NCBI GenBank assembly: GCA_945885475.1
Contig: CAMCYR010000012.1
Location: 1 to 62,243 of the forward strand
Length of the DNA stretch: 62,243 nucleotides
Origin: Chitinophaga pinensis
Lineage (GTDB): Bacteria; Bacteroidota; Bacteroidia; 2-12-FULL-35-15
Direction: 5' to 3'
Shown: piece after piece, positions 1-62,243 of the stretch
Layout: each line of letters opens with the position of its first letter
Position numbering within the stretch: position 1 is the first letter of the stretch
Position numbers and translations under genes: made by a program
Notes under the pieces: model-generated
The model's database searches: none
Seen by the model: the letters and a program-made list of their open reading frames with translations, nothing else
What the model was told of the DNA's origin: nothing

Positions 1-1121
1 ATTTCTTTTTTTACTTCTGAAGTAAGCTCCGTGAAGATTAATTCAGATGGATTAAATGTGTTGAAATTATATGAAGGTATGTATTCATTATCTATTAATT
101 CCTTGTCATAAGGATTAATTTCTGTATTGAAATAAACACATTTTGAGTAATACATTGCAAGTGGAGATAATGTAGACAAATTTATCAGAAAGCAAGCTTT
201 TGCATTGGCTATTAATTCGGCTATATTAAATTCTCTAAAGTATTCAATATTAGCATGTAGAGGAAGATATTCGGCCGCATAACTTTGAGGGTGCAGTTTT
301 ATTTTTAATCTTGAGTTGTGCGCCAGACAAAAAGCGTTTAATTTTAGATAAAACGCTGCCTTTGTTTCTTTTTTCATTTTAAATATAGACTGCTCACAGT
401 ATGGACAATCGATTAGTAAATAATAATTTGCCGAATTTTTTATTGTTTTTCCTAATTGAATAAATATATCATCAAAGCAAGGGTTGCCTATCGAAATTAT
501 TTTTTTAATTGAAACACCATCTCTTTTAAGTATATAGGATGCATTGTGATTAGTGAAGTTGATATACGCATTTGCTTCACGCAATTTAAATGGACATTTG
601 TAAAGGCCAACTGTTAATCCGTATTTTTTTCTGATAAATGGGAAAAGTAAAAAATGAAATAGAGAAGCAATGTTTTTAAGTTTGAATGCACGCAAATAAA
701 ATTGAAGAGAAGATTTATTCTTTGCTGATAATTTTGAATCCTCGTTACCGTTGGTTCGAGTTCTTTTGGCAATTGTTGATGTATAGGATTGTAAGGCAAT
801 GTCTACCTCGTAATCTCCTCTTAATCCATGTTCAAAAACAAGTGTCTGTATTCCTGTGTTTTGAGCAGCAATATTGAGAGATACCTGTAAGAACGATTCA
901 ATATCATGGAAAATAATTTTATCTGGTTTAGCTTCATTTAATAACTGGTATGGAGAATTAAAATTATTCCAGTAAAGTACATGTTGCCCATATAATAATT
1001 CTTTTCCTTCTTGAGGCTCGGAATTTTTGTAAATGAAAACAAATTCGATATCTTGTTTTAAGATGTCGAATTGTTTCATTAGATCAGGTCGTTCGTAATC
1101 CCAATTAACTAATATTTTCAT
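1..1121 (-). CDS. Glycosyltransferase-like surface polysaccharide protein (partial, 3' end missing)
   Basis: An uninterrupted reading frame of 373 codons runs from an ATG at 1121 to the left edge, so the C-terminus lies outside the window. The N-terminus (MKILVNWDYERPDL) and a later KLHPQSY stretch followed by a NLSTLSPLAMYYSK segment resemble the second Rossmann half of GT-B transferases and of CDP-glycerol/capsule-type transferases, where a K-x-HP motif and an S-T-x-x-x-E/A region contact the nucleotide donor. There is no signal peptide or membrane segment, as expected for a cytoplasmic sugar transferase. It starts 2 bases after the stop of the amidotransferase gene, so it is the last visible gene of the hisF-hisH-wbpG-like operon and probably transfers an amidated sugar. 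The family assignment is an inference; the operon position is seen. Confidence 0.55.
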   Translation of the reverse strand, partial: MKILVNWDYERPDLMKQFDILKQDIEFVFIYKNSEPQEGKELLYGQHVLYWNNFNSPYQLLNEAKPDKIIFHDIESFLQVSLNIAAQNTGIQTLVFEHGLRGDYEVDIALQSYTSTIAKRTRTNGNEDSKLSAKNKSSLQFYLRAFKLKNIASLFHFLLFPFIRKKYGLTVGLYKCPFKLREANAYINFTNHNASYILKRDGVSIKKIISIGNPCFDDIFIQLGKTIKNSANYYLLIDCPYCEQSIFKMKKETKAAFYLKLNAFCLAHNSRLKIKLHPQSYAAEYLPLHANIEYFREFNIAELIANAKACFLINLSTLSPLAMYYSKCVYFNTEINPYDKELIDNEYIPSYNFNTFNPSELIFTELTSEVKKE

Positions 1122-1123
1122 CG

Positions 1124-2353
1124 CTAATCTTCTGTGCCATCTTTATTTACTGTATGTCTTAATTTCCACACACCATTGTCTTTGGTCCATAAATGTGGCG
1201 ATCGGAATTTGTCACATAGTTCATGAAAATGATCTGGCTTTATTTCGAGGTAATCCATTATCTCATTAAAATATCGGTCTGGAAATTCGCCATCAAAACG
1301 CTTAACAAGTGCAAGCCCTTCTTCTTTAGTTATGTGTTTATTTCTAATTTCTTGTGACGCATCATATGTCGCTCTACCCAAACCAAATTTAATATAGGTT
1401 GTATAATAATGTAAATCATCAATTTTATCATCAATACTATTGTATTTGCTATATGTTCCTTGCGTTCTGAATGGACGAGCCTGAAAGCCGGTATTTTCAA
1501 CTGCAAAATAATATACTTCTTGTGGAGTCCACTTTAGATAGTATCCAAGATAATGGACTTCTATTTTTGAGTCTTCTAATTCTTTTGAATCTGCGGGTAA
1601 AAACGACATTAAATCAGAAAGAGGGATTTTATATTTTTCATTTAATTCAGCGATAGAAACACCCCCCAAGTATAGTTCTTTTAAATTGGTATAGCTGTAA
1701 TAAGATTTATCGCGAAGTGAAGTTGCATTTTCTGCTATTGGGTTTCCATATTCGGCCTCGTTTTCACCATAAAATATTAACGGAATTCCATATTTTGCAG
1801 CAATTTTAGGCGCAATATTCTTTTGGCCTAATATGAATGTCTGAAATGGATGTAAAAGGTTTTCAATTGATAGTTTTGTCAAAAGTTTCATCACTTTCCC
1901 ATTTCTGTTAAAGCTAATGTTATCAAAGCCTCCCACATCGAGCCAGTTTTTAAAGTTTTTATATCCATAATCTGTATATAAAATAGGAGGCCATGTTACC
2001 GTTAATGGATTCATACCGTATTTGTATTTTAATATATGCGATTGGTAAGCGCTGTCTTTGCCTCCACTCCCCGGTACAAGGCAGTCGTAACTGCCATCGT
2101 TTTTTCTGTATTTATCTAAAAGTTTTAAAAGTTCAGCTTCTCTTTTTTCCCAATTGGTGCTTTCCTTTACAACAGCGTTTCTGCAAGCATCACAAACACC
2201 TTCCTCATCAAAATGAAGTGTAGTTTTTTTACTGTCTTTGGTGTGTTTAAATTCAATTGTAGATGCAGGTCTTTGGTTAGACATTACGCACCATTTGCAA
2301 AATTTAACTTCCTCTGGTAATCCGTAAAATGCTTCTAATTTTCCACTCATCAT
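1124..2353 (-). CDS. wbpG: N-acetyl sugar amidotransferase (WbpG/PseA-like)
   Basis: A 409-residue protein with an N-terminal pair of CxxC motifs (Cys19/Cys22 and Cys54/Cys57, probably a zinc knuckle) followed by a PP-loop ATP pyrophosphatase motif SGGKDS at residues 96-101. This is the arrangement of the N-acetyl sugar amidotransferase family (WbpG in Pseudomonas O-antigen, PseA/LegA-type in flagellar sugar synthesis), which activates an acetamido group with ATP and replaces its oxygen with ammonia to form an acetamidino group. Ammonia is supplied by HisH/HisF-like partners, and both are encoded directly upstream, 11 bases from this start. The next gene follows after 2 bases. The substrate sugar cannot be told from sequence. 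The gene symbol is by family resemblance only. Confidence 0.88.
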   Translation of the reverse strand: MMSGKLEAFYGLPEEVKFCKWCVMSNQRPASTIEFKHTKDSKKTTLHFDEEGVCDACRNAVVKESTNWEKREAELLKLLDKYRKNDGSYDCLVPGSGGKDSAYQSHILKYKYGMNPLTVTWPPILYTDYGYKNFKNWLDVGGFDNISFNRNGKVMKLLTKLSIENLLHPFQTFILGQKNIAPKIAAKYGIPLIFYGENEAEYGNPIAENATSLRDKSYYSYTNLKELYLGGVSIAELNEKYKIPLSDLMSFLPADSKELEDSKIEVHYLGYYLKWTPQEVYYFAVENTGFQARPFRTQGTYSKYNSIDDKIDDLHYYTTYIKFGLGRATYDASQEIRNKHITKEEGLALVKRFDGEFPDRYFNEIMDYLEIKPDHFHELCDKFRSPHLWTKDNGVWKLRHTVNKDGTED

Positions 2354-2364
2354 AGTTTTTTACC

Positions 2365-3021
2365 TTATTTTTTATGTATATTATTTAGCCAGTTGGCATA
2401 TATATTCAGTCCTGTTTCTGCACTTTTTTCAGGATGAAATTGTGTTGCAAAAATGTTCTCTTTTAGTACACTTGAACAATATGATATATCTTCATAAACA
2501 GTTTTTGATAGAACAACACTCTCATCTTCTGGACAAGCGAAGTAGGAGTGAACAAAATACATGAAACTATCATTATTTATTGAAGATAGTGGTGAGTTCA
2601 TCCACTGTGTATTTTTATCATTAATTAATTTGTTCCAACCAACTTGAGGAACTTTAATTTTGTTATTCGATGAACCACTAGTTGGAAATTTTTTTATTTG
2701 TCCTTTTATGATATCTAATCCTTTATGATTTCCAAATTCTTCGCTCTCGGTGAATAGTAGCTGCATTCCAAGACAAACACCCATAAATGGTTTTTTAGAA
2801 TGGATGAAATCTTTTATTGGTTCTATTAGGTCTAATTTACGCATATTAGCCATCGCGTCTCCAAATGCACCAACTCCGGGTAATATTATAGCATCTGCAC
2901 TTTCTATATCTTTTTTATCATTTGAAACAATTGTATTAGTTCCATTGTATTTACAGGCATTTTGAACACTAAAAATGTTCCCCAAGTTATAATCAATAAT
3001 TAAGATATTAGGTAGTTGCAT
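2365..3021 (-). CDS. hisH: HisH-type glutamine amidotransferase of the sugar-amidation cassette
   Basis: A 218-residue class I glutamine amidotransferase. The nucleophile elbow GVCLGMQLL places the catalytic cysteine at Cys83, and QFHPEKS near the C-terminus supplies His196 and Glu198, so the glutaminase triad is intact. The N-terminus IIDYNLGN and the GVGAFGDAM oxyanion region are typical of HisH, the glutaminase half of imidazole glycerol phosphate synthase. No other histidine biosynthesis gene is nearby; instead it lies between a hisF-like and a wbpG-like gene with 11-base gaps. That context argues for the HisH2 role, releasing ammonia for amidation of a surface sugar, rather than histidine synthesis. 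Confidence 0.9.
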   Translation of the reverse strand: MQLPNILIIDYNLGNIFSVQNACKYNGTNTIVSNDKKDIESADAIILPGVGAFGDAMANMRKLDLIEPIKDFIHSKKPFMGVCLGMQLLFTESEEFGNHKGLDIIKGQIKKFPTSGSSNNKIKVPQVGWNKLINDKNTQWMNSPLSSINNDSFMYFVHSYFACPEDESVVLSKTVYEDISYCSSVLKENIFATQFHPEKSAETGLNIYANWLNNIHKK

Positions 3022-3032
3022 CTAAGCTGTTG

Positions 3033-3881
3033 TTATATTCGAGTTTTAATTTTTTTACTGATTAGATATTCTTTTGATTTTTCAATACTAAAAGGTGTGA
3101 TTTTAGAAAATGTCTTTTCACTTTTTAAAAATTCAAAATTACCTTCATTGGAATTAGATTCCACATATTTATTTTTTAAAATGAAATCATAGTGAAAGGC
3201 TCCTGCAATAGCGATTGCATCTGCCTGTCCAGCTGTTGCGATTTCACTAATATGTTCTAATCGACCGGCACCTCCATGCACAATCAAGGGGATACTGATT
3301 GCTTCACTGATCATTTTTGTCAAATCAACGTCAAATCCCAATCCTGTTCCTTCTCTATCAACTGAAGTCAACAAAATTTCCCCAGCGCCCAATTCTTCAA
3401 CTCTTTTTGCCCAACTTAAGACATCAATTCCAGTGTGTTCTCTACCATTATCTGTAAAGGCGAGGTAGCTTCCATCTTTTTGCCTGATTGCTTCAATAGA
3501 AATAACAATCGTAGATGAACCGAATTTTTGAGAGGCTTCTTTTATAATTTGAGGATTATGAATTGCGGCAGTATTTAATGAAACTTTATCTGCACCTGCC
3601 CTCAAAACAGCTTTTATATCTTCAACTGTTCTTAAACCTCCACCAACTGTGAGCGGAATAAAAATGTCTTTTGCAGTCCTGGCAATAATATCATGTAAAC
3701 TATTTCTTCCAAATAAACTTGCAACTACGTCTACGTAAATTAATTCATCAGCCCCATTTTCATAATAAAAGCGGGCAAAATCTTCTGGCTTGCCTAGCAC
3801 TCTTAAGCCTTCTAAATGAATACCTTTTACGAGATTAGGTCCTTTGATATCCAAGCGAGGTATTATCCTGATATTATTCAT
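3033..3881 (-). CDS. hisF: HisF-like (beta/alpha)8 partner protein of the sugar-amidation cassette
   Basis: A 282-residue TIM-barrel protein of the HisF family. The first strand keeps Asp11 (RLDIKGPNLVKG), and the two phosphate-binding glycine-rich loops are recognisable (TVGGGLRT and IVHGGAGR). Two acidic positions differ from catalytic HisF: the residue equivalent to the second catalytic aspartate (Asp130 in Thermotoga HisF) is Glu130 in VISIEAIR, and the conserved DRDGT loop reads DREGT. The tail of about 30 residues beyond the barrel is also unusual. In O-antigen clusters HisF2 channels ammonia from HisH2 to WbpG and does not need cyclase chemistry, which fits these changes. It is the first gene of the minus-strand operon and is divergent from rdgB. 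Confidence 0.88.
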   Translation of the reverse strand: MNNIRIIPRLDIKGPNLVKGIHLEGLRVLGKPEDFARFYYENGADELIYVDVVASLFGRNSLHDIIARTAKDIFIPLTVGGGLRTVEDIKAVLRAGADKVSLNTAAIHNPQIIKEASQKFGSSTIVISIEAIRQKDGSYLAFTDNGREHTGIDVLSWAKRVEELGAGEILLTSVDREGTGLGFDVDLTKMISEAISIPLIVHGGAGRLEHISEIATAGQADAIAIAGAFHYDFILKNKYVESNSNEGNFEFLKSEKTFSKITPFSIEKSKEYLISKKIKTRI

Positions 3882-3898
3882 AAACTTCTTTAGTTCAA

Positions 3899-3930
3899 TT
3901 GGGCCTTAACGGTATTTATATTTACCTTTG
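3899..3930 (+). promoter_or_regulatory. Candidate Bacteroidota promoter for rdgB
   Basis: TTG at 3899-3901 is followed after 21 bases by TACCTTTG at 3923-3930, matching the phylum consensus TTG-N17-23-TAnnTTTG. It points to rdgB, whose ATG lies 65 bases downstream. A minus-strand -7-like element TACTTTTG (3945-3938) in the same gap may serve the divergent hisF-like operon. Confidence 0.5.
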
Positions 3931-3995
3931 TTGTATTCAAAAGTAACAAATTTCAGGTATATAAAACATTGCATAATTCAATTCTATTTTCGCCC

Positions 3996-4574
3996 ATGAA
4001 ACTCGTCTTCGCAACCTCCAATCAAAATAAAGCAAATGAAATTCAATCTCTGATTCCGAATGTACTACAAATATTAAGTTTACTCGATATTCAATGCACC
4101 GAAGAGATTCCAGAAACGCAATCTACCATTGAAGGAAATGCATCTCAAAAGGCTTTTTATGTTTACGAAAAGTATCATCAGAATTGCTTTGCAGACGATA
4201 CAGGTCTAGAAGTTGAAAGCTTGAATGGTAAGCCAGGCGTGCTTTCTGCCCGTTACGCAGGTGAAAGCAGAGATGCAAATGAAAATATGGATAAAGTACT
4301 GCAGGAATTGAGCTTGAAAGAGAATCGGAAAGCTCGCTTTAAAACTGTTATATCATTGGTAATCAGTGGTAAAGAGCATCAGTTTGAAGGTGTTGTTGAT
4401 GGGGTGATTTTGTCAGAAAAAAGAGGCGATAGCGGCTTTGGATACGATCCCATATTTCTTCCTGACGGATACGATCTTTCGTTTGCAGAAATGGATCTGT
4501 CCACAAAGAATAAAATTTCACATAGGGCTAAGGCTGTGAATAAACTTGTTGAATACTTGAGGACGATTGCCTGA
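3996..4574 (+). CDS. rdgB: RdgB/HAM1 family dITP/XTP pyrophosphatase
   Basis: A 192-residue house-cleaning nucleotide pyrophosphatase that hydrolyses dITP, ITP and XTP to monophosphates so deaminated purines are not built into DNA or RNA. Family signatures are all present: the N-terminal [16 protein letters not shown] substrate loop, [17 protein letters not shown] with the catalytic acidic residues, and [11 protein letters not shown] plus SHRAKA near the end. An upstream in-frame TTG at 3969 would add nine residues, but the ATG at 3996 places the conserved K(L/I)VFATxNxxK motif exactly at the N-terminus as in homologues, so I chose it. The length equals the family norm. A hairpin terminator follows the gene. 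Confidence 0.95.
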
Positions 4575-4608
4575 AATAGCCTCTCCTTAAGTTTAAATTT
4601 GTGCGGCG

Positions 4609-4631
4609 TAAGGTATTTTCCTTATTTTTTT
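4609..4631 (+). terminator. Intrinsic terminator after rdgB
   Basis: A short stem TAAGG/CCTTA (4609-4613 and 4620-4624) with a six-base loop is followed by a run of seven T. It lies 35 bases past the rdgB stop and before the ddl gene. The stem is only 5 bp, so strength is uncertain. Confidence 0.55.
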
Positions 4632-4682
4632 ATCAAACTCATTCCGGACAAGTAAGTCTTGGCGGGAACAAAGCAATTCTAA

Positions 4683-7388
4683 ATGAAAATCAAAATAGGT
4701 ATTATTTTTGGCGGTTTTTCTAAAGAACGTGAAATATCTTTTGCAGGTGGACGAACGGTTTATGATAATCTCAATAAATCATTGTTTGAAGCAGTTCCCA
4801 TTTTTGTTGATAGCTTTGGGAATTTTGTGCTCCTCAATTGGGAATTTGTTTACAAAGGTAGTATCCGTGATTTTTATCCTCCTGCGGAATTTATCCCCAA
4901 TAAAGAAGGGGATTTTCAGATTTATGCCGAACAAATCGGAAACCTATCAGATGAGCAGCAGCTTGAACTCATCAATAAAATTGGTAGACGTTTAAAGCCG
5001 GATGAATTAAAATCGCAGTTCGATTTTGCCTTTTTGTGCTTACACGGTACTTTTGGTGAAGATGGAAAGATTCAGGGGCTATTTGAATATATGGGAATCC
5101 CTTATTCAGGTTCAGGTATTCTGCCTTCTGCAATAGGCATCGATAAAAGTGTTCAAAAGCGATTGATGGTGAATGCCGGATTCAACAGTCCCGAGTTTTT
5201 TACTATTGAAAGAGCAGATTGGCTCAAGGGAACTCATAAAAACACCTTCGAAAAAGCGAAAAAGGAGATCGGACTTCCATTAGTGATAAAACCAGCGAAT
5301 CAAGGCTCTTCCATTGGTATTAGCATTTTGCACGAGGATGATAGTTTTAAATTCATGGAAGTTGTTGAAAAAGCCTTTTTCACTAAATGGCAAGACGCTT
5401 CCGAATGGAAAAAATTAAGTGCTGCTGAAAAAAATAACTTTGTAAGATCGCTTGCCGATATCCGTGAAGGAATAGGGATGCCTATTACTGTTTCGACTTC
5501 AAATTTTCAAGTAAAGCACCTTGTTTATCATCCTCAGGATTTGATAATTTACTTGGATGAAATTTTTGAAACAGAAAAAGAGGGTGCTGTTTTTGAAGCT
5601 TTAGATGGTGAAAGCAAAGTGTTAATCGAAGGATTTATTGAGGGAAAAGAATTCTCTTGTATTGTAGCACAAGATGAAAATGGAAGGCCTATTGCTCTTC
5701 CTCCAACCGAAATCCGTAAAGGAAAAGAATTGTTTGATTATCGTTCAAAATACTTACCCGGTCTTTCTAGGAAAATTACTCCAATAGATTTGCCAAATGA
5801 GCAGATTCAAGCTATTCGAAAAGAATGTGAGCGTTTGTTCTATGCCTTGAATTTTGATGTATATGCCCGTATCGATGGTTTTATATCTACTGAAGGGAAG
5901 ATTTTTCTGAATGATCCGAACACAACTTCTGGGATGATGCCTTCTTCATTTTTCTTTCATCAGGCTGCCGAAATTGGTCTAAATCCATCTCAATTTTTAA
6001 CGTATATCATCCGTACATCACTCGCTCAACGTGTGATCGCAACGAAAAACAGTGGAGTCTTTGATGCTCTTTTGAGTAAATTGGATGTTGCAATTAAAGA
6101 GGATCAGAATGCTATAACGAATAAAATTAAAGTTGCTGTAATCCTTGGCGGATATTCTTCGGAGCGCCATATATCTGTGGAAAGTGGTAGGAATATTTAC
6201 GAAAAACTTGCTTCTTCCTCTAAGTATGAGCCAATTCCTGTATTTCTTACCGGAAATAATGAAGAGCATCTGATGTACCAGATTCCTGTAAATATTTTGT
6301 TGAAAGACAATGCAGATGATATCAAAGATAAAATCGATAATTATAAAATTCATGATCTTGTGAAAGAGATCATCTCTGAATGTGCTGATATCACTTCTAA
6401 GTATTCAAATAAAGATAATCTTGCAAAACCAAAACGACTTACATACGAGGAATTGGGACAGATGGTGGATTGTGTTTTTATTGCGCTTCATGGACGACCG
6501 GGCGAAGATGGTGCAGTTCAGGCAAATTTGGAAAAAGTAGGCTTGCCGTATAATGGTTCGGGTGTTGAAAGTTCGCAAATTACGATCGATAAATACCGCA
6601 CGAATGAAATTCTTAAACAAAATGGATTTCTTGTTGCTGATCACCTCTTGGTATCAGAAGCTGATTGGACAGCCGATCATTTGAATGTATTAAAGGTGAT
6701 CAAGGATACGATACAATATCCATTTATTGCCAAGCCGGTGGATGATGGATGTTCTTCTGCTGTTAAAAAAATTAAAACGCCTGAAGAGTTTGTCGCTTTT
6801 GCAACGCTGATTTTTCGTAAACAAGAATCTTTAGATGCTGCTGCTGCTAAAGTGTTGCATATAAAGGAAAAAGAGGAGTTTCCCCAAAAGCCAGTAATAT
6901 TGGTGGAGGAATTAATTTCTAAAAGGGATGCCAGACATTTTTTAGAAGTAACGGGTGGAATGCTTACAAAATATGATGCTCAGAATAATGTTAGCTACGA
7001 AGTTTTTGAAGCATCAGAAGCATTAAGTGAAGGTGAGGTATTATCTTTAGAGGAGAAATTTTTAGCTGGACAAGGCCAGAATATAACTCCGGCACGTTAT
7101 GCGAAGGATGTAAGTGAGCGTCAGCAGATATCTGATCAGGTAAAACAGACGCTCGGCGCTGCCGCAAAACTGTTAAATATTAATGGCTATACCCGGATTG
7201 ACGCTTTTGTCAGAATCTATGATGTGAATAGGGTAGAAGTTGTTTTTGTTGAAGTGAATTCATTGCCCGGCATGACTCCCGCTACATGTATTTTTCATCA
7301 AACTGCAATCAATGGCTATAAGCCGTACGATTTTATAGATCGCATTTTGGATTTCGGCTTTCAAAAACGAAAATTGTTGCAGCACTAA
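4683..7388 (+). CDS. ddl: Tandem-fused D-alanine--D-alanine ligase (two ATP-grasp units in one chain)
   Basis: A 901-residue protein made of two complete Ddl-like units; ordinary Ddl has 300-370 residues. Unit 1 (about 1-460) has GGFSKEREIS, LHGTFGEDGKIQG, VIKPANQGSSIG, EGFIEGKEF, DYRSKY and a C-terminal NDPNTTSGM. Unit 2 starts near residue 481 with a second GGYSSERHIS and continues with LHGRPGEDGAVQ, AKPVDDGCSSAV, VEELISKRDA and VEVNSLPGMTP. Unit 2 keeps the canonical E-x-N metal-binding motif, whereas unit 1 has D-P-N there; unit 1 keeps the GSS ATP loop, unit 2 has GCSS shifted. Unit 1 carries an insertion of about 80 residues (roughly 222-300). The enzyme ligates two D-alanines for peptidoglycan precursors. 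The next gene encodes a PASTA protein, again peptidoglycan-linked. Confidence 0.9.
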   Translation: MKIKIGIIFGGFSKEREISFAGGRTVYDNLNKSLFEAVPIFVDSFGNFVLLNWEFVYKGSIRDFYPPAEFIPNKEGDFQIYAEQIGNLSDEQQLELINKIGRRLKPDELKSQFDFAFLCLHGTFGEDGKIQGLFEYMGIPYSGSGILPSAIGIDKSVQKRLMVNAGFNSPEFFTIERADWLKGTHKNTFEKAKKEIGLPLVIKPANQGSSIGISILHEDDSFKFMEVVEKAFFTKWQDASEWKKLSAAEKNNFVRSLADIREGIGMPITVSTSNFQVKHLVYHPQDLIIYLDEIFETEKEGAVFEALDGESKVLIEGFIEGKEFSCIVAQDENGRPIALPPTEIRKGKELFDYRSKYLPGLSRKITPIDLPNEQIQAIRKECERLFYALNFDVYARIDGFISTEGKIFLNDPNTTSGMMPSSFFFHQAAEIGLNPSQFLTYIIRTSLAQRVIATKNSGVFDALLSKLDVAIKEDQNAITNKIKVAVILGGYSSERHISVESGRNIYEKLASSSKYEPIPVFLTGNNEEHLMYQIPVNILLKDNADDIKDKIDNYKIHDLVKEIISECADITSKYSNKDNLAKPKRLTYEELGQMVDCVFIALHGRPGEDGAVQANLEKVGLPYNGSGVESSQITIDKYRTNEILKQNGFLVADHLLVSEADWTADHLNVLKVIKDTIQYPFIAKPVDDGCSSAVKKIKTPEEFVAFATLIFRKQESLDAAAAKVLHIKEKEEFPQKPVILVEELISKRDARHFLEVTGGMLTKYDAQNNVSYEVFEASEALSEGEVLSLEEKFLAGQGQNITPARYAKDVSERQQISDQVKQTLGAAAKLLNINGYTRIDAFVRIYDVNRVEVVFVEVNSLPGMTPATCIFHQTAINGYKPYDFIDRILDFGFQKRKLLQH

Positions 7389-7541
7389 TTACTGTCAGTA
7401 AGTAGATAGAAAAAAAAAGCAAAAAAATTTGCTATTAATCACTAAAGAGTCAATTTTCAGACGATAGATGCAATTAATTAGCATTTCATTCGTTTCCCTA
7501 AAATTCGTACATTCGTACTCTAATTTCGATTGCATTTATTT

Positions 7542-8372
7542 ATGTTCAAAGGTCTGTTACAATTCATAAAAAGTAAAACATTTTTAATTCATCTGTCTGT
7601 TTATATTCTGACGGTGATTTTAATCTGCTGGTTGATCATTTCATGGTTAGGCAGCACAACAAATCACAATGAGGTCGTTGTTGTTCCCGATTTTTCAGGT
7701 ATTGGTCTCAAAGAATTGGATCAGTTTGTGGCAGATAAAAATTTGCGTTACCTGGTGATCGATTCCTTGTACAGTCCGAAGGCTAAAAAAGGTGTGGTTG
7801 TTAAGCAAGAGCCGGAAGCAAATGCTGAAGTGAAAGAAGGAAGAACAATTTATCTCTACGTTACTTCTGTTTTGCCCCCAAGTATTCAAATGCCGAAGTT
7901 GGTTGATCGTTCCTTGCGACAAGCGGCTGCAATGATCACCACGTTTGGTTTGAGACTGGGTAAAACAAAATTTGTAGCTGATCAATGTGCAAACTGCGTG
8001 CTGGATCAGATGGTAAAGGGTAAGAAAATTGCCCCTGGCGAAAAAATTGAAAAGGGTACCGTGATCGATTTGATTGTAGGCAAAGGATTAAGCGATGAGG
8101 AGGTAGGTATTCCTTGTTTGTATGGTTTAAACCGAAAGGAGGCGCTTGCAAAATTGACGGAAGCTTCTTTGAGCATTGGATCTATTAGTTTTGACCTTGA
8201 GAAGGATTCTGTAAATGGAAAAGTTTACAGGCAAATTCCAAATTGCAGCAAAGAAGCAAAGATAAATTTGGGAGGGACTATCGATTTGTATTTCACGAAC
8301 GATAAAAACAAATTGTCTTCAATGCCTGATACATCGACCGTAAAAAATAATGATGATGAGAATTTTGATTAA
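7542..8372 (+). CDS. PASTA-domain single-pass membrane protein
   Basis: A 276-residue protein with a short cytoplasmic N-terminus, one membrane helix (about residues 13-37, rich in Ile/Leu/Val) and a periplasmic part built of three PASTA modules. Each module shows the pattern VPDF/MPKL/IPCL, then a helix, then a strand ending in G-xx-IDL or TIYLYV. PASTA modules bind muropeptides or peptidoglycan and are best known from Ser/Thr kinases and penicillin-binding proteins; here neither a kinase nor a transpeptidase domain is attached. The ATG at 7542 was preferred to the in-frame TTG at 7530. The 3' end overlaps the next gene by 23 bases, so they are probably co-translated. A role as cell-wall sensor or scaffold near Ddl is inferred. 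Confidence 0.85.
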   Translation: MFKGLLQFIKSKTFLIHLSVYILTVILICWLIISWLGSTTNHNEVVVVPDFSGIGLKELDQFVADKNLRYLVIDSLYSPKAKKGVVVKQEPEANAEVKEGRTIYLYVTSVLPPSIQMPKLVDRSLRQAAAMITTFGLRLGKTKFVADQCANCVLDQMVKGKKIAPGEKIEKGTVIDLIVGKGLSDEEVGIPCLYGLNRKEALAKLTEASLSIGSISFDLEKDSVNGKVYRQIPNCSKEAKINLGGTIDLYFTNDKNKLSSMPDTSTVKNNDDENFD

Positions 8373-10221
8373 TAGAATTATAGCGGCAATTTGTCTTTTT
8401 TGTTTTTCAAACATTAGCTTTTCTCAGGGCTTGGTAGAGAATGAATTAACGACCAATCACATTATTATCAGTAAATATGAGCAGATAAAATCTTCTTATA
8501 GAGCTCCCTCACTTTCGGATACGATTATTTTAGGAGTTAAAGGGATCTTAGATGACTTCTCAGGAAATGGTCCCTACCCGGATACAGCCATTTGGCTTGA
8601 TAATAAAGTTTTTATTAACCGTGATTTTGCAAAAGCACCCATTTCGCTTGGAGTAGCAACTTTTGAAGGATTAGATTATAATGGTTTTCCATACGATTTT
8701 ACGGCTGGATCAACAACTTCAGCTGTTGCTGATTTTCTGACATCCAAGCCGATTCATTTAAATAATCCACCTAGTGATTCTGTTTATTTAAGTTTCTTTT
8801 ATCAGCCCCAAGGTAATGGGAATGCTCCCGAATATCAGGATTCATTGGTAGTACAATTTAAGAACGCAACATCAGGATGGAAAAATGTATGGGCGAAAAG
8901 GGGTACAACGCTTCCTGCAACCGATAGTTCCTGGTCTTTGGCAATGATTCCAATTGCCGATACGGCCTATCTGAAAGATGGTTTTCAATTCCGCTTTTAT
9001 AATCGAGCAACGATCAGCGGAAACACCGATCATTGGAATATCGATTATGTATATCTTAACAAAACAAGGAATATAAATGATACCACTTTTGAGGATGTCG
9101 CTTTTGTTTATAAAACTCCACCCTTGATTAGTTTGTATTCTGCAATGCCCTGGAAACAATACAGTGCATCGGATATGAAATTGAATTACACTACGACCAT
9201 CCGCAACAATCATTCGGTAACAAAAAATGGAAGTTTTAAATACAAGATTTACAACGATCTTGGCATTCAGGTTAATACTACTTATTCCGGTGGCAGTTTT
9301 AATATCGATCCTTTTTCTACAAGTGGATATATGAATTACGCAGCGTTCACTAATCCTGCGCTTAATTTCACAATACCTTTATTAACTACAGCGTCTCGTT
9401 ATACAATTGAAAGTTCGATCTCTTCCACTCCTGATAATGATCGTGGTAATGACACCGTTCGTTTTGTCCAGGACCTGACCAATTACTTTTCTTATGATGA
9501 TGGAACAGCCGAGAATTCTTTCGGTCTTAGTACTCTTTACGCTCAACTTGCAGAAAAATTTACATTGAATGTTGCCGATTCCATGCAGTATATTGATATT
9601 TATTTTAATCCATTTTTAACCAATACATCTATTTACTCTTTTAATTTACACATCTGGACGGATGGAGGAGGAGCTCCGGGAACAGTTGTTTATATAGGAA
9701 GTGTAGCTGAAAGTCCGGAATACGGTATGGTGATGCCCAATCAGTTTATAAGATACAAATTGGATGCCCCAGTTTATTTGAATCCGGGCGTTTTTTATGT
9801 TGGGTTCAAGCAAAATACAAATCAGTTTTTAAATGTTGGAGTAGATAAAAACACCAATACTCAAACAAAAATATTTTATAATGTCACCGGCTCTTGGAAT
9901 GCATCTCCGTTTTTTGGTTCTTTGATGCTTCATCCTGTTTTTGGTTCAGCAGCCGAGTTTACCGGGCTTACCGATACTGAGTCCATTACCGGAAAAATGG
10001 TGGTTTATCCTAACCCTGCGAACAATCAGTTATTTATTGATGGTTTTCCTCCTGCTAAAAAAATTAGTTTTACCATTTTGGATCTATTGGGTAAAGTTGT
10101 AATCACTAATTCTGTTTATACAAATTTCATAGATATTTCAATTTTAGAAAGTGGTGTATATTTTATTCAGATGAAGGATGAAGAAAATATTTCTACTGTT
10201 AAATTTATTAAAGTAAACTAA
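8350..10221 (+). CDS. Secreted protein with type IX secretion (T9SS type A) C-terminal sorting domain
   Basis: A 623-residue secreted protein. The N-terminus has a basic start, a hydrophobic stretch (AAICLFCFSNISFS) and a signal peptidase-like end before QGLVEN. The middle is rich in beta-strand, Asn, Thr and Asp without a catalytic motif I recognise; it may be adhesive or structural. Residues from about 550 form a T9SS type A sorting domain: VVYPNPANNQLFI, then ILDLLGKVV, then SGVYFIQMKDE and a final KFIKVN. Such domains carry proteins across the outer membrane through the Por machinery, and anchoring or release follows. Three consecutive ATG codons open the gene inside the end of the PASTA gene. 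The rluD gene follows after 20 bases. Confidence 0.85.
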   Translation: MMMRILINRIIAAICLFCFSNISFSQGLVENELTTNHIIISKYEQIKSSYRAPSLSDTIILGVKGILDDFSGNGPYPDTAIWLDNKVFINRDFAKAPISLGVATFEGLDYNGFPYDFTAGSTTSAVADFLTSKPIHLNNPPSDSVYLSFFYQPQGNGNAPEYQDSLVVQFKNATSGWKNVWAKRGTTLPATDSSWSLAMIPIADTAYLKDGFQFRFYNRATISGNTDHWNIDYVYLNKTRNINDTTFEDVAFVYKTPPLISLYSAMPWKQYSASDMKLNYTTTIRNNHSVTKNGSFKYKIYNDLGIQVNTTYSGGSFNIDPFSTSGYMNYAAFTNPALNFTIPLLTTASRYTIESSISSTPDNDRGNDTVRFVQDLTNYFSYDDGTAENSFGLSTLYAQLAEKFTLNVADSMQYIDIYFNPFLTNTSIYSFNLHIWTDGGGAPGTVVYIGSVAESPEYGMVMPNQFIRYKLDAPVYLNPGVFYVGFKQNTNQFLNVGVDKNTNTQTKIFYNVTGSWNASPFFGSLMLHPVFGSAAEFTGLTDTESITGKMVVYPNPANNQLFIDGFPPAKKISFTILDLLGKVVITNSVYTNFIDISILESGVYFIQMKDEENISTVKFIKVN

Positions 10222-10241
10222 GTTAATTTATTATTATCCTG

Positions 10242-11333
10242 ATGAACGAAGAAGAAATAGAAGTTGTTGACGATGGTGATGATCAGGAATTATTTGAACA
10301 CCTCCGGATAGTTGTCGATAAAGGGCAAGGCCTGTTGCGAATTGATAAATTTATCATGAACCGTACAGAAAATGCTACGCGTTCAAAAATTCAACAAGCA
10401 GCTGAGAGTGGTAATATTCTGGTAAATGATAAACCGGTAAAATCAAACTACAAAGTAAAACCGTTTGATGTTATTACTGTTGTATTCGCTCATCCTCCCC
10501 GTGAGATTGAATTAATTGCTCAAAATATTCCTCTACAAATTGTATTTGAGGACAACGATCTGATCATCATTAATAAAGTTCCCGGTATGGTTGTTCATCC
10601 TGGTTATGGAAATTATTCAGGGACATTAGTTAACGCCTTGGTATATCATTTTCAGCAATTGCCAACCAGTAATTATGCAGCTACCACGAAGGCTACAAAA
10701 AAGTCCAAAGAACAAGCTTTGCTTCGCCCTGGATTGGTTCACCGTATTGATAAAAATACCAGTGGGATTATGGTGATTGCAAAGAGTGAAACCGCGATGG
10801 TAAAACTGGCAAAAGATTTCTTCGACAGAAACCTTGATAGGATTTATTATGCTTTGGTTTGGGGTGATTTTAAAGAAGATGAAGGAACTATTACAGGAAA
10901 TATAGGAAGACACTTAAAAGATAGAAAAAAAATGGATGTTTTTCCTCCTGATAGCGAGGAAGGGAAGCATGCAGTGACGCATTATAAAGTTTTGGAGCGT
11001 TTTGGTTATGTGACGTTAATCCAATGTAAACTTGAAACAGGTCGTACTCATCAGATTCGTGCACATTTACAGCACATCGGCCATTCTTTATTTAATGATG
11101 AAACCTATGGTGGAAACCGTATTTTGAAAGGAACAACTTTTGCTAAATACAAGCAATTTGTAGATAATTGTTTTGATATTTTGCCTCGTCATGCACTGCA
11201 TGCAAAGTCATTGGGTTTTAATCATCCCATAACAGGGAAATATATAAATTTCGATTCTGAATTGCCCGATGATATGCAAGCGGTAATTAACAAATGGAGA
11301 GGTTATTCGGTTTCGATGGCTTTGGAAGAGTAA
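10242..11333 (+). CDS. rluD: RluA/RluD family 23S rRNA pseudouridine synthase
   Basis: A 363-residue RluA-family pseudouridine synthase. An N-terminal S4 RNA-binding domain (LLRIDKFIMNR to VNDKPVKSNYKVKPFD, residues about 27-80) precedes the catalytic domain, whose motif HRIDKNTSG carries the catalytic aspartate. The later stretch GRTHQIRAHL is also conserved in the family. It converts uridines of 23S rRNA helix 69 into pseudouridine if it is a true RluD, the usual case for this domain order, although RluC-type specificity cannot be excluded. An acidic extension of about 25 residues precedes the S4 domain. It sits in a plus-strand run between the T9SS cargo gene and lpxD. Confidence 0.93.
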   Translation: MNEEEIEVVDDGDDQELFEHLRIVVDKGQGLLRIDKFIMNRTENATRSKIQQAAESGNILVNDKPVKSNYKVKPFDVITVVFAHPPREIELIAQNIPLQIVFEDNDLIIINKVPGMVVHPGYGNYSGTLVNALVYHFQQLPTSNYAATTKATKKSKEQALLRPGLVHRIDKNTSGIMVIAKSETAMVKLAKDFFDRNLDRIYYALVWGDFKEDEGTITGNIGRHLKDRKKMDVFPPDSEEGKHAVTHYKVLERFGYVTLIQCKLETGRTHQIRAHLQHIGHSLFNDETYGGNRILKGTTFAKYKQFVDNCFDILPRHALHAKSLGFNHPITGKYINFDSELPDDMQAVINKWRGYSVSMALEE

Positions 11334-11436
11334 TCGGACTAAAGTTGAAATTGATTATTCTTATTTTCTTTTTTATAGTTTAGTAACTACTTTAACAACT
11401 TAGTTTTTTTATTTAAAATATTAAATCATACAGATC

Positions 11437-12468
11437 ATGGAATTCTCTGCTCAACAAATTGCGGGTCTATTGCAAGGACAAATAGAAGGCGATGAATCAA
11501 TTAAAATAAGTAAACTGTCTAAAATTGAAGAAGGTGTTTCTGGCTCCATTTCTTTTTTAGCGAATCCCAAATACACACACTATATTTATTCTACGAAAGC
11601 GTCTTTAGTAATAGTTAGTAAAGATCTTGTTCTGACAGCTCCCGTAAGTGCAACATTGATAAGGGTAGACAGTCCTGAAACTGCATTTTCAAAATTGCTT
11701 GAAATGTATAATCAGGTAAAATTGAATAAGACAGGGATCTCTAAACATGCGTTTATTTCTGAAAGTGCAAGCGTTGGAACAAATATCTATGCAGGTGAAT
11801 TTGCAGTGATCAGTGATAATGTAAAGATCGGAAACAATGTTAAAATATATCCTCAGGTATTTATCGGAGAAAATGTAGTGATCGGAGATAACACGACCTT
11901 ATTTGCAGGCGTTAAAATCTATTCCGAAACACAGATCGGAAACGATTGCATCATTCATTCAGGAACTGTAATCGGTAGCGATGGTTTCAGATTTAATCCG
12001 CAGAACGACAATCAAAAAATTCCTCAAATTGGAAATGTTATCATCGAAGACAATGTTGAGATTGGAGCTAATTGCGCAATAGACAGAGCTACTTTGGGAT
12101 CTACTATTTTGCGAAAAGGAGTGAAATTTGATAACTTGATTCATATAGCTCATAATGTGGAAGTAGGTGAGAATACTTACATTGCTGCACAAGGAGTTGT
12201 TGCCGGATCTACAAAAATCGGTAAAAATTGTATGTTTAGCGGGCAGGTTGGAATCGTAGGTCATTTGGATATCGCAGATCAGACGATGATAACAGCACAG
12301 TCGGGAATCTCAAAAAATATTACTAAAAAGGGAGAAGTTTATATGGGTTCTCCTGCATTCGAAGCAGGAAAATATCGCAAAGCGTATATTCATTTCAGAA
12401 ATCTGGATGCGATTGTTCAGCGTATAGATAAACTTGAAAAACAAGATAAGATTGCCGAAAAGAGCTAA
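11437..12468 (+). CDS. lpxD: UDP-3-O-acylglucosamine N-acyltransferase LpxD
   Basis: A 343-residue acyltransferase of lipid A synthesis that adds the N-linked hydroxyacyl chain to UDP-3-O-acylglucosamine, using acyl-ACP. The N-terminal uridine-binding domain (about 1-100) contains the typical SISFLANPKY motif. It is followed by a left-handed beta-helix with many imperfect hexapeptides (IGNNVKI, IGDNTTL, IGNDCII). The catalytic histidine lies in the conserved IHIAHNVEVG segment, and the acyl-binding region ends in SPAFEAGKYRK. Length and domain order agree with the family. Its presence shows a Gram-negative outer membrane. A strong hairpin terminator follows, shared with the converging desaturase gene. 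Confidence 0.96.
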   Translation: MEFSAQQIAGLLQGQIEGDESIKISKLSKIEEGVSGSISFLANPKYTHYIYSTKASLVIVSKDLVLTAPVSATLIRVDSPETAFSKLLEMYNQVKLNKTGISKHAFISESASVGTNIYAGEFAVISDNVKIGNNVKIYPQVFIGENVVIGDNTTLFAGVKIYSETQIGNDCIIHSGTVIGSDGFRFNPQNDNQKIPQIGNVIIEDNVEIGANCAIDRATLGSTILRKGVKFDNLIHIAHNVEVGENTYIAAQGVVAGSTKIGKNCMFSGQVGIVGHLDIADQTMITAQSGISKNITKKGEVYMGSPAFEAGKYRKAYIHFRNLDAIVQRIDKLEKQDKIAEKS

Positions 12469-12507
12469 TTATCCCGAATGTACTATGTATTAATAGTTCA
12501 ATGAAAT

Positions 12508-12538
12508 TCGTCAGGCAGGTTTTGTCTGGCGATTTTTT
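12508..12538. terminator. Strong intrinsic terminator between converging lpxD and desaturase genes
   Basis: A 10-bp stem (12508-12517 with 12523-12532, two G-U pairs) and a five-base loop are followed by six T. The T run reaches into the stop codon of the opposite desaturase gene, so the hairpin ends lpxD transcription on the plus strand. Confidence 0.85.
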
Positions 12539-13523
12539 ATTTAGAGAGGTTTAATTCTGAAAGCGAAATCATTCTATTCTGATCCGAATCCCATAACTTT
12601 AGACGTAAACAAGAAATGATGTCTGATAATTTGAACGAAGTAATTTTTGCTTCCTGAAGTTCCTTAATGCTTTTCATCGTTTCCGGTAAACGGTAGAAAG
12701 GAATCCGCGCATTCAAATGATGGATGTGGTGGTAGCCGATATTAGCTGTGATCCAGGTTAAAACAGGATTCATTTTTAAAAAGCTCGATGAATCCAATGC
12801 CGCATTTGCATAGGTCCATTCCTCATTACTTTTGAATATTACACCGGGAAATGTGTGTTGAGCGTAGAACAAATAAGCTCCGATCATGTGTGAAATAAAG
12901 AATGGTAAGAAGAAGGCAAGAAACCAGGTGAGAGGGCCGGCATAAATAAATAAAGTTACTGCTATTCCGATGTGAATGATCAAGGTCGCTAGTGAATCCC
13001 AATGTCTTTTAGGACTACTGATGAATGATTGAATGCACATTCCGTAGATGAACATTGTTAAATAAGCAAATATCATGTTGAAAGGATGCCGGATTGCAAG
13101 GTAAATGCGTCTTTCACTTTTTGAGGACTCCATGAACTTTTGTTTCGTCATTATTGGAAACGATCCGATGTTGGCGCTGAATAGTTTTGCATTGTTATTA
13201 TGGTGAAAGTCGTGTGAACGTTTCCAGATACTTGCAGGCGTTAACATGTACATACCATAAATTGTAAAAATGAAGTTCGCTAAATAAGATTTTTGAAGGA
13301 TAGTGTGGTGCTGGTAATCATGAAAAATCATGAAGAAGCGTGTTAAAAATATTGCACTGAATATGCTAGAAATAATTTTCCCGTAAATAGTGGGTACAAA
13401 ATAGGTGCCCAGCAATGATGCTATTAAAAAAGTGAAGGCAGTGAGGGTATAAAACCAACTTTTCCATCGAATTTCTTTAGCAAATGGTTTTGTAGCAAGA
13501 ATAAGTTCTTTTCCTTGAAGCAT
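12537..13523 (-). CDS. Membrane fatty acid desaturase family protein
   Basis: A 328-residue membrane di-iron protein. Three histidine clusters expected to bind the di-iron centre are visible: HDYQH in FMIFHDYQHHT, HDFHH in KRSHDFHHNNN, and HHIHH in the C-terminal GYHHIHHLNAR. Hydrophobic segments near residues 28-70, 150-175, 185-225 and around them give at least four membrane helices. The pattern H-x3-H, H-x2-HH, H-x2-HH is that of acyl-lipid desaturases and related hydroxylases or ketolases; the HLNARIPFYRLPE ending is typical of plant- and bacterial-type desaturases. It probably adjusts membrane fluidity. The substrate and double-bond position are not readable from sequence. A TATATTTG element ends five bases before the ATG. 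Confidence 0.82.
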   Translation of the reverse strand: MLQGKELILATKPFAKEIRWKSWFYTLTAFTFLIASLLGTYFVPTIYGKIISSIFSAIFLTRFFMIFHDYQHHTILQKSYLANFIFTIYGMYMLTPASIWKRSHDFHHNNNAKLFSANIGSFPIMTKQKFMESSKSERRIYLAIRHPFNMIFAYLTMFIYGMCIQSFISSPKRHWDSLATLIIHIGIAVTLFIYAGPLTWFLAFFLPFFISHMIGAYLFYAQHTFPGVIFKSNEEWTYANAALDSSSFLKMNPVLTWITANIGYHHIHHLNARIPFYRLPETMKSIKELQEAKITSFKLSDIISCLRLKLWDSDQNRMISLSELNLSK

Positions 13524-13528
13524 AAGTG

Positions 13529-13536
13529 CAAATATA
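13529..13536 (-). promoter_or_regulatory. Candidate -7 element of the desaturase gene, almost touching the ATG
   Basis: On the minus strand the sequence reads TATATTTG, followed by five bases and the start codon. The match to TAnnTTTG is exact, but no clear -33 TTG is present. If used, transcription would begin at or within the start codon. Confidence 0.4.
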
Positions 13537-13677
13537 ATAAGAATTTAGAATAAAAAAATTAAATGTGTAAGCATTAATCGCTCTATTTGCTTGTTTTTAA
13601 GAATATTACGATAAAAGGTGAAAAAATAAAGTTTAATTTTGATTGTTGAGTTTTGAATGTTTTTTTAAATATAAATC

Positions 13678-14343
13678 TTAATCTTTCAATTTATTCTTAA
13701 ATACTTTTTTAAATTTTTCTACTTTGGGTTGAATTACGAATTGGCAATAGGATTCAGAACCATTTTGATTAAAATAATTCTGGTGGTAATCTTCCGCTTT
13801 GTAAAACGGTCCTATCGCACTGATTTCAGTCACAATTGGTTTTTCAAATGCTCCGGACGTATTTAACTCTTTTTTATATTTTTCTGCAAGGCGCTTTTGT
13901 TCTTCATTGTGATAATATATTACGGATCGGTATTGGGTACCAATGTCATTTCCTTGCCTGTTAAGTTGCGTTGGATCATGCGATTGCCAGAATGCCGCCA
14001 ACAGTTCATCGTATGAAATTTTAGTCGGATCATACGCTATCTGGCAAACTTCTGCATGTCCGGTAGTACCATTACAAACTTCACGATAAGCCGGATTTTT
14101 AACTGTTCCCCCAGTAAATCCTGACGACACTGAGTTTACTCCATCTAAAATTTGAAATTGTGCTTCAACGCACCAAAAACATCCCGCTCCGAAAGTTGCT
14201 GTATCCATACTTTTATTAGTTGTGTTCGTTGTACTTTCGCTTATTGTGACTTTTTCTCCCGACAAATTTTTTTGTTCAGTTTCTCTCTGTTTGCATGAGA
14301 CGTTTACATTAGTCAATAACAAAAATAGGATCAGTTTGTTCAT
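13678..14343 (-). CDS. msrA: Peptide-methionine (S)-S-oxide reductase MsrA, probably exported
   Basis: A 221-residue MsrA. The catalytic cysteine lies in GAGCFWCVEA, and GFTGG, GTTGHAEVCQI, SHDPTQLNRQGNDIGTQYRS and YHQNY follow as in all MsrA proteins; a C-terminal YCQFVI supplies a likely resolving cysteine. It reduces methionine-S-sulfoxide in damaged proteins. The first 25 residues form a hydrophobic segment ending in NVNVSCKQRE, so the enzyme is probably exported and perhaps lipid-anchored through that cysteine, although Asn at position -3 is not an ideal lipobox. Then comes a low-complexity linker rich in Ser/Thr. An envelope MsrA would repair periplasmic or surface proteins. It follows a small secreted-protein gene on the same strand. 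Confidence 0.93.
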   Translation of the reverse strand: MNKLILFLLLTNVNVSCKQRETEQKNLSGEKVTISESTTNTTNKSMDTATFGAGCFWCVEAQFQILDGVNSVSSGFTGGTVKNPAYREVCNGTTGHAEVCQIAYDPTKISYDELLAAFWQSHDPTQLNRQGNDIGTQYRSVIYYHNEEQKRLAEKYKKELNTSGAFEKPIVTEISAIGPFYKAEDYHQNYFNQNGSESYCQFVIQPKVEKFKKVFKNKLKD

Positions 14344-14370
14344 TTTATATTCAGATTTATGAATAAAAAA

Positions 14371-14387
14371 AGAGGTACCGGACCTCT
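14371..14387 (-). terminator. Intrinsic terminator after the small Lys/Ser-rich secreted protein gene
   Basis: A 6-bp stem AGAGGT/ACCTCT with a five-base loop, followed on the minus strand by a run of seven T (read from 14370 down). It separates the 105-residue gene from msrA. Confidence 0.75.
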
Positions 14388-14408
14388 GATTTTATACGTA
14401 ATTAATTT

Positions 14409-14726
14409 CTATTTCTTTTGCGGTTCAGCAGACGGTGGCGGAGTCATACTTGATTTCTTGTTTTTGTTTTTATTGTTTTTAGGTATTCCTTGTTCCGTTA
14501 TTGCCATTTTTGTTGATCCGCTGCTGTCTTTTTTTACATCTTTTTTTGAACTAGAACTATCTACTTTCGGATTGATTTTTACAGGCTCCTGTTTTTCAGA
14601 TGCGTTAGGAGCTTCCTGTTTTTGAGAAACTTTTTTATCTTCTTTCTTTATTTCCTCCTGAGCTAACAAAGAAGTACTTAAGCATATTCCTGCAGCTAAT
14701 AATGTAAGTTTTAGTATTTTTTTCAT
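14409..14726 (-). CDS. Small secreted Lys/Ser-rich hypothetical protein
   Basis: A 105-residue protein. The first 22 residues are a good signal peptide (MKKILKLTLLAAG then CLSTSLLA before QEE). The mature part has no predicted fold: it is dominated by Lys, Glu, Ser, Asn and Pro, with runs such as DSSSSKKDVKKDSS and NKNKNKK, and ends SAEPQKK. I do not recognise a family. The opposite strand also has an open frame here, but it lacks a plausible N-terminus, while this strand has a signal peptide and its own terminator. It may be a disordered periplasmic or outer-membrane-associated peptide. Confidence 0.65.
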   Translation of the reverse strand: MKKILKLTLLAAGICLSTSLLAQEEIKKEDKKVSQKQEAPNASEKQEPVKINPKVDSSSSKKDVKKDSSGSTKMAITEQGIPKNNKNKNKKSSMTPPPSAEPQKK

Positions 14727-14782
14727 TTTTATTTAGTGTTGTTTTTATGGAATTAAAACAAAGATAGTGCCAGAAGGTGAAA

Positions 14783-17092
14783 TTATTTTAATAGTTCCAG
14801 TGCCTCCTGAATCGTAATGTATTCACCATTAAAGAAGGCTAGAATAAATGCATCATCAATTCCGTTTTTAACTAATTCACTCTTTGCCGATTGGGCAGCT
14901 GCGTAATCTGAAAAAGGACCAACAGTAAATCTGTTTAAGCCTGTAGGGGTAATTTCTTTTGATATTCCTTTGACGGATTGAAATTTAGCTACTTTTTCCG
15001 GAGGAGGTTCATTTTTGAAAACTCCTACTTGAATCTTAAATGTTACTAATTTTTTATTTACTGTATTTACTGCGGTATTATCAGCTGTTGTTTGCTCAAC
15101 AAGATCTTCCTTCTTTTGGGGAGTCGCTCCAGCTTCCGTTAAAGTTACCCGTTTCCCATCCTTATAAGCAGTGATAAATGCACCTTGGTAACCTTTTAGC
15201 AATAAGTCAACTTTATGTTTTGCAGCAGCATCAAACGTGCTGAAAGAACCAGTCATATATTTGTAGAGTCCATCATCTGTTTTTATTTCTATCAGATCGT
15301 TAATGTCTTTGAAGACATTTTTAGATAATCGGTTCTTGTATGCGCCTAATTGCACTCTGAGAACTATCCCTTTTGCATCAGTAGAAGAAACGCTAGGAAT
15401 GGAAGCGTTAGACACATTATTCGTATTCGTATTGCTTACATTCGAATTATTGTTTACAGTTGTATTGTTCGTATTATTAGATATTGCGCTGGTATTGTTT
15501 GTTGCAGCATTATTTGTTGTGCTATTATTCGTGCTGCTTGGCACTGATGTATTTGTTGCACTTGTCGTATTAGCTAAATTGTTATTCGCAGAAGATTTTG
15601 TATTATTTACAGGCTGAGAGGAATAGGCTGGTGCAGCATAGAATTTGCCATTTTGTTTATACACAACTTTAGCTTCCGTTAAACCTTGCTCAACCAATTG
15701 CTTTTTACGGATTTCGGCATCCAATAAATTGTTAAATTTTCCTGCTGTATAGGTTGTAGTTGAGTCGTCAATATTTGAACTTGAAATATCACCAATACTT
15801 AAAAATTTGGTCATTAATTCTGGAGGAAGTCCCTTTTTGAAAGTACCAACCTCTACGCTGTACTCTTTTTGATATGAACTATTATAAAGTTCCTTTCCAT
15901 TGTGATCATGTCTTACAACAGTTGCAAAAGCACCGGTTGAGTCCATATAAAAGCGATACTTATAATCTATGATAGAGTCATTTAACTGAACACCTTTAAC
16001 GTCTACAAATGAATCCTTTGGGGAATCTAATTCATCGTCTTTATAGTTAGGAACATTGTCATTATCATCATCTAGAGGACATCCTTTAGCATCAACAAGA
16101 ACGCCTTCAGGAGTTCCCTGACAAGAATCGTTCGCATCACTAACGCCATCTTTGTCTAAGTCAGAAAGATCAAGTGCAAAAAAGTCGACATCTTTAAAGG
16201 TATCCTCATCCATGTCACCCTCTTTCTTTTCTTTCATTCCAAAGTTGTAGTGTAAAGAAAAAGAACTCATCATAAATTTATCATTACTTTTTTTACCAAC
16301 GCGATTACCGATACTTTGCTCAGAGATTCCGTCAATGTAATCGGTAAGTGTAAAGTGCATGGTTGCTCCAATCTTAAAATCCCAAAAATCATTGAGTTTA
16401 AACATTACACCGGCTCCAACAGGAATTGCCCAAGAGCGTTCTGCATATTTTCCAAATCCATCGATATTCATTTCGCGTATATCTGACTCGTATTTATAGT
16501 CGCGCTGGACTGCAACGGCCATACTTGCATTTGGGGCACTTTGGTCAATATTGCGAATTGTTCCGTCAGACCAGTAGTAATACCTATTTCCATTTCCATC
16601 AAAAATGTCCGTTTTGGAAAGGAATTCAAAAGATTCGAATCCTACAGAAATATAAGGACTAGCATCTCTTTTAGCAGGTAAAAAGTTGTCAAAGTTGTAA
16701 AGTAAATTGATTCCTCCTACGCGAATTTCAGATTCGAAATTCAAGTTCCTGTTATTGGCTGTAGCACGCTCGTTGGCACCTAATTTACCGAATAAAGCAT
16801 AAAAATTTACCTGTAAATAATCGGTGAAACGTTGAGAAACATTCAGATCATAACCAATTCTACTTACCATTGGAGCTTGAAAATTTTTGTCGTAAAGATC
16901 GCCATAAAATGAAAACATTCCTGTTCCTATACCTATTGACGGTTTAAAAATAAATTCTTTATTCGTTTTTGATTTTTTAGGTTCTGATGGTGTAACAGAT
17001 GAACTATCAGTAATAGATGTGTTTTCTGTTTGGGAGTATAAAACAGAATTTAAAAATAAGAATAATAAAACAATTTTTATTCCTTTATCCAT
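14783..17092 (-). CDS. Outer-membrane beta-barrel protein with TSP3 repeats and three SPOR-type domains
   Basis: A 769-residue envelope protein. A signal peptide (residues 1-20, ending LYSQ) is followed by a beta-strand-rich region (about 40-285) that parallels the 436-residue paralogue at 18585-19895, including RNLNFES, YYWSDGTI and RDYKYE. Thrombospondin type 3 calcium repeats follow (LDKDGVSDANDSCQGTPEG and DDDNDNVPNYKDDE, about 310-350). The rest holds three SPOR-like modules (about 395-480, 575-655 and 690-769), each ending in AFxxGxxIxxxEA, and separated by an Asn/Ser/Thr-rich linker. SPOR domains bind glycan strands stripped of stem peptides. The protein may tie the outer membrane to peptidoglycan at sites of wall remodelling; that role is inferred. 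Confidence 0.8.
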   Translation of the reverse strand: MDKGIKIVLLFLFLNSVLYSQTENTSITDSSSVTPSEPKKSKTNKEFIFKPSIGIGTGMFSFYGDLYDKNFQAPMVSRIGYDLNVSQRFTDYLQVNFYALFGKLGANERATANNRNLNFESEIRVGGINLLYNFDNFLPAKRDASPYISVGFESFEFLSKTDIFDGNGNRYYYWSDGTIRNIDQSAPNASMAVAVQRDYKYESDIREMNIDGFGKYAERSWAIPVGAGVMFKLNDFWDFKIGATMHFTLTDYIDGISEQSIGNRVGKKSNDKFMMSSFSLHYNFGMKEKKEGDMDEDTFKDVDFFALDLSDLDKDGVSDANDSCQGTPEGVLVDAKGCPLDDDNDNVPNYKDDELDSPKDSFVDVKGVQLNDSIIDYKYRFYMDSTGAFATVVRHDHNGKELYNSSYQKEYSVEVGTFKKGLPPELMTKFLSIGDISSSNIDDSTTTYTAGKFNNLLDAEIRKKQLVEQGLTEAKVVYKQNGKFYAAPAYSSQPVNNTKSSANNNLANTTSATNTSVPSSTNNSTTNNAATNNTSAISNNTNNTTVNNNSNVSNTNTNNVSNASIPSVSSTDAKGIVLRVQLGAYKNRLSKNVFKDINDLIEIKTDDGLYKYMTGSFSTFDAAAKHKVDLLLKGYQGAFITAYKDGKRVTLTEAGATPQKKEDLVEQTTADNTAVNTVNKKLVTFKIQVGVFKNEPPPEKVAKFQSVKGISKEITPTGLNRFTVGPFSDYAAAQSAKSELVKNGIDDAFILAFFNGEYITIQEALELLK

Positions 17093-17097
17093 AATTG

Positions 17098-17105
17098 CAA
17101 ATATA
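17098..17105 (-). promoter_or_regulatory. Candidate -7 element of the 769-residue barrel/SPOR gene
   Basis: Minus strand TATATTTG, five bases before the ATG at 17092. Exact match to TAnnTTTG with the same spacing as at the desaturase gene; no -33 TTG at the expected distance. Confidence 0.4.
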
Positions 17106-17109
17106 ATTA

Positions 17110-17147
17110 AAAAAACTCAATCTAACTTCCGTCTGATTGAGCTTTTT
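17110..17147 (-). terminator. Intrinsic terminator after the two-repeat SPOR protein gene
   Basis: Inverted repeat CTCAATC (17116-17122) and GATTGAG (17135-17141) flanked by A-rich and T-rich runs, so the minus-strand transcript ends in a stem followed by T. It lies 20 bases beyond the stop at 17164 and overlaps the upstream region of the next gene. Confidence 0.7.
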
Positions 17148-17163
17148 AGCACATTTTTTGAAT

Positions 17164-18555
17164 TTATCTGAACCATTTTTGGCTGGTGATCATGATAGCT
17201 TCTTGAACAGTTATTCTTTTCCCGATGTTGTATGCCGTTACAAATGGACCAACAACACCCTTGTTGCGGATTTCCTCTCGGAAGTCACGCGCTTCTTTGT
17301 ATTCATTGTGCGAACCAACTATATATTTAGTAAACCCTTCTGCCATTTCTGTATTCACCTTATCGTTAATATTATATCTTAGAGCAAGAGTATTAGCATC
17401 AACCGCATTGTGCAAAGCTGCAATCTGAACGCGGTAGTTTACATTCCCTTGAGGAGCAGGAATGGAGCTCGTAGGAGATAATGATTTAGTTGTATAAGTT
17501 GTCGCTGCTGTTGTTTGTTCAGTGGTAACTTGAGTTGCCGTGGCAGTTACAGGAGTGGTTGTAGATGTAACCGGAGTTGTACTACTTGCAATCGAACTTG
17601 AACTACCTCCAAAACTCATAGAACTTCTTGGCAAGATGAATTTTTTTGTTTCATCATTTTCAATATAAGAGAAAACACCATCGATATTTTGAGTTCCATT
17701 TGCTCCAGCTGGAACAGTTACTTTATAAGAAATCTTGAATTCTGTTTGAGATGGCATTGACACCCAAACAAATTTTACTTTTTGTGTCTGACCATCAAAA
17801 CTGAATGCTGCCCCTTGAACATCAACAGCTGCTGCCGTAAAGCCTGCTGGCAATGTTTCCAAAAGTTTAGCAAATCCTGTTATATTTCCTTTATTGACAA
17901 GAATTTCAACTGTAAAATTATCACTTATATTTTCAGGCAAAGTTCTGCTACATAAAATAGATGATGGGTCTGTAATAACCGGTATAGTGGCAGCTAAAAC
18001 CGGCTCTGTCGTTTTTGTTGAAGGTTCTGTTATGGTTGTAGGTGAAGTGGTAGCCGCTATCGGTGTTGTTGTTTCTGGTGCAGTCGTTTTCATAGGTGGT
18101 TCTGTTGCTGCTGCTATTGGGGATGATTTAGAACCGACGGTGATCGTTGATGGGGCAATTTCAATGGATTGTTTTACATTATCAGAAACATATGAAAATT
18201 TACCTGCAATAACTTTGTCGCCATTTATACCAGCGGCAACTTTTACTTTGTATTTTATTTTTAATTCTTTATCAGAAGGAAGAGCCATCCATATAAATTT
18301 CACGGATTGATTTGTAAAAGTGAATGAAGCACCGGTATTCTCATCTTGAAATGCGGTGAACCCTTCTGGAAGATCTTGCTGTAGTTTTGCAAATCCTCCT
18401 ACAGAGCCTTTATTAATAGTTAGTTCTACCGTAAATTCACTATCTGGTTTAGCAGATGAAGGAATGTTTTGTGTTACAGTAATACCTTCAGCAAAAAAAA
18501 ACTGGTATATCAACAATGCAATTGTGTTGAATAGGAGTGCTGCGTATTTTAACAT
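17164..18555 (-). CDS. Secreted protein with two homologous beta-sandwich repeats and a C-terminal SPOR-like domain
   Basis: A 463-residue exported protein. After a signal sequence (about 1-23) come two copies of one module: FTVELTINKGSVGGFAKLQQ in copy 1 (about 25-140) matches FTVEILVNKGNITGFAKLLE in copy 2 (about 205-325). Both continue with a (L)PxGFTA motif, a K(F/V)xW segment, KIxYKVxVxAGxNG, and FSYxxx(D/N)(N/D)xxK. The copies are linked by Thr/Ala/Pro-rich spacers, and another such spacer leads to a SPOR-like domain (NYRVQIAALHN to GKRITVQEAI, about 385-455). The repeated module has the look of an immunoglobulin-like or DUF11-like sandwich, but I do not recognise it. It lies between two barrel/TSP3 genes, suggesting a joint complex. 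Confidence 0.75.
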   Translation of the reverse strand: MLKYAALLFNTIALLIYQFFFAEGITVTQNIPSSAKPDSEFTVELTINKGSVGGFAKLQQDLPEGFTAFQDENTGASFTFTNQSVKFIWMALPSDKELKIKYKVKVAAGINGDKVIAGKFSYVSDNVKQSIEIAPSTITVGSKSSPIAAATEPPMKTTAPETTTPIAATTSPTTITEPSTKTTEPVLAATIPVITDPSSILCSRTLPENISDNFTVEILVNKGNITGFAKLLETLPAGFTAAAVDVQGAAFSFDGQTQKVKFVWVSMPSQTEFKISYKVTVPAGANGTQNIDGVFSYIENDETKKFILPRSSMSFGGSSSSIASSTTPVTSTTTPVTATATQVTTEQTTAATTYTTKSLSPTSSIPAPQGNVNYRVQIAALHNAVDANTLALRYNINDKVNTEMAEGFTKYIVGSHNEYKEARDFREEIRNKGVVGPFVTAYNIGKRITVQEAIMITSQKWFR

Positions 18556-18584
18556 AAAATTTATATTAGGTTTTACTTATTTAA

Positions 18585-19895
18585 TTATTGTTCAAAGAAA
18601 AAGTCGATTAAATCATTTAATCGTTCTACAGTAAAATTCGAATCTCCTTCAAAAAACATATCGATTGCAGAAGTTATTTCATCAGCCGAAATAAAGCCAT
18701 CATTGTTCCGATCAGCTGTTCTTAATGCATATGGTATTGTACTGCCTGCTCTTGGATTTGATTTTCTTGCTTCAGTTGATTTCGCTTCAACATCTTTTAG
18801 GTAGGACAAACTAGGATTTTCGTTAAAAAGTTCACTTCTTTCTGTTGCAAGGGAATCAAATTGATTCTGACTGTCCGCCATCATTTTATCAGTGATTGTA
18901 ATACCTCTTTCATCAACTAATGCATCTTTTTGTGTCAGTAATTCTTTGTCTTTATAGTCAGGAACACCATCCTCATCATTGTCGTCAGGGCAGCCTCTAC
19001 CATTTACCTTAACTTCTTTTGGCGTTCCCGGGCACTTGTCGTCACTATCATTCACCCCGTCACCGTCATTGTCAAGTTTATCCAATACCGAAAAATCTAC
19101 GTTATTATAGATAGGGTCACTATTGTCTTTTTCTTTTCCGAAATTGTATTGAACAGAAACATTCGCGAAAATATATTTGTCATTTTTGCCATCTTTAAAA
19201 TTGTCAATCCAGTCGGAAAGACTTAAATAGTACGTTGCACCAATGTTAACGGAGAGGTTGTGCTGAAGTTTTAAATTAAAACCTCCACCAATAGGAATAG
19301 CAAGTGTTCCTCTTTGGTAGGTATTAACTGAATCTACTAATTGAGTTTCGTAAGTATAGTCTCTTTGTAAAAGATTAGATGTTGATGCTATCGGATCTGA
19401 TTCCGCTAAATCATGTATTGTTCCATCGCTCCAGTAATTATATTTAATATTGTTTTTGTCAGTGAGGTCACCATGTGGATCAAATTTTAAATAACCTATT
19501 CCTGCAAATAAATAAGGTGCAAAAACACTTGTTCTGCTCAAGATCAAGTCATTGTCAAAATGTAAAATAAGGTTTAAATCACCTTGCATTATTACTGATT
19601 CGAAATTTAGATTTCTATTTTTTGTTCTCTCACTGTCAGATAGTTTTCCATAAACACCATTTAGGGATACACCTAAATATTTCCCTAAACGTTGCTCTAT
19701 TGTGAGATTATAACCAGCTCTTATTCTGCTTAAAGAACTTAAGTTTGAGCCATTCCCGATGTCGCCATTAAATGATAATATTCCCACTCCAATGGCCAAA
19801 GAAGGCAATTGCTTTTCTTTTACTGTTTTTTGAGCACAAACGCTTCTTGTTGACGAAAAAAATAACACAGCTATTAATAAACTTCTGTATTTCAT
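18585..19895 (-). CDS. Outer-membrane beta-barrel protein with TSP3 repeats and EF-hand-like C-terminus
   Basis: A 436-residue protein. A signal peptide (MKYRSLLIAVLFF to CAQ) leads into a barrel-like region (about 30-255, ending VSVQYNFG) clearly related to the protein at 14783-17092. TSP3 calcium repeats follow (LDNDGDGVNDSDDKCPGTPKE and DDNDEDGVPDYKDKE, about 275-320), then an acidic helical segment. The end carries an EF-hand-like loop DRNNDGFISADE. Unlike its paralogue it lacks SPOR domains. The ATG at 19895 was chosen over an in-frame TTG at 19922 because it begins the signal peptide. It leads the minus-strand group of three envelope genes, 29 bases ahead of the next. Calcium-dependent folding is expected from the repeats. 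Confidence 0.78.
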   Translation of the reverse strand: MKYRSLLIAVLFFSSTRSVCAQKTVKEKQLPSLAIGVGILSFNGDIGNGSNLSSLSRIRAGYNLTIEQRLGKYLGVSLNGVYGKLSDSERTKNRNLNFESVIMQGDLNLILHFDNDLILSRTSVFAPYLFAGIGYLKFDPHGDLTDKNNIKYNYWSDGTIHDLAESDPIASTSNLLQRDYTYETQLVDSVNTYQRGTLAIPIGGGFNLKLQHNLSVNIGATYYLSLSDWIDNFKDGKNDKYIFANVSVQYNFGKEKDNSDPIYNNVDFSVLDKLDNDGDGVNDSDDKCPGTPKEVKVNGRGCPDDNDEDGVPDYKDKELLTQKDALVDERGITITDKMMADSQNQFDSLATERSELFNENPSLSYLKDVEAKSTEARKSNPRAGSTIPYALRTADRNNDGFISADEITSAIDMFFEGDSNFTVERLNDLIDFFFEQ

Positions 19896-20225
19896 ATTGG
19901 TTTGTTTCGTAATAAATACCAAAGCTCTTTTCTAACCTAAAAAATAATATTTATGATACTTTTTATGAAAAAAAATATATGACATTAACAAAACTATTAT
20001 AGTTTGCTCTGTATTTCATATGCGATGAATTGTAATTACAAACAAGTCTTTGTTAATAACCGTATTGTTCTTGTTTTTTTTTGCTGAACTAAAATGGAAT
20101 AGGTGCTGCCTCGAATCGTTTTTGAAAACGGGTGTTTTTCCTATTTGTTTAATTTTTAGTTTTTAGAAGTTTTGAATTGTTACTGGTTGTATTTTAGTAA
20201 CAATTGTTGGTGGGATATGAACTCA
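19896..20225. other. 330-bp gap between the barrel gene and the repeat-protein gene
   Basis: No credible reading frame on either strand. It should hold the promoter of the minus-strand barrel gene; a near match to the -7 element (GAGCTTTG, minus strand, 19927-19920) lies 25 bases upstream of the ATG. The part next to 20226 contains a perfect 10-bp inverted repeat, listed separately. Confidence 0.5.
20175..20205. repeat. Perfect 10-bp inverted repeat downstream of the repeat-protein gene
   Basis: AATTGTTACT (20175-20184) and AGTAACAATT (20196-20205) are exact reverse complements with an 11-base spacer. It lies 21 bases after the minus-strand stop at 20226 but has no T run on that strand, so it may be a transcript-end hairpin of another kind or a protein-binding site. 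Confidence 0.55.
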
Positions 20226-21332
20226 TTAGTTGTTTGAGCGGCTATTGAATTCATAAATTTTTCCATTGAATAAAAACCCGATCGTATTGTTGTACTTGAA
20301 AACGGGTAGGTCTTGGTTTAAATTCATCGTATAAGGCTTTTGGACATAGAAGCTATCAAAAATAGTACCTTTGTAAAAATATTTGGGCCGATTGATGTTG
20401 CTGAAATATAGAAGTGAGTTGTTGCCTGAAAGTATATTTTTCCGATCAATAAGTGGTTCTGAGTATATATCACCATTATAAATGAATTTTAATTCTGAGT
20501 CGAAAGAATAGTAAAGGATATTTCCTCTCGCAAAATAATAATCTGGCTTTCTTGAATCAATTTTTGTAATTGCACCTTCATAAAAAATACAAAAGTTTTC
20601 CTTTGCATCAACGAATGCAACCATATCGTTTGAAACCTTGAAATCTTCAATGATTTCTTTACTGATCACTTTTAATTCGCCGTTATAAAAAACATTAAAT
20701 GTGTTTTTGAATTCATCTATGAATGCGACAATATTATGTCCGCATTCGTAGCTATTGATTCTTGTACTTTCGGTATCATACGTTTTTCCTTTGAAATATA
20801 TTTTCAAATTAAAATCCAGATCAGTAAAAGCCATGATATTGTTACCTACCTTGTAATCATTAATCACATTTGAATTTACAGCATAAATAATAGTTTTAAT
20901 TTCGTTGTTCTCATAGGACATGTAATTCATACTTGGCAGGGCTTGCCAAATAATGATGGAATCACCGGCAGTAAATTTGTCTGTATTTCTAGAAAGCATT
21001 TTTTTCTCTCCTTTCTCACAGATCATCAGTCTTTGCTGCATCTGATAAACAAGTGCATTCGGAGTAGCAATAACTTTATTCGGAAGGTTCTCCTCTAGGA
21101 CCACCGTTTGACCTTTATAATAGGATACGAAGCTTTTCTTGGAGTCGGTATATGCGATATAATCGTTTCCTATCTTAACGTCAGTAACCGGATTGCTTTC
21201 TATTTGGTACTCAACCCCATTGTCGAAAACATGAAAATTATTCATATAATCATGATAAACTCCTAATCCCGTTTGAGCATATGCAGGTGGAAAAAATCCA
21301 AGAAGTAACACTGGATAAAGGAGACATTTCAT
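20226..21332 (-). CDS. Secreted repeat protein, propeller-like, function unknown
   Basis: A 368-residue exported protein with a signal peptide (MKCLLYPVLLLGFF to AYAQ). The whole mature chain is made of about eight units of roughly 40-45 residues following one pattern: an aromatic pair and glycine (FYNGE, YFKGK, FYEGA, YYKGQ), a short spacer, then (K/S)VGNDxxAFxD or close variants such as YKVGNNIMAFTD and FKVSNDMVAFVD. Regular Tyr/Phe-Lys-Gly turns of this kind suggest a beta-propeller or beta-solenoid. I do not recognise the family. It starts 3 bases after the stop of the LOG gene, so it lies at the end of a uvrA-LOG transcript, an odd partner for an envelope protein. Confidence 0.7.
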   Translation of the reverse strand: MKCLLYPVLLLGFFPPAYAQTGLGVYHDYMNNFHVFDNGVEYQIESNPVTDVKIGNDYIAYTDSKKSFVSYYKGQTVVLEENLPNKVIATPNALVYQMQQRLMICEKGEKKMLSRNTDKFTAGDSIIIWQALPSMNYMSYENNEIKTIIYAVNSNVINDYKVGNNIMAFTDLDFNLKIYFKGKTYDTESTRINSYECGHNIVAFIDEFKNTFNVFYNGELKVISKEIIEDFKVSNDMVAFVDAKENFCIFYEGAITKIDSRKPDYYFARGNILYYSFDSELKFIYNGDIYSEPLIDRKNILSGNNSLLYFSNINRPKYFYKGTIFDSFYVQKPYTMNLNQDLPVFKYNNTIGFLFNGKIYEFNSRSNN

Positions 21333-21335
21333 TCA

Positions 21336-22049
21336 TTAAAAATTTGGCTTCAATAAATATTTCGAATAGAATTCATTGATGATTGCAACGGCCTCATCTG
21401 CTGTATCAACTATTTTAAAAAGTTCGAGGTCTTTTTCGCTGATATTGTGCTCTTCGTGAAGCATTATTTGCTTTATCCAAGTTAATAAACCTTCCCAATA
21501 GTTCCTTCCAACTAAAATAATAGGGAAATGAGCTACCTTATTTGTTTGGATCAAAGTAATTGCTTCAAATAATTCGTCTAGTGTGCCAAAGCCACCCGGC
21601 ATTGCAATAAATCCCTGAGAATATTTTAAGAAAATTGTTTTTCGAACGAAAAAATAGTCAAAGTTTATATTTTTATCATTGTCAACAAAAGCATTTGAGC
21701 TTTGCTCAAATGGTAAAACGATATTTAAGCCAACTGATTTCCCACCTCCATTTTTCGCTCCTTTGTTTGCCGCTTCCATTATTCCGGGACCTCCGCCACT
21801 GATTATTCCATAACCTTCACGGGTTAATTTGAATGCAATTTCTTCAGCCAGTTTATAGTAAGGGTTTGTTTCCTTTGTTCGTGCAGAACCAAAGATCGAC
21901 ACGCAAGGTCCAATGCGACTCATTTTTTCAAATCCTTCAACGAATTCGCTCATGATTTTAAATATTTGCCATGAGTCAGATGCTTTTATATCATTCCAAT
22001 CTTTTGCAGCAAAAGCTTTTCTTATTTTATCTTCTTCCTGATTCGTCAT
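21336..22049 (-). CDS. LOG family protein (TIGR00730-type nucleotide 5'-monophosphate phosphoribohydrolase)
   Basis: A 237-residue cytoplasmic protein of the LOG/YgdH family. The signature PGGFGTLDE (substrate phosphate loop and catalytic glutamate) and an earlier GGGPGIMEAANKGA are both clear, as is the FGSAR strand start. Proteins of this family remove the base from nucleoside 5'-monophosphates; some make free cytokinins. The N-terminal extension of about 45 residues with helix-forming sequence is common in the longer bacterial type. It begins 47 bases after uvrA and is followed at 3 bases by the repeat-protein gene. The true substrate cannot be deduced; the name lysine decarboxylase, still found for this family, should not be used. 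Confidence 0.9.
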   Translation of the reverse strand: MTNQEEDKIRKAFAAKDWNDIKASDSWQIFKIMSEFVEGFEKMSRIGPCVSIFGSARTKETNPYYKLAEEIAFKLTREGYGIISGGGPGIMEAANKGAKNGGGKSVGLNIVLPFEQSSNAFVDNDKNINFDYFFVRKTIFLKYSQGFIAMPGGFGTLDELFEAITLIQTNKVAHFPIILVGRNYWEGLLTWIKQIMLHEEHNISEKDLELFKIVDTADEAVAIINEFYSKYLLKPNF

Positions 22050-22096
22050 TATTTAGATCCTATTTTTTTAAATATTTTGATATATTTATTTTGCTT

Positions 22097-24955
22097 TTAG
22101 CGGTATTCTTCTTTTAAAAATTTGGCGGTATAGCTTGTTTTGTTTTTGATAATTTCTTTTGGTGTTCCCTGGCATAAAATTTCGCCCCCGGCATTTCCTC
22201 CTTCAATTCCAAGATCAATAATATGGTCAGCTACCTTTATTATATCCATATTATGTTCAATAACCAATACGGAATTTCCATTATCAACTAATTTATTTAA
22301 TACTTCCAATAAAATTCGGATGTCTTCAAAATGCAGTCCTGTTGTCGGTTCATCTAATATGTAAAATGTATTTCCGGTATCTCTTTTTGAAAGTTCAGTA
22401 GCCAGCTTAACTCGCTGGGCTTCGCCTCCAGAGAGTGTTGTGCTTTGTTGTCCTAAAGTAATGTATCCTAAACCAACGTCTTTTAACGTTTTTATTTTTT
22501 GAACAATAGAGGGAATGCTGTGAAAAAAATCAACGGCATTTTCAATTGTCATGTTCAGAATATCGCTGATTGATTTTCCTTTAAACCGAATTTCTAATGT
22601 CTCTTTGTTGTATCGTTTACCATTGCATGTTTCACAATTTACATAAACATCAGGAAGGAAATTCATCTCGATTGTTCTTAATCCGGCACCCTGACAGGTT
22701 TCACATCGGCCTCCTTTTACATTGAAAGAAAACCTTCCTGGCTTATATCCACGGATCTTTGCTTCAGGGATTTCAGCAAACAAAGTTCTTATGTCAGAAA
22801 ATACATTTGTATATGTTGCCGGATTACTCCTCGGTGTCCTTCCAATAGGGGATTGGTCGATATCAATTACTTTATCGATGTGTTCCAATCCTGTTATTGA
22901 TTTATAAGGCATTGGCTTTTTTTCCGAACGATAAAAATGTTTGTTTAATATCGGATAAAGGGTTTCGTTTATCAGTGTTGATTTTCCACTTCCAGAAACA
23001 CCAGTTACACATATTAATTTCCCGAGAGGAAATTCTACCGAAACATCTTTCAAGTTATTTCCTTTTGCTCCTTTTAAAATAAGTGATTTACCATTTCCTT
23101 TTCTACATTCTTTTGGAATCGAAATTTCTTTAATTCCATTGATATAGTCTGAAGTAAGGGTATGGAATTTTAAAATTTCTTTCGGCGTTCCTTGTGCAAT
23201 TATTTTACCACCGTGAATTCCTGCTGCAGGACCTACATCAATCACATGATCAGCAGCAAGGATCATTTCTTTATCGTGTTCTACAACAATAATAGAGTTC
23301 CCGATATCCCTCAGATTTTTTAATGCATTGATCAACCGAACATTATCCCGTTGATGTAAACCAATACTTGGTTCATCTAAAATATACAACACACCAACAA
23401 GCTGAGAGCCTATCTGGGTTGCTAAACGAATGCGTTGTGCTTCTCCTCCGGAGAGTGTCCGGGAACTTCTGTTCAGCGAAAGATAGTCAAGTCCTACATC
23501 CAATAAAAAAGAAATACGAGTTCTGATTTCTTTCAGAACCTCTTTGGCTATTGTATTTTGTTTTGTATTTAAGCGTTTCTCAATATTTTTAAACCATTGA
23601 TTTAATTCAGTAATTCCCATTTCGGAGAGTTCTGCTATGTTTTTATTGTCAATCTTAAAATGAAGCGATTCCTTTTTTAGTTTGGTTCCATTGCATTTAG
23701 AGCAGGGAACTTTGTTCATAAATCCTTGTATCCATTTCTCTGTTGTTGGAGAACTTTGTTCATCGTTTTGTTTAATGATAAAATTTGCAATTCCTTCAAA
23801 TGCTATACTATAGCTGGTTGCCGCACTTTCGGTAAATTGTTTTATTTTAAATACCTCATCTGAACCAAAAAGTATTGTATTGATGGCTTCATCAGAAATA
23901 TCTTCGATCGCTGTGTCTAACGTGAAATCGTATTTATCTCCGATTGCTTCTAATTGTTTGAATATCCATGTTGATTTGTGAGCCCCTATCGGCGCAATGG
24001 CTCCTTTGCGAATAGATGATTTTTTATCAGGAATAATTTTATTGATATCAACTTCTGATATCATTCCAAGCCCTGTGCATTTTGGGCACGCTCCATAAGG
24101 TGAATTGAATGAAAATAGATTTGGCTGTGGCTCATCATAGGAAATACCTGAAGTCGGACACATTAAATGCCTACTGTAGTATTCTACTTTTCCATATTCT
24201 TCTTCAAATTTACCTGTTTTAAAGGGTTGAACCATGATGATTCCTTTCCCTTGTTTCATTGCTAGTTGCATCGACTCGGAAATACGTGGACGAGCATCTG
24301 TAGTAACTTCCAAGCGGTCGATTACAATTTCAATATCATGTACTTTATATCGGTCAAGCTGGATCCGGCTTGTAAGTTCAACTACTTTGCCATCTATTCG
24401 TACTCGTAAATATCCCCACTTTTTAATTTGCTCAAATAATTCCCGGTAATGTCCTTTTCTTCCTTTTACAACAGGAGCTAATATTAATATTTTTTCATCT
24501 TGAAATTTTTCGAGAATCAACAAGATGATCTGATCATCCGAATAGCGAACCATCTTTTCCCCTGTAGCATAGGAATAGGCATCCGAAGCCCTAGCAAAAA
24601 GTAAGCGCAAAAAGTCATAAATTTCTGTAATTGTACCGACGGTGGATCTGGGATTTTTATTTACAGTTTTTTGTTCAATGGCTATAACCGGACTTAATCC
24701 CGTGATTTTGTCAACATCCGGTCTTTCCATATTCCCAAGAAACTGTCTGGCATAAGCAGAAAAACTTTCTATATAACGTCTTTGTCCCTCAGCGTAAATG
24801 GTGTCGAAAGCGAGGGATGATTTGCCACTCCCGCTTAAGCCAGTAATCACAACTAATTTATTGCGTGGAATAATTACATCAATATTCTTTAGATTGTGGG
24901 CACGCGCCCCTATAACTTCCAGGTTCTCTATTTCACTAATGCTTTCAACCGACAT
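22097..24955 (-). CDS. uvrA: UvrA, excinuclease ABC subunit A
   Basis: A 952-residue nucleotide excision repair ATPase that finds bulky DNA lesions with UvrB. Both ABC modules are complete: Walker A motifs [14 protein letters not shown] near residue 40 and [14 protein letters not shown] near 655, two LSGGEAQR signatures, and Walker B stretches ending in LDEPSIGLH and LDEPTTGLH. Zinc-binding CxxC pairs appear as CPKCTGLG and in [18 protein letters not shown]. Length is the family norm and the chain is uninterrupted. It heads a minus-strand run with the LOG gene and is preceded by the clearest promoter in the window. A cytoplasmic protein. Confidence 0.98.
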
Positions 24956-25312
24956 TCAGATGAATATTTTAAATTAAATGATCTAATTCTCTATTTCTCC
25001 TTCGACAAAGGTAAGGAACAATCAATTAAGAACAAGTTGATGACATTAATTTAATGAAGGTTTTCTTTCAAGAATTCCCTGGGGTTTTCATAGTATTTTT
25101 TCAACTCTTATATATCTTGGCAGATTACTGTGAACGAATTAAACCGCCTTTCCGAAAATCGTTTATCTGGAACAATTTTTACAGGTTTTATTCTTAGAAT
25201 TTCGATATGAAAATAATCAAATTGCCAACCGTATTTTTATAATCCTTCCCAATTCATAAATTTGGTAATTAAAAAAATCAGAATCATTGATAGAAGACTT
25301 TTTATGCCTATT
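24956..25312. other. 357-bp gap between uvrA and the transglycosylase gene
   Basis: Apart from the uvrA promoter at 25006-25035, I see no gene here: the longest frames are under 15 codons. The sequence is AT-rich with no obvious repeat. It separates the exopolysaccharide block from uvrA. Confidence 0.6.
25006..25035 (-). promoter_or_regulatory. uvrA promoter of the Bacteroidota type
   Basis: On the minus strand TTG (25035-25033) is followed after exactly 19 bases by TACCTTTG (25013-25006), the canonical TTG-N19-TAnnTTTG arrangement of the phylum. The start codon of uvrA lies 51 bases farther, leaving a leader of about 45 bases. Confidence 0.7.
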
Positions 25313-26395
25313 TTATTCGCTAATTTTTTCCTCTGTATTTAACGAGTCTTTTGATAATGGTGTCGTTGTCAACAGGTTAACAGAATCTTTTGACGTTAAT
25401 TTATTGCTACCGTCATAATTCCCATCCATATCATAAATATTCATCGTTCCCTTTGGTATTTCAATAACATACTTTTTTTTGCTTTCGTTCTTCAATGAAT
25501 TTGTTCTTAGCCACGGATTAAATAGTTTTAAAATTTTGTAATTTATTCCTTGAGTGATAGCAAAATCAGCTAAATTTTGAATAGTTGTGTCAATAGTTAT
25601 TTTTTTTGTAGAAAGTGGCGGATAAAGATCTTTTTTTCGGAGAAGATAACCATATACTTTGGGCCGTGAAATAATTTCTTTCATCGCAAGTATCCTGTAT
25701 ACATAGCGTGCTGTTTCTTCGGTTAAAGCCAGATCGTAATAGCTTTTCACTTTCTGTTTGGCTAATTGTCCTTGAATGCCCCCCATTCCTAAGTTATAGG
25801 ATGCTGCTACTAATGTCCAGTTATTAAATATTTTATAAGCTTCTTTAAAATATTTGCATGCTGTTTCAGTTGACTTTACAACGTGATATCGTTCATCAAC
25901 ATCTTCGTTAATTTCCATTCCATAGCTTAATCCCGTAGATTCTATTATTTGCCAAAAGCCTGTTGCCCCTTGGGGAGAAACAGCGTTTGTTAATTGACTT
26001 TCAATTAATGCGATGTATTTGAAGTCTTCAGGTATATCATTTTTTTTCAAAATTGGTTCTATGATCTGAAACCAGCGGTTAGCCCGTTTGTGCAATAATA
26101 GTGATTGTGATTGCCAATAGGTATTTACCACAAGTTCTTTTTCTGCAGACTCTTTGACGCTAAAGTCGGTGATGGGTGTTTTTTCGCCAGCAAAATTTAA
26201 ATTTTTAGGAACACGGATACTGAAGGTTTTGTAGTTGGTATTAAAATAATTCTCGTAAGCTGAATCTGATAAATTATCGGTGAAGGAATATGAAAATAAT
26301 TTAACGATACTTATTAAAAGAAGCACTGCAGCAAAAGCAATAAAATACTTTTTAGAGGACTTTAAAAAAAAAAGTATATTATTTAAAATTTTCAT
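25313..26395 (-). CDS. Membrane-anchored lytic transglycosylase (MltD/SLT family)
   Basis: A 360-residue protein with one N-terminal membrane helix (about residues 17-37) and a periplasmic SLT domain. The catalytic glutamate is Glu132 in YIALIESQLTN; the following SPQGATGFWQI and the later ASYNLGMGGI are the other family motifs. Lytic transglycosylases cut the glycan strand between MurNAc and GlcNAc, leaving 1,6-anhydro ends. The C-terminal part (about 270-330, TIQNLADFAITQGINY to KKYVIEIPKG) resembles a LysM-like remnant as in MltD. It overlaps the wecA-like gene by 4 bases (ATGA), so the two are translationally coupled; local wall opening for polysaccharide export is a likely role. Confidence 0.9.
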   Translation of the reverse strand: MKILNNILFFLKSSKKYFIAFAAVLLLISIVKLFSYSFTDNLSDSAYENYFNTNYKTFSIRVPKNLNFAGEKTPITDFSVKESAEKELVVNTYWQSQSLLLHKRANRWFQIIEPILKKNDIPEDFKYIALIESQLTNAVSPQGATGFWQIIESTGLSYGMEINEDVDERYHVVKSTETACKYFKEAYKIFNNWTLVAASYNLGMGGIQGQLAKQKVKSYYDLALTEETARYVYRILAMKEIISRPKVYGYLLRKKDLYPPLSTKKITIDTTIQNLADFAITQGINYKILKLFNPWLRTNSLKNESKKKYVIEIPKGTMNIYDMDGNYDGSNKLTSKDSVNLLTTTPLSKDSLNTEEKISE

Positions 26396-27462
26396 TTCTT
26401 AATATTTCTTAGTGTTGGTAAGTATAGAAAACGGAACAACAGTAGAAAATAAATGGAGAATAAGATAATGTGAACATAACTCCAGTCTTGAATATACGTT
26501 ATGATCAAATAATTGAAAAGCATTGAAACAAAAGCAATCCCAGCATACAGTAATGCTATTCTTTTTTCTGTTACCCCTATAAAAAAGAAACTGTGAGTTG
26601 TGTGATCTTTGCCTCCAATAAATGGAGATTTCCCACTTCTAAGACGATTTAGTACAACTGCAGTTGTATCGATAATTGGGATCGCGAAAGTAAGAATTGT
26701 TACAAAAAATTGTTTTGATTGTATTAAATTTCCATTTACATCCGGTGTATTCCAAAAGTATTTAATTCCCATTGCTGCTAGGAACAATCCTAAGAACTGA
26801 CTTCCGGTATCTCCCATAAATATTTTTGAAGGATGCCAGTTGTAAAACAAAAATCCAATTAATGCAGCCATCACGCCAATTAAAATGATAGTATTAATAG
26901 TATGTCCACTTTTATTAATATAAATTATAAATAATGCACTCATAATAATCGTAATAGATACAATTGTGGTGATCGCATCCATGTTGTCAAGCATGTTAAT
27001 GGAATTCATCAATGCAACAATCCAGAATAAAGACAATGCGTAGTTGAAATAATTATTTGAAAAGATAGAAATATAGGTTCCTGTAGAGACTAAAATCAAA
27101 GCGCAACAAATTTGAATAGTAAGTTTTAACATCGGTTTTGTATTATATGCATCGTCCGACAGGCCTAGTAAAAAAGCGAGAGTGCAAGCTGCAAGCATTC
27201 CTAATATTTGTTTATTTAGAATAGTTGTCTGTTCAAAAAAGATCGAATAGCTTGTGATAGAAATGAGAAAAATTAAATAGAATGAGATGCCACCTAATGA
27301 AGGCTTCGATTGGGGACTCCACCTGATTACCGTTTCGGATGTGTTTCTTATTCCCAAATTTGATGCAAATTTCAGAAACAAGCCATTAATCAAAAAAGAT
27401 AATAGTACAGTGCCCAGAAAATAGCTTGAATAAATGATCAATAAGTATATATTATGCTTCAT
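26392..27462 (-). CDS. WecA/MraY-family polyprenyl-phosphate sugar-1-phosphate transferase
   Basis: A 356-residue integral membrane enzyme with about ten or eleven helices. Cytoplasmic loop motifs of the polyprenyl-phosphate N-acetylhexosamine-1-phosphate transferase family are visible: LLGLSDDAYNTKP, MLDNMDAI, FMGDTGSQFLG, and the HIH-like loop GGKDHTTHSFF. It starts surface polysaccharide repeat units by moving a sugar-1-phosphate from UDP-sugar to undecaprenyl phosphate. The loop sequence points to WecA/WbpL/TagO types and not to MraY, since the muramyl-pentapeptide signature is absent. It follows rfbC after a terminator and overlaps the transglycosylase gene. Confidence 0.9.
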   Translation of the reverse strand: MKHNIYLLIIYSSYFLGTVLLSFLINGLFLKFASNLGIRNTSETVIRWSPQSKPSLGGISFYLIFLISITSYSIFFEQTTILNKQILGMLAACTLAFLLGLSDDAYNTKPMLKLTIQICCALILVSTGTYISIFSNNYFNYALSLFWIVALMNSINMLDNMDAITTIVSITIIMSALFIIYINKSGHTINTIILIGVMAALIGFLFYNWHPSKIFMGDTGSQFLGLFLAAMGIKYFWNTPDVNGNLIQSKQFFVTILTFAIPIIDTTAVVLNRLRSGKSPFIGGKDHTTHSFFFIGVTEKRIALLYAGIAFVSMLFNYLIITYIQDWSYVHIILFSIYFLLLFRFLYLPTLRNIKK

Positions 27463-27529
27463 AATATGTAATTAGAAAATGTATTTAATTCAGTTTAAAT
27501 TTCTATTATAAAAAGGAGATTATTTATCA

Positions 27530-27565
27530 AAAAAAGGAAAAGTTTGTTTTTTAAAACAAACTTTT
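27530..27565 (-). terminator. Intrinsic terminator at the end of rfbC
   Basis: A perfect 13-bp inverted repeat (27538-27550 with 27553-27565) whose inner end contains the rfbC stop codon. On the minus strand it is followed by TTCC and seven T. It should end much of the wza-wzc-rfbC transcript before the wecA-like gene. Confidence 0.75.
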
Positions 27566-28093
27566 AAATTCAATAAAAGTCTTAGCTTTTTTATCTTTTT
27601 CTGACAATATTGGATCCGTAATTCCCCAATTAATAGAAAGAGTAGGATCATTCCAATCGATGCTGTCTTCAGATTCCTTGTTGTAAATGTTTGAACATTT
27701 GTAGGAAAATATCGTATCATCAGCAAGTGTTAAAAATCCATGTGCAAATCCCGGCGGAATCCAAAGCATTGTTTTGTTTTTCTCATTCAATTCAATATCA
27801 AAATGTCGTCCATATGTCTCGGATTTTTTTCTCAAATCTACTGCCACATCTAGTATCGATCCTTTTAGTGCACGTACTAATTTTCCTTGTGCAAATGGAG
27901 GATTTTGAAAATGTAATCCCCTTAAAACTCCTTTTTGAGAGAGTGATTGGTTGTCTTGAACAAAGTCCGCAAAAATACCATGTTTTTCAAATGAAGCCTT
28001 GCTGTATGATTCGTAAAAATAGCCTCTTTCATCTTCAAATACCTTTGGTTGAATGATTAATAAGTCGGTGATCGGAGTTGTTATAACTTCCAT
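27551..28093 (-). CDS. rfbC: dTDP-4-dehydrorhamnose 3,5-epimerase (RfbC/RmlC)
   Basis: A 180-residue cupin enzyme. Characteristic stretches are YFYESYSKASFEKHG, QDNQSLSQKGVLRGLHFQ (with the catalytic His-containing RGLHFQ) and IPPGFAHGFLTL, plus WNDPTLSINW near the end. It epimerises dTDP-4-keto-6-deoxyglucose at C3 and C5 on the way to dTDP-L-rhamnose or related 6-deoxysugars. The companions rfbA, rfbB and rfbD are not in this window, so they must lie elsewhere or another 6-deoxysugar is made. It lies 13 bases after the tyrosine kinase gene and ends in its own terminator. Confidence 0.96.
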   Translation of the reverse strand: MEVITTPITDLLIIQPKVFEDERGYFYESYSKASFEKHGIFADFVQDNQSLSQKGVLRGLHFQNPPFAQGKLVRALKGSILDVAVDLRKKSETYGRHFDIELNEKNKTMLWIPPGFAHGFLTLADDTIFSYKCSNIYNKESEDSIDWNDPTLSINWGITDPILSEKDKKAKTFIEFKSLF

Positions 28094-28106
28094 AGAAATG
28101 ATCTAG

Positions 28107-30548
28107 TTATTTTTTAAAAAAAGATTTTTTAGTACTTGATTTTGTTCCTTCGTCATAATAACCATATCCATACCCATATCCGTAACCATATCCATAACCG
28201 TAATTATATCCGTAACTCTTACGTTCAATATCTACACCATTTAGAATAACAGAAAGCTTTTTTATATTCACTTCATTGAATAGCCTATCCACATTTTGAA
28301 TAAAGTTGCGTTTAGAATATTCTGCTCTGAAAATATAAATTGGGTAATCAGCTTTTTGAATCATTGAAATACCATCACTCACAAGACCAACAGGAGGGTT
28401 GTCGATAATAATGATATCATAAATGGTTTTAAGTTGAGCAAGAATTTCATCCATTTTGTCACTTATAATCAACTCCGAAGGATTTGGAGGAATTGGACCT
28501 GCTGTAATGAAGTCTAAATTCTCTAAGCTGCTATGTTGAATAGCATCTTCAACTTCACCTTTCCCAATCAGCAAGGTGCTCATCCCTTTTGAATTACCGG
28601 CATTAAATCCAAGGTGAATTTTGGGCTTACGCATATCCAAATCGAGGATAACGACTTTCTTGCCTGAAAAAGCAATGATACCGGCTAAGTTGATTGCAAC
28701 AAATGTTTTTCCTTCGCCCGAAATAGTGGAAGTCAATGCAATTATTTTAGGACCGGGAGAATTTGAAATAAACTGCAAGTTTGTTCTTACAGATCTGAAT
28801 GCTTCTGCAATTAATGATTTCGGACTTTTATCGACTAACAATTGAGAAACTGGAATATCTTGTTTACACTTCGGGATAATTCCTAAAATACTTATAGAAG
28901 CATTTGTATATTTGGTGATTTCGTTCAATGAATTAATTTCATTATGTGATAAATAACGGAAAAGAATCAAAAATAAACTTAATAAAAATGCAACTAAAAG
29001 ATAGGAAATATAGATTATCTTTCTGTTTGGAGAAACAGGGCTTTGGCTGCTATCTGCTTTTTCAAGGATAATATTTTGAGACACAAAACCTGCTTTTGAA
29101 ATTGAAAATTCGGTTTTCTTTTCTAATAGAAGAGTATAATATTTTTCGTGGATAGAGAATAATCGCTGGAGACGCGAGTATTCAATTTCATTTGCAGGAA
29201 GTATAAATGTCTCGGCAAATTGATCCGCTTTTTTTTGTAGTTCCTGTTTTCGTAGTTTTTGATTTACCCGAACAGATTTAATACTTTCTTTTAATAGTTT
29301 TTTCTGAATATCAATTTGGAAATCAATAGCTTTTATAGCTTCACTGCTGGGCGTGACCTGATAGAGCATTTCTTCTTTCTGAATGAGTAGTCGGTGCAAT
29401 TCTGAGATAACATCGCTGATATTTTTTTCTATCTCTGTTCCAGCCAGCATTGCCAATAAACTATAGGAGTCAATACTTTTTGATTTATTGATGTCGTTTT
29501 CTATTTTGTTCAAAACGTTTTCTTCCAATTCTAATACAATGATCTTATCCTGCAGTCCATTCAATCGAATTGTATTTGTGTTTTTCACATCCGAATCTAC
29601 TGTTAGTTTATTATCTTTTTTGAATAGTTGTATGGAGTTTTCTGATGCTTTTAATTGTTCGTAAACAACATCTAATTGCTGGTCGATAAATTCGATGACA
29701 CTTTTAGAACTTTCTCCTTTCCGTTCGATATCAAATGAAGTATACTCCTCTGTCATAGATGTTACGATGTCGGTAGCTTTTTGAGGATTGAGATCTTTTA
29801 ACGAAATTGATATTGTTTTTGCTTCTTCATTAAGCAATTTAACTTCAAGAAAAGAAAAGTAATTATTGACCAATGAGTTCGTATCGTTGATTGTGAAATA
29901 ATATGCGTTTTCTTTTACAGTATTTTGTTGCCTCTGAATAGCTGAATAATTATTAATTAAAATTTTGAGGTCAAATTGAGGGAAGTGGAGCCATTTTCCT
30001 ACCGTGTAGTTCTCCGAATAATTTTTTCCGTCTTTTGAGAAACTTACAAGCCCATTTACGTTGCTGTTGACTGCGACGTATATCTTTGTGCCAAGAATAG
30101 AATTGTCCTTATACTTGACTTCCACATTAAAGGGACTGCTGGTGTAAAGCTCATTATTTAGCAAAGTTCCCTCTGTAAAATAACTGATGGCAAGAGGTAA
30201 TTTTGATAAAACACGTTTTAGGAATACCTTTGACCGCAAAAGTTCAACAGCTTCCGCTAATCCATTTGTGTTTTCCGCTCCATATAGATTTTCTACATTC
30301 AGTAATTTATTAGCTTGATTGCTTGTCTGAACCTGAATAACACTCGCTGATGCATATACGGGAGGAGTATATCGCAGGTATACTTTAGCACCAATAAATG
30401 CAAGGACAAAAAATAAAAAAATCCAAATCAGACTTTTTCGTGCGATAAATAAAAATAATCCTAATTCAAATTCACCGCTAAAATTGGAAATCCGCTCTTT
30501 ATAGCGCTCAAAATTATCATTCGTTTTTGATATATCTTCCTGTAGCAT
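28107..30548 (-). CDS. Wzc-like polysaccharide co-polymerase with tyrosine autokinase domain
   Basis: An 813-residue inner-membrane protein controlling polymer length and export. An N-terminal Wzz domain has a first membrane helix near residues 32-52 and a second near 505-525, with a long coiled-coil periplasmic part between them (about 260-460). The cytoplasmic BY-kinase domain has Walker A STISGEGKT (607-615), Walker A' VVILDLDMRKP, and Walker B IIIIDNPP. The tail contains 11 tyrosines between residues 779 and 798 in a Tyr-Gly alternation, the substrate of trans-autophosphorylation. The gene lies 21 bases after the Wza-like exporter gene. Phosphorylation state usually tunes assembly with the exporter. 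Confidence 0.95.
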   Translation of the reverse strand: MLQEDISKTNDNFERYKERISNFSGEFELGLFLFIARKSLIWIFLFFVLAFIGAKVYLRYTPPVYASASVIQVQTSNQANKLLNVENLYGAENTNGLAEAVELLRSKVFLKRVLSKLPLAISYFTEGTLLNNELYTSSPFNVEVKYKDNSILGTKIYVAVNSNVNGLVSFSKDGKNYSENYTVGKWLHFPQFDLKILINNYSAIQRQQNTVKENAYYFTINDTNSLVNNYFSFLEVKLLNEEAKTISISLKDLNPQKATDIVTSMTEEYTSFDIERKGESSKSVIEFIDQQLDVVYEQLKASENSIQLFKKDNKLTVDSDVKNTNTIRLNGLQDKIIVLELEENVLNKIENDINKSKSIDSYSLLAMLAGTEIEKNISDVISELHRLLIQKEEMLYQVTPSSEAIKAIDFQIDIQKKLLKESIKSVRVNQKLRKQELQKKADQFAETFILPANEIEYSRLQRLFSIHEKYYTLLLEKKTEFSISKAGFVSQNIILEKADSSQSPVSPNRKIIYISYLLVAFLLSLFLILFRYLSHNEINSLNEITKYTNASISILGIIPKCKQDIPVSQLLVDKSPKSLIAEAFRSVRTNLQFISNSPGPKIIALTSTISGEGKTFVAINLAGIIAFSGKKVVILDLDMRKPKIHLGFNAGNSKGMSTLLIGKGEVEDAIQHSSLENLDFITAGPIPPNPSELIISDKMDEILAQLKTIYDIIIIDNPPVGLVSDGISMIQKADYPIYIFRAEYSKRNFIQNVDRLFNEVNIKKLSVILNGVDIERKSYGYNYGYGYGYGYGYGYGYYDEGTKSSTKKSFFKK

Positions 30549-30569
30549 TTTTGTTTGTCAGGATTGAGT

Positions 30570-31337
30570 TTATTTATTGGAAAATGCTCTGGTGTATGTA
30601 AGAAGAACAAATATGCTCGTTAAAATACTTACTATTGGTGCAGCTTCCTGGATGAATCTGCTAGCATATTTTTTACGTGGTTCAACATAAATGATATCAT
30701 TTGCCTGCAAAACCATACTTCCTTGCATGATTCCTTCTATTTTGGAAAGATCAATCAAAAAAACGTCATGTTTATCCTTGTTCTGTCTGATCAACTTAAC
30801 CATTCTTGCCTTTCCATCATCAGCGATACCTCCTGCAAGGGCAAGTGCTTCAATTAAAGTGGTATTGTTGTTTTGAAGAGGAATTACTTTTGCATCACCC
30901 GCACTTCCGGGGAAAACAATAACGCGCTTATTCGACACAGACATGATTACATATGGTCTTACATAGAAGCTCGAATACTTTTCTTCTAATAAGCTTTCCG
31001 CCTCTCTGATCGTATAACCGATTAGTTTTATTCTGCCCAACACAGGTAGTTTTGCACTTCCGTCAGATCCCACTAAGTATTGAATATTTGATTCAAATCG
31101 ATACCCCATATTCGCGCTGTTTAAGGATGTTAAATCCACCAATTTGAATCCATCATTGGAGTACATACTGAATTCCAAAATATCATTCGGGGATATTTTA
31201 TAATCCAATGCTTTTGTCGAATCAGGGCTTTTGGCGTATTGATAATCCTTACCAGTTTTCAACATAATGCTAGGGTTAATCCATCCGCAGCTTGATAAAA
31301 ATAGAATGAGTCCAAATAAAAAGAGTAGTTTCCGCAT
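30570..31337 (-). CDS. Wza-like outer-membrane polysaccharide export lipoprotein
   Basis: A 255-residue lipoprotein. The signal ends in the lipobox LSSC with the acylated Cys17. A polysaccharide export (PES) domain follows (ILEFSMYSNDGF, about 55-140), ending YSSFYVRPYVIMSV, then a SLBB-like domain (VIPLQNNNTTLIEALALAGG). The C-terminal hydrophobic segment (about 232-250) is a probable membrane helix, unlike classical Wza with its amphipathic barrel helix but common in this phylum. It forms the export channel working with the Wzc-like kinase encoded 21 bases downstream. A -7 element TAACTTTG lies 25 bases ahead of its ATG, so it starts the operon. Confidence 0.93.
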   Translation of the reverse strand: MRKLLFLFGLILFLSSCGWINPSIMLKTGKDYQYAKSPDSTKALDYKISPNDILEFSMYSNDGFKLVDLTSLNSANMGYRFESNIQYLVGSDGSAKLPVLGRIKLIGYTIREAESLLEEKYSSFYVRPYVIMSVSNKRVIVFPGSAGDAKVIPLQNNNTTLIEALALAGGIADDGKARMVKLIRQNKDKHDVFLIDLSKIEGIMQGSMVLQANDIIYVEPRKKYASRFIQEAAPIVSILTSIFVLLTYTRAFSNK

Positions 31338-31361
31338 ATAGGTTTATTTTCTTTTAACATA

Positions 31362-31369
31362 CAAAGTTA
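31362..31369 (-). promoter_or_regulatory. Candidate -7 element of the exopolysaccharide export operon
   Basis: Minus strand TAACTTTG, 25 bases before the ATG of the Wza-like gene and downstream of the terminator of the previous gene. No TTG at the ideal -33 spacing. Confidence 0.5.
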
Positions 31370-31410
31370 GAAAATATTCTGAAACTCCCTTTTCCTTTCA
31401 ATTATAAAAG

Positions 31411-31437
31411 AAAATGCCCTCTGAAGGGCTTATTTTT
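31411..31437 (-). terminator. Intrinsic terminator after the GT4 glycosyltransferase gene
   Basis: Stem GCCCT/AGGGC (31416-31420 and 31425-31429) with a four-base loop, flanked by A-rich and T-rich arms; on the minus strand ATTTTCTTTT follows. It divides the glycosyltransferase gene from the export operon. Confidence 0.8.
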
Positions 31438-31486
31438 ATTGATTAATTTGTGAAAAAAGGTTTCTAAACCTACTCATAATTGATTT

Positions 31487-32677
31487 TTACATGCTTTTTA
31501 GAAGTTCCTTATACAAGTTTTCCATATCTTTTACCAATCGGGTATAATGAAATGTGTCTTTTACGTGGTTCCAGCCTTTTTCTGACATCGAATTTCTCAG
31601 ATTTTCATCTTCAATTAAGCGAAATAATGCTTCAGAGAATTGAATTAGCTGGTTGTTTTCGCACAATAGAGCGGTTTGATTTTCAATCACAACATTTTCT
31701 ATTCCACCAACATTTGTTGATACAATTGGCTTGTTGGCTGCCTGAGCTTCTATTAAGCTGACTGGTGTTCCTTCATTGTAGGATGTGAGGGCGATGATAT
31801 CGCTTCCGGCCAATACAACGTCTATTTCTTTTATCCACGATGTGAAGGTTAAGAGAGCCTTTTCGTTTGTTTGCGTTCCATCGATAAATTTAATGTTAAG
31901 TTCAGTCGCTTTCGCTTCGATTTTCTGCCGGTCTTCTCCATCCCCAACTATAAAAGCGCGTATTTTTTTGGATGTTTTTGTCGAAACAATTTTTAGGCCT
32001 TCCAAAAATAAAGCGTGATTTTTTACCGGTACCAATCTTCCTATAATTGAAATTGCAATTTCATCTTCCGCCAAGTTGTATTTTATCCGGAATGATTCAC
32101 GTTTTACTTCCATATTTTCATGGAATTTTGAAAGGTCGAATCCAAGTGGGATAACCTTAACTTTTTCGGCAGTGCAAATTTTGTGAATCTCAACTAATTC
32201 TTTTTTTTGTATCTCGCTTATCGCGATGATAGCAGTCGATTTTTTTGCAAGATATCGCTCTATATTTTTGTAAAAAGTTGTTTTTAATTTACCAAAATAG
32301 GAGTGAAAAACATGCCCGTGAAATGTATGTACAATAATTGGTACACCGCAGGATGCTGCTGCAAGTCGACCAAGGGTTCCTGCTTTAGAAGCATGCGTGT
32401 GAACTATGTCGGGTTTGAATTCCCTTATTATTTTTTTTAATTTTCTAAATGCAGTAAAATCATTTTTTATATCAATTTCACGCAGCATCTCCTCAACGAT
32501 AACAGGCTTTAGTCCAAGATTTTCAACTATAAAATTCGAACTTTCCTCTGTACTATCTTTTGCACCGCCAACTAATAATGTTTCAAACTCATCCGACATG
32601 TATTTGCTTAAGTAAGCAACATTGTAGGTTGGTCCTCCAAGATTAAACCGGTTAATAATACGTAATACTTTCGTCAT
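31487..32677 (-). CDS. GT4 family glycosyltransferase
   Basis: A 396-residue GT-B glycosyltransferase. The N-terminal half begins with a glycine-rich acceptor loop (RFNLGGPTYNVA) and contains HTHASKAG and VHTFHGHVF. The C-terminal donor-binding half has the retaining GT4 signature EGTPVSLIEAQAANKPIVSTNVGG with the E-x7-E arrangement. There is no membrane helix; the enzyme acts on the cytoplasmic side, adding a sugar to the lipid-linked repeat unit. Sugar and linkage cannot be read from sequence. It follows asnB after 92 bases and is separated from the export operon by a hairpin. Confidence 0.92.
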   Translation of the reverse strand: MTKVLRIINRFNLGGPTYNVAYLSKYMSDEFETLLVGGAKDSTEESSNFIVENLGLKPVIVEEMLREIDIKNDFTAFRKLKKIIREFKPDIVHTHASKAGTLGRLAAASCGVPIIVHTFHGHVFHSYFGKLKTTFYKNIERYLAKKSTAIIAISEIQKKELVEIHKICTAEKVKVIPLGFDLSKFHENMEVKRESFRIKYNLAEDEIAISIIGRLVPVKNHALFLEGLKIVSTKTSKKIRAFIVGDGEDRQKIEAKATELNIKFIDGTQTNEKALLTFTSWIKEIDVVLAGSDIIALTSYNEGTPVSLIEAQAANKPIVSTNVGGIENVVIENQTALLCENNQLIQFSEALFRLIEDENLRNSMSEKGWNHVKDTFHYTRLVKDMENLYKELLKSM

Positions 32678-32769
32678 AATGCTTTCAATAAAGAACGGAG
32701 TGGTTATTCGCCTCGTGTTATTTTTATGCTGATTCTAATTTTGATAATTTTTACTTTATAATTATTTTT

Positions 32770-34662
32770 TTAAATAAAATATTTTTTCCACCAATATTGA
32801 AAAATAATTAACGCCCAAACTTTTTCAACAGCATCATTCGGATTGTTTGAAAATAATTGTGCTTTTAATACCTTTATTTCTCCCAGATTAAAAATGTTTT
32901 GCTCCTCGATGAACCCATCTTCCAATAATTCATTGGTTATCATTGATTTTAAATCTGTTCTGAACCATTTTAAAAGCGGAACTTCAAATCCTTGTTTTTT
33001 TCTGGAAATTAATTCTTCTGGCAACATTTCCTTAAAAGCATCTATCACTATTTTTTTTTGTTGCTGTATATCAATTTTAAAATCGGCTGGTAAGGAGAAT
33101 GCAAAATCAACGATTTTGTGATCAAGGAAAGGTACCCTTACTTCTAAACTCTGACTCATACTCATTCGATCCACTTTTACAAGCATGTCATTCTCCAAAA
33201 CTAGATGCATGTCTGTCAATAAAACAGAGTTATAATCTGAAGAAATATCTTTTAAGAGTTCTGATTTTCTTTGGTTGAATGAAATACCATTAAGGTCCGA
33301 TGAATAGTTTTTGGAAAAAAGTTGATCTCCTGAGTACCCTGCCCATTTGGCCCATTGCCAATAACGTTCTTGCGGACTTAATTTCATTCCCTCAGCAAAT
33401 TTTTCGAGTTGACGAATTTTATTTCCTGTTTTTGTATTCCTTGATTTTGGCAGTTTTTTTAGCAACAAATGGGATGATTTTACCAGATTAGCCTTTATTC
33501 CTCCTGTTCTTGCTTTTAATTCAGCGGCATGCTTGTTATAACCCGCAAACAGTTCATCCGCACCATCACCGGAGAGAGCAACAGTTACGTGTTTTTTTGT
33601 GTGCATGCTCAATATGTTAACCGCCAGCGCAGAAGAGTCGGCAAAGGGCTCATCTGTATAGTCAAGTACCTGTTGCAGATTTGCGAACAAATCATCGTTA
33701 CTCAATTGAAAAACGGTATGATTTGTATTGTATTTTTTCGCCAGTAATTCAGCAAACCTAGTCTCGTCAAAAAGTGGCTCATCTTTAAAACCTATAGAAA
33801 ACGAATTTAAATGTTTTGTTTGCTGCGATGCGATTGCGGTGATAATTGAAGAATCAATACCGCCGCTTAAAAATGTTCCCAAGGGAACATCCGAGATCAT
33901 TCGGTTTTGAACAGAAGATTCGAGAAGTTCTCTAAATGTTTTCAGGGCCGAATCGTAATTTATTTTGCTTATAGTTTGATCAGAAAGGGAAATAATATAA
34001 TATTTATTTTGCTCTTTTATACCCTTTAATCCCAGTTTTATAAATGTTCCCGCTTCAAGTTTTTTTACGTTTTCAAAAATAGAGTGGGGGCCGGGAATAT
34101 AATTTAAATGAAAATATAATTGTAAGGATGTTGTATCTATGACTTTTGGGATATCAAATGCAATCAATGCTTTTATTTCTGAAGCAAATGTGAATCGTTC
34201 AGCATCTATGTGATAATATAGTGGTTTTATTCCAAATCTGTCACGAGCCAAAAAAAGTTCATCTGTTGATTTATCGTAAATAGCAAATGCAAATTCGCCA
34301 TCTAATTGTTCCAGACATTTTTCTTTGTAAACAATAAAAAGCTGCAGCAATACTTCTGTGTCGCTTTGTGATTTAAATTGAATTCCTTTCGCTTCGAGTT
34401 GATTACGGAGCCGTTTGTAGTTAAAGATTTCACCGTTAAAAACAAGTGTATATCTCTCGGATTGGTCTGTAAATGGTTGGGCAGCGGCAGTAGAAGTGTC
34501 AATTATGGATAGTCTTCTATGTCCAAGTGCAGTGTTTTTGCATAGGAAAAAGCCTTCGCCATCCGGACCGCGTTTTGTTAACGTTCGCGTAGCGGCTTTT
34601 ATTTTTTGTAAATGCCGATTACCATCTTCATTAAATGCAAATATTCCTGTTATCCCACACAT
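32770..34662 (-). CDS. asnB: Glutamine-hydrolysing asparagine synthase-like amidotransferase (AsnB)
   Basis: A 630-residue protein. The N-terminal class II glutaminase starts with Met-Cys, giving the nucleophile Cys2 after Met removal, with RRLSIID, NGEIFNY and SDTEVLL following. The C-terminal synthetase domain has the PP-loop FLSGGIDSS, then GDGADELFAGYNKH, and DHKIVDFAFSLP. It could make asparagine from aspartate, but in polysaccharide clusters such proteins often amidate uronic acids or similar sugars, and here it sits between a glycosyltransferase and a possible glycosidase gene. It begins 3 bases after the stop of its upstream neighbour. Both glutaminase and synthetase motifs are intact. 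Confidence 0.93.
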   Translation of the reverse strand: MCGITGIFAFNEDGNRHLQKIKAATRTLTKRGPDGEGFFLCKNTALGHRRLSIIDTSTAAAQPFTDQSERYTLVFNGEIFNYKRLRNQLEAKGIQFKSQSDTEVLLQLFIVYKEKCLEQLDGEFAFAIYDKSTDELFLARDRFGIKPLYYHIDAERFTFASEIKALIAFDIPKVIDTTSLQLYFHLNYIPGPHSIFENVKKLEAGTFIKLGLKGIKEQNKYYIISLSDQTISKINYDSALKTFRELLESSVQNRMISDVPLGTFLSGGIDSSIITAIASQQTKHLNSFSIGFKDEPLFDETRFAELLAKKYNTNHTVFQLSNDDLFANLQQVLDYTDEPFADSSALAVNILSMHTKKHVTVALSGDGADELFAGYNKHAAELKARTGGIKANLVKSSHLLLKKLPKSRNTKTGNKIRQLEKFAEGMKLSPQERYWQWAKWAGYSGDQLFSKNYSSDLNGISFNQRKSELLKDISSDYNSVLLTDMHLVLENDMLVKVDRMSMSQSLEVRVPFLDHKIVDFAFSLPADFKIDIQQQKKIVIDAFKEMLPEELISRKKQGFEVPLLKWFRTDLKSMITNELLEDGFIEEQNIFNLGEIKVLKAQLFSNNPNDAVEKVWALIIFQYWWKKYFI

Positions 34663-34665
34663 AAA

Positions 34666-35418
34666 TTACAATATCTTGAATACAACCCAGTTGCATTGTT
34701 TATCGGTTTGTGTTTTCATTCTTCCTATTGTCACAATTTTATTGTCGCTTGGATTTTTATACCAACCTTCGTCCCAAGCACCCATATCTGTGTATAATGC
34801 ATCTGTTACCCCAAGTTCTAAAAGATCGTTTGTAAATGTTGCTAGTGTGATATTTTCGTACGACTCTATCGCTGCTGTTTTGTTGCCTTTTAATTTTACG
34901 ATTGCCCTTCGCTGGAATAGTTTAATATCTTTATATTTTGCCCCTTTACCTTTTTCAATCATTTGAATTTGCTGAAATAAAGAACCTTTTTTTGAAACAA
35001 CAAAGTTGATAATAGAATCGCTCAACAGTTTTCCTTTGTTGGTTGGAAAAATTTCACATTCACCATTAATTATTTTGATGGCACCACCAAGAGAATGATT
35101 CACCTTGTTTTTATTTATTATATTTCCATTATCAATGAAAAGACCATCGACAGAATAACTTCCTAAATCGGTATACGCTCCCGGAAAGCAGAGAAAAATG
35201 TTATTGTCTGTTTTTTTTGGTCGGATCAGTGAAACATCCAATTTGAAATTATTTTTATAAAATATCGTGTAGTTGTATCCTGATTTTGTTCTTTTCTGTT
35301 CAATTTTTAAATCATTAACGCTAACGTTTCCAGTTTTGAAAGCGCTGGTCAAAAAAGTAAATCCAATCACGATCAACAAAAAAATTGAAATCTTCAAAAA
35401 AAGCCTCTGTGTTATCAT
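34666..35418 (-). CDS. Exported protein, possible phosphodiester glycosidase (NAGPA/DUF2233-like)
   Basis: A 250-residue exported protein with an N-terminal membrane or signal segment (about 5-28, LKISIFLLIVIGFTFL). The later layout resembles the NAGPA/DUF2233 phosphodiester glycosidase fold: a turn AYTDLGSYSVDGLFIDNGNI, a segment GGAIKIINGECEIFP, RRAIVKLKGNKTAAIES, and a helix-plus-loop LLELGVTDALYTDMGAWDEG where NAGPA members carry an LDGGxS loop. That last motif is altered, so activity is uncertain. The ATG at 35418 was taken instead of a TTG at 35451. It lies directly upstream of asnB and so may trim or cap surface sugars. The family call is tentative. Confidence 0.5.
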   Translation of the reverse strand: MITQRLFLKISIFLLIVIGFTFLTSAFKTGNVSVNDLKIEQKRTKSGYNYTIFYKNNFKLDVSLIRPKKTDNNIFLCFPGAYTDLGSYSVDGLFIDNGNIINKNKVNHSLGGAIKIINGECEIFPTNKGKLLSDSIINFVVSKKGSLFQQIQMIEKGKGAKYKDIKLFQRRAIVKLKGNKTAAIESYENITLATFTNDLLELGVTDALYTDMGAWDEGWYKNPSDNKIVTIGRMKTQTDKQCNWVVFKIL

Positions 35419-35543
35419 TTTAGTAGTGTGAAAAACTTTGTTAATATACAAAAAATGAATGAGGTGGAATAATGCTATTATTTCTTTTTCTTTGTTATTA
35501 CAGAAGGATTTCTTCTGCCATTTAATTTAAATCCGAAACAACT

Positions 35544-37007
35544 ATGTCTTCATCTGTAATTCTGATCTGTGTATTCGCCTACTCATTGTTGTTGTTCTAT
35601 GTAACCTGGTGGACCTCAAAAGGTGCGAATAATGAAAGCTATTATGTTGGTAATCGTTCATCTAAATGGTATCTGGTTGCATATGGTATGATTGGGGCAT
35701 CGCTTTCTGGAGTCACTTTTATATCTGTTCCGGGGGCTGTTGGTACTGCTCAGTTTGCTTATTTACAGGTTATTTTAGGTTATTTGGTTGGGTATGTTGT
35801 GATTGCATATGTTCTTTTGCCGCTTTACTATCGGCTGAATCTCACTTCTATTTACAGTTATCTTAAGCAACGTTTTGGCAACTATTCTTATAAAACCGGT
35901 GCTCTATTTTTTATATTTTCACGTGTTGTTGGTGCTGCCTTTAGGATGTACATTGTTGTAAATGTTTTGCAGGAATTCGTTTTTGACGATATGCATGTTC
36001 CCTTTTTTCTGACTGTAGCCGTTTTTATTCTTCTGATCTTGCTTTACACATACCAGGGGGGAGTAAAAACAATTGTATATACCGATACGCTTCAAACAAG
36101 CTTTATGCTCGTCTCTGTTGTTTTGTCAATTGTTTTCATAATGCAGGATATGAATTTAAGTATTTCAGATGTTTACCATAAAATTTCCGAAAGTCAGTAT
36201 TCCAAAACATTCTTTGATGATTGGCAAGCAAAATCATTCTTTCCGAAACAGTTTTTTGGCGGAATGTTCATCGCTATTGCCATGACAGGTTTGGATCAGG
36301 AGATGATGCAGAAAAATATCAGCTGTAAAACATTAGGTGATGCTCAAAAAAATGTGCTGACATTTAGTGGGATTTTATTAATCGTTAATATTTTATTTCT
36401 AGTTCTTGGCGCATTACTTTATATCTATTCAAATCAGGAAAGTATTCCATTGATGGTGGATGCAAAAGGAAAGATCATTTCAGATACGGTTTTCCCAACT
36501 GTTGCTTTACATCATTTTGGAACATTATCCGGTATTTTCTTTATTCTCGGATTGATTTCCGCTGCCTATCCTAGCGCTGATGGAGCATTAACTGCTTTAA
36601 CCAGCGTTTTTTGTTTGGATTTTTTAGGCTTGAAAGAAGACGAGACAAAAACGGAAGATGAAAAAACAAAAATCCGTCATCGCGTCCACATTGCCTTTGC
36701 AAGTATTCTTTTTGTTGTGATTATTATTTTTAAACTTGTTAATAATGATGCGGTAATTAACGAATTATTCACATGGGCGGGATATACCTATGGTCCTTTG
36801 CTTGGATTGTATGCGTTTGGCTTATTTACAAAATTACAGGTGAAAGACAAACTGGTTCCTCTTATCTGCGTCATTTCTCCTGTTATCTGTTACACACTAA
36901 ATAGTTTTTCAAAGGAATTATTAAATGGATATAAATTCGGCTTTGAAATGATCATTTTGAATGGTTTGCTTACCTTTTTCGGATTGTGGCTCATCAAGAG
37001 GAAGTAG
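35544..37007 (+). CDS. Sodium:solute symporter (SSS family)
   Basis: A 487-residue integral membrane protein with about 13 helices. The N-terminal helix is followed by the family segment YYVGNRSSKWYLVAYGMIGAS and GVTFISVPG; AAYPSADGALTALTS resembles the conserved sodium-binding helix. The chain ends in a final helix and basic KRK. SSS members couple sodium entry to uptake of sugars, amino acids, vitamins or sialic acid. The substrate is not obvious here. It is transcribed alone and away from the exopolysaccharide block; no partner gene gives a clue. Confidence 0.92.
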   Translation: MSSSVILICVFAYSLLLFYVTWWTSKGANNESYYVGNRSSKWYLVAYGMIGASLSGVTFISVPGAVGTAQFAYLQVILGYLVGYVVIAYVLLPLYYRLNLTSIYSYLKQRFGNYSYKTGALFFIFSRVVGAAFRMYIVVNVLQEFVFDDMHVPFFLTVAVFILLILLYTYQGGVKTIVYTDTLQTSFMLVSVVLSIVFIMQDMNLSISDVYHKISESQYSKTFFDDWQAKSFFPKQFFGGMFIAIAMTGLDQEMMQKNISCKTLGDAQKNVLTFSGILLIVNILFLVLGALLYIYSNQESIPLMVDAKGKIISDTVFPTVALHHFGTLSGIFFILGLISAAYPSADGALTALTSVFCLDFLGLKEDETKTEDEKTKIRHRVHIAFASILFVVIIIFKLVNNDAVINELFTWAGYTYGPLLGLYAFGLFTKLQVKDKLVPLICVISPVICYTLNSFSKELLNGYKFGFEMIILNGLLTFFGLWLIKRK

Positions 37008-37183
37008 TTATTGAAGTATGATTTTCCTTTTTTGACTCCTTTTTCTTTATTTCGAGAAAGAATAGATATTAATTACTTTATAATTTTTTCTAAGGTCTAT
37101 TACGAATTTAATTCGAGGTGAATTTAATACGGATTTCTTCATGCATATTTTCTTTTTTTTTAAGCTTACTGCAAATACTTTTT

Positions 37184-37303
37184 TTATAGAATAAAAAGTG
37201 CAGCAAGTATCATCACGATGATGACAATAAAATATTGCCAAACATCGGGGAAGTATATTTTTATATATTCCCATGCGCTTTTAGGCTTTTCTTTTTCTTC
37301 CAT
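37184..37303 (-). CDS. 39-residue single-pass membrane peptide
   Basis: A short frame with ATG at 37303 and TAA at 37184-37186. The N-terminal half is charged and aromatic (MEEKEKPKSAWEYIKIYF), followed by PDVWQYF and a hydrophobic helix (IVIIVMILAALFIL) that reaches the C-terminus. It starts one base after the stop of the inositol-phosphatase-like gene, which argues for co-transcription and for reality. I do not recognise a family. Another, longer frame in this place (37047-37274) overlaps it in a different phase and lacks protein-like composition. Confidence 0.6.
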   Translation of the reverse strand: MEEKEKPKSAWEYIKIYFPDVWQYFIVIIVMILAALFIL

Positions 37304-37304
37304 T

Positions 37305-38102
37305 TTATTTGAAGTGTTTTTTTACTATGTCTGAAAATTCAATGAAAAACGCACTGTTTCCTGCAACGATTTCCCTGTTGAAGAGATAGTTCCCTTCACC
37401 TTTAAAGTCGGTCACCTTTCCACCTGCTTGTTGAACAATGAATGCTCCTGCTGCAACATCCCACGGTTGCAAGCAGTATTCATAAAAGCCATCAAACCTC
37501 CCACAGGCCACGTAAGCCAGGTCCGTAGCTGCGGAACCTAATCGTCGAAGCCCTCTGCTGTTTTTCATAAAGTGCTTAAAAAGTTCCATGTATTCATCTA
37601 TCCTGCTATAATCATAATATGGGAAGCCGGTCGCTAACAATGAATCGGCAACTTTTGAAGTTTCAGAAACATATATTTCTTTGCCGTTTAAAAATGATTT
37701 ACTCCCTTCCCAGGCATAAAAGCATTCATCAAAATTAATTTCATAAATCACTCCGAGTACCAACTCGTCTTTTCTCATTAAGGCGATACTAATTGCAAAA
37801 CAAGGTATGCCATGAATAAAATTTGTTGTTCCATCAAGTGGATCGATGATCCAATTATAAATCTCGCCTTTTTTAGTTGAGGTTCCTTCTTCTGCTATAA
37901 ACCCTGCTTCAGGCAATAAAACTGACAATTTATCAATAATCCGTTTTTCAGATGTTTTGTCGACATAAGAGACAAAGTCGTTTTTTCCTTTTACTTCTAT
38001 CTTTTCAGAGCTGAATTCGTCCCGCTCCGATCGGATAAAAGCACCAACATCTTTGGACAACAGGCAAACTTCTTGGCAAAGTGTTTGTAAGTCGATACTC
38101 AT
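37305..38102 (-). CDS. Inositol monophosphatase family protein (SuhB/CysQ type)
   Basis: A 265-residue metal-dependent phosphatase. The metal-binding motifs are present: AEEGTSTK, WIIDPLDGTTNFIHG with the DPLDGT signature, and WDVAAGAFIVQQAGG near the C-terminus. Members hydrolyse inositol phosphates, 3'-phosphoadenosine phosphates or related sugar phosphates. The ATG at 38102 begins a typical N-terminus (MSIDLQTLCQEV); the GTG at 38192 upstream would overlap the divergent promoter region and was rejected. A -7 element TAACTTTG lies 18 bases ahead. A 39-residue membrane peptide gene follows immediately. Confidence 0.93.
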   Translation of the reverse strand: MSIDLQTLCQEVCLLSKDVGAFIRSERDEFSSEKIEVKGKNDFVSYVDKTSEKRIIDKLSVLLPEAGFIAEEGTSTKKGEIYNWIIDPLDGTTNFIHGIPCFAISIALMRKDELVLGVIYEINFDECFYAWEGSKSFLNGKEIYVSETSKVADSLLATGFPYYDYSRIDEYMELFKHFMKNSRGLRRLGSAATDLAYVACGRFDGFYEYCLQPWDVAAGAFIVQQAGGKVTDFKGEGNYLFNREIVAGNSAFFIEFSDIVKKHFK

Positions 38103-38120
38103 TATTGTATAGTTTATACA

Positions 38121-38128
38121 CAAAGTTA
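38121..38128 (-). promoter_or_regulatory. Candidate -7 element for the inositol phosphatase gene
   Basis: Minus strand TAACTTTG located 18 bases before the ATG at 38102. Exact match to TAnnTTTG; a -33 TTG is not evident at 19 bases. Confidence 0.45.
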
Positions 38129-38157
38129 CGTTTAAAACACTATAAATTATAAAATTT

Positions 38158-38184
38158 TTGGTAGCAATTATTTGATTAATTTTG
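38158..38184 (+). promoter_or_regulatory. Candidate promoter for the proline-rich secreted protein gene
   Basis: TTG at 38158-38160, 16-base spacer, TAATTTTG at 38177-38184, then ten bases to the ATG. Spacer slightly shorter than usual. It is back to back with the promoter of the inositol phosphatase gene. Confidence 0.5.
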
Positions 38185-38194
38185 ATTACCACTC

Positions 38195-39061
38195 ATGAAA
38201 AACAACTCTAATAGTAACTGTTCGATTAAACCTGTAAATATTCTTATTGGCATTCTTTTGTTGTTCTTTTCTTCTGAAATAATGGCTCAGACAGCTCCTT
38301 TATTCAGCATCAAGCTGAAGTTTTCTGTCCAGCAAGGCGGTTTGGATAACTCGCTAATTACAATTACACGTGATGGAAAGCCTTATCGTATTATTGACCC
38401 CAGTAAAGGGAAATATTTTATTGACCTTGAATTGGGCTCCGATTTTATCTTTACGTTTACGAAACCGGGCCATATTACTAAGCAAGTAATTATTAATACT
38501 GTTGTTCCTAATGGAAGAGAAAAAGAAGATTTCGCAAAATTTACTGCTGAAGTTGGTCTGGAGATGCAGCCAGAAGATAAAATTGTGACCTATACTCAGC
38601 CTGTAGGCAAAATTAAATACAATGGAAATGACGGAGATTTTAATTTTGATAAGGATTATACGCAAACGGCGACCGAAGCGCAGAAGAAAGACAAAGAGGC
38701 TGCCAAGCCGAAACCTGCAGAACCTACTCCGAATCCCCGTGTTGAGCCGCCCAAAAAACTTGATCAACCAACTCCTCCCAGTAACCCTGTTCCGGTTGCT
38801 GTAAAACAACCTGAATACACTCCCGAACCTCCCAAGCCTAAACCAGTTGTTGAGGAACCTGTTGTTGTTTATAAGCCGGTTGTTAAAAACAAAGAAGAGA
38901 AAGTCATACAAAAAGACAAGCTGAAAATAACAATTATTACTGTTAAGATTAACGATGTGAATTTTGAATATAAAAAGGAAGAATATTCCTGGGGTGGAAC
39001 CTATTATTATCTTAATGGGAAGAATATTACGCAGCCCACATTTGAAAAAGATACGGAGTAA
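38195..39061 (+). CDS. Secreted or periplasmic protein with proline-rich linker, function unknown
   Basis: A 288-residue exported protein. A signal peptide (about residues 12-31, ending IMAQ) leads to a beta-rich domain (about 35-115, SLITITRDGKPY and GSDFIFTFTKPGH) resembling a carboxypeptidase regulatory-like or CNA-B fold. A Pro/Lys/Glu-rich stretch (about 160-225, with repeated KPKPxEP/EPPKPKP units) probably spans the periplasm in an extended form, as in TonB. A short C-terminal domain (about 230-288) ends NITQPTFEKDTE. I do not recognise a family. Similar layouts are seen in gliding and envelope proteins of this phylum, but no specific role can be claimed. Confidence 0.7.
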   Translation: MKNNSNSNCSIKPVNILIGILLLFFSSEIMAQTAPLFSIKLKFSVQQGGLDNSLITITRDGKPYRIIDPSKGKYFIDLELGSDFIFTFTKPGHITKQVIINTVVPNGREKEDFAKFTAEVGLEMQPEDKIVTYTQPVGKIKYNGNDGDFNFDKDYTQTATEAQKKDKEAAKPKPAEPTPNPRVEPPKKLDQPTPPSNPVPVAVKQPEYTPEPPKPKPVVEEPVVVYKPVVKNKEEKVIQKDKLKITIITVKINDVNFEYKKEEYSWGGTYYYLNGKNITQPTFEKDTE

Positions 39062-39096
39062 TTCTATCCTTTAACCGATTTTATTGAATTTAGGAT

Positions 39097-40272
39097 TTAA
39101 GAATTGCTAATGGTTATCTTGTTTTCCGATCTTCTAAAATAAAATATTCCTAACACTCCCAATATAAAAAGAATAGTTGAGATCAATTCGGCCTGGGTAA
39201 ATCCAAAGCCGTTGATATGATACAATGTGTTAACGCGTATTTTTTCTATGAAAAAGCGCTCCAGGCCATTAAAAATAAGATAAATTGAAAATAAAACACC
39301 TGGGGTTTTAATTCGTTTTCTGATGTTCCAAAGTATCAGAAATAAAAAAAGACACATCAGTGTTTCATAAAATGGAGTAGGGAAGACCGGCGGGACTAAA
39401 TGATTACAATATTTATCTTCATTACAATTCAGGATAGGTTCACCATAATTTACAACATTGTGCGGGTAATCAAAGCTCCAAACCCAGTCGGGAGCCCAAT
39501 TAAGCCAATTTGGTTTCGGGCTCACATTATTAATTCCCCAATCACCATCGCCTGAAAGATGGCAGCCAATACGACCAACAGCATAGCCAATCATCAAGGA
39601 TGGAGCTGAAGAATCTATTAAATGGGATGTTGCAATACCATTTTTTTTGCCATAAAATATTAATGCGATGGATGCAAGAATTAATCCACCATACATGGTC
39701 AAACCATCAAAGGAAAGTAAAGCACCTACTGGATCTGAAATAAATGTATTCCAGTTTTCAAGGTTGTGAAATATTTTCGCTCCCAATAAGCCTGCAAAGG
39801 CAGCAATTAAAGTCATATTGCCAACATGCTGGTGGGGATGCATTTTTTCCTCTGTCCAAATGGGTGTAGCTAATTTTGTTTTTTCCTTTTCTCGGTATTT
39901 CATATAAACTGAAATGCCGGCAAGTAAGATTCCACCGAATAAATTTCCCTTTGCTGAAAGTAAAAAACCTTGCGTGTTTTCTGTGAAAGAAGAGAAGTTA
40001 AAAAGAATATATACTAATTTGTATCCAATTAAAAATCCAATCAATCCTGAAAAAAATAATTCGCTGCTACTTGCTTTTTCACCTTTTAGTGTTTTTACAG
40101 TTATGGCTTTTAACAGACCTTCCTCTTCTTTCCGTTTTAATTCTTTTGTCCAGAAATAAGCTGCGATCAAGAAAGCGATAGCAACAAAAAAACCGAACAT
40201 TTGTACCATTTTCAAAAAATGCAGATCAATGCCAAGCAGATCTTTTACAGCGTAGTATAGAGAAGGATACAT
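39097..40272 (-). CDS. lgt: Prolipoprotein diacylglyceryl transferase Lgt (long form)
   Basis: A 391-residue membrane enzyme that moves diacylglycerol from phosphatidylglycerol to the lipobox cysteine of lipoprotein precursors. Recognisable are the Lgt signature GYAVGRIGCHLSGDGDWG, then PTPFYE, and GLERFFIEKIRVN with the essential arginine. At 391 residues it is about 100 longer than E. coli Lgt; the extra sequence is a charged loop after the first helices (ELKRKEEEGLLKAITVKTLKGEK) and an expanded central loop with NCNEDKYCNH. Both look normal for this phylum but are worth noting. It stands alone, with a TAAATTCG element 24 bases upstream of the ATG. Confidence 0.93.
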   Translation of the reverse strand: MYPSLYYAVKDLLGIDLHFLKMVQMFGFFVAIAFLIAAYFWTKELKRKEEEGLLKAITVKTLKGEKASSSELFFSGLIGFLIGYKLVYILFNFSSFTENTQGFLLSAKGNLFGGILLAGISVYMKYREKEKTKLATPIWTEEKMHPHQHVGNMTLIAAFAGLLGAKIFHNLENWNTFISDPVGALLSFDGLTMYGGLILASIALIFYGKKNGIATSHLIDSSAPSLMIGYAVGRIGCHLSGDGDWGINNVSPKPNWLNWAPDWVWSFDYPHNVVNYGEPILNCNEDKYCNHLVPPVFPTPFYETLMCLFLFLILWNIRKRIKTPGVLFSIYLIFNGLERFFIEKIRVNTLYHINGFGFTQAELISTILFILGVLGIFYFRRSENKITISNS

Positions 40273-40796
40273 AGTTTGTGAATAACGAATTTTATGCGAA
40301 TTTACGAATCTTTAATGGAAAGTAGATTACTAAGGACTGTGTTTGTTTTTATTGAACCAACCAATTTAAAGCGGAATCAGAATATTCCTAGTCGTTTTCT
40401 TTTTGGGTATTTTGCAAAGTTCCGTAGGTTCTTCAGGGATTAAAATAAATGTAATGGTCCGTGTCAGAAAAAAAGGGTAAGTAATGTAAATAACTTCGTT
40501 ACGCTCTTTATTCTTAATAACTGTTGCCTTATATTTGAATTTAATAGTTTAAAGGGGATTCGCTCCTCAAGAATAACATGATTTTCATCTTTCTGATGAA
40601 GTCAACCAAACAGGGGATGCAAGGCAGAAAATTGATGGAAGTCTTAAAAAACTCAGTTTAGCTTTTTCGGAATCTCTTTTTTTTATGAGCTTTCCTGATC
40701 GTAAAGTATGAGCTGTAAAATTAAGCTATAAAAAAGGGGATTTTTCCCCTTTTTTATTTTGTATTATTTGTGTTTGATAATTTGACTGAAGTAAAA
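40273..40796. other. 524-bp gap between lgt and the condensin-like operon
   Basis: No convincing gene; the longest notable frame is 21 codons at 40597-40662. The left end should hold the lgt promoter, and the right end contains the hairpin terminator of the minus-strand condensin operon. No remnant of a TOPRIM nuclease gene is visible. Confidence 0.6.
40730..40761 (-). terminator. Intrinsic terminator of the condensin-like operon
   Basis: An 11-bp stem (40730-40740 with 40745-40755) with a GGGGA/TCCCC core, four-base loop and A/T arms, so it can act in both directions. It is 41 bases beyond the stop of the kite-like gene. Confidence 0.85.
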
Positions 40797-41324
40797 TTAT
40801 CCTTCCTTTTCAGTATTTTCATATTTTACGATATCTGTAGCAAAATCAACAAAAAATTTATGAGCAGATGTAAATACAAAACGGTTATCCCCTGTTTTTT
40901 CAATGATATTTCTTCTGTTCAATGTATTGATGAAGTTTTTACGTGCATCAGCATCTTTTAATTGTTTGTTTGATAGGATAAGATCTATATAGGATGAATT
41001 AGTGAAATAATTTTCAATCTCTTCCATTTCAAATTCGCTGAACTGAATGCGTTCAAGAAAATTCTTTCCATCTCTGTCTAACTCGTAACTCAAGAGAGCA
41101 ATGAAGATACAGATGTCGCGGGATAACATTTCAGCTGATTCTTCAGACACAACATAGGCGTAATCCTGTGTTAATCGCAATTCGTAATTGAACGAAGCTT
41201 TAAAGAAGTATGTATAGGATTGCTCGTTATCTTTTACCGTTTGATACGTGCGTTCGTTCGGCAGCATAAATTTACCTGCCATAAGATCTTCTACAATTTG
41301 TCGGTGGTGATTAGGAAATTCCAT
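40797..41324 (-). CDS. mksE: Kite-like condensin subunit (MksE/MukE/JetB-type)
   Basis: A 175-residue cytoplasmic protein with winged-helix character. The pattern EDLMAGKFMLPNE, then YTYFFKASFNYELRLTQDYAYV, then a helix DICIFIALLSYEL, and a later LNTLNRRNIIEKTGDNRFVF matches the layout of MukE/MksE/JetB proteins: L-(L/M)-xGxF near the start, a (Y/F)F-x4-L/Y-x-L-x-x-D-x-x-YA strand pair, and a C-terminal wing. Such kite proteins bind the kleisin and DNA in SMC complexes. The start overlaps the end of the kleisin-like gene by 14 bases. It is the last gene here, whereas kite genes normally lie in the middle of muk/mks operons. Confidence 0.7.
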   Translation of the reverse strand: MEFPNHHRQIVEDLMAGKFMLPNERTYQTVKDNEQSYTYFFKASFNYELRLTQDYAYVVSEESAEMLSRDICIFIALLSYELDRDGKNFLERIQFSEFEMEEIENYFTNSSYIDLILSNKQLKDADARKNFINTLNRRNIIEKTGDNRFVFTSAHKFFVDFATDIVKYENTEKEG

Positions 41325-42528
41325 GTTGTGGATCGATTAGTTGTGATTGTTGATTGATAGTTACTTTAGGTACTGTTAATGTAAGATCGTTGATCTTTAT
41401 TTTATCAAACTGTGGCTTGGCGCCGTATTCACGCTCAATGTCTTCGTCAAAAGCCAATGTCGTAAGTGCAAAGAATTTTTCAATTTCCACTTTTTTATAA
41501 TCTTCTTTGAGTGTTTTGTTGCACCAACTGAAAAAATTCTCTACTGGTAAATTGTCTTTTAACTTCTTCGTATAATGTTCCTTATCAAAAATCCATTTTT
41601 CGGCCTCGTTTTCTTCTTCTTCAAAATAAACATCTGTTTCATTTTTAAATTGTTCAAATATTTCAGATGCATTATAGAATGTGTCTTTCGAATAAACAGA
41701 AACTTCTTTTCGTTTTAGTAATTTCGGAGCTTTACGTTTGTATGGGTTTTTTAAATAAGTAATCCATCCTGTTAAAATGATCGATTCTGTTCTGATACGT
41801 TCAATTAAAGGTAATAATTCGTTTGTCAGAATTTTTGATTGACGTAACAAATTGTCGTTCACTTGGATCAATTGAAAATAAAGTTTTTCAAATTGAACGC
41901 GTGCATTTTCATCATCAAAATTCAAACGATACTTGTTTGAAAATTCTGAAATTTCATACAATTTATTTGCAACAGAAGTTGAATGGTTGATGTCCAAGAT
42001 CTTATTTAACGGAATAATATATTCATCGATCCAGCGGGAAGCACGGACAATTTTTTCACGGTAATCAATTTTCTTGACATTCGCTTTTAATTCACGTGTC
42101 TCCTGCAATAAACTCTGTGTATTGCGTTCCACCATTTCATAAAATGAACGAACTTCGATAGCGAGATCATTTAATCGTTGGCTAAGTGTAACTTTATCGC
42201 CATTGATGTTCTCTCGGATTTTACGAAACAGTTCAGCTATAGACGTATGATATTTTTCAATTGTTTCCGGCAACATTGGTTTGAATTCACTTAAAATAAA
42301 TTCAATCAAGTTGTAATAAACAGTACGAATTTCATAGTTATCGTTTACAGGGCTCAATATTTTATATTCAATCAATTGTGAACGGATATCACTTTCGTGT
42401 TTCGTCACAATTTGATTCAATACTTCGAACTTAATGATGCCTTCGTTAGACTGTGTTTCAAACAATTCAGCAATTGCATCATAATGTTCCAGTAAAAAAC
42501 GGAGTATAGTTTTTGGTTCAGCCTTCAT
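41311..42528 (-). CDS. mksF: Kleisin-like condensin subunit (MksF/MukF/JetA-type)
   Basis: A 405-residue cytoplasmic protein. The N-terminus has a helical, winged-helix-like domain (MKAEPKTILRFLLEHYDAIAEL to YEIRTVYYNLIEFILSEF), followed by a long helical, coiled-coil-rich middle (about 95-270) and a Lys/Glu-rich C-terminal part. This is the arrangement of MksF/JetA proteins that bridge the heads of an SMC dimer. It lies 17 bases downstream of the SMC gene and overlaps the kite-like gene by 14 bases, strong evidence of one complex. Assignment rests on context and architecture more than on a sharp motif. Confidence 0.65.
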   Translation of the reverse strand: MKAEPKTILRFLLEHYDAIAELFETQSNEGIIKFEVLNQIVTKHESDIRSQLIEYKILSPVNDNYEIRTVYYNLIEFILSEFKPMLPETIEKYHTSIAELFRKIRENINGDKVTLSQRLNDLAIEVRSFYEMVERNTQSLLQETRELKANVKKIDYREKIVRASRWIDEYIIPLNKILDINHSTSVANKLYEISEFSNKYRLNFDDENARVQFEKLYFQLIQVNDNLLRQSKILTNELLPLIERIRTESIILTGWITYLKNPYKRKAPKLLKRKEVSVYSKDTFYNASEIFEQFKNETDVYFEEEENEAEKWIFDKEHYTKKLKDNLPVENFFSWCNKTLKEDYKKVEIEKFFALTTLAFDEDIEREYGAKPQFDKIKINDLTLTVPKVTINQQSQLIDPQHGIS

Positions 42529-42545
42529 TTATTAGTATGTTTTAG

Positions 42546-45239
42546 CTAGTTCAAATCTTTTGAATTCTTCTTTCCAAGTTTTTCTATTACACCATTTCGT
42601 TCAACAATTACTGCATTTTGTTTTTCGTTGATATTGATTTTACCTTTTGAAGGGTAGATGAAATAGTATTTATTAAATCCTTCAACAGCATCTGGTGCAG
42701 CGAAGATCGGAATGAAGTTGTGAGCATTACAGAATTTTACAAGTTCTGGTCGGTTTTGCTTATCGATCGTTGCAACCTCATCAATGAACAACGTGATCTT
42801 ATTTTGTTCATCAGTAATGGCTAAACGATTGATAATTGCCATGATGATCACCAAACGGATCATCCTGTCGGTACCATCCGATTCGACTTGGTTTGCTAAG
42901 TCAACTCGTTTTTCGGTTCCTTTGATCTCCAGCAACAATTCGATGTTGAACAATTCATCAAAATGAACTTTTTTACCGGTATCCAAATAAGTATTCAGTA
43001 TTTTAAGGTTTTCTGATTGGTCAAAATCAAAACTCATTTGACCATTAAATTCCTGAATAGAACTGATTTGCTTTAGCTCACTGATGATACGTTCATTATC
43101 AATCAAATCAATTTTTAAAGACTCAATATTAGAGATGCGCGTAGTCGCTAGCTTTGTATTGAACTTGTCGTAAACGAATTGTTTAAATTCTTCGTAGCGT
43201 TTAAGTAATGTAAATGCCGGATTTGCAAATTGAGTAGAGATACTTGACAATAATCCGTCTATACTTCTTTCTTTATCATTCAGGCAGGCAATCTCTTCTT
43301 CAACGAAATGGATGAATTCTTCTTCATCAGCAATACTACTTCTTAAGCGGTATTTTAATCCTTCAAAAGTAACATCTTTGTTTGCTTTTATGTCATGACG
43401 GTCTTTTTGATGAATCTGAATCTTTGAATAGATGTAATCTAAATTATCGTTTGTTTCGTATTCTCGAGGTTCCACTTCAATGGATTCCATTTCCATTTTT
43501 CGGTCTTTCAATTCTTTTACACGAAGTTCAAGATTACGTTTTTCTTCATTCAGCTTGTCAAGCATAATTTGTTTCGAAGCGATTTCTTTCACTAAATCGT
43601 TCAAATGCAATTCTAAATCTTTCTTTTCTTCATTGAATACTTTGATTTCATCAATGATACCTTTAACAGCTCTTTCCAATTGTGGCTTTGTCTCAATTCC
43701 TTTGATCTTTTCCTTGATTATTTCCAGTTCACCAAGAATACTTTTTAATTTGAAATCTGTTTTTTCTTTGTCAACAACAGTTTTTAGTAATTCTTCTGTT
43801 ATTTTCTTTTCTGAAAGTAAAACTTTTAATTCATCCTTCAGTTCCTTCACAGATCTGAATTCTGTAAGTTCCAGTCCCTTTGAAATGTCAATTTCTCCAT
43901 CAAAAATATTCATCAGTTTATCTGATACTTTTTTGATCTGCTTCTTGATCTGTTTACTAGGTAAACTCAATACCTGCTCAGAAAGAATCGCATTTAGTAG
44001 TTGCTTTGTTTTTTCATCATCAGAAATTTTGTGGATCAATAAGTTATTGTAATTATTGATCTGATTTTCAACGGATGCAATCTTATCGTTCACTTTTTCT
44101 AATCGGAATTCAAGGTGCTTACTAGATAATTTCTGGCTTTCGATTGTCGTAATACGATTCTCGATTTCTTTCCGTTCTTTATCCAGATTTTTCATCGATT
44201 CCTGAAGGAAATCAATCGTTTCGTATTTATTGATTTCATCCAATTCCCTTTGCTTTTCACTCAGGTAGTTGGTTTTGTTTTTTATCTCCGCATTTTTTTC
44301 ACCAATGTAAGAAGCGTAGTTTAATTCTTTTGGTTTTAATATTTCATTGATCTCGTTGTGGATGGCTGCTATGTGTCGACCTCTTTCAACCGAAGATATT
44401 TCAAGTTCTGGTATCGCAGCAGTATAAGCGGTGTTAAAGGCATAAAGCAATTCACTCACAACGGTTGTTTTTGACCTGTGCGTTTTAACCAATTCTCTGA
44501 AATCGAGAAAATCTGTACGAACGGCTTTAATACTCTTGATCTCTTCATTGATTCTCAAAAGATCTGTAATATCTTTTTTATTTTTCTGCGAGAAATTTAA
44601 GCCTTCATTTTCGCGGTTATCCGCAATAATCAATGATTCTTTTAATGTTTTATTCGTGATCAGTTTGGAATTGATGAGGTAGCGGTATACTTTTGAAAAG
44701 TTGTTGCTTAATCCATCCGCTTTCACTGTATCTTCCAGCCAAACTACTGCATTGTTTTTTGTTCCTCTATGGTAAACATGATTGAATACGTCCGTTTTTG
44801 TAGCAAATTTACTGTGCAAAACATCTTTTTTATTCAATGATTCAATAACTTCATCAAAGCTTAATAAACGTTGGTGGGTACCTTCATTTTCGAAGAAAAA
44901 TGCTTCATTGTATTCACTGTCGATCTTGTAATATTCAAGCTCTCCGTCGGTATTGCGTTTTACCAATATGCAGTAATAGCCCATTTTATTAATCTCGAAA
45001 ATCAAAAAACTCTTATTATGAGTGGGGAAATAGTGATGAATAGTTTCTTTATCACCTTTACGCTGACCACTAAATGACATCTTTTGGCCGTCAACAACAA
45101 AAAGGAAATTCAAGGCGTAGATCAGCGTGGATTTTCCAATATTGTTTGGACCCACCAACTGAATGGAATCACAATTGTCGAGTTTCATTTCGGCTTTGCC
45201 GTAACCTTTCGAGTTAATTAAGGAGATTCGAGTAAGCAT
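42546..45239 (-). CDS. mksB: Short-armed SMC-like ATPase (MksB/JetC-type)
   Basis: An 897-residue ATPase. The N-terminal head has Walker A GPNNIGKST (residues 30-38). The C-terminal head has an ABC-signature-like SDGTDRM (787-793) and Walker B ITLFIDEVATID with Asp820/Glu821. Between them is a heptad-like coil, out about 285-400 and back about 460-590, joined by a short segment (about 410-460) instead of a clear hinge domain. Arms of some 120 residues are far shorter than those of MukB or SMC. A minus-strand TATATTTG element lies 30 bases before the start. The proteins encoded downstream look like kleisin and kite partners, so a DNA loop-extruding or plasmid-limiting complex is inferred. Confidence 0.75.
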   Translation of the reverse strand: MLTRISLINSKGYGKAEMKLDNCDSIQLVGPNNIGKSTLIYALNFLFVVDGQKMSFSGQRKGDKETIHHYFPTHNKSFLIFEINKMGYYCILVKRNTDGELEYYKIDSEYNEAFFFENEGTHQRLLSFDEVIESLNKKDVLHSKFATKTDVFNHVYHRGTKNNAVVWLEDTVKADGLSNNFSKVYRYLINSKLITNKTLKESLIIADNRENEGLNFSQKNKKDITDLLRINEEIKSIKAVRTDFLDFRELVKTHRSKTTVVSELLYAFNTAYTAAIPELEISSVERGRHIAAIHNEINEILKPKELNYASYIGEKNAEIKNKTNYLSEKQRELDEINKYETIDFLQESMKNLDKERKEIENRITTIESQKLSSKHLEFRLEKVNDKIASVENQINNYNNLLIHKISDDEKTKQLLNAILSEQVLSLPSKQIKKQIKKVSDKLMNIFDGEIDISKGLELTEFRSVKELKDELKVLLSEKKITEELLKTVVDKEKTDFKLKSILGELEIIKEKIKGIETKPQLERAVKGIIDEIKVFNEEKKDLELHLNDLVKEIASKQIMLDKLNEEKRNLELRVKELKDRKMEMESIEVEPREYETNDNLDYIYSKIQIHQKDRHDIKANKDVTFEGLKYRLRSSIADEEEFIHFVEEEIACLNDKERSIDGLLSSISTQFANPAFTLLKRYEEFKQFVYDKFNTKLATTRISNIESLKIDLIDNERIISELKQISSIQEFNGQMSFDFDQSENLKILNTYLDTGKKVHFDELFNIELLLEIKGTEKRVDLANQVESDGTDRMIRLVIIMAIINRLAITDEQNKITLFIDEVATIDKQNRPELVKFCNAHNFIPIFAAPDAVEGFNKYYFIYPSKGKININEKQNAVIVERNGVIEKLGKKNSKDLN

Positions 45240-45268
45240 CTTTTCTTTTGGATTATAAGATTTATCAT

Positions 45269-45276
45269 CAAATATA
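45269..45276 (-). promoter_or_regulatory. Candidate -7 element of the condensin-like operon
   Basis: Minus strand TATATTTG, 30 bases before the ATG at 45239. Exact match to TAnnTTTG; no TTG at the ideal -33 spacing. Confidence 0.45.
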
Positions 45277-45517
45277 CCCTAATGCTTTGTGGAATTTATT
45301 AGCTGAAGTTCCTGTTAATAACAATTGCTTTAAACAGGGCTTGTCAGAGGTTTTTTGTTAAAAAAAATAAAGTTTTTAAAAGTTTTAATTTGTACTTGAT
45401 TTTTGATAAAAAAATCGTATCATAAATCATTACAAAAAAGTCTGCAACCATTATATATCCTCTTTTTTAGTCGTTATGACTTTTTTGGTGTTAAAGGTTT
45501 GTTAAATTAGTGTAGGC

Positions 45518-45548
45518 CTTGCCCAATAATTTCTGAGCAAGTTTTTTT
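45518..45548 (+). terminator. Plus-strand hairpin with T run and no gene in front of it
   Basis: Stem CTTGC (45518-45522) and GCAAG (45537-45541), loop of 14 bases, followed by seven T at 45542-45548. The T run is on the plus strand while both flanking genes are on the minus strand. Confidence 0.35.
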
Positions 45549-45575
45549 CAGCAGCGCTTACAATGGTATTAGAAT

Positions 45576-45765
45576 TTACTTTCCTCCCTGACGCATAATT
45601 CCGTGTTTCTCTTTATGCCAAAGCGTAATCTCTAGCAATAAATAATAGAGAATATTTTTTGTCACTGCCTCATTCACAAAACGTTTTCACCATTTCCCTT
45701 CTATCCTTTACTTTGATGGTGTTGTTCGGTTTGATCTCAATAAGGTTATTACCCAAATTTAACAT
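45576..45765 (-). pseudogene. Frameshifted small reading frame (about 62 codons), unknown
   Basis: A frame from an ATG at 45765 gives about 31 codons (MLNLGNNLIEIKPNN to KDRREMVKTF) before a stop. Losing one T from the TTTT run (minus strand, near 45680-45684) joins it in phase to a second open stretch (VNEAVTKNILYYLLLE to HKEKHGIMRQGGK) ending at 45576. The joined sequence reads as one helical, basic protein. It could be a decayed gene, a sequencing error or chance. I do not recognise the family. Confidence 0.3.
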
Positions 45766-45867
45766 CGAAACTTGTGATGTATTACTTTAATTGATTTGAT
45801 TTTAATTAGCGCATCCATATTTTTGAAATAAGTTGGGACTTCGCGCGATTGTATGAACCTGACTTCC

Positions 45868-47205
45868 TTAGTTCAGGATCGAGTTTGATGGCGACGTAAC
45901 AAGCGTTACGAGCATATTTCCATCAGTATCCAGTCCTTTTAACTCAACCTTTTTTACTTTGTTTATGAGTAAAGGATTGTAAGGTGTTTTCACTTTTATA
46001 TAATTATCGGTGAAGCCATGCATAAACCCTTCCTTATTATCTGATTCGAATAATACGATTCGTGTTTCTCCAATGTGCTCTTCGTAAAACAGGCGGAGTT
46101 TTTTTGCTGATAATATACGCAGCATTTTATTACGCTTTTTTCTTATTGCAATAGGTACTACCTCTTTTAAAAGAATGGCATCTGTATTGTCGCGCTCAGA
46201 ATAGGTAAAGACATGCAGGTATGAGATAGGAAGTTCATTCAGGAAATGATAGGTATCCAGAAAATCTTCATCTGTTTCCCCTGGAAATCCAACAATTACA
46301 TCCACACCAATACAACAATGTGGCATCATTGTCTTGATTTTTGCAACACGTTCGCTATAGAGGTCACGAAGATATCTTCTACGCATTGCTTTCAATATTT
46401 TATTGCTACCCGACTGAAGTGGAATATGGAAATGAGGTGCAAATCGTTTTGATCTTGAAACAAATTCAATAGTCTCATCTTTTAATAAATTAGGCTCGAT
46501 TGAGGAAATGCGGAAACGTTCAATGCCTTCCACTTTATCCAATTCCCTGACCAGATCAAAAAACAGTTCTTGCTTTTTATTACCTTCTTTGGTTTCATTG
46601 TTTCCAAAGTCACCTAGGTTCACTCCTGTTAAAACAATTTCTTTTACATCTTGCTTCGCAATATCAGTTGCATTCTTAACAGCATTTAAAATACTGTCGC
46701 TTCTGCTTTTGCCACGGGCAAGGGGAATGGTACAAAAAGAGCAATTATAATCACAACCATCCTGTACTTTTAAAAACACACGTGTTCTGTCTCCAAAGGA
46801 ATACGAGTCTACAAAAAAATTAGCTTCCTCTATTTCGCAGCTATATATTTCTGCTTTTGTTTTTTTTGTAAGATCACTCAGGTAATTTAATAATTTAAAT
46901 TTTTCTGATGCGCCCAATACGAGATCAACTCCTTCTATATTTGATATTTCTTCTGGTTTTAATTGCGCATAGCAACCCACAATGACAACATATGCATCAG
47001 GTGAAACAGCTAATGCCGATTTTACAATCTGTTTACATTCTTTGTCTGCATTTGCAGTAACAGAACACGTATTGATGACGTAAATATCGCTTGGTTCTTT
47101 GAAATCAACCTTCTGGTATCCTTGATCTTCGAATAAACAAGCAATCGTGCTTGTTTCCGAAAAGTTGAGTTTGCAACCCAAGGTATGAAATGCGACTTTT
47201 TTCAT
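45868..47205 (-). CDS. mtaB: MtaB, tRNA t6A37 methylthiotransferase
   Basis: A 445-residue radical SAM methylthiotransferase. The N-terminal UPF0004 domain supplies Cys11, Cys47 and Cys78 for the second cluster, and the radical SAM motif is GCDYNCSFC (Cys151, Cys155, Cys158). A TRAM-like C-terminal domain follows (ETRIVLFESDN to VKVELKGL). The overall sequence fits the MtaB branch (t6A to ms2t6A at tRNA position 37) better than MiaB, given the N-terminus VAFHTLGCKLNFSET and the sequence around RLFYEEHIG. The chain is complete. A TAACTTCG element lies 10 bases before the ATG. Confidence 0.93.
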   Translation of the reverse strand: MKKVAFHTLGCKLNFSETSTIACLFEDQGYQKVDFKEPSDIYVINTCSVTANADKECKQIVKSALAVSPDAYVVIVGCYAQLKPEEISNIEGVDLVLGASEKFKLLNYLSDLTKKTKAEIYSCEIEEANFFVDSYSFGDRTRVFLKVQDGCDYNCSFCTIPLARGKSRSDSILNAVKNATDIAKQDVKEIVLTGVNLGDFGNNETKEGNKKQELFFDLVRELDKVEGIERFRISSIEPNLLKDETIEFVSRSKRFAPHFHIPLQSGSNKILKAMRRRYLRDLYSERVAKIKTMMPHCCIGVDVIVGFPGETDEDFLDTYHFLNELPISYLHVFTYSERDNTDAILLKEVVPIAIRKKRNKMLRILSAKKLRLFYEEHIGETRIVLFESDNKEGFMHGFTDNYIKVKTPYNPLLINKVKKVELKGLDTDGNMLVTLVTSPSNSILN

Positions 47206-47452
47206 TTTAGGATGCGAAGTTACTAATTATTCCATTCAAGTGGCTTATTTGCAAGAGGGAAGAGTTGAGGTTCTGAGAAAAAATCAATTTTGAAGGAACT
47301 GAATTTGCATTTTGTGGCCGGTTACTTGATTTTGTTTAAAATATGTTAATAAATGAAGCAGCAGAATGCATTTTTCAGTTAATGGATTTCTTAAACTTGA
47401 GGATAAATAGATTGTATGGGTTAGCGCTTATAAAATCCGAATTAAAAGATTT

Positions 47453-49093
47453 ATGAAAAGAACACTTCTATGTATATTGATTTATGTTTTTGTTTCAGCT
47501 TGTAATTCGGATGATCAACAAGGCAATGACGACAGAACAGTTTTTAAGTACAACGACATGTCGGGCGTTAATTCACTTGATCCCGCTGCAGCAAGAGATT
47601 TTGAAAACATTCTTGCAGTAAATCAATTGTTCAACGGATTGGTTGAGATGAATGATTCATTAAGGATAAAACCTTCTATTGCAAAGTCCTGGAAAATTTC
47701 AGAAGATGGAATGACTTATATCTTTCATCTGAATTCGGTTGTAACCTTCCATGATAATGAATATTTTCAAGGTGGAATTGGCCGGAAAGTAACAGCAGCG
47801 GATTTCGTCTATAGCTTTAGCAGATTGCTTGATCCCAGGATTTCAAGTGCTACAACATTGTTGACGCACGTCAATACCAAAAAATCGGGTGGATTTGAAG
47901 CAATCAACGACTCAACATTTGCAATCTACCTTGACAGACCATTTACTCCTTTCTTGGGAATATTGACCATGAAATATTTTTCTGTTATTCCTAAAGAAAT
48001 TGTGGAACATTTTGGTGCTGATTTTCGGAGAAATCCTGTAGGAACCGGCCCTTTTAAATTTAAAATGTGGAACGAGGGATCAAAATTAGTTTTTGTAAAA
48101 AATGAAAACTATTTTGAATTTGAAAATGGAAATCGTTTGCCTTATCTAGATGCCGTTTCTTTTTCTTTCATTAAGGATAAAGAAACTTCTTTCCTTGAAT
48201 TTCTGCAAGGTAATGTTGATATGGTTTCAGGAATAGATGCGATTAACACCGATGAGGTTTTAACTGTAGAAGGTGAATTAAAAGAGAAATATAAATCTCG
48301 ATATCAAATGCAGACACAGCCCTATTTAAAAACGGATTATTTGGGTTTTTTAATTGATGAAAACATGCCGATTGTAAAAAAATCACCTTTAAAAATAAAG
48401 GAGATTCGCCAAGCGATCAATTATGGTTTTGATCGTAAAAAAATGGTAAAATACCTAAGAAAAAATTTTGGTACACCAGCCACGGCAGGTTTTATTCCTC
48501 CGGGATTGCCTTCTTTTGACAGCAAGAAAGTAAACGGTTATGATTACAATCCTGATAAGGTAAAAGAACTTTTATTTATGGCCGGTTTCCCCGACGGCAA
48601 AGGTCTTCCAGAGATCTCTCTCGCAACAACAGAACAATACCTCGAATTGGCCGAATATATTCAATCACAATTGGCGGAATTTGGAATAAAAATCAAGATC
48701 GATGTTCAGAAATCTTCTGTGCTTTCTGATGCGATTGCAAATTCTAAACTTGCATTTTTTCGTAAATCGTGGGTGTGTGATTATCCAGATGAAGAAAATT
48801 TCCTTTCTCTCTTTTACAGTAAGAACTGGAGCCCGAAAGGATTTAATTACACTCATTTCAGCAATCCGCAATTCGATATCTTGTACGAAAAATCGCAATC
48901 AGAGTTGAATGATTCGATTCGATACGGTTACTATCAGCAAATGGATCAGCTTCTGATTGACAACGCCCCTGTTGTGCCTATGTATTATGATCAGGTAGTT
49001 CGTTTGGTTCAGAATAATATTTCGGGACTTACTTCAAATGCAATGAACCTCCTTTCACTAAAGAGAGTTAAGAAGACGAAACCTAAATCGTAG
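47453..49093 (+). CDS. Family 5 ABC-type solute-binding lipoprotein (oligopeptide type)
   Basis: A 546-residue lipoprotein; the signal ends in the lipobox VSAC with Cys17. The mature protein is a bacterial extracellular solute-binding protein of family 5: MSGVNSLDPAAARDFEN at the start, NQLFNGLVEMND, PSIAKSWKISEDGMTYIFHL, and later RQAINYGFDRKKMV. Such proteins deliver oligopeptides, nickel or dipeptides to ABC permeases. No permease or ATPase gene is nearby, so it works with a system encoded elsewhere. It stands alone on the plus strand and ends in a hairpin shared with the converging EEP gene. Confidence 0.93.
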   Translation: MKRTLLCILIYVFVSACNSDDQQGNDDRTVFKYNDMSGVNSLDPAAARDFENILAVNQLFNGLVEMNDSLRIKPSIAKSWKISEDGMTYIFHLNSVVTFHDNEYFQGGIGRKVTAADFVYSFSRLLDPRISSATTLLTHVNTKKSGGFEAINDSTFAIYLDRPFTPFLGILTMKYFSVIPKEIVEHFGADFRRNPVGTGPFKFKMWNEGSKLVFVKNENYFEFENGNRLPYLDAVSFSFIKDKETSFLEFLQGNVDMVSGIDAINTDEVLTVEGELKEKYKSRYQMQTQPYLKTDYLGFLIDENMPIVKKSPLKIKEIRQAINYGFDRKKMVKYLRKNFGTPATAGFIPPGLPSFDSKKVNGYDYNPDKVKELLFMAGFPDGKGLPEISLATTEQYLELAEYIQSQLAEFGIKIKIDVQKSSVLSDAIANSKLAFFRKSWVCDYPDEENFLSLFYSKNWSPKGFNYTHFSNPQFDILYEKSQSELNDSIRYGYYQQMDQLLIDNAPVVPMYYDQVVRLVQNNISGLTSNAMNLLSLKRVKKTKPKS

Positions 49094-49129
49094 ATAATTT
49101 ATTTAAGAGAAGGTTTAAAAAGTAACTAA

Positions 49130-49156
49130 TAAACTGTTTTCAGTTTACTGTTTTTC
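49130..49156. terminator. Bidirectional terminator between converging genes
   Basis: A 7-bp stem TAAACTG/CAGTTTA (49130-49136 and 49141-49147) with a TTTT loop, followed on the plus strand by CTGTTTTT. The right arm includes the stop codon of the EEP-family gene. Confidence 0.65.
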
Positions 49157-50284
49157 TAAATAGCAAATAATCGGATAGTGATCTGATAGTGCTTCATTGA
49201 TCGTTCGGAATTTGTAGGCTTTGTATTCTTTGCTGTAAAGGATGTAATCGATCCGGAATGAAGGGAATTTACCAATATATGTTCTACCAAAACCATTCCC
49301 GCTTTCAACAAAAGCATCTGATAAATTTGCAGCAATTTTATTTCTGGTATAGGATGCAGGTGTGTCATTAAAATCTCCGCATACAATTACCGGAAAAGGC
49401 GATGAAGAGATGCTTGCATTGATAAGATCGGTCTGCTGAGCTCTTTTGATAAAAGCGAATTTCAACCGGTTTAATATGCTTTTTGAGTGCTCTACGTCTT
49501 CCGTTTCCATATCCTTTTGTAAATCATCTATGTATTTATAATCATCTTTCGAAAAAGCGATAGACTGTAAGTGCATGTTGTAAATTCTCAACGTATCTTT
49601 TCCCCATTGGATATCAGAATAAATGCACACGTTATTACTTTTATATCCAAAATCGACTTTGCCTTTATTTATGATCGGATAATTGCTGAATGTAGCGATT
49701 CCAAAATGCTGTTTTGGTTTTACAGTGGTTGTATATTCTATATGGCTATACTTGAATTTGGTATACTTCATAAGTGAATCGGTATTGGAATATTTACTGC
49801 TGTCGCGATGGAAATATTCCTGAAAGCAAGCCACTTCGGGAGATTCACTGTTGATCAGCTGAAACATTTTGTTTCGTGTTTTATTATTGTTGCTCCAATT
49901 GTAAAGGTCAAATACTTTTACATTATAGGACATCACGCTGATCATCTTTTTTGTTCCATTGGGAGTTTCATTAAACGTGAACTGACAATAGCTGTGGAGG
50001 TTCGCAAATCCTGCAATAATCACTACGAACGAATAGAAAGCACGTTTTTTTATCTGGATTGCCCAGTAGATAAGAAATAGAATATTGATGATCACCAGGA
50101 CCGGATAGGCTAATCCAAAAAAAGCGATGATCCAGAAGTTTTCAGGGCTGACATGGGGAGCTAAATAGGAAATTAGAAGTGCGATAACAGCAATATGGTT
50201 GCAGAACATCGCAAGCTGATTAAACAAATAGCGCTTCCCTTTTCGTTTTTTCTTTTGTTCTTGTATTGCCTTTTGTTCTTCCAA
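49145..50284 (-). CDS. Endonuclease/exonuclease/phosphatase (EEP) family protein with N-terminal membrane helices
   Basis: A 379-residue protein. The start is a TTG at 50284: an in-frame stop lies two codons upstream and the first ATG is 25 codons inside. The first 110 residues contain a basic segment (KKKRKGKRY) and two or three membrane helices. The catalytic domain has the EEP motifs SVMSYNVKVFDL, VACFQEYF (metal-binding Glu), VIVCGDFNDTPAS and the terminal LSDHYPIICYL with Asp-His. Family members cut phosphodiesters in DNA, RNA or lipids. With the active site following membrane helices, a periplasmic phosphodiesterase is likely; its substrate is unknown. The gene lies 75 bases after the rhomboid pair. 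Confidence 0.88.
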   Translation of the reverse strand: MEEQKAIQEQKKKRKGKRYLFNQLAMFCNHIAVIALLISYLAPHVSPENFWIIAFFGLAYPVLVIINILFLIYWAIQIKKRAFYSFVVIIAGFANLHSYCQFTFNETPNGTKKMISVMSYNVKVFDLYNWSNNNKTRNKMFQLINSESPEVACFQEYFHRDSSKYSNTDSLMKYTKFKYSHIEYTTTVKPKQHFGIATFSNYPIINKGKVDFGYKSNNVCIYSDIQWGKDTLRIYNMHLQSIAFSKDDYKYIDDLQKDMETEDVEHSKSILNRLKFAFIKRAQQTDLINASISSSPFPVIVCGDFNDTPASYTRNKIAANLSDAFVESGNGFGRTYIGKFPSFRIDYILYSKEYKAYKFRTINEALSDHYPIICYLEKQ

Positions 50285-50359
50285 TTTCTAATTTTCGGTT
50301 TCTGTGATGCATCTTTGGTGATCACACATATTTCTGATCCAGACTTTTAGCCTAAAAAA

Positions 50360-51268
50360 TTAGTTTTTCACGCTGGCTTTAAATAAGATATCTTTTTCAC
50401 TTTTTGATAAACTTTCGTACCCTGATTTTGAAATCTTATCCAAAATTCTATCTATGTTTTCCTGTTCTACTTTCTTATTGTAATTATACTCCTCGTCAGT
50501 TACTTTCCTTTTGTATGCAACTTTCATTTTGCTTTTAGGCTTTATGCTCAGAAGTCCGGATATCCAATCGAAAAAACGATTAATTCCTTTTGAAAAATCA
50601 ACACCTCTTTTGTACTGAAAAATGAACAAATATCCCATAAGTGCTCCACCGAGATGAGAAATATTCCCTCCTATATTATCATAGGACGCAACATTCAATA
50701 CATCAATAAAAATAACAAATAAAGCAACATAAATCAATTTTACCGGACCGATAAACATCATATTCATGTTTACGTTAGGAATGAGAGTTGCAGTTGCAAC
50801 TATAATTGCAGTAACACCGGCAGATGCCCCGATCATAGGCGCCCCGATGAAAGGCTGAAAAGCGGGTATAGCTGTAAATAAAATAAGTGTAAGCAAGGCT
50901 CCAGAAATTCCACCCAGCAAATAAAGAGGAATAAGTTTTTTAGAATTGGTGTAGTTTATGAAAAGTTGTCCAAACCAATAAAGTGTAATCATGTTCCAGA
51001 AAATATGCATCAAAGAAAAGTGAGTGAACATATACGTGATCAGCGTCCATGGTTTTTGCGCTAAGTCTAGGAAACTCAATGAAATTGCAAGATTGTCTTT
51101 GATGAATTCTTCAACTAAAATAAAAATTCCCGACTCGCCACTTAAAAATGTGACGATGCGAAAAATACTTACAAATAAAAACAGAGCAACGTTGATAAGG
51201 ATCAGGCGCGTGATAGGGTTCCCACTTCTGAATTTTGCTTTAAAATCTTCTACTAACGGATTTGCCAT
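50360..51268 (-). CDS. Rhomboid family intramembrane serine protease (second of a pair)
   Basis: A 302-residue membrane protease with six core helices. The nucleophile motif is GASAGVTA, and the catalytic histidine lies in SHLGGALMGY; HFSLMHIFWNMITLYWFG is the L1/helix-2 region seen in GlpG-like rhomboids. A cytoplasmic C-terminal tail of about 70 residues (KRGVDFSK to ILFKASVKN) is rich in Lys and has a helical charged stretch. Rhomboids cut single-pass membrane substrates within the bilayer. It starts 2 bases after the other rhomboid gene, with which it is clearly co-transcribed. Confidence 0.93.
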   Translation of the reverse strand: MANPLVEDFKAKFRSGNPITRLILINVALFLFVSIFRIVTFLSGESGIFILVEEFIKDNLAISLSFLDLAQKPWTLITYMFTHFSLMHIFWNMITLYWFGQLFINYTNSKKLIPLYLLGGISGALLTLILFTAIPAFQPFIGAPMIGASAGVTAIIVATATLIPNVNMNMMFIGPVKLIYVALFVIFIDVLNVASYDNIGGNISHLGGALMGYLFIFQYKRGVDFSKGINRFFDWISGLLSIKPKSKMKVAYKRKVTDEEYNYNKKVEQENIDRILDKISKSGYESLSKSEKDILFKASVKN

Positions 51269-51270
51269 AA

Positions 51271-52125
51271 TTAATAAAAATGGTTATTCTGCTTTTGCCA
51301 GAATTTGATTAAAATAAAACCAAAAAGCATTCCACCAAGGTGTGCAAAATGAGCAACATTATCAGTCGGACTATTCGCAATACCAGAAAATAATTCCATT
51401 GCGCCATAAAGAATTACAAACCATTTTGCTTTGATAGGGATGGCGAAATAGATGTAGAGCATCGTGTTTGGGAATAACATTCCAAATGCAAGTAAAATGC
51501 CGAAAACGGAGCCGGATGCCCCAACTACGACAGGTGCATTTAAAAAATCAGCTTTAAACAGGTACATATAATCAACGGTAATCCGAAGTGCTTCTGAATA
51601 ATTTTGGGATTCAATTGCTTGATTATAAAAAGTAGGAATTGTTTCATTAAAATGATTCAACATTTCAATATTCGAAAATTTCAGATGTTCTGAATCTAAA
51701 AATACCTGAAAAGATTCCAGCGATGGATTGGAAATATAAGCGTTGATTACATTTAATGTTGGTTGAATCTGAAAGTATACAACTGCATAATGACAAACAG
51801 CAGCACCTATTCCTGTAATCATGTAATAAGTCAGAAAACGTTTCGGACCCCATAAATTTTCAAGTGTATTACCAAACATCCATAGCGCAAACATGTTGAA
51901 AAACAGATGCATAAATCCTCCATGCATAAACATGTATGTGATTAGCTGGTAGGGCTGGAATTTCTCAGAAAACGGATAGTGCAAGCCTAATTTATCTTCC
52001 AAATTAATTCCCATATTTGTCATTGCGAGTGCAGCAAGGAAAAACAATCCATTGATGATCAAAAGATTTTTTACTACCAATGGAAGATAACTGAAACTGT
52101 TCGGACGATTTTGTTGAAGTGACAT
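51271..52125 (-). CDS. Rhomboid family intramembrane serine protease (first of a pair)
   Basis: A 284-residue six-helix protease. Motifs are HGGFMHLFFNMFALWMFG, the nucleophile loop VGASGSVFG, and the catalytic histidine in FAHLGGMLFGF. An insertion of about 70 residues between helices (about 115-190, NVINAYISNPSLES to TVDYMYLF) is a notable difference from the second rhomboid and should face the periplasm. Substrates are unknown. A TAAATTCG element lies 24 bases before the ATG. The order mutL, rhomboid, rhomboid, EEP hydrolase is one that recurs in this phylum, as far as I know. Confidence 0.93.
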   Translation of the reverse strand: MSLQQNRPNSFSYLPLVVKNLLIINGLFFLAALAMTNMGINLEDKLGLHYPFSEKFQPYQLITYMFMHGGFMHLFFNMFALWMFGNTLENLWGPKRFLTYYMITGIGAAVCHYAVVYFQIQPTLNVINAYISNPSLESFQVFLDSEHLKFSNIEMLNHFNETIPTFYNQAIESQNYSEALRITVDYMYLFKADFLNAPVVVGASGSVFGILLAFGMLFPNTMLYIYFAIPIKAKWFVILYGAMELFSGIANSPTDNVAHFAHLGGMLFGFILIKFWQKQNNHFY

Positions 52126-52247
52126 GCTGTTACTGATAACGAATTAAAACGAATTTACTTTTCTATTTGTCCTGATCATATCAACACCAGGAGTTCTTTA
52201 TTGTTTTTGTATATGAATTATATTTGTTTCATCACATTATTAATTTT

Positions 52248-54086
52248 CTATTTCTTGAACCGTTTGTCAAGATCATCACTGGAAAAAGTCGTAATTGTTG
52301 GTTTTCCACTCGGAGTGCTGTAGGGCATTCTGCAAGCAAAAAGTTCATCAATGATCGTATGCATTTCTTCCTGCGTAAGAGATTTTCCAGATTTTATAGA
52401 AGTGCTTCGGGCCATCGACCGCGCTAAATTCTCTCTTTTATCTGATTTTAATTCTAATAAATTCTGTTTATAGTTCTCCAATAATCCTTCCAATAATTTT
52501 ACAGAATCAAATGCTGACGTATCGGCAGGAACTCCATGAATGATGAATGTATTTTTGCCAAATTCACTGATATCGAATCCTAGCGTTTGAATCTCAGAGT
52601 GCAATTCTTTCATAAGTTCAAAGTCAGGAGTGTTCAATTCAATTGTTTTTGGAAAAAGTTCTTGTTGTGAAGCCGATTTGTTCTTTTCGAAACCATCCAA
52701 CATACGTTCATATAAAATACGTTCATGAGCACCTTGTTGGTCGATAACCATAAATCCGGTTTTAATGTGAGTTAAAATGTATTTATTGTGCAGCTGGTAA
52801 GTTAGTTTTTTATTGCTTTCGTGGAGATCATTGTCCCACTCAGTATTGATTGTTTGTTGGCTTTCTTCTTCTTTTTTTATTTCAAAAGCCAGTTGATTGT
52901 CTGCATGTCTGCTATATAATTTTTCCCAATTGCTTTTATTGGAAAGCTCTCGTTCAGCACCTTGTATTTTATCGGTTTTAAACGGGTTATAATTCTCGTC
53001 TACTTTTATAGTGGGTTGTCTGTATATTCCATCAATAGGCTTGAGCGGCATGTTATATAAATGAGCTTCCTGATCGAAATCCAGACTGGGTGATATGTTG
53101 AATTGTCCGAGTGATTTTTTTACTGTAGAACGTAAAAACGCATAGATCGCTTTTTCGTCTTCAAATTTAACTTCGGTTTTTGTGGGGTGAATATTAATAT
53201 CAATAGTTTTAGGATCTACATCCAGCATTAGAAAGTAAGAAGCAAAGCTATCCTTGGGCAGTAATTGTTCGAAAGCAGATTGAACAGCATGATGTAAATA
53301 GCCATTCTTGATAAATCTTTTGTTTAAAAAGAAAAATTGTTCACCTCTGGTTTTTTTTGCAAAATCGGGTTTGATTACAAACCCTTTAATCTTAACAATG
53401 CCGGTGTTTTCCTCTACAGGAACTAGTCTTGTATTATATGAATTGCCAAAAAGTCCCATTAATCGCTGCTTTAATGTACCCGGCTCCAAGTGAAAAACTT
53501 GGGTATTATTGTGATGCAGACTGAATGCAATATTCGGGTTAGGGATACTCACCCGTTGAAATTCATCGATGATATGCCGCAACTCAACTGAGTCGGTCTT
53601 CAGGAAATTCCGTCTGGCAGGTACATTGTAAAATAAGTTCTTTACAGCGATGGAGGTTCCTGCTGCACAATTTGTTGCTTCCTGTTGTTTGATCTCACTG
53701 CCTTCAATATCAATTCGGACGCCTATCTCATCGCCAATTCGTTTGGTTTTTAATTCAACTTGAGCAATTGCGGCAATAGAGGCAAGTGCTTCGCCTCTGA
53801 AACCCATTGTGCGGATCGCAAATAGGTCATCCACCTTTTTGATCTTGGAGGTGGCGTGGCGCTCAAAGCTCATCCGTGCGTCCGTTTCGCTCATACCACA
53901 GCCGTTATCGATCACTTGAATTAAGGTTTTACCAGCATCCTTTACGATCAGCATTATTTTTGAACCACCTGCATCCAATGCATTTTCCATCAATTCCTTA
54001 ACAGCGGAAGCTGGTCGTTGAACCACTTCCCCAGCGGCAATTTGATTGGCGACCGAATCGGGTAAAAGATGAATAATGTCTGTCAT
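52248..54086 (-). CDS. mutL: MutL, DNA mismatch repair protein
   Basis: A 612-residue GHKL ATPase. The N-terminal ATP-binding motifs are ELMENALDAGGSKI, DNGCGM and TMGFRGEALASI. The C-terminal dimerisation domain ends the protein after a linker of about 80 residues. It couples mismatch recognition by MutS to strand removal. The C-terminal endonuclease motif found in many bacterial MutL proteins, DQHAxxExxxxE, here reads DQQGAHERILYE, and the second metal motif CPHGRP is replaced by TPSGKP. A -7 like element TATTTTTG lies 16 bases before the ATG, and two tiny membrane-protein genes precede it. Confidence 0.95.
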   Translation of the reverse strand: MTDIIHLLPDSVANQIAAGEVVQRPASAVKELMENALDAGGSKIMLIVKDAGKTLIQVIDNGCGMSETDARMSFERHATSKIKKVDDLFAIRTMGFRGEALASIAAIAQVELKTKRIGDEIGVRIDIEGSEIKQQEATNCAAGTSIAVKNLFYNVPARRNFLKTDSVELRHIIDEFQRVSIPNPNIAFSLHHNNTQVFHLEPGTLKQRLMGLFGNSYNTRLVPVEENTGIVKIKGFVIKPDFAKKTRGEQFFFLNKRFIKNGYLHHAVQSAFEQLLPKDSFASYFLMLDVDPKTIDINIHPTKTEVKFEDEKAIYAFLRSTVKKSLGQFNISPSLDFDQEAHLYNMPLKPIDGIYRQPTIKVDENYNPFKTDKIQGAERELSNKSNWEKLYSRHADNQLAFEIKKEEESQQTINTEWDNDLHESNKKLTYQLHNKYILTHIKTGFMVIDQQGAHERILYERMLDGFEKNKSASQQELFPKTIELNTPDFELMKELHSEIQTLGFDISEFGKNTFIIHGVPADTSAFDSVKLLEGLLENYKQNLLELKSDKRENLARSMARSTSIKSGKSLTQEEMHTIIDELFACRMPYSTPSGKPTITTFSSDDLDKRFKK

Positions 54087-54213
54087 AATGGACGAATGGC
54101 TACAAAAATAATACTAAATTATCGAATAAAAGCGGCTGAAGGCAGGAATGATAGACTTACCACAGGCCGGTTGCCGTAAGTGCTTTATTGGTAAGTATTT
54201 GAGGATGGAAATG

Positions 54214-54390
54214 CTATATTTTAGTTTTCAACACATCCCATAAATTGATATCGAACCACTGATGCAGGTAAATTATATAAAGAATTCCAAAAATTAAAGC
54301 GAAAGAAAATAGTAATCCGATTGTCTTGCCAAAAGAATTGCTTCCTGAAACCAAAACACGTGCAACTACTATTTCAACCTTTGAACTCAT
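54214..54390 (-). CDS. 58-residue single-pass membrane protein
   Basis: A short frame, ATG at 54390 and TAG at 54214. The N-terminal half is hydrophilic (MSSKVEIVVARVLVSGSNS), followed by a glycine-containing helix KTIGLLFSFALIFGILYIIY and a polar tail HQWFDINLWDVLKTKI. The composition is that of a real membrane protein. It lies 127 bases before mutL and 30 bases after another tiny membrane gene, so the two may form one transcript. I do not recognise a family. Confidence 0.55.
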   Translation of the reverse strand: MSSKVEIVVARVLVSGSNSFGKTIGLLFSFALIFGILYIIYLHQWFDINLWDVLKTKI

Positions 54391-54420
54391 TTAGCGGAAT
54401 GCCGGAACCAGTATGAATAC

Positions 54421-54567
54421 CTATGTAAGCATTGCAATTCCCGTAAACTTATAAGGATTAATGTCTGTTTTGTAATTTATAATATAATTGGTTATGAAGC
54501 CAGTAAGCAGATTGAGCGTCAAAACGCTGATCATTAATACCATAAGATTAAACAACTTTTTATACAT
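54421..54567 (-). CDS. 48-residue membrane peptide
   Basis: A short frame, ATG at 54567 and TAG at 54421. One hydrophobic helix (LFNLMVLMISVLTLNLLTGF, about residues 5-24) follows a basic start MYKK; the rest is polar, ending in KFTGIAMLT. It precedes the 58-residue gene by 30 bases on the same strand. A longer frame in another phase (54534-54731) overlaps its beginning but is less protein-like. Confidence 0.45.
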   Translation of the reverse strand: MYKKLFNLMVLMISVLTLNLLTGFITNYIINYKTDINPYKFTGIAMLT

Positions 54568-54745
54568 CCGGTTACATTTGATATACAAATCTGCTCAAAA
54601 CTACGATATCCGCGAATGTTGTTTCGTTTTTCAATTAACATTGTTTCGTTGAAAAGTAAAAGTAAATAAAAGGAATGGCGCATTCTTACAAGGTAACTTA
54701 GCATCATAATTGCAAGGATTTTATATATCAAAATTAATTCTCTGA

Positions 54746-57676
54746 ATGAAAAAAATCATCTTCACTATATTTTCTCTTTTTGTTTTTATCTCTGTTAGTT
54801 TTGTCACTAAAACAATCAAACAAGATCCCCCTTTTTATTCTTCTAATACACGTTGGGCTGATTCTGTTTTTAAAACATTGAGTCCGGACGAACGTATTGC
54901 GCAGTTATTTATGGTGGCCGCTTATTCAAATAAAGATAAGGCGCATGTGAAAGAAGTGAAGGACTTGGTAGATAAATATAAAATAGGCGGATTAATTTTT
55001 TTTCAGGGTGGCCCTGTTCGGCAGGCAATGCTTGCAAATTGCTATCAATCGTGTTCAAAAGTTCCATTGTTAATTTCGATTGACGCTGAATGGGGATTGG
55101 CGATGAGATTAGATAGTACAACAAAATTTCCCCGTCAAATGACTTTAGGTGCGATACAAAATGATTCGTTGATCTACGATATGGGTGTCGAAATTGCACG
55201 TCAGACAAAGCGTATGGGGATGCAGATAAATTTTGCTCCCGATATTGATATTAATAATAATCCACTTAATCCGGTGATCGGCAACCGTTCTTTTGGTGAA
55301 AATAAAAAAAATGTAGCCCGAAAAGGAATTATGTACATGAAGGGGATGCAGGATAATAAAGTGCTGGCTTGTGGAAAACATTTTCCAGGGCATGGTGATA
55401 CGGATAGTGATTCTCATAAAACATTGCCAACTATAAAATCCAGTCGCGCCCGTTTAGATACCCTGGAATTGTATCCTTTTAAAGAATTGATTGCGCAAGG
55501 ATTAGGGAGCATGATGGTTGCACATCTAAGTATTCCTGCATTGGATACCACACCCAATCAGGCTTCTACGCTTACAAAAAGTATTGTTACCGGCTTATTG
55601 AAGGATACATTGGGTTTTAAAGGCTTGATCTTTACAGATGCGCTGAACATGAAAGGTGTAAGCAAATTTTATAAGTCGGGTGAAGTGGAAGTGAAAGCCC
55701 TGATTGCCGGAAATGACGTACTACTTTTTCCTGAAGATGTCCCGACAGGAATTAAAGAAGTAAAAGCGGCTGTTGAACGTGGTGAAATTTCTCAGGAAGA
55801 AATTGATAAACGCTGCATGAAAATATTATTAGTTAAGCAATGGTCAGGTTTAAATCATTATTCGAAAATCAAATTAAAAAATTTGTATGAAGATTTAAAT
55901 ACGAAGCAAGCTGAATTGATAAACCGTAAATTAATAGAAGCATCGTTAACCTTGTTACAAAATAAAAACGATATTCTTCCGCTACAAAATTTAGAATCCT
56001 CAAAAATTGCATCCTTGTCTTTAGGGTATAAAGAACTTAGCATTTTTCAGCAAACCCTATCCAACTATTCACCAATAAACCATTTTGGAATAGATAAAGA
56101 TGCAAAACAATCGGTATTTGATTCAATTCTGACCCAGTTAAAAACATATAATCCAATTATAATTCACATTAATAATACGAACAATAAGCCAGATAAAAAT
56201 TTCGGATTAACACCTTCTGTTGTTGCCCTTTTGAAAGCACTTATCAGAGAGCATAAAGTTGTTTTAAATGTTGCTGCAAACCCCTATGTACTTGCTAAAT
56301 TAGATAGTGTACAGTTCGCAGATGCCGTAATCATGACTTATGAAAATAGTGACTACAGTGAAAGTTATTCCGCACAATTGATTTTTGGAGGCCTTGCAGC
56401 AAGCGGTAAATTGCCTATTACCGCTAGTTCCTATTTTAAAGCTGGAATGGGAATCGATACTAAGCAAGTCCGATTTAAATATTCAATACCTGAAGAATTA
56501 AATGTTAGTTCAATCGCCTTATCAAAGATAGATAGTATTGTAGCAAAAGGAATAAAAGATAAAGTTTTTCCTGGTTGTCAGGTATTGGTTGCCAAAAATG
56601 GGGATGTCATTTATCAAAAATCGTTCGGCTATCATACATATGAAACCAAAATAAAAGTAAAGAATACGGATTTATATGATATCGCTTCCATTACTAAAAT
56701 TGCAGCGTCTACCGTTTCGTTGATGAAATTGGTTGACGAAGGAAAAGTAAGGCTGGATGAACCATTGTGTTACTACATGCCTGTTCTGGAAGGAAGCAAC
56801 AAACAAAATATTATGATCCGTGAAATGATGACCCATCAGGCGGGGCTAAAAGATTGGATTCCTTTTTGGACAAAAACAGTAAATAAAGATGGAAATTATA
56901 AAGTGGGAATCTATAATAAAACACCCAATGATTTGTATTCAAGACGGGTAGCAAATGATTTATACATCAGCAAATATTATGAAGATACTATTTATAAACG
57001 CATTATCGAATCGCCGTTAAAAGAAAGTGGTAAATATGTGTACAGTGATTTAGGATATTATTTTATCAAAAAAATCATTGAAGATAAAACAAAGTCCGCG
57101 ATGAATATTTATGTTCAAGAATCTTTTTATGCACCACTTGGATTAACTACAATGAGTTATAAGCCCTTGTCGCGTTTTGATCAGAGCCGGATTGTACCAA
57201 CAGAATTTGATGCGAAATTCAGGAAGCAACAAATTCATGGTGATGTACATGATCAGGGAGCCGCGATGCTAGGCGGTGTAGGCGGACATGCAGGCTTGTT
57301 TTCCAATTCAAATGATTTGGCAGTAATGATGCAGATGTTTATGAATTATGGAACTTATGGCGGAAAGCGCTACATTGATTCTTCAACAGTTGCTGAATTT
57401 ACAAAATGTCAGTATTGTAATGAGAACCGCAGGGCCATAGGTTTTGATAAACCGGAAATGAATCCTGATAAAGATAGTCCGGTTTGTCGATGTGTTTCAT
57501 CTGTAAGTTTCGGTCATGCTGGATTTACAGGAACATTAGCATGGGCCGATCCGACCAATCAGTTAGTGTATATTTTTCTTTCCAATAGAGTGTATCCCGA
57601 TGCGGATGATAATAAACTTGCAAAGTCCGGAATCAGAACGAAAATTCAAGAAGTTATTTACGAAGCGCTGAAGTAG
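54746..57676 (+). CDS. Exported GH3 beta-N-acetylhexosaminidase fused to a serine beta-lactamase-fold domain
   Basis: A 976-residue exported protein with a signal peptide (about residues 3-21). Residues about 35-370 form a GH3 domain of the NagZ type: KHFPGHGDTDSDSH (211-224, with the catalytic Asp-His dyad) and the nucleophile region LIFTDALNMKG (Asp298). A GH3 C-terminal-like region follows (about 390-570). From about 590 there is a class C beta-lactamase/D,D-peptidase fold: SITK (648-651) supplies the serine-lysine pair, YSDLGYY the tyrosine, and GHAGFTG a KTG-like triad. The protein could cut GlcNAc from peptidoglycan fragments and act on the peptide or on D-amino acid esters. Both active sites look complete. 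Confidence 0.92.
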   Translation: MKKIIFTIFSLFVFISVSFVTKTIKQDPPFYSSNTRWADSVFKTLSPDERIAQLFMVAAYSNKDKAHVKEVKDLVDKYKIGGLIFFQGGPVRQAMLANCYQSCSKVPLLISIDAEWGLAMRLDSTTKFPRQMTLGAIQNDSLIYDMGVEIARQTKRMGMQINFAPDIDINNNPLNPVIGNRSFGENKKNVARKGIMYMKGMQDNKVLACGKHFPGHGDTDSDSHKTLPTIKSSRARLDTLELYPFKELIAQGLGSMMVAHLSIPALDTTPNQASTLTKSIVTGLLKDTLGFKGLIFTDALNMKGVSKFYKSGEVEVKALIAGNDVLLFPEDVPTGIKEVKAAVERGEISQEEIDKRCMKILLVKQWSGLNHYSKIKLKNLYEDLNTKQAELINRKLIEASLTLLQNKNDILPLQNLESSKIASLSLGYKELSIFQQTLSNYSPINHFGIDKDAKQSVFDSILTQLKTYNPIIIHINNTNNKPDKNFGLTPSVVALLKALIREHKVVLNVAANPYVLAKLDSVQFADAVIMTYENSDYSESYSAQLIFGGLAASGKLPITASSYFKAGMGIDTKQVRFKYSIPEELNVSSIALSKIDSIVAKGIKDKVFPGCQVLVAKNGDVIYQKSFGYHTYETKIKVKNTDLYDIASITKIAASTVSLMKLVDEGKVRLDEPLCYYMPVLEGSNKQNIMIREMMTHQAGLKDWIPFWTKTVNKDGNYKVGIYNKTPNDLYSRRVANDLYISKYYEDTIYKRIIESPLKESGKYVYSDLGYYFIKKIIEDKTKSAMNIYVQESFYAPLGLTTMSYKPLSRFDQSRIVPTEFDAKFRKQQIHGDVHDQGAAMLGGVGGHAGLFSNSNDLAVMMQMFMNYGTYGGKRYIDSSTVAEFTKCQYCNENRRAIGFDKPEMNPDKDSPVCRCVSSVSFGHAGFTGTLAWADPTNQLVYIFLSNRVYPDADDNKLAKSGIRTKIQEVIYEALK

Positions 57677-57738
57677 ATTGTTTTTTTGCGAAGAACAAAT
57701 TACTTCCCTTAATTTTTATTTATTAATTTAGTAGATTT

Positions 57739-58878
57739 ATGAAAATAGGAATTGTATGTTATCCCACATTTGGTGGAAGTGGAGTTGTGGCAACTGAGCT
57801 TGGAAAAGCCTTAGCCGAAAAGGGACATCAGGTACATTTTATTACCTATAGCCAGCCTGTCCGTTTAGATTTTTTCTCTAGTAATTTATTTTACCATGAA
57901 GTTTCTGTTTCTGATTATCCATTGTTTGAGTACCAACCATATGAGTTAGTATTGTCCAGCAAATTGGTGGACGTAGTGAAATATGAGCAACTTGATCTGT
58001 TACATGTTCATTATGCCATTCCACATGCTTCAGCCGCTTATATGGCAAAACAAATTTTAGCGTCGCAGGGAATAAATATTCCTTTCATAACGACTCTTCA
58101 TGGAACGGATATTACATTGGTGGGAAAAGATCCATCTTTTGAACCCGTTATCACTTTTGCAATCAATCAGAGTGATGCCGTTACATGTGTTTCTGAAAGT
58201 CTGAAGGCAGAAACATATGTAAATTTCCCTGATATAAAAAAAGAGATCAAGGTGATTCCTAATTTTATTTGTCTTGAAGATTATATGCACGATGAGGCGA
58301 TCTGTCAGAAAAAGGTATACGCGCCCTATGGGGAACGTTTGCTTATTCATGTTTCTAATTTTAGGAAAGTAAAACGTGTAGAAGACGTATTGCGGGTGTT
58401 TGACAAAGTGAGAAAACAAATCCCTTCAAAATTAATATTAGTCGGGGATGGTCCTGAACGTCCTGCCATTGAAAAGCTTTGCAGAGAGTTAGATACCTGT
58501 CATGATATACGTTCTTTGGGGAAAATTGTAAACCCGGAACAGATTTTAGCGGTTGCAGATTTGTTTTTATTGACCTCAGAAACCGAGAGCTTCGGTTTGG
58601 CTGCTTTGGAAGCAATGGCTGCAAAGGTTCCTGTAATTTCTACAAATTCGGGAGGGATTCCCGAAGTGAATATTCACGGTTATTCCGGATATATGAGTAA
58701 TGTTGGTGACATAGATGATATGGCTAAAAATGCAATTCATATTTTAAAAGACGATACAATTTTGTCTGAATTCAAGAAAAATGCTTTCGAACAAGCCAAA
58801 AAATTTGATATTTCAAAAGTATTGCCGATGTACGAGGAGCTTTACAGGGAAGTATTAAATCGAAAAAAGGAATCTTAG
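57739..58878 (+). CDS. bshA: BshA, N-acetyl-alpha-D-glucosaminyl L-malate synthase
   Basis: A 379-residue GT4 enzyme, the first step of bacillithiol synthesis: it joins UDP-GlcNAc and L-malate. The N-terminus IGIVCYPTFGGSGVVATELG, the segment HFITYSQPVRLDFF, and HVHYAIPHASAAYMAK are typical of BshA. The donor site has ESFGLAALEAMAAKVPVI and NSGGIPEV. Bacillithiol is the main low-molecular thiol in many Bacteroidota. The other genes of the pathway (bshB, bshC) are not in the window. It follows the GH3 fusion by 62 bases and converges with the SUI1 gene. Confidence 0.95.
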   Translation: MKIGIVCYPTFGGSGVVATELGKALAEKGHQVHFITYSQPVRLDFFSSNLFYHEVSVSDYPLFEYQPYELVLSSKLVDVVKYEQLDLLHVHYAIPHASAAYMAKQILASQGINIPFITTLHGTDITLVGKDPSFEPVITFAINQSDAVTCVSESLKAETYVNFPDIKKEIKVIPNFICLEDYMHDEAICQKKVYAPYGERLLIHVSNFRKVKRVEDVLRVFDKVRKQIPSKLILVGDGPERPAIEKLCRELDTCHDIRSLGKIVNPEQILAVADLFLLTSETESFGLAALEAMAAKVPVISTNSGGIPEVNIHGYSGYMSNVGDIDDMAKNAIHILKDDTILSEFKKNAFEQAKKFDISKVLPMYEELYREVLNRKKES

Positions 58879-58899
58879 CTGAACTGAATTTCAGGTAAA

Positions 58900-59238
58900 T
58901 TATCCACCGGCTTTTTTTGCCTTGTACTTCAGGTCTGTAAGTAATTTTAATACTTTGTCGCGATGATCACCTTGTAGTAATATTTCTACATTTTTTACAC
59001 TTCCTCCAACACCGCATTTTTGCTTTAGGGTTTTTCCTAATGTTTCCAGATCCGACTCATTGCCGATAAATCCGTTTACCCGTGTCACTAATTTACCGCC
59101 ACTGATTCGATCAAGAAAAATTTTCAGATTCTGTTGCTGCGCTGGCAATGATTCCATTGGAGTATCATCCTCTGTATTGAACTGAAAATCTTTATTTGTA
59201 GAAAATACAAAACCGTCTATGTTATTTTTTTTGCTCAT
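58900..59238 (-). CDS. SUI1/YciH-type translation initiation factor-like protein
   Basis: A 112-residue protein of the eIF1/SUI1 family. The C-terminal domain (about 38-112) has the family pattern: KIFLDRISGGKLVTRVNGF, LGKTLKQKCGVGGSVK, then VEILLQGDHRDKVLKLL. Bacterial members such as YciH act in translation fidelity; the mechanism in this phylum is not known to me. The N-terminal 35 residues are polar and variable. The gene lies 54 bases after the diacylglycerol-kinase-like gene on the same strand, and its end is 21 bases from the end of bshA. Confidence 0.93.
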   Translation of the reverse strand: MSKKNNIDGFVFSTNKDFQFNTEDDTPMESLPAQQQNLKIFLDRISGGKLVTRVNGFIGNESDLETLGKTLKQKCGVGGSVKNVEILLQGDHRDKVLKLLTDLKYKAKKAGG

Positions 59239-59292
59239 CGCTTATAAATGATTATAAGATTATTAAAATTCAATTTGTTTAATTATTTTTTC

Positions 59293-60168
59293 CTAAGGAA
59301 CCAGAATGTTCAATGAGGAGGGGTTTACTTTAATCTTTAGCTCTTTTCCGATCTCAATCGGTTCACCATCAATATGGGCAATTTGACCTTCCTGTTTGAC
59401 CAAAACTTCAGTCGTTCTGATTATTTCGAGGAAGGAAGATTGATGTAGGTTGCCTTTTAATAAACGGTAACCGATACGAAGGGCATTCAGAAAATTAAAA
59501 TCTTTTAAAATAGCAATGTCAATTTCTCCGTCAGAAATATTTGCTGTGGGAGCGATCTGCGCATTGTTTCCCCATTGTGAGCCATTTGCAAAACTAATGA
59601 GAAAAGCTTTTTTAAAAATACTTTTATCCTCAATGATCAGTTCGAAATTTTGAGATTTATATCTGGGTAATTCACGTGTGATCACCTTCAGATAAGATGA
59701 AAATCCACGTTTTCCGAATTTAGAAAATTCCCAGCCTATATGTGCGTCAAAACCAATTCCTGCCACATTAACAAATGTTTCATTGTTCATTTTAACAGTA
59801 TCGATGGTGATTGTTTTTCCCGAATTGATCACCTGCATCGCTTTTTTAATGTTGATTGGAATATTTAAATGTCTTGCCAATCCGTTTCCGGAGCCGGTCG
59901 GAATAATCGCTAACACAGTTGTAGTATCAACTAAGCCTCTGGCAATTTCATTTACAGAACCATCGCCACCAACAGCCACAACAATATCAACGTTTCGAGA
60001 TGCGGCATCAGCTGAAAGCTCCATAGCATGTTTCGCTGCTTTTGTATATGCAATTTCATAGTCGAAAAGGGAACGATCGAGCTGCTCATAAATAAGTTTT
60101 TCAATCACTTTTTGACGACCTATTCCTGAAATTGGATTTACAATGAAACAAATTCTTTTTCTCGACAT
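59293..60168 (-). CDS. Diacylglycerol kinase family lipid kinase (YegS/DagK-like)
   Basis: A 291-residue soluble lipid kinase. The nucleotide-binding loop is VAVGGDGSVNEIARG, followed by IPTGSGNGLARHL; FVNAFSN-like features of the first domain and GEPIEIG near the C-terminus complete the family picture. YegS-like kinases phosphorylate lipid alcohols such as diacylglycerol or related sphingolipids; Bacteroidota contain sphingolipids, so a sphingoid-base substrate is possible. It lies between the SUI1 gene and the LTA-synthase-like gene on the same strand, so a lipid-turnover role is plausible. Confidence 0.9.
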   Translation of the reverse strand: MSRKRICFIVNPISGIGRQKVIEKLIYEQLDRSLFDYEIAYTKAAKHAMELSADAASRNVDIVVAVGGDGSVNEIARGLVDTTTVLAIIPTGSGNGLARHLNIPINIKKAMQVINSGKTITIDTVKMNNETFVNVAGIGFDAHIGWEFSKFGKRGFSSYLKVITRELPRYKSQNFELIIEDKSIFKKAFLISFANGSQWGNNAQIAPTANISDGEIDIAILKDFNFLNALRIGYRLLKGNLHQSSFLEIIRTTEVLVKQEGQIAHIDGEPIEIGKELKIKVNPSSLNILVP

Positions 60169-60246
60169 GTAATTGGTTATAGTATGAATTCAAAAAGTAT
60201 GAATTTTAAACAAAGTTCTTTTTATGTCCGGATAATTAATGCTTAT

Positions 60247-62148
60247 CTAATTAATGACCATTTTGTTTTTTATCAAGCTTTGCTGATACAGTTGAATAAT
60301 CGCTTTCGCCTTTCCCTCCATTTGTTTAGCTTGCTCCGGATTTTTAAGGATCAAATTTTGTTTTAATAGGCTGTCTGTGTGGAAGTTATATAATTCAGTG
60401 GCTTTTTCACCATTGAATTCTAAGGCATAATTCCCTTCAACTAGCTGATAAACACCACTATTGAACATAAAAGCATACGGATGTGAAAGGGTATCGAAAA
60501 CACTCTTTCCAAAAGAAAAGTATGTAGCAGGGTAGTTAAGGTAGTCAAGTATAGATGGCTGAATATCAATTTGTTGTGTTGTTGAGGAATCAATTCCCTT
60601 TAAATCACTTCCCGGTAAATAGAATAAGATCGGAATCGAATTATTTCCCACTTTGTTTTGATAAAAAGGATCTACAGTGATTCCGGTATGATCGGCAGTT
60701 AAAACAAATAAGGTGTTTTTGAACCAGGGCATCTTTTTTGCGGTTTCAAAAAATAGCCGGAGTGAATAATCGCTGTAAGCAATGGTTTTTTCGATGGGAA
60801 GTTTTCCTTCTTTAAACTTTCCTAAATGTTTTTGAGGAATGGGATAGGGGTGATGAGACGTAAGGGTGAATAATGTGGCGAAAAAGGGTTGCCTCTTTTT
60901 ATTGATTGTATTGGCGGTATATTGGAAAAATTCTTCATCCCAAATTCCCCAGCTACCATCATAATCTCTCTCGTTATTGTATTCTGTTCTTCCAAAATAT
61001 TGATCAAATTCAGCAAGGCGGGAGAAACCGTCAAATCCCATTGTACCGTTTGTTCCTCCATGAAAAAATGCCGTATAATATCCTTGTTGCTTCAGTAAAC
61101 CTGCAATACTCTTTATTTGATTACTTCCGTATGGAGAAGAAATATAGGGTTCATTCATCCAACTGGGTATACTAGCCACTATCGAGGGAATTCCTTGGAT
61201 GGATGTTTTACCGTTTGAAAATGCATTTACGAATGTCAAACTTTGTCCGATAAGTGAATCTATAAAAGGTGTGCAACCTTTTCCCTTACCGTTGATTGAA
61301 CCGACATACTCCTTTGAAAAGCTCTCTAGTGCAATAATAAAGACGTTCATTTTTTTAAATTCTCCGGCTTCGGCTTTGTGAGAGGGGCTGTAAATTTTTA
61401 AAAGTTCGGATTCATCAGTATAATATAGGTTTGGCTCGATGGTTTGTAGATCCAATGTTTTAAGAATGCTAAAGGGGGTGCTGATGACCAGCGGTATATA
61501 TTTTACAGAAGTATACGCACCTGCATCTAATGCGCTGATCGGTTTTAATTGAAATCCACCCCGATAACTTAAAAGACATAAGGGCATAAGAACTAAAAAA
61601 ATACCTGTTTGAATCTTAAAGGTTTTGCCATTCCATAGTAATCGACTATTTTTATCAAATTGCTTGTAAAGAAAAAACATAAATACACTGATAATGAACC
61701 AGATAAGGAAAATGTACCAGTATTCTTTCAAAAATAAGGGCAATAATCGTCCAAGATCATTCCCGATCTTCCCTCCGAAAAAATTAAAAACATCAGCAGT
61801 CGTTCTTTTTAATGTAAATTGGAAGTAGATCAGGTCCACACAGTTTGCCAAAACTGCTATACTATTAACGACTGTAAAAAGCCACAAAAGTATAGTCCGA
61901 AAGATTTTTGTTTCTCTGAAGGGAAAAGGAAATAGGCTTAAAATTATAAAAAGACTGTTGGATAAAATAATCACAGAAAGGTCGAAACGCAAACCAGAGG
62001 CCATTATAAGCAGGAGCTCTCCGAACGTTAAATCCGAAAAATAAGAATAATTGAAACCGTAGAACAGCAGTCTGCAGATAGCATATAGGAATATTAAAAG
62101 ACCTATTTTTTTAAATAAAGATGTGATGTTGCTAGCCCAAGATTGCAT
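60247..62148 (-). CDS. LTA-synthase/sulfatase-like membrane phosphotransferase
   Basis: A 633-residue protein. The N-terminal third has about five membrane helices; the rest is a periplasmic alkaline-phosphatase-fold domain. The catalytic region begins NVFIIALESFSKEYV, with the metal-binding glutamate, and continues SNGKTSIQGIPS where GKTS has the threonine nucleophile of LtaS-type enzymes. FTLTSHHPYP and VLTADHTG are the later metal-binding motifs. LtaS itself is a Gram-positive enzyme that moves glycerol phosphate; in Gram-negatives relatives add phosphoethanolamine or phosphoglycerol to lipids and glycans. The ATG at 62148 was preferred to a TTG at 62157. It neighbours a lipid kinase gene. 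Confidence 0.9.
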   Translation of the reverse strand: MQSWASNITSLFKKIGLLIFLYAICRLLFYGFNYSYFSDLTFGELLLIMASGLRFDLSVIILSNSLFIILSLFPFPFRETKIFRTILLWLFTVVNSIAVLANCVDLIYFQFTLKRTTADVFNFFGGKIGNDLGRLLPLFLKEYWYIFLIWFIISVFMFFLYKQFDKNSRLLWNGKTFKIQTGIFLVLMPLCLLSYRGGFQLKPISALDAGAYTSVKYIPLVISTPFSILKTLDLQTIEPNLYYTDESELLKIYSPSHKAEAGEFKKMNVFIIALESFSKEYVGSINGKGKGCTPFIDSLIGQSLTFVNAFSNGKTSIQGIPSIVASIPSWMNEPYISSPYGSNQIKSIAGLLKQQGYYTAFFHGGTNGTMGFDGFSRLAEFDQYFGRTEYNNERDYDGSWGIWDEEFFQYTANTINKKRQPFFATLFTLTSHHPYPIPQKHLGKFKEGKLPIEKTIAYSDYSLRLFFETAKKMPWFKNTLFVLTADHTGITVDPFYQNKVGNNSIPILFYLPGSDLKGIDSSTTQQIDIQPSILDYLNYPATYFSFGKSVFDTLSHPYAFMFNSGVYQLVEGNYALEFNGEKATELYNFHTDSLLKQNLILKNPEQAKQMEGKAKAIIQLYQQSLIKNKMVIN

Positions 62149-62154
62149 AGACTG

Positions 62155-62162
62155 CAAAGCTA
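62155..62162 (-). promoter_or_regulatory. Candidate -7 element of the LTA-synthase-like gene
   Basis: Minus strand TAGCTTTG, six bases before the ATG at 62148. Exact TAnnTTTG match and the same close spacing as at two other genes. Confidence 0.4.
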
Positions 62163-62243
62163 ATAAATTAATACAAGATACATTTTTCAGAAAGTTTTTT
62201 TGGCAACTTTAGGCTTATTTCCCCCCCCTACGAAAAAAAAAAC

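Follow-up and report, generated by a model that had tools for sequence, protein, structure and literature searches.

The locus described here raises the question of what a three-gene operon that resembles a bacterial condensin, with its genes in an unusual order and no nuclease among them, does for the cell that carries it. E. coli MukBEF is a nuclease-less SMC complex of the KITE type, and the MksBEF genes of P. aeruginosa run in the order kleisin-KITE-SMC; the complex of strain PAO1 is said to have been treated by Petrushenko in 2011. PAO1 MksBEF has been studied as a chromosome condensin, and the papers name no nuclease subunit (Zhao 2020, PMC7485682). In Wadjet, the recognition of small circles activates JetD (PMC10512200). 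A past as defence systems has been proposed for MukBEF and MksBEF, without direct evidence (Liu, Roisne-Hamelin and Gruber 2023, PMC10586767), and work on chromosome contacts in gut Bacteroidetes reported no known condensin and invoked unidentified SMC complexes (PMC10197239). We think it probable that the operon goes back to a Wadjet/MksBEFG-like system whose nuclease was lost, and that it is today the chromosome condensin of its lineage, a complex of the MukBEF/MksBEF type.

Anatomy of the operon

In the window (the whole stretch of 62,243 nucleotides that was analysed), the three genes follow one another on the minus strand in the order SMC, kleisin, KITE (Table 1). Re-reading the sequence confirmed the reading frames, strand, 17-base gap and 14-base overlap (kleisin-KITE, 41311-41324) given in an earlier note on this DNA. 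That note spoke of a reversed gene order; it had read the order correctly, but what happened is no reversal: two gene pairs have been rotated. The anatomy of the operon, three fold types in this order and no nuclease, is firm.

Table 1. Genes of the operon, the SMC-kleisin junction and neighbouring features, in window positions
Feature	Position	Strand	Length	Relation to the operon	Evidence
SMC (MksB/MukB-like) ATPase	42546..45239	-	897 aa	subunit	motifs, predicted model
Kleisin (MksF/MukF/JetA-like)	41311..42528	-	405 aa	subunit	predicted model, Foldseek, HHalign
KITE subunit (MksE)	40797..41324	-	175 aa	subunit	Pfam PF21980
SMC-kleisin junction	42529..42545		17 bases	slot holding a JetD-like TOPRIM gene in relatives	
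mtaB-type radical SAM gene	45868..47205	-		upstream neighbour; context, outside the machine	Pfam UPF0004 + Radical_SAM
lgt	39097..40272	-		downstream neighbour; context, outside the machine	Pfam LGT 8.9e-39
Decayed DUF7793 gene copy	45445-45741	-		between mtaB and SMC gene	several stops, best tblastn E 3.6e-12

The KITE subunit is identified by its Pfam match to MksE (E 3.9e-21, 76.6 bits against a cut-off of 27). The SMC protein carries the Walker A motif GPNNIGKST, the signature VESDGTDRMIRL and the Walker B motif LFIDEVATID, all kept in 46 relatives, and its predicted model (pLDDT 74) has a split ABC head, two coiled-coil arms of ~180 residues each and a small, low-confidence hinge region at about residues 400-463. 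The best Foldseek matches of this model are to MukB (E 5e-20), and in VIA-align the MukB head comes out on top (Z 23.2, rmsd 3.7 over 376 residues), followed by Rad50 (Z 19.4), Smc (19.1) and JetC (18.4). The kleisin model (pLDDT 78; pTM is about 0.45 for both this and the SMC model) consists of an N-terminal winged helix, a helical middle, an unstructured linker and a C-terminal winged helix, and its top two Foldseek matches are JetA (8q72_E, E 1.4e-4) and MukF (9gm7_C, E 9.7e-4). Its predicted likeness to these proteins is structural and weak by sequence, with a weak match to NCBIfam NF040857 (E 4e-5) and an HHalign match to canonical-order Mks kleisins (92%, E 7.5e-7, 356 columns). The VIA-align rows for the kleisin mix MukF with helical bundles of syntaxin, STAT and CorA (Z 9-14), so Z alone is not proof, and the identification is carried by the Foldseek ranks and the domain layout.

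The PADLOC Jet models gave no sequence match to the kleisin or the KITE, and sequence searches of the PDB with the SMC, kleisin, KITE and TOPRIM proteins, single or as profiles, gave nothing useful; the matches of the SMC profile were to coiled-coil proteins such as Beclin and were set aside. NCBIfam NF040857 and NF040859 match the trio weakly or not at all. The family named 'condensinMksB' (NF040857, 412 aa) matches kleisins and that named 'condensinMksF' (NF040859, 926 aa) matches SMCs; these names look swapped relative to the literature and were therefore not used as labels.

Pfam, HHalign, Foldseek and VIA-align together bear out what the earlier note assigned, an SMC, a kleisin and a KITE protein that belong to the MukBEF/MksBEF/Wadjet superfamily. 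Comparison with the Muk, Mks and Jet families by HMM gave MksE for the KITE and only weak sequence matches for the kleisin, the predicted structures matched MukF/JetA and MukB/JetC, and the possibility that the neighbours of the SMC gene had no kite or kleisin fold came out otherwise (Pfam MksE, a kleisin-like model). The operon has the SMC-type ATPase with Walker A and B motifs, signature and coiled-coil arms, the MksE/MukE-type KITE and the kleisin with winged-helix domains at both ends (model, Foldseek, HHalign) that mark MukBEF/MksBEF. Its order departs from kleisin-KITE-SMC, which is usual and not strictly defining, and we therefore regard it as a variant whose proteins themselves belong to the superfamily.

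A rotated order and a closed nuclease slot

An SMC profile run against 84,980 species genomes found 154 related stretches; 80 were kept, and nearly all of these are labelled Bacteroidota. Wherever a related locus yielded all three genes, they lie on one strand as SMC-kleisin-KITE, so this order is not due to chance. The remaining MksE loci that were sampled in the phylum have the order kleisin-KITE-SMC, in most cases with a nuclease-size gene directly after the SMC gene. Two loci from another class of the phylum, L084 and L085, have the canonical order kleisin-KITE-SMC-nuclease and are full-length profile homologues of the trio (SMC 99.9%, E 4e-36; kleisin 92%, E 7.5e-7). Therefore, the order of the trio is a rotation of two modules, from [kleisin-KITE][SMC-nuclease] to [SMC-nuclease][kleisin-KITE], and the nuclease has been dropped; this rotated order is fixed in a clade of Bacteroidia. 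The same order with a nuclease, which the earlier note had raised as a possible standard form in the phylum, does exist, but it is the minority form. In one otherwise ordinary member (L109:8001-16913), an insertion of ~4.5 kb that contains two large ORFs separates SMC from kleisin.

The relatives that bear a TOPRIM gene hold it between SMC and kleisin (L065, L094/L176, L154, L169, L174, L178, L179 and L181), in a gap of 770-841 bp at the place where the trio has its 17 bases; L179 is a Nonlabens locus. These nucleases of 261-279 aa have the TOPRIM glutamate (E-N), a DYD motif and a C-terminal LEQE/LEQQ, as in JetD; single proteins match JetD models weakly, and profile comparison with canonical JetDs reaches 97-98%. 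A decaying copy survives in L138, one of an otherwise nuclease-less pair, where 55 residues of the nuclease C-terminus lie in a 430-bp gap and the start of the gene is gone. This remnant is 54.5% identical (E 4e-15) to the nuclease of its sister L154, whose gene looks intact. In L139, also a sister of L138, the 241-bp gap between SMC and kleisin has no detectable nuclease remnant.

The operon studied here has no JetD/MksG TOPRIM nuclease, which some relatives carry. As the earlier note held, neither flank supplies one: the downstream neighbour is lgt, the upstream neighbour is mtaB, and the upstream gap holds only the decayed DUF7793 gene, which is intact (134 aa) in L071 and other relatives. 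A profile search of the host genome for JetD_C gave no match, and among the 36 genomes of the host family the domain occurs in one, within a separate Wadjet. With the slot closed, this bears out the lack of a nuclease subunit and weakens the suggestion that one is encoded elsewhere.

A first tree warned of long branches meeting, and we therefore used a mixture-model SMC tree with an outgroup. Rooted with L084/L085, this tree requires at least five changes of the nuclease label, places the trio in a well-supported nuclease-less clade, and has the nuclease on both deeper branches (L065 and the canonical-order L084/L085). The simplest reading is repeated loss of the nuclease, and descent from a nuclease-bearing four-gene system is likely.

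Distribution and genomic context in the host family

The host order comprises, in the genome set, one family with a single genus and 36 genomes, 26 of them counted as good. MksE is present in 25 of these 26, and the kleisin likewise. Neither ScpA (PF02616) nor the SMC hinge (PF06470) was found in any of the 36, so that the ScpA kleisin and canonical hinge that mark Smc-ScpAB are both missing. Model failure does not explain this absence, since both models find matches elsewhere in Bacteroidia and, across a set of 30 genomes, give the same answer for each genome. Nor are assembly gaps the cause, since Bacteroidetes bacterium UKL13-3, whose genome is closed, has the trio and lacks both ScpA and hinge. 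No condensin other than the trio is recognised in this family of freshwater bacteria.

Across a draw of 395 Bacteroidia, the SMC of the trio occurs in 47 genomes (it was not detected in the other 348) and ScpA in 81, with an overlap of one (Fisher p 0.0002, kinship ignored). Among the 38 genomes reached through related loci, ScpA occurs in two, a Cyclobacteriaceae MAG and Pontibacter, each of which has the operon with nuclease. We considered whether the trio strictly replaces Smc-ScpAB and do not claim it: 268 of the 395 genomes contain neither of the two, and the trio is therefore not necessarily a substitute. Copies with the nuclease are also present where the host lacks ScpA (L154, L169, L178, L179 and L181), which means that loss of the nuclease does not track loss of Smc cleanly. 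About two thirds of the Bacteroidia drawn thus live with neither ScpA nor the trio, and where tested ScpA and the hinge were lost together.

Within the family the usual site of the trio is between mtaB and lgt, close to mutL, and not in a defence island; mtaB adjoins it in 29 loci and lgt in 19. It is under strong purifying selection, with dN/dS against near relatives of about 0.002-0.03 where dS could be computed. Plasmid, phage and viral collections, which are poor in such hosts, held no close copy. The one parS site in the window, with three mismatches, is expected by chance. In the family member G423 the sole trio is a different nuclease-less copy (L175, on C20), 49% identical and related to that of Pontibacter; it sits outside the usual mtaB-lgt site, and it is possible that it displaced the core trio.

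Descent, function and competing explanations

We hypothesize that the ancestor was a four-gene SMC-TOPRIM-kleisin-KITE system, built like Wadjet/MksBEFG and presumably a defence system that restricted plasmids, and that the TOPRIM gene was lost from between SMC and kleisin. The complex would be a ring in which a MukF-like kleisin, bearing a dimer of the MksE KITE, closes an SMC dimer. If it works as MukBEF and Wadjet do, the engagement of its heads by ATP, closure by the kleisin and DNA clamping with the help of the KITE would extrude loops, and so fold and segregate the host chromosome; a motor without JetD could act on the chromosome and not cut it. Of the options in the earlier note, the best supported is that of a separate branch with a part in chromosome organisation, a housekeeping role that we infer. 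We offer more tentatively the wider idea that, in a number of Bacteroidia families which lost Smc-ScpAB, a plasmid-restriction SMC became a housekeeping condensin through repeated, independent deletion of the nuclease at the SMC-kleisin junction, with the intermediates (intact, decaying, gone) in living relatives.

It is unlikely that the trio is still a defence system, sensing small circular DNA and limiting plasmids without cutting or with a nuclease recruited from elsewhere. Its closest nuclease-bearing relatives are Wadjet-like, and those parts with which it would sense plasmids (SMC, kleisin and KITE) are intact; however, the host genome has no JetD_C match, and the trio is near-universal in its family, mostly at a fixed site amid housekeeping genes, unlike patchy defence islands. 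In one 5.4 Mb genome, G395, the core trio is found together with three other loci, the permuted nuclease-bearing copy L065 and two of canonical order in which a gene of nuclease size follows the SMC gene; these three have the nuclease position filled, and the core trio is the only copy that lacks such a gene.

The order of events might also have been the opposite, with the nuclease-less trio ancestral, a TOPRIM gene gained between SMC and kleisin in some lineages and the defence form derived. The five or more label changes on the SMC tree are compatible with mixtures of gain and loss, and the nuclease-less form is the majority, but both deeper branches have the nuclease at the corresponding position after SMC, and L138 keeps a decaying nuclease tail beside a sister with an intact-looking gene; we judge this history improbable. 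Hardly credible is a repair or recombination complex of the Rad50, Lamassu or AriA type in place of a condensin. There are weak sequence matches to AriA and HEC-01 and, for relatives, to LmuB, yet the trio has a kleisin and an MksE KITE, both of which are lacking in Lamassu/AriA/Rad50-like systems with their effector or Mre11-type partner, and its SMC scores higher with MukB than with Rad50 in fold comparison.

Our preferred reading, a nuclease-less condensin of Wadjet-like descent, places the trio among several known systems. Like Wadjet type I (MksBEFG, JetABCD) it has a kleisin, an MksE-type KITE and an SMC, with a JetD-like TOPRIM in some relatives, but it lacks the nuclease, has the rotated order, and its SMC is 897 aa against about 1100 or more. 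Like PAO1 MksBEF it is a short SMC with a kleisin and MksE, whereas the PAO1 complex coexists with Smc-ScpAB, of which the host family has none. E. coli MukBEF likewise has no nuclease, is the main condensin of a host without Smc-ScpAB and provides in MukB the best structural match to the SMC head; unlike the trio, it has the much longer MukB (1486 aa) and the order mukF-mukE-mukB, and belongs to a different lineage.

Condensins without a nuclease are already known (P. aeruginosa MksBEF, PMC7485682; MukBEF), and an origin in Wadjet has already been proposed (PMC10586767). In the literature covered, which included few subscription papers and preprints, we found no description of the permuted order, the SMC-kleisin nuclease slot, the L138 fossil or the Bacteroidia core form, although such silence is weak evidence that order, slot and core form are new. 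The trio is a candidate for the missing condensin in some Bacteroidia families, and it offers a case in which the passage from defence to housekeeping machine could be tested. Because forms with and without the nuclease occur in a single protein family with an unchanged gene order, and a decaying nuclease links them, the proposal of a defence past becomes testable by comparison and by experiment.

The systems of L084/L085 share with the trio a Walker A of the GPNNxGK type and a short SMC (939-962 aa), and plasmids of Salinibacter and Polaromonas have gene layouts similar to this canonical-order short-SMC Mks with nuclease. Unlike the trio, all of these run kleisin-KITE-SMC-nuclease, keep the nuclease and are patchy or plasmid-borne. 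The permuted system L065:3966-10160 of G395 is highly divergent, with ~30% identity to the SMC of the trio; a WYL/HTH regulator gene precedes its operon, and it looks like an active defence locus.
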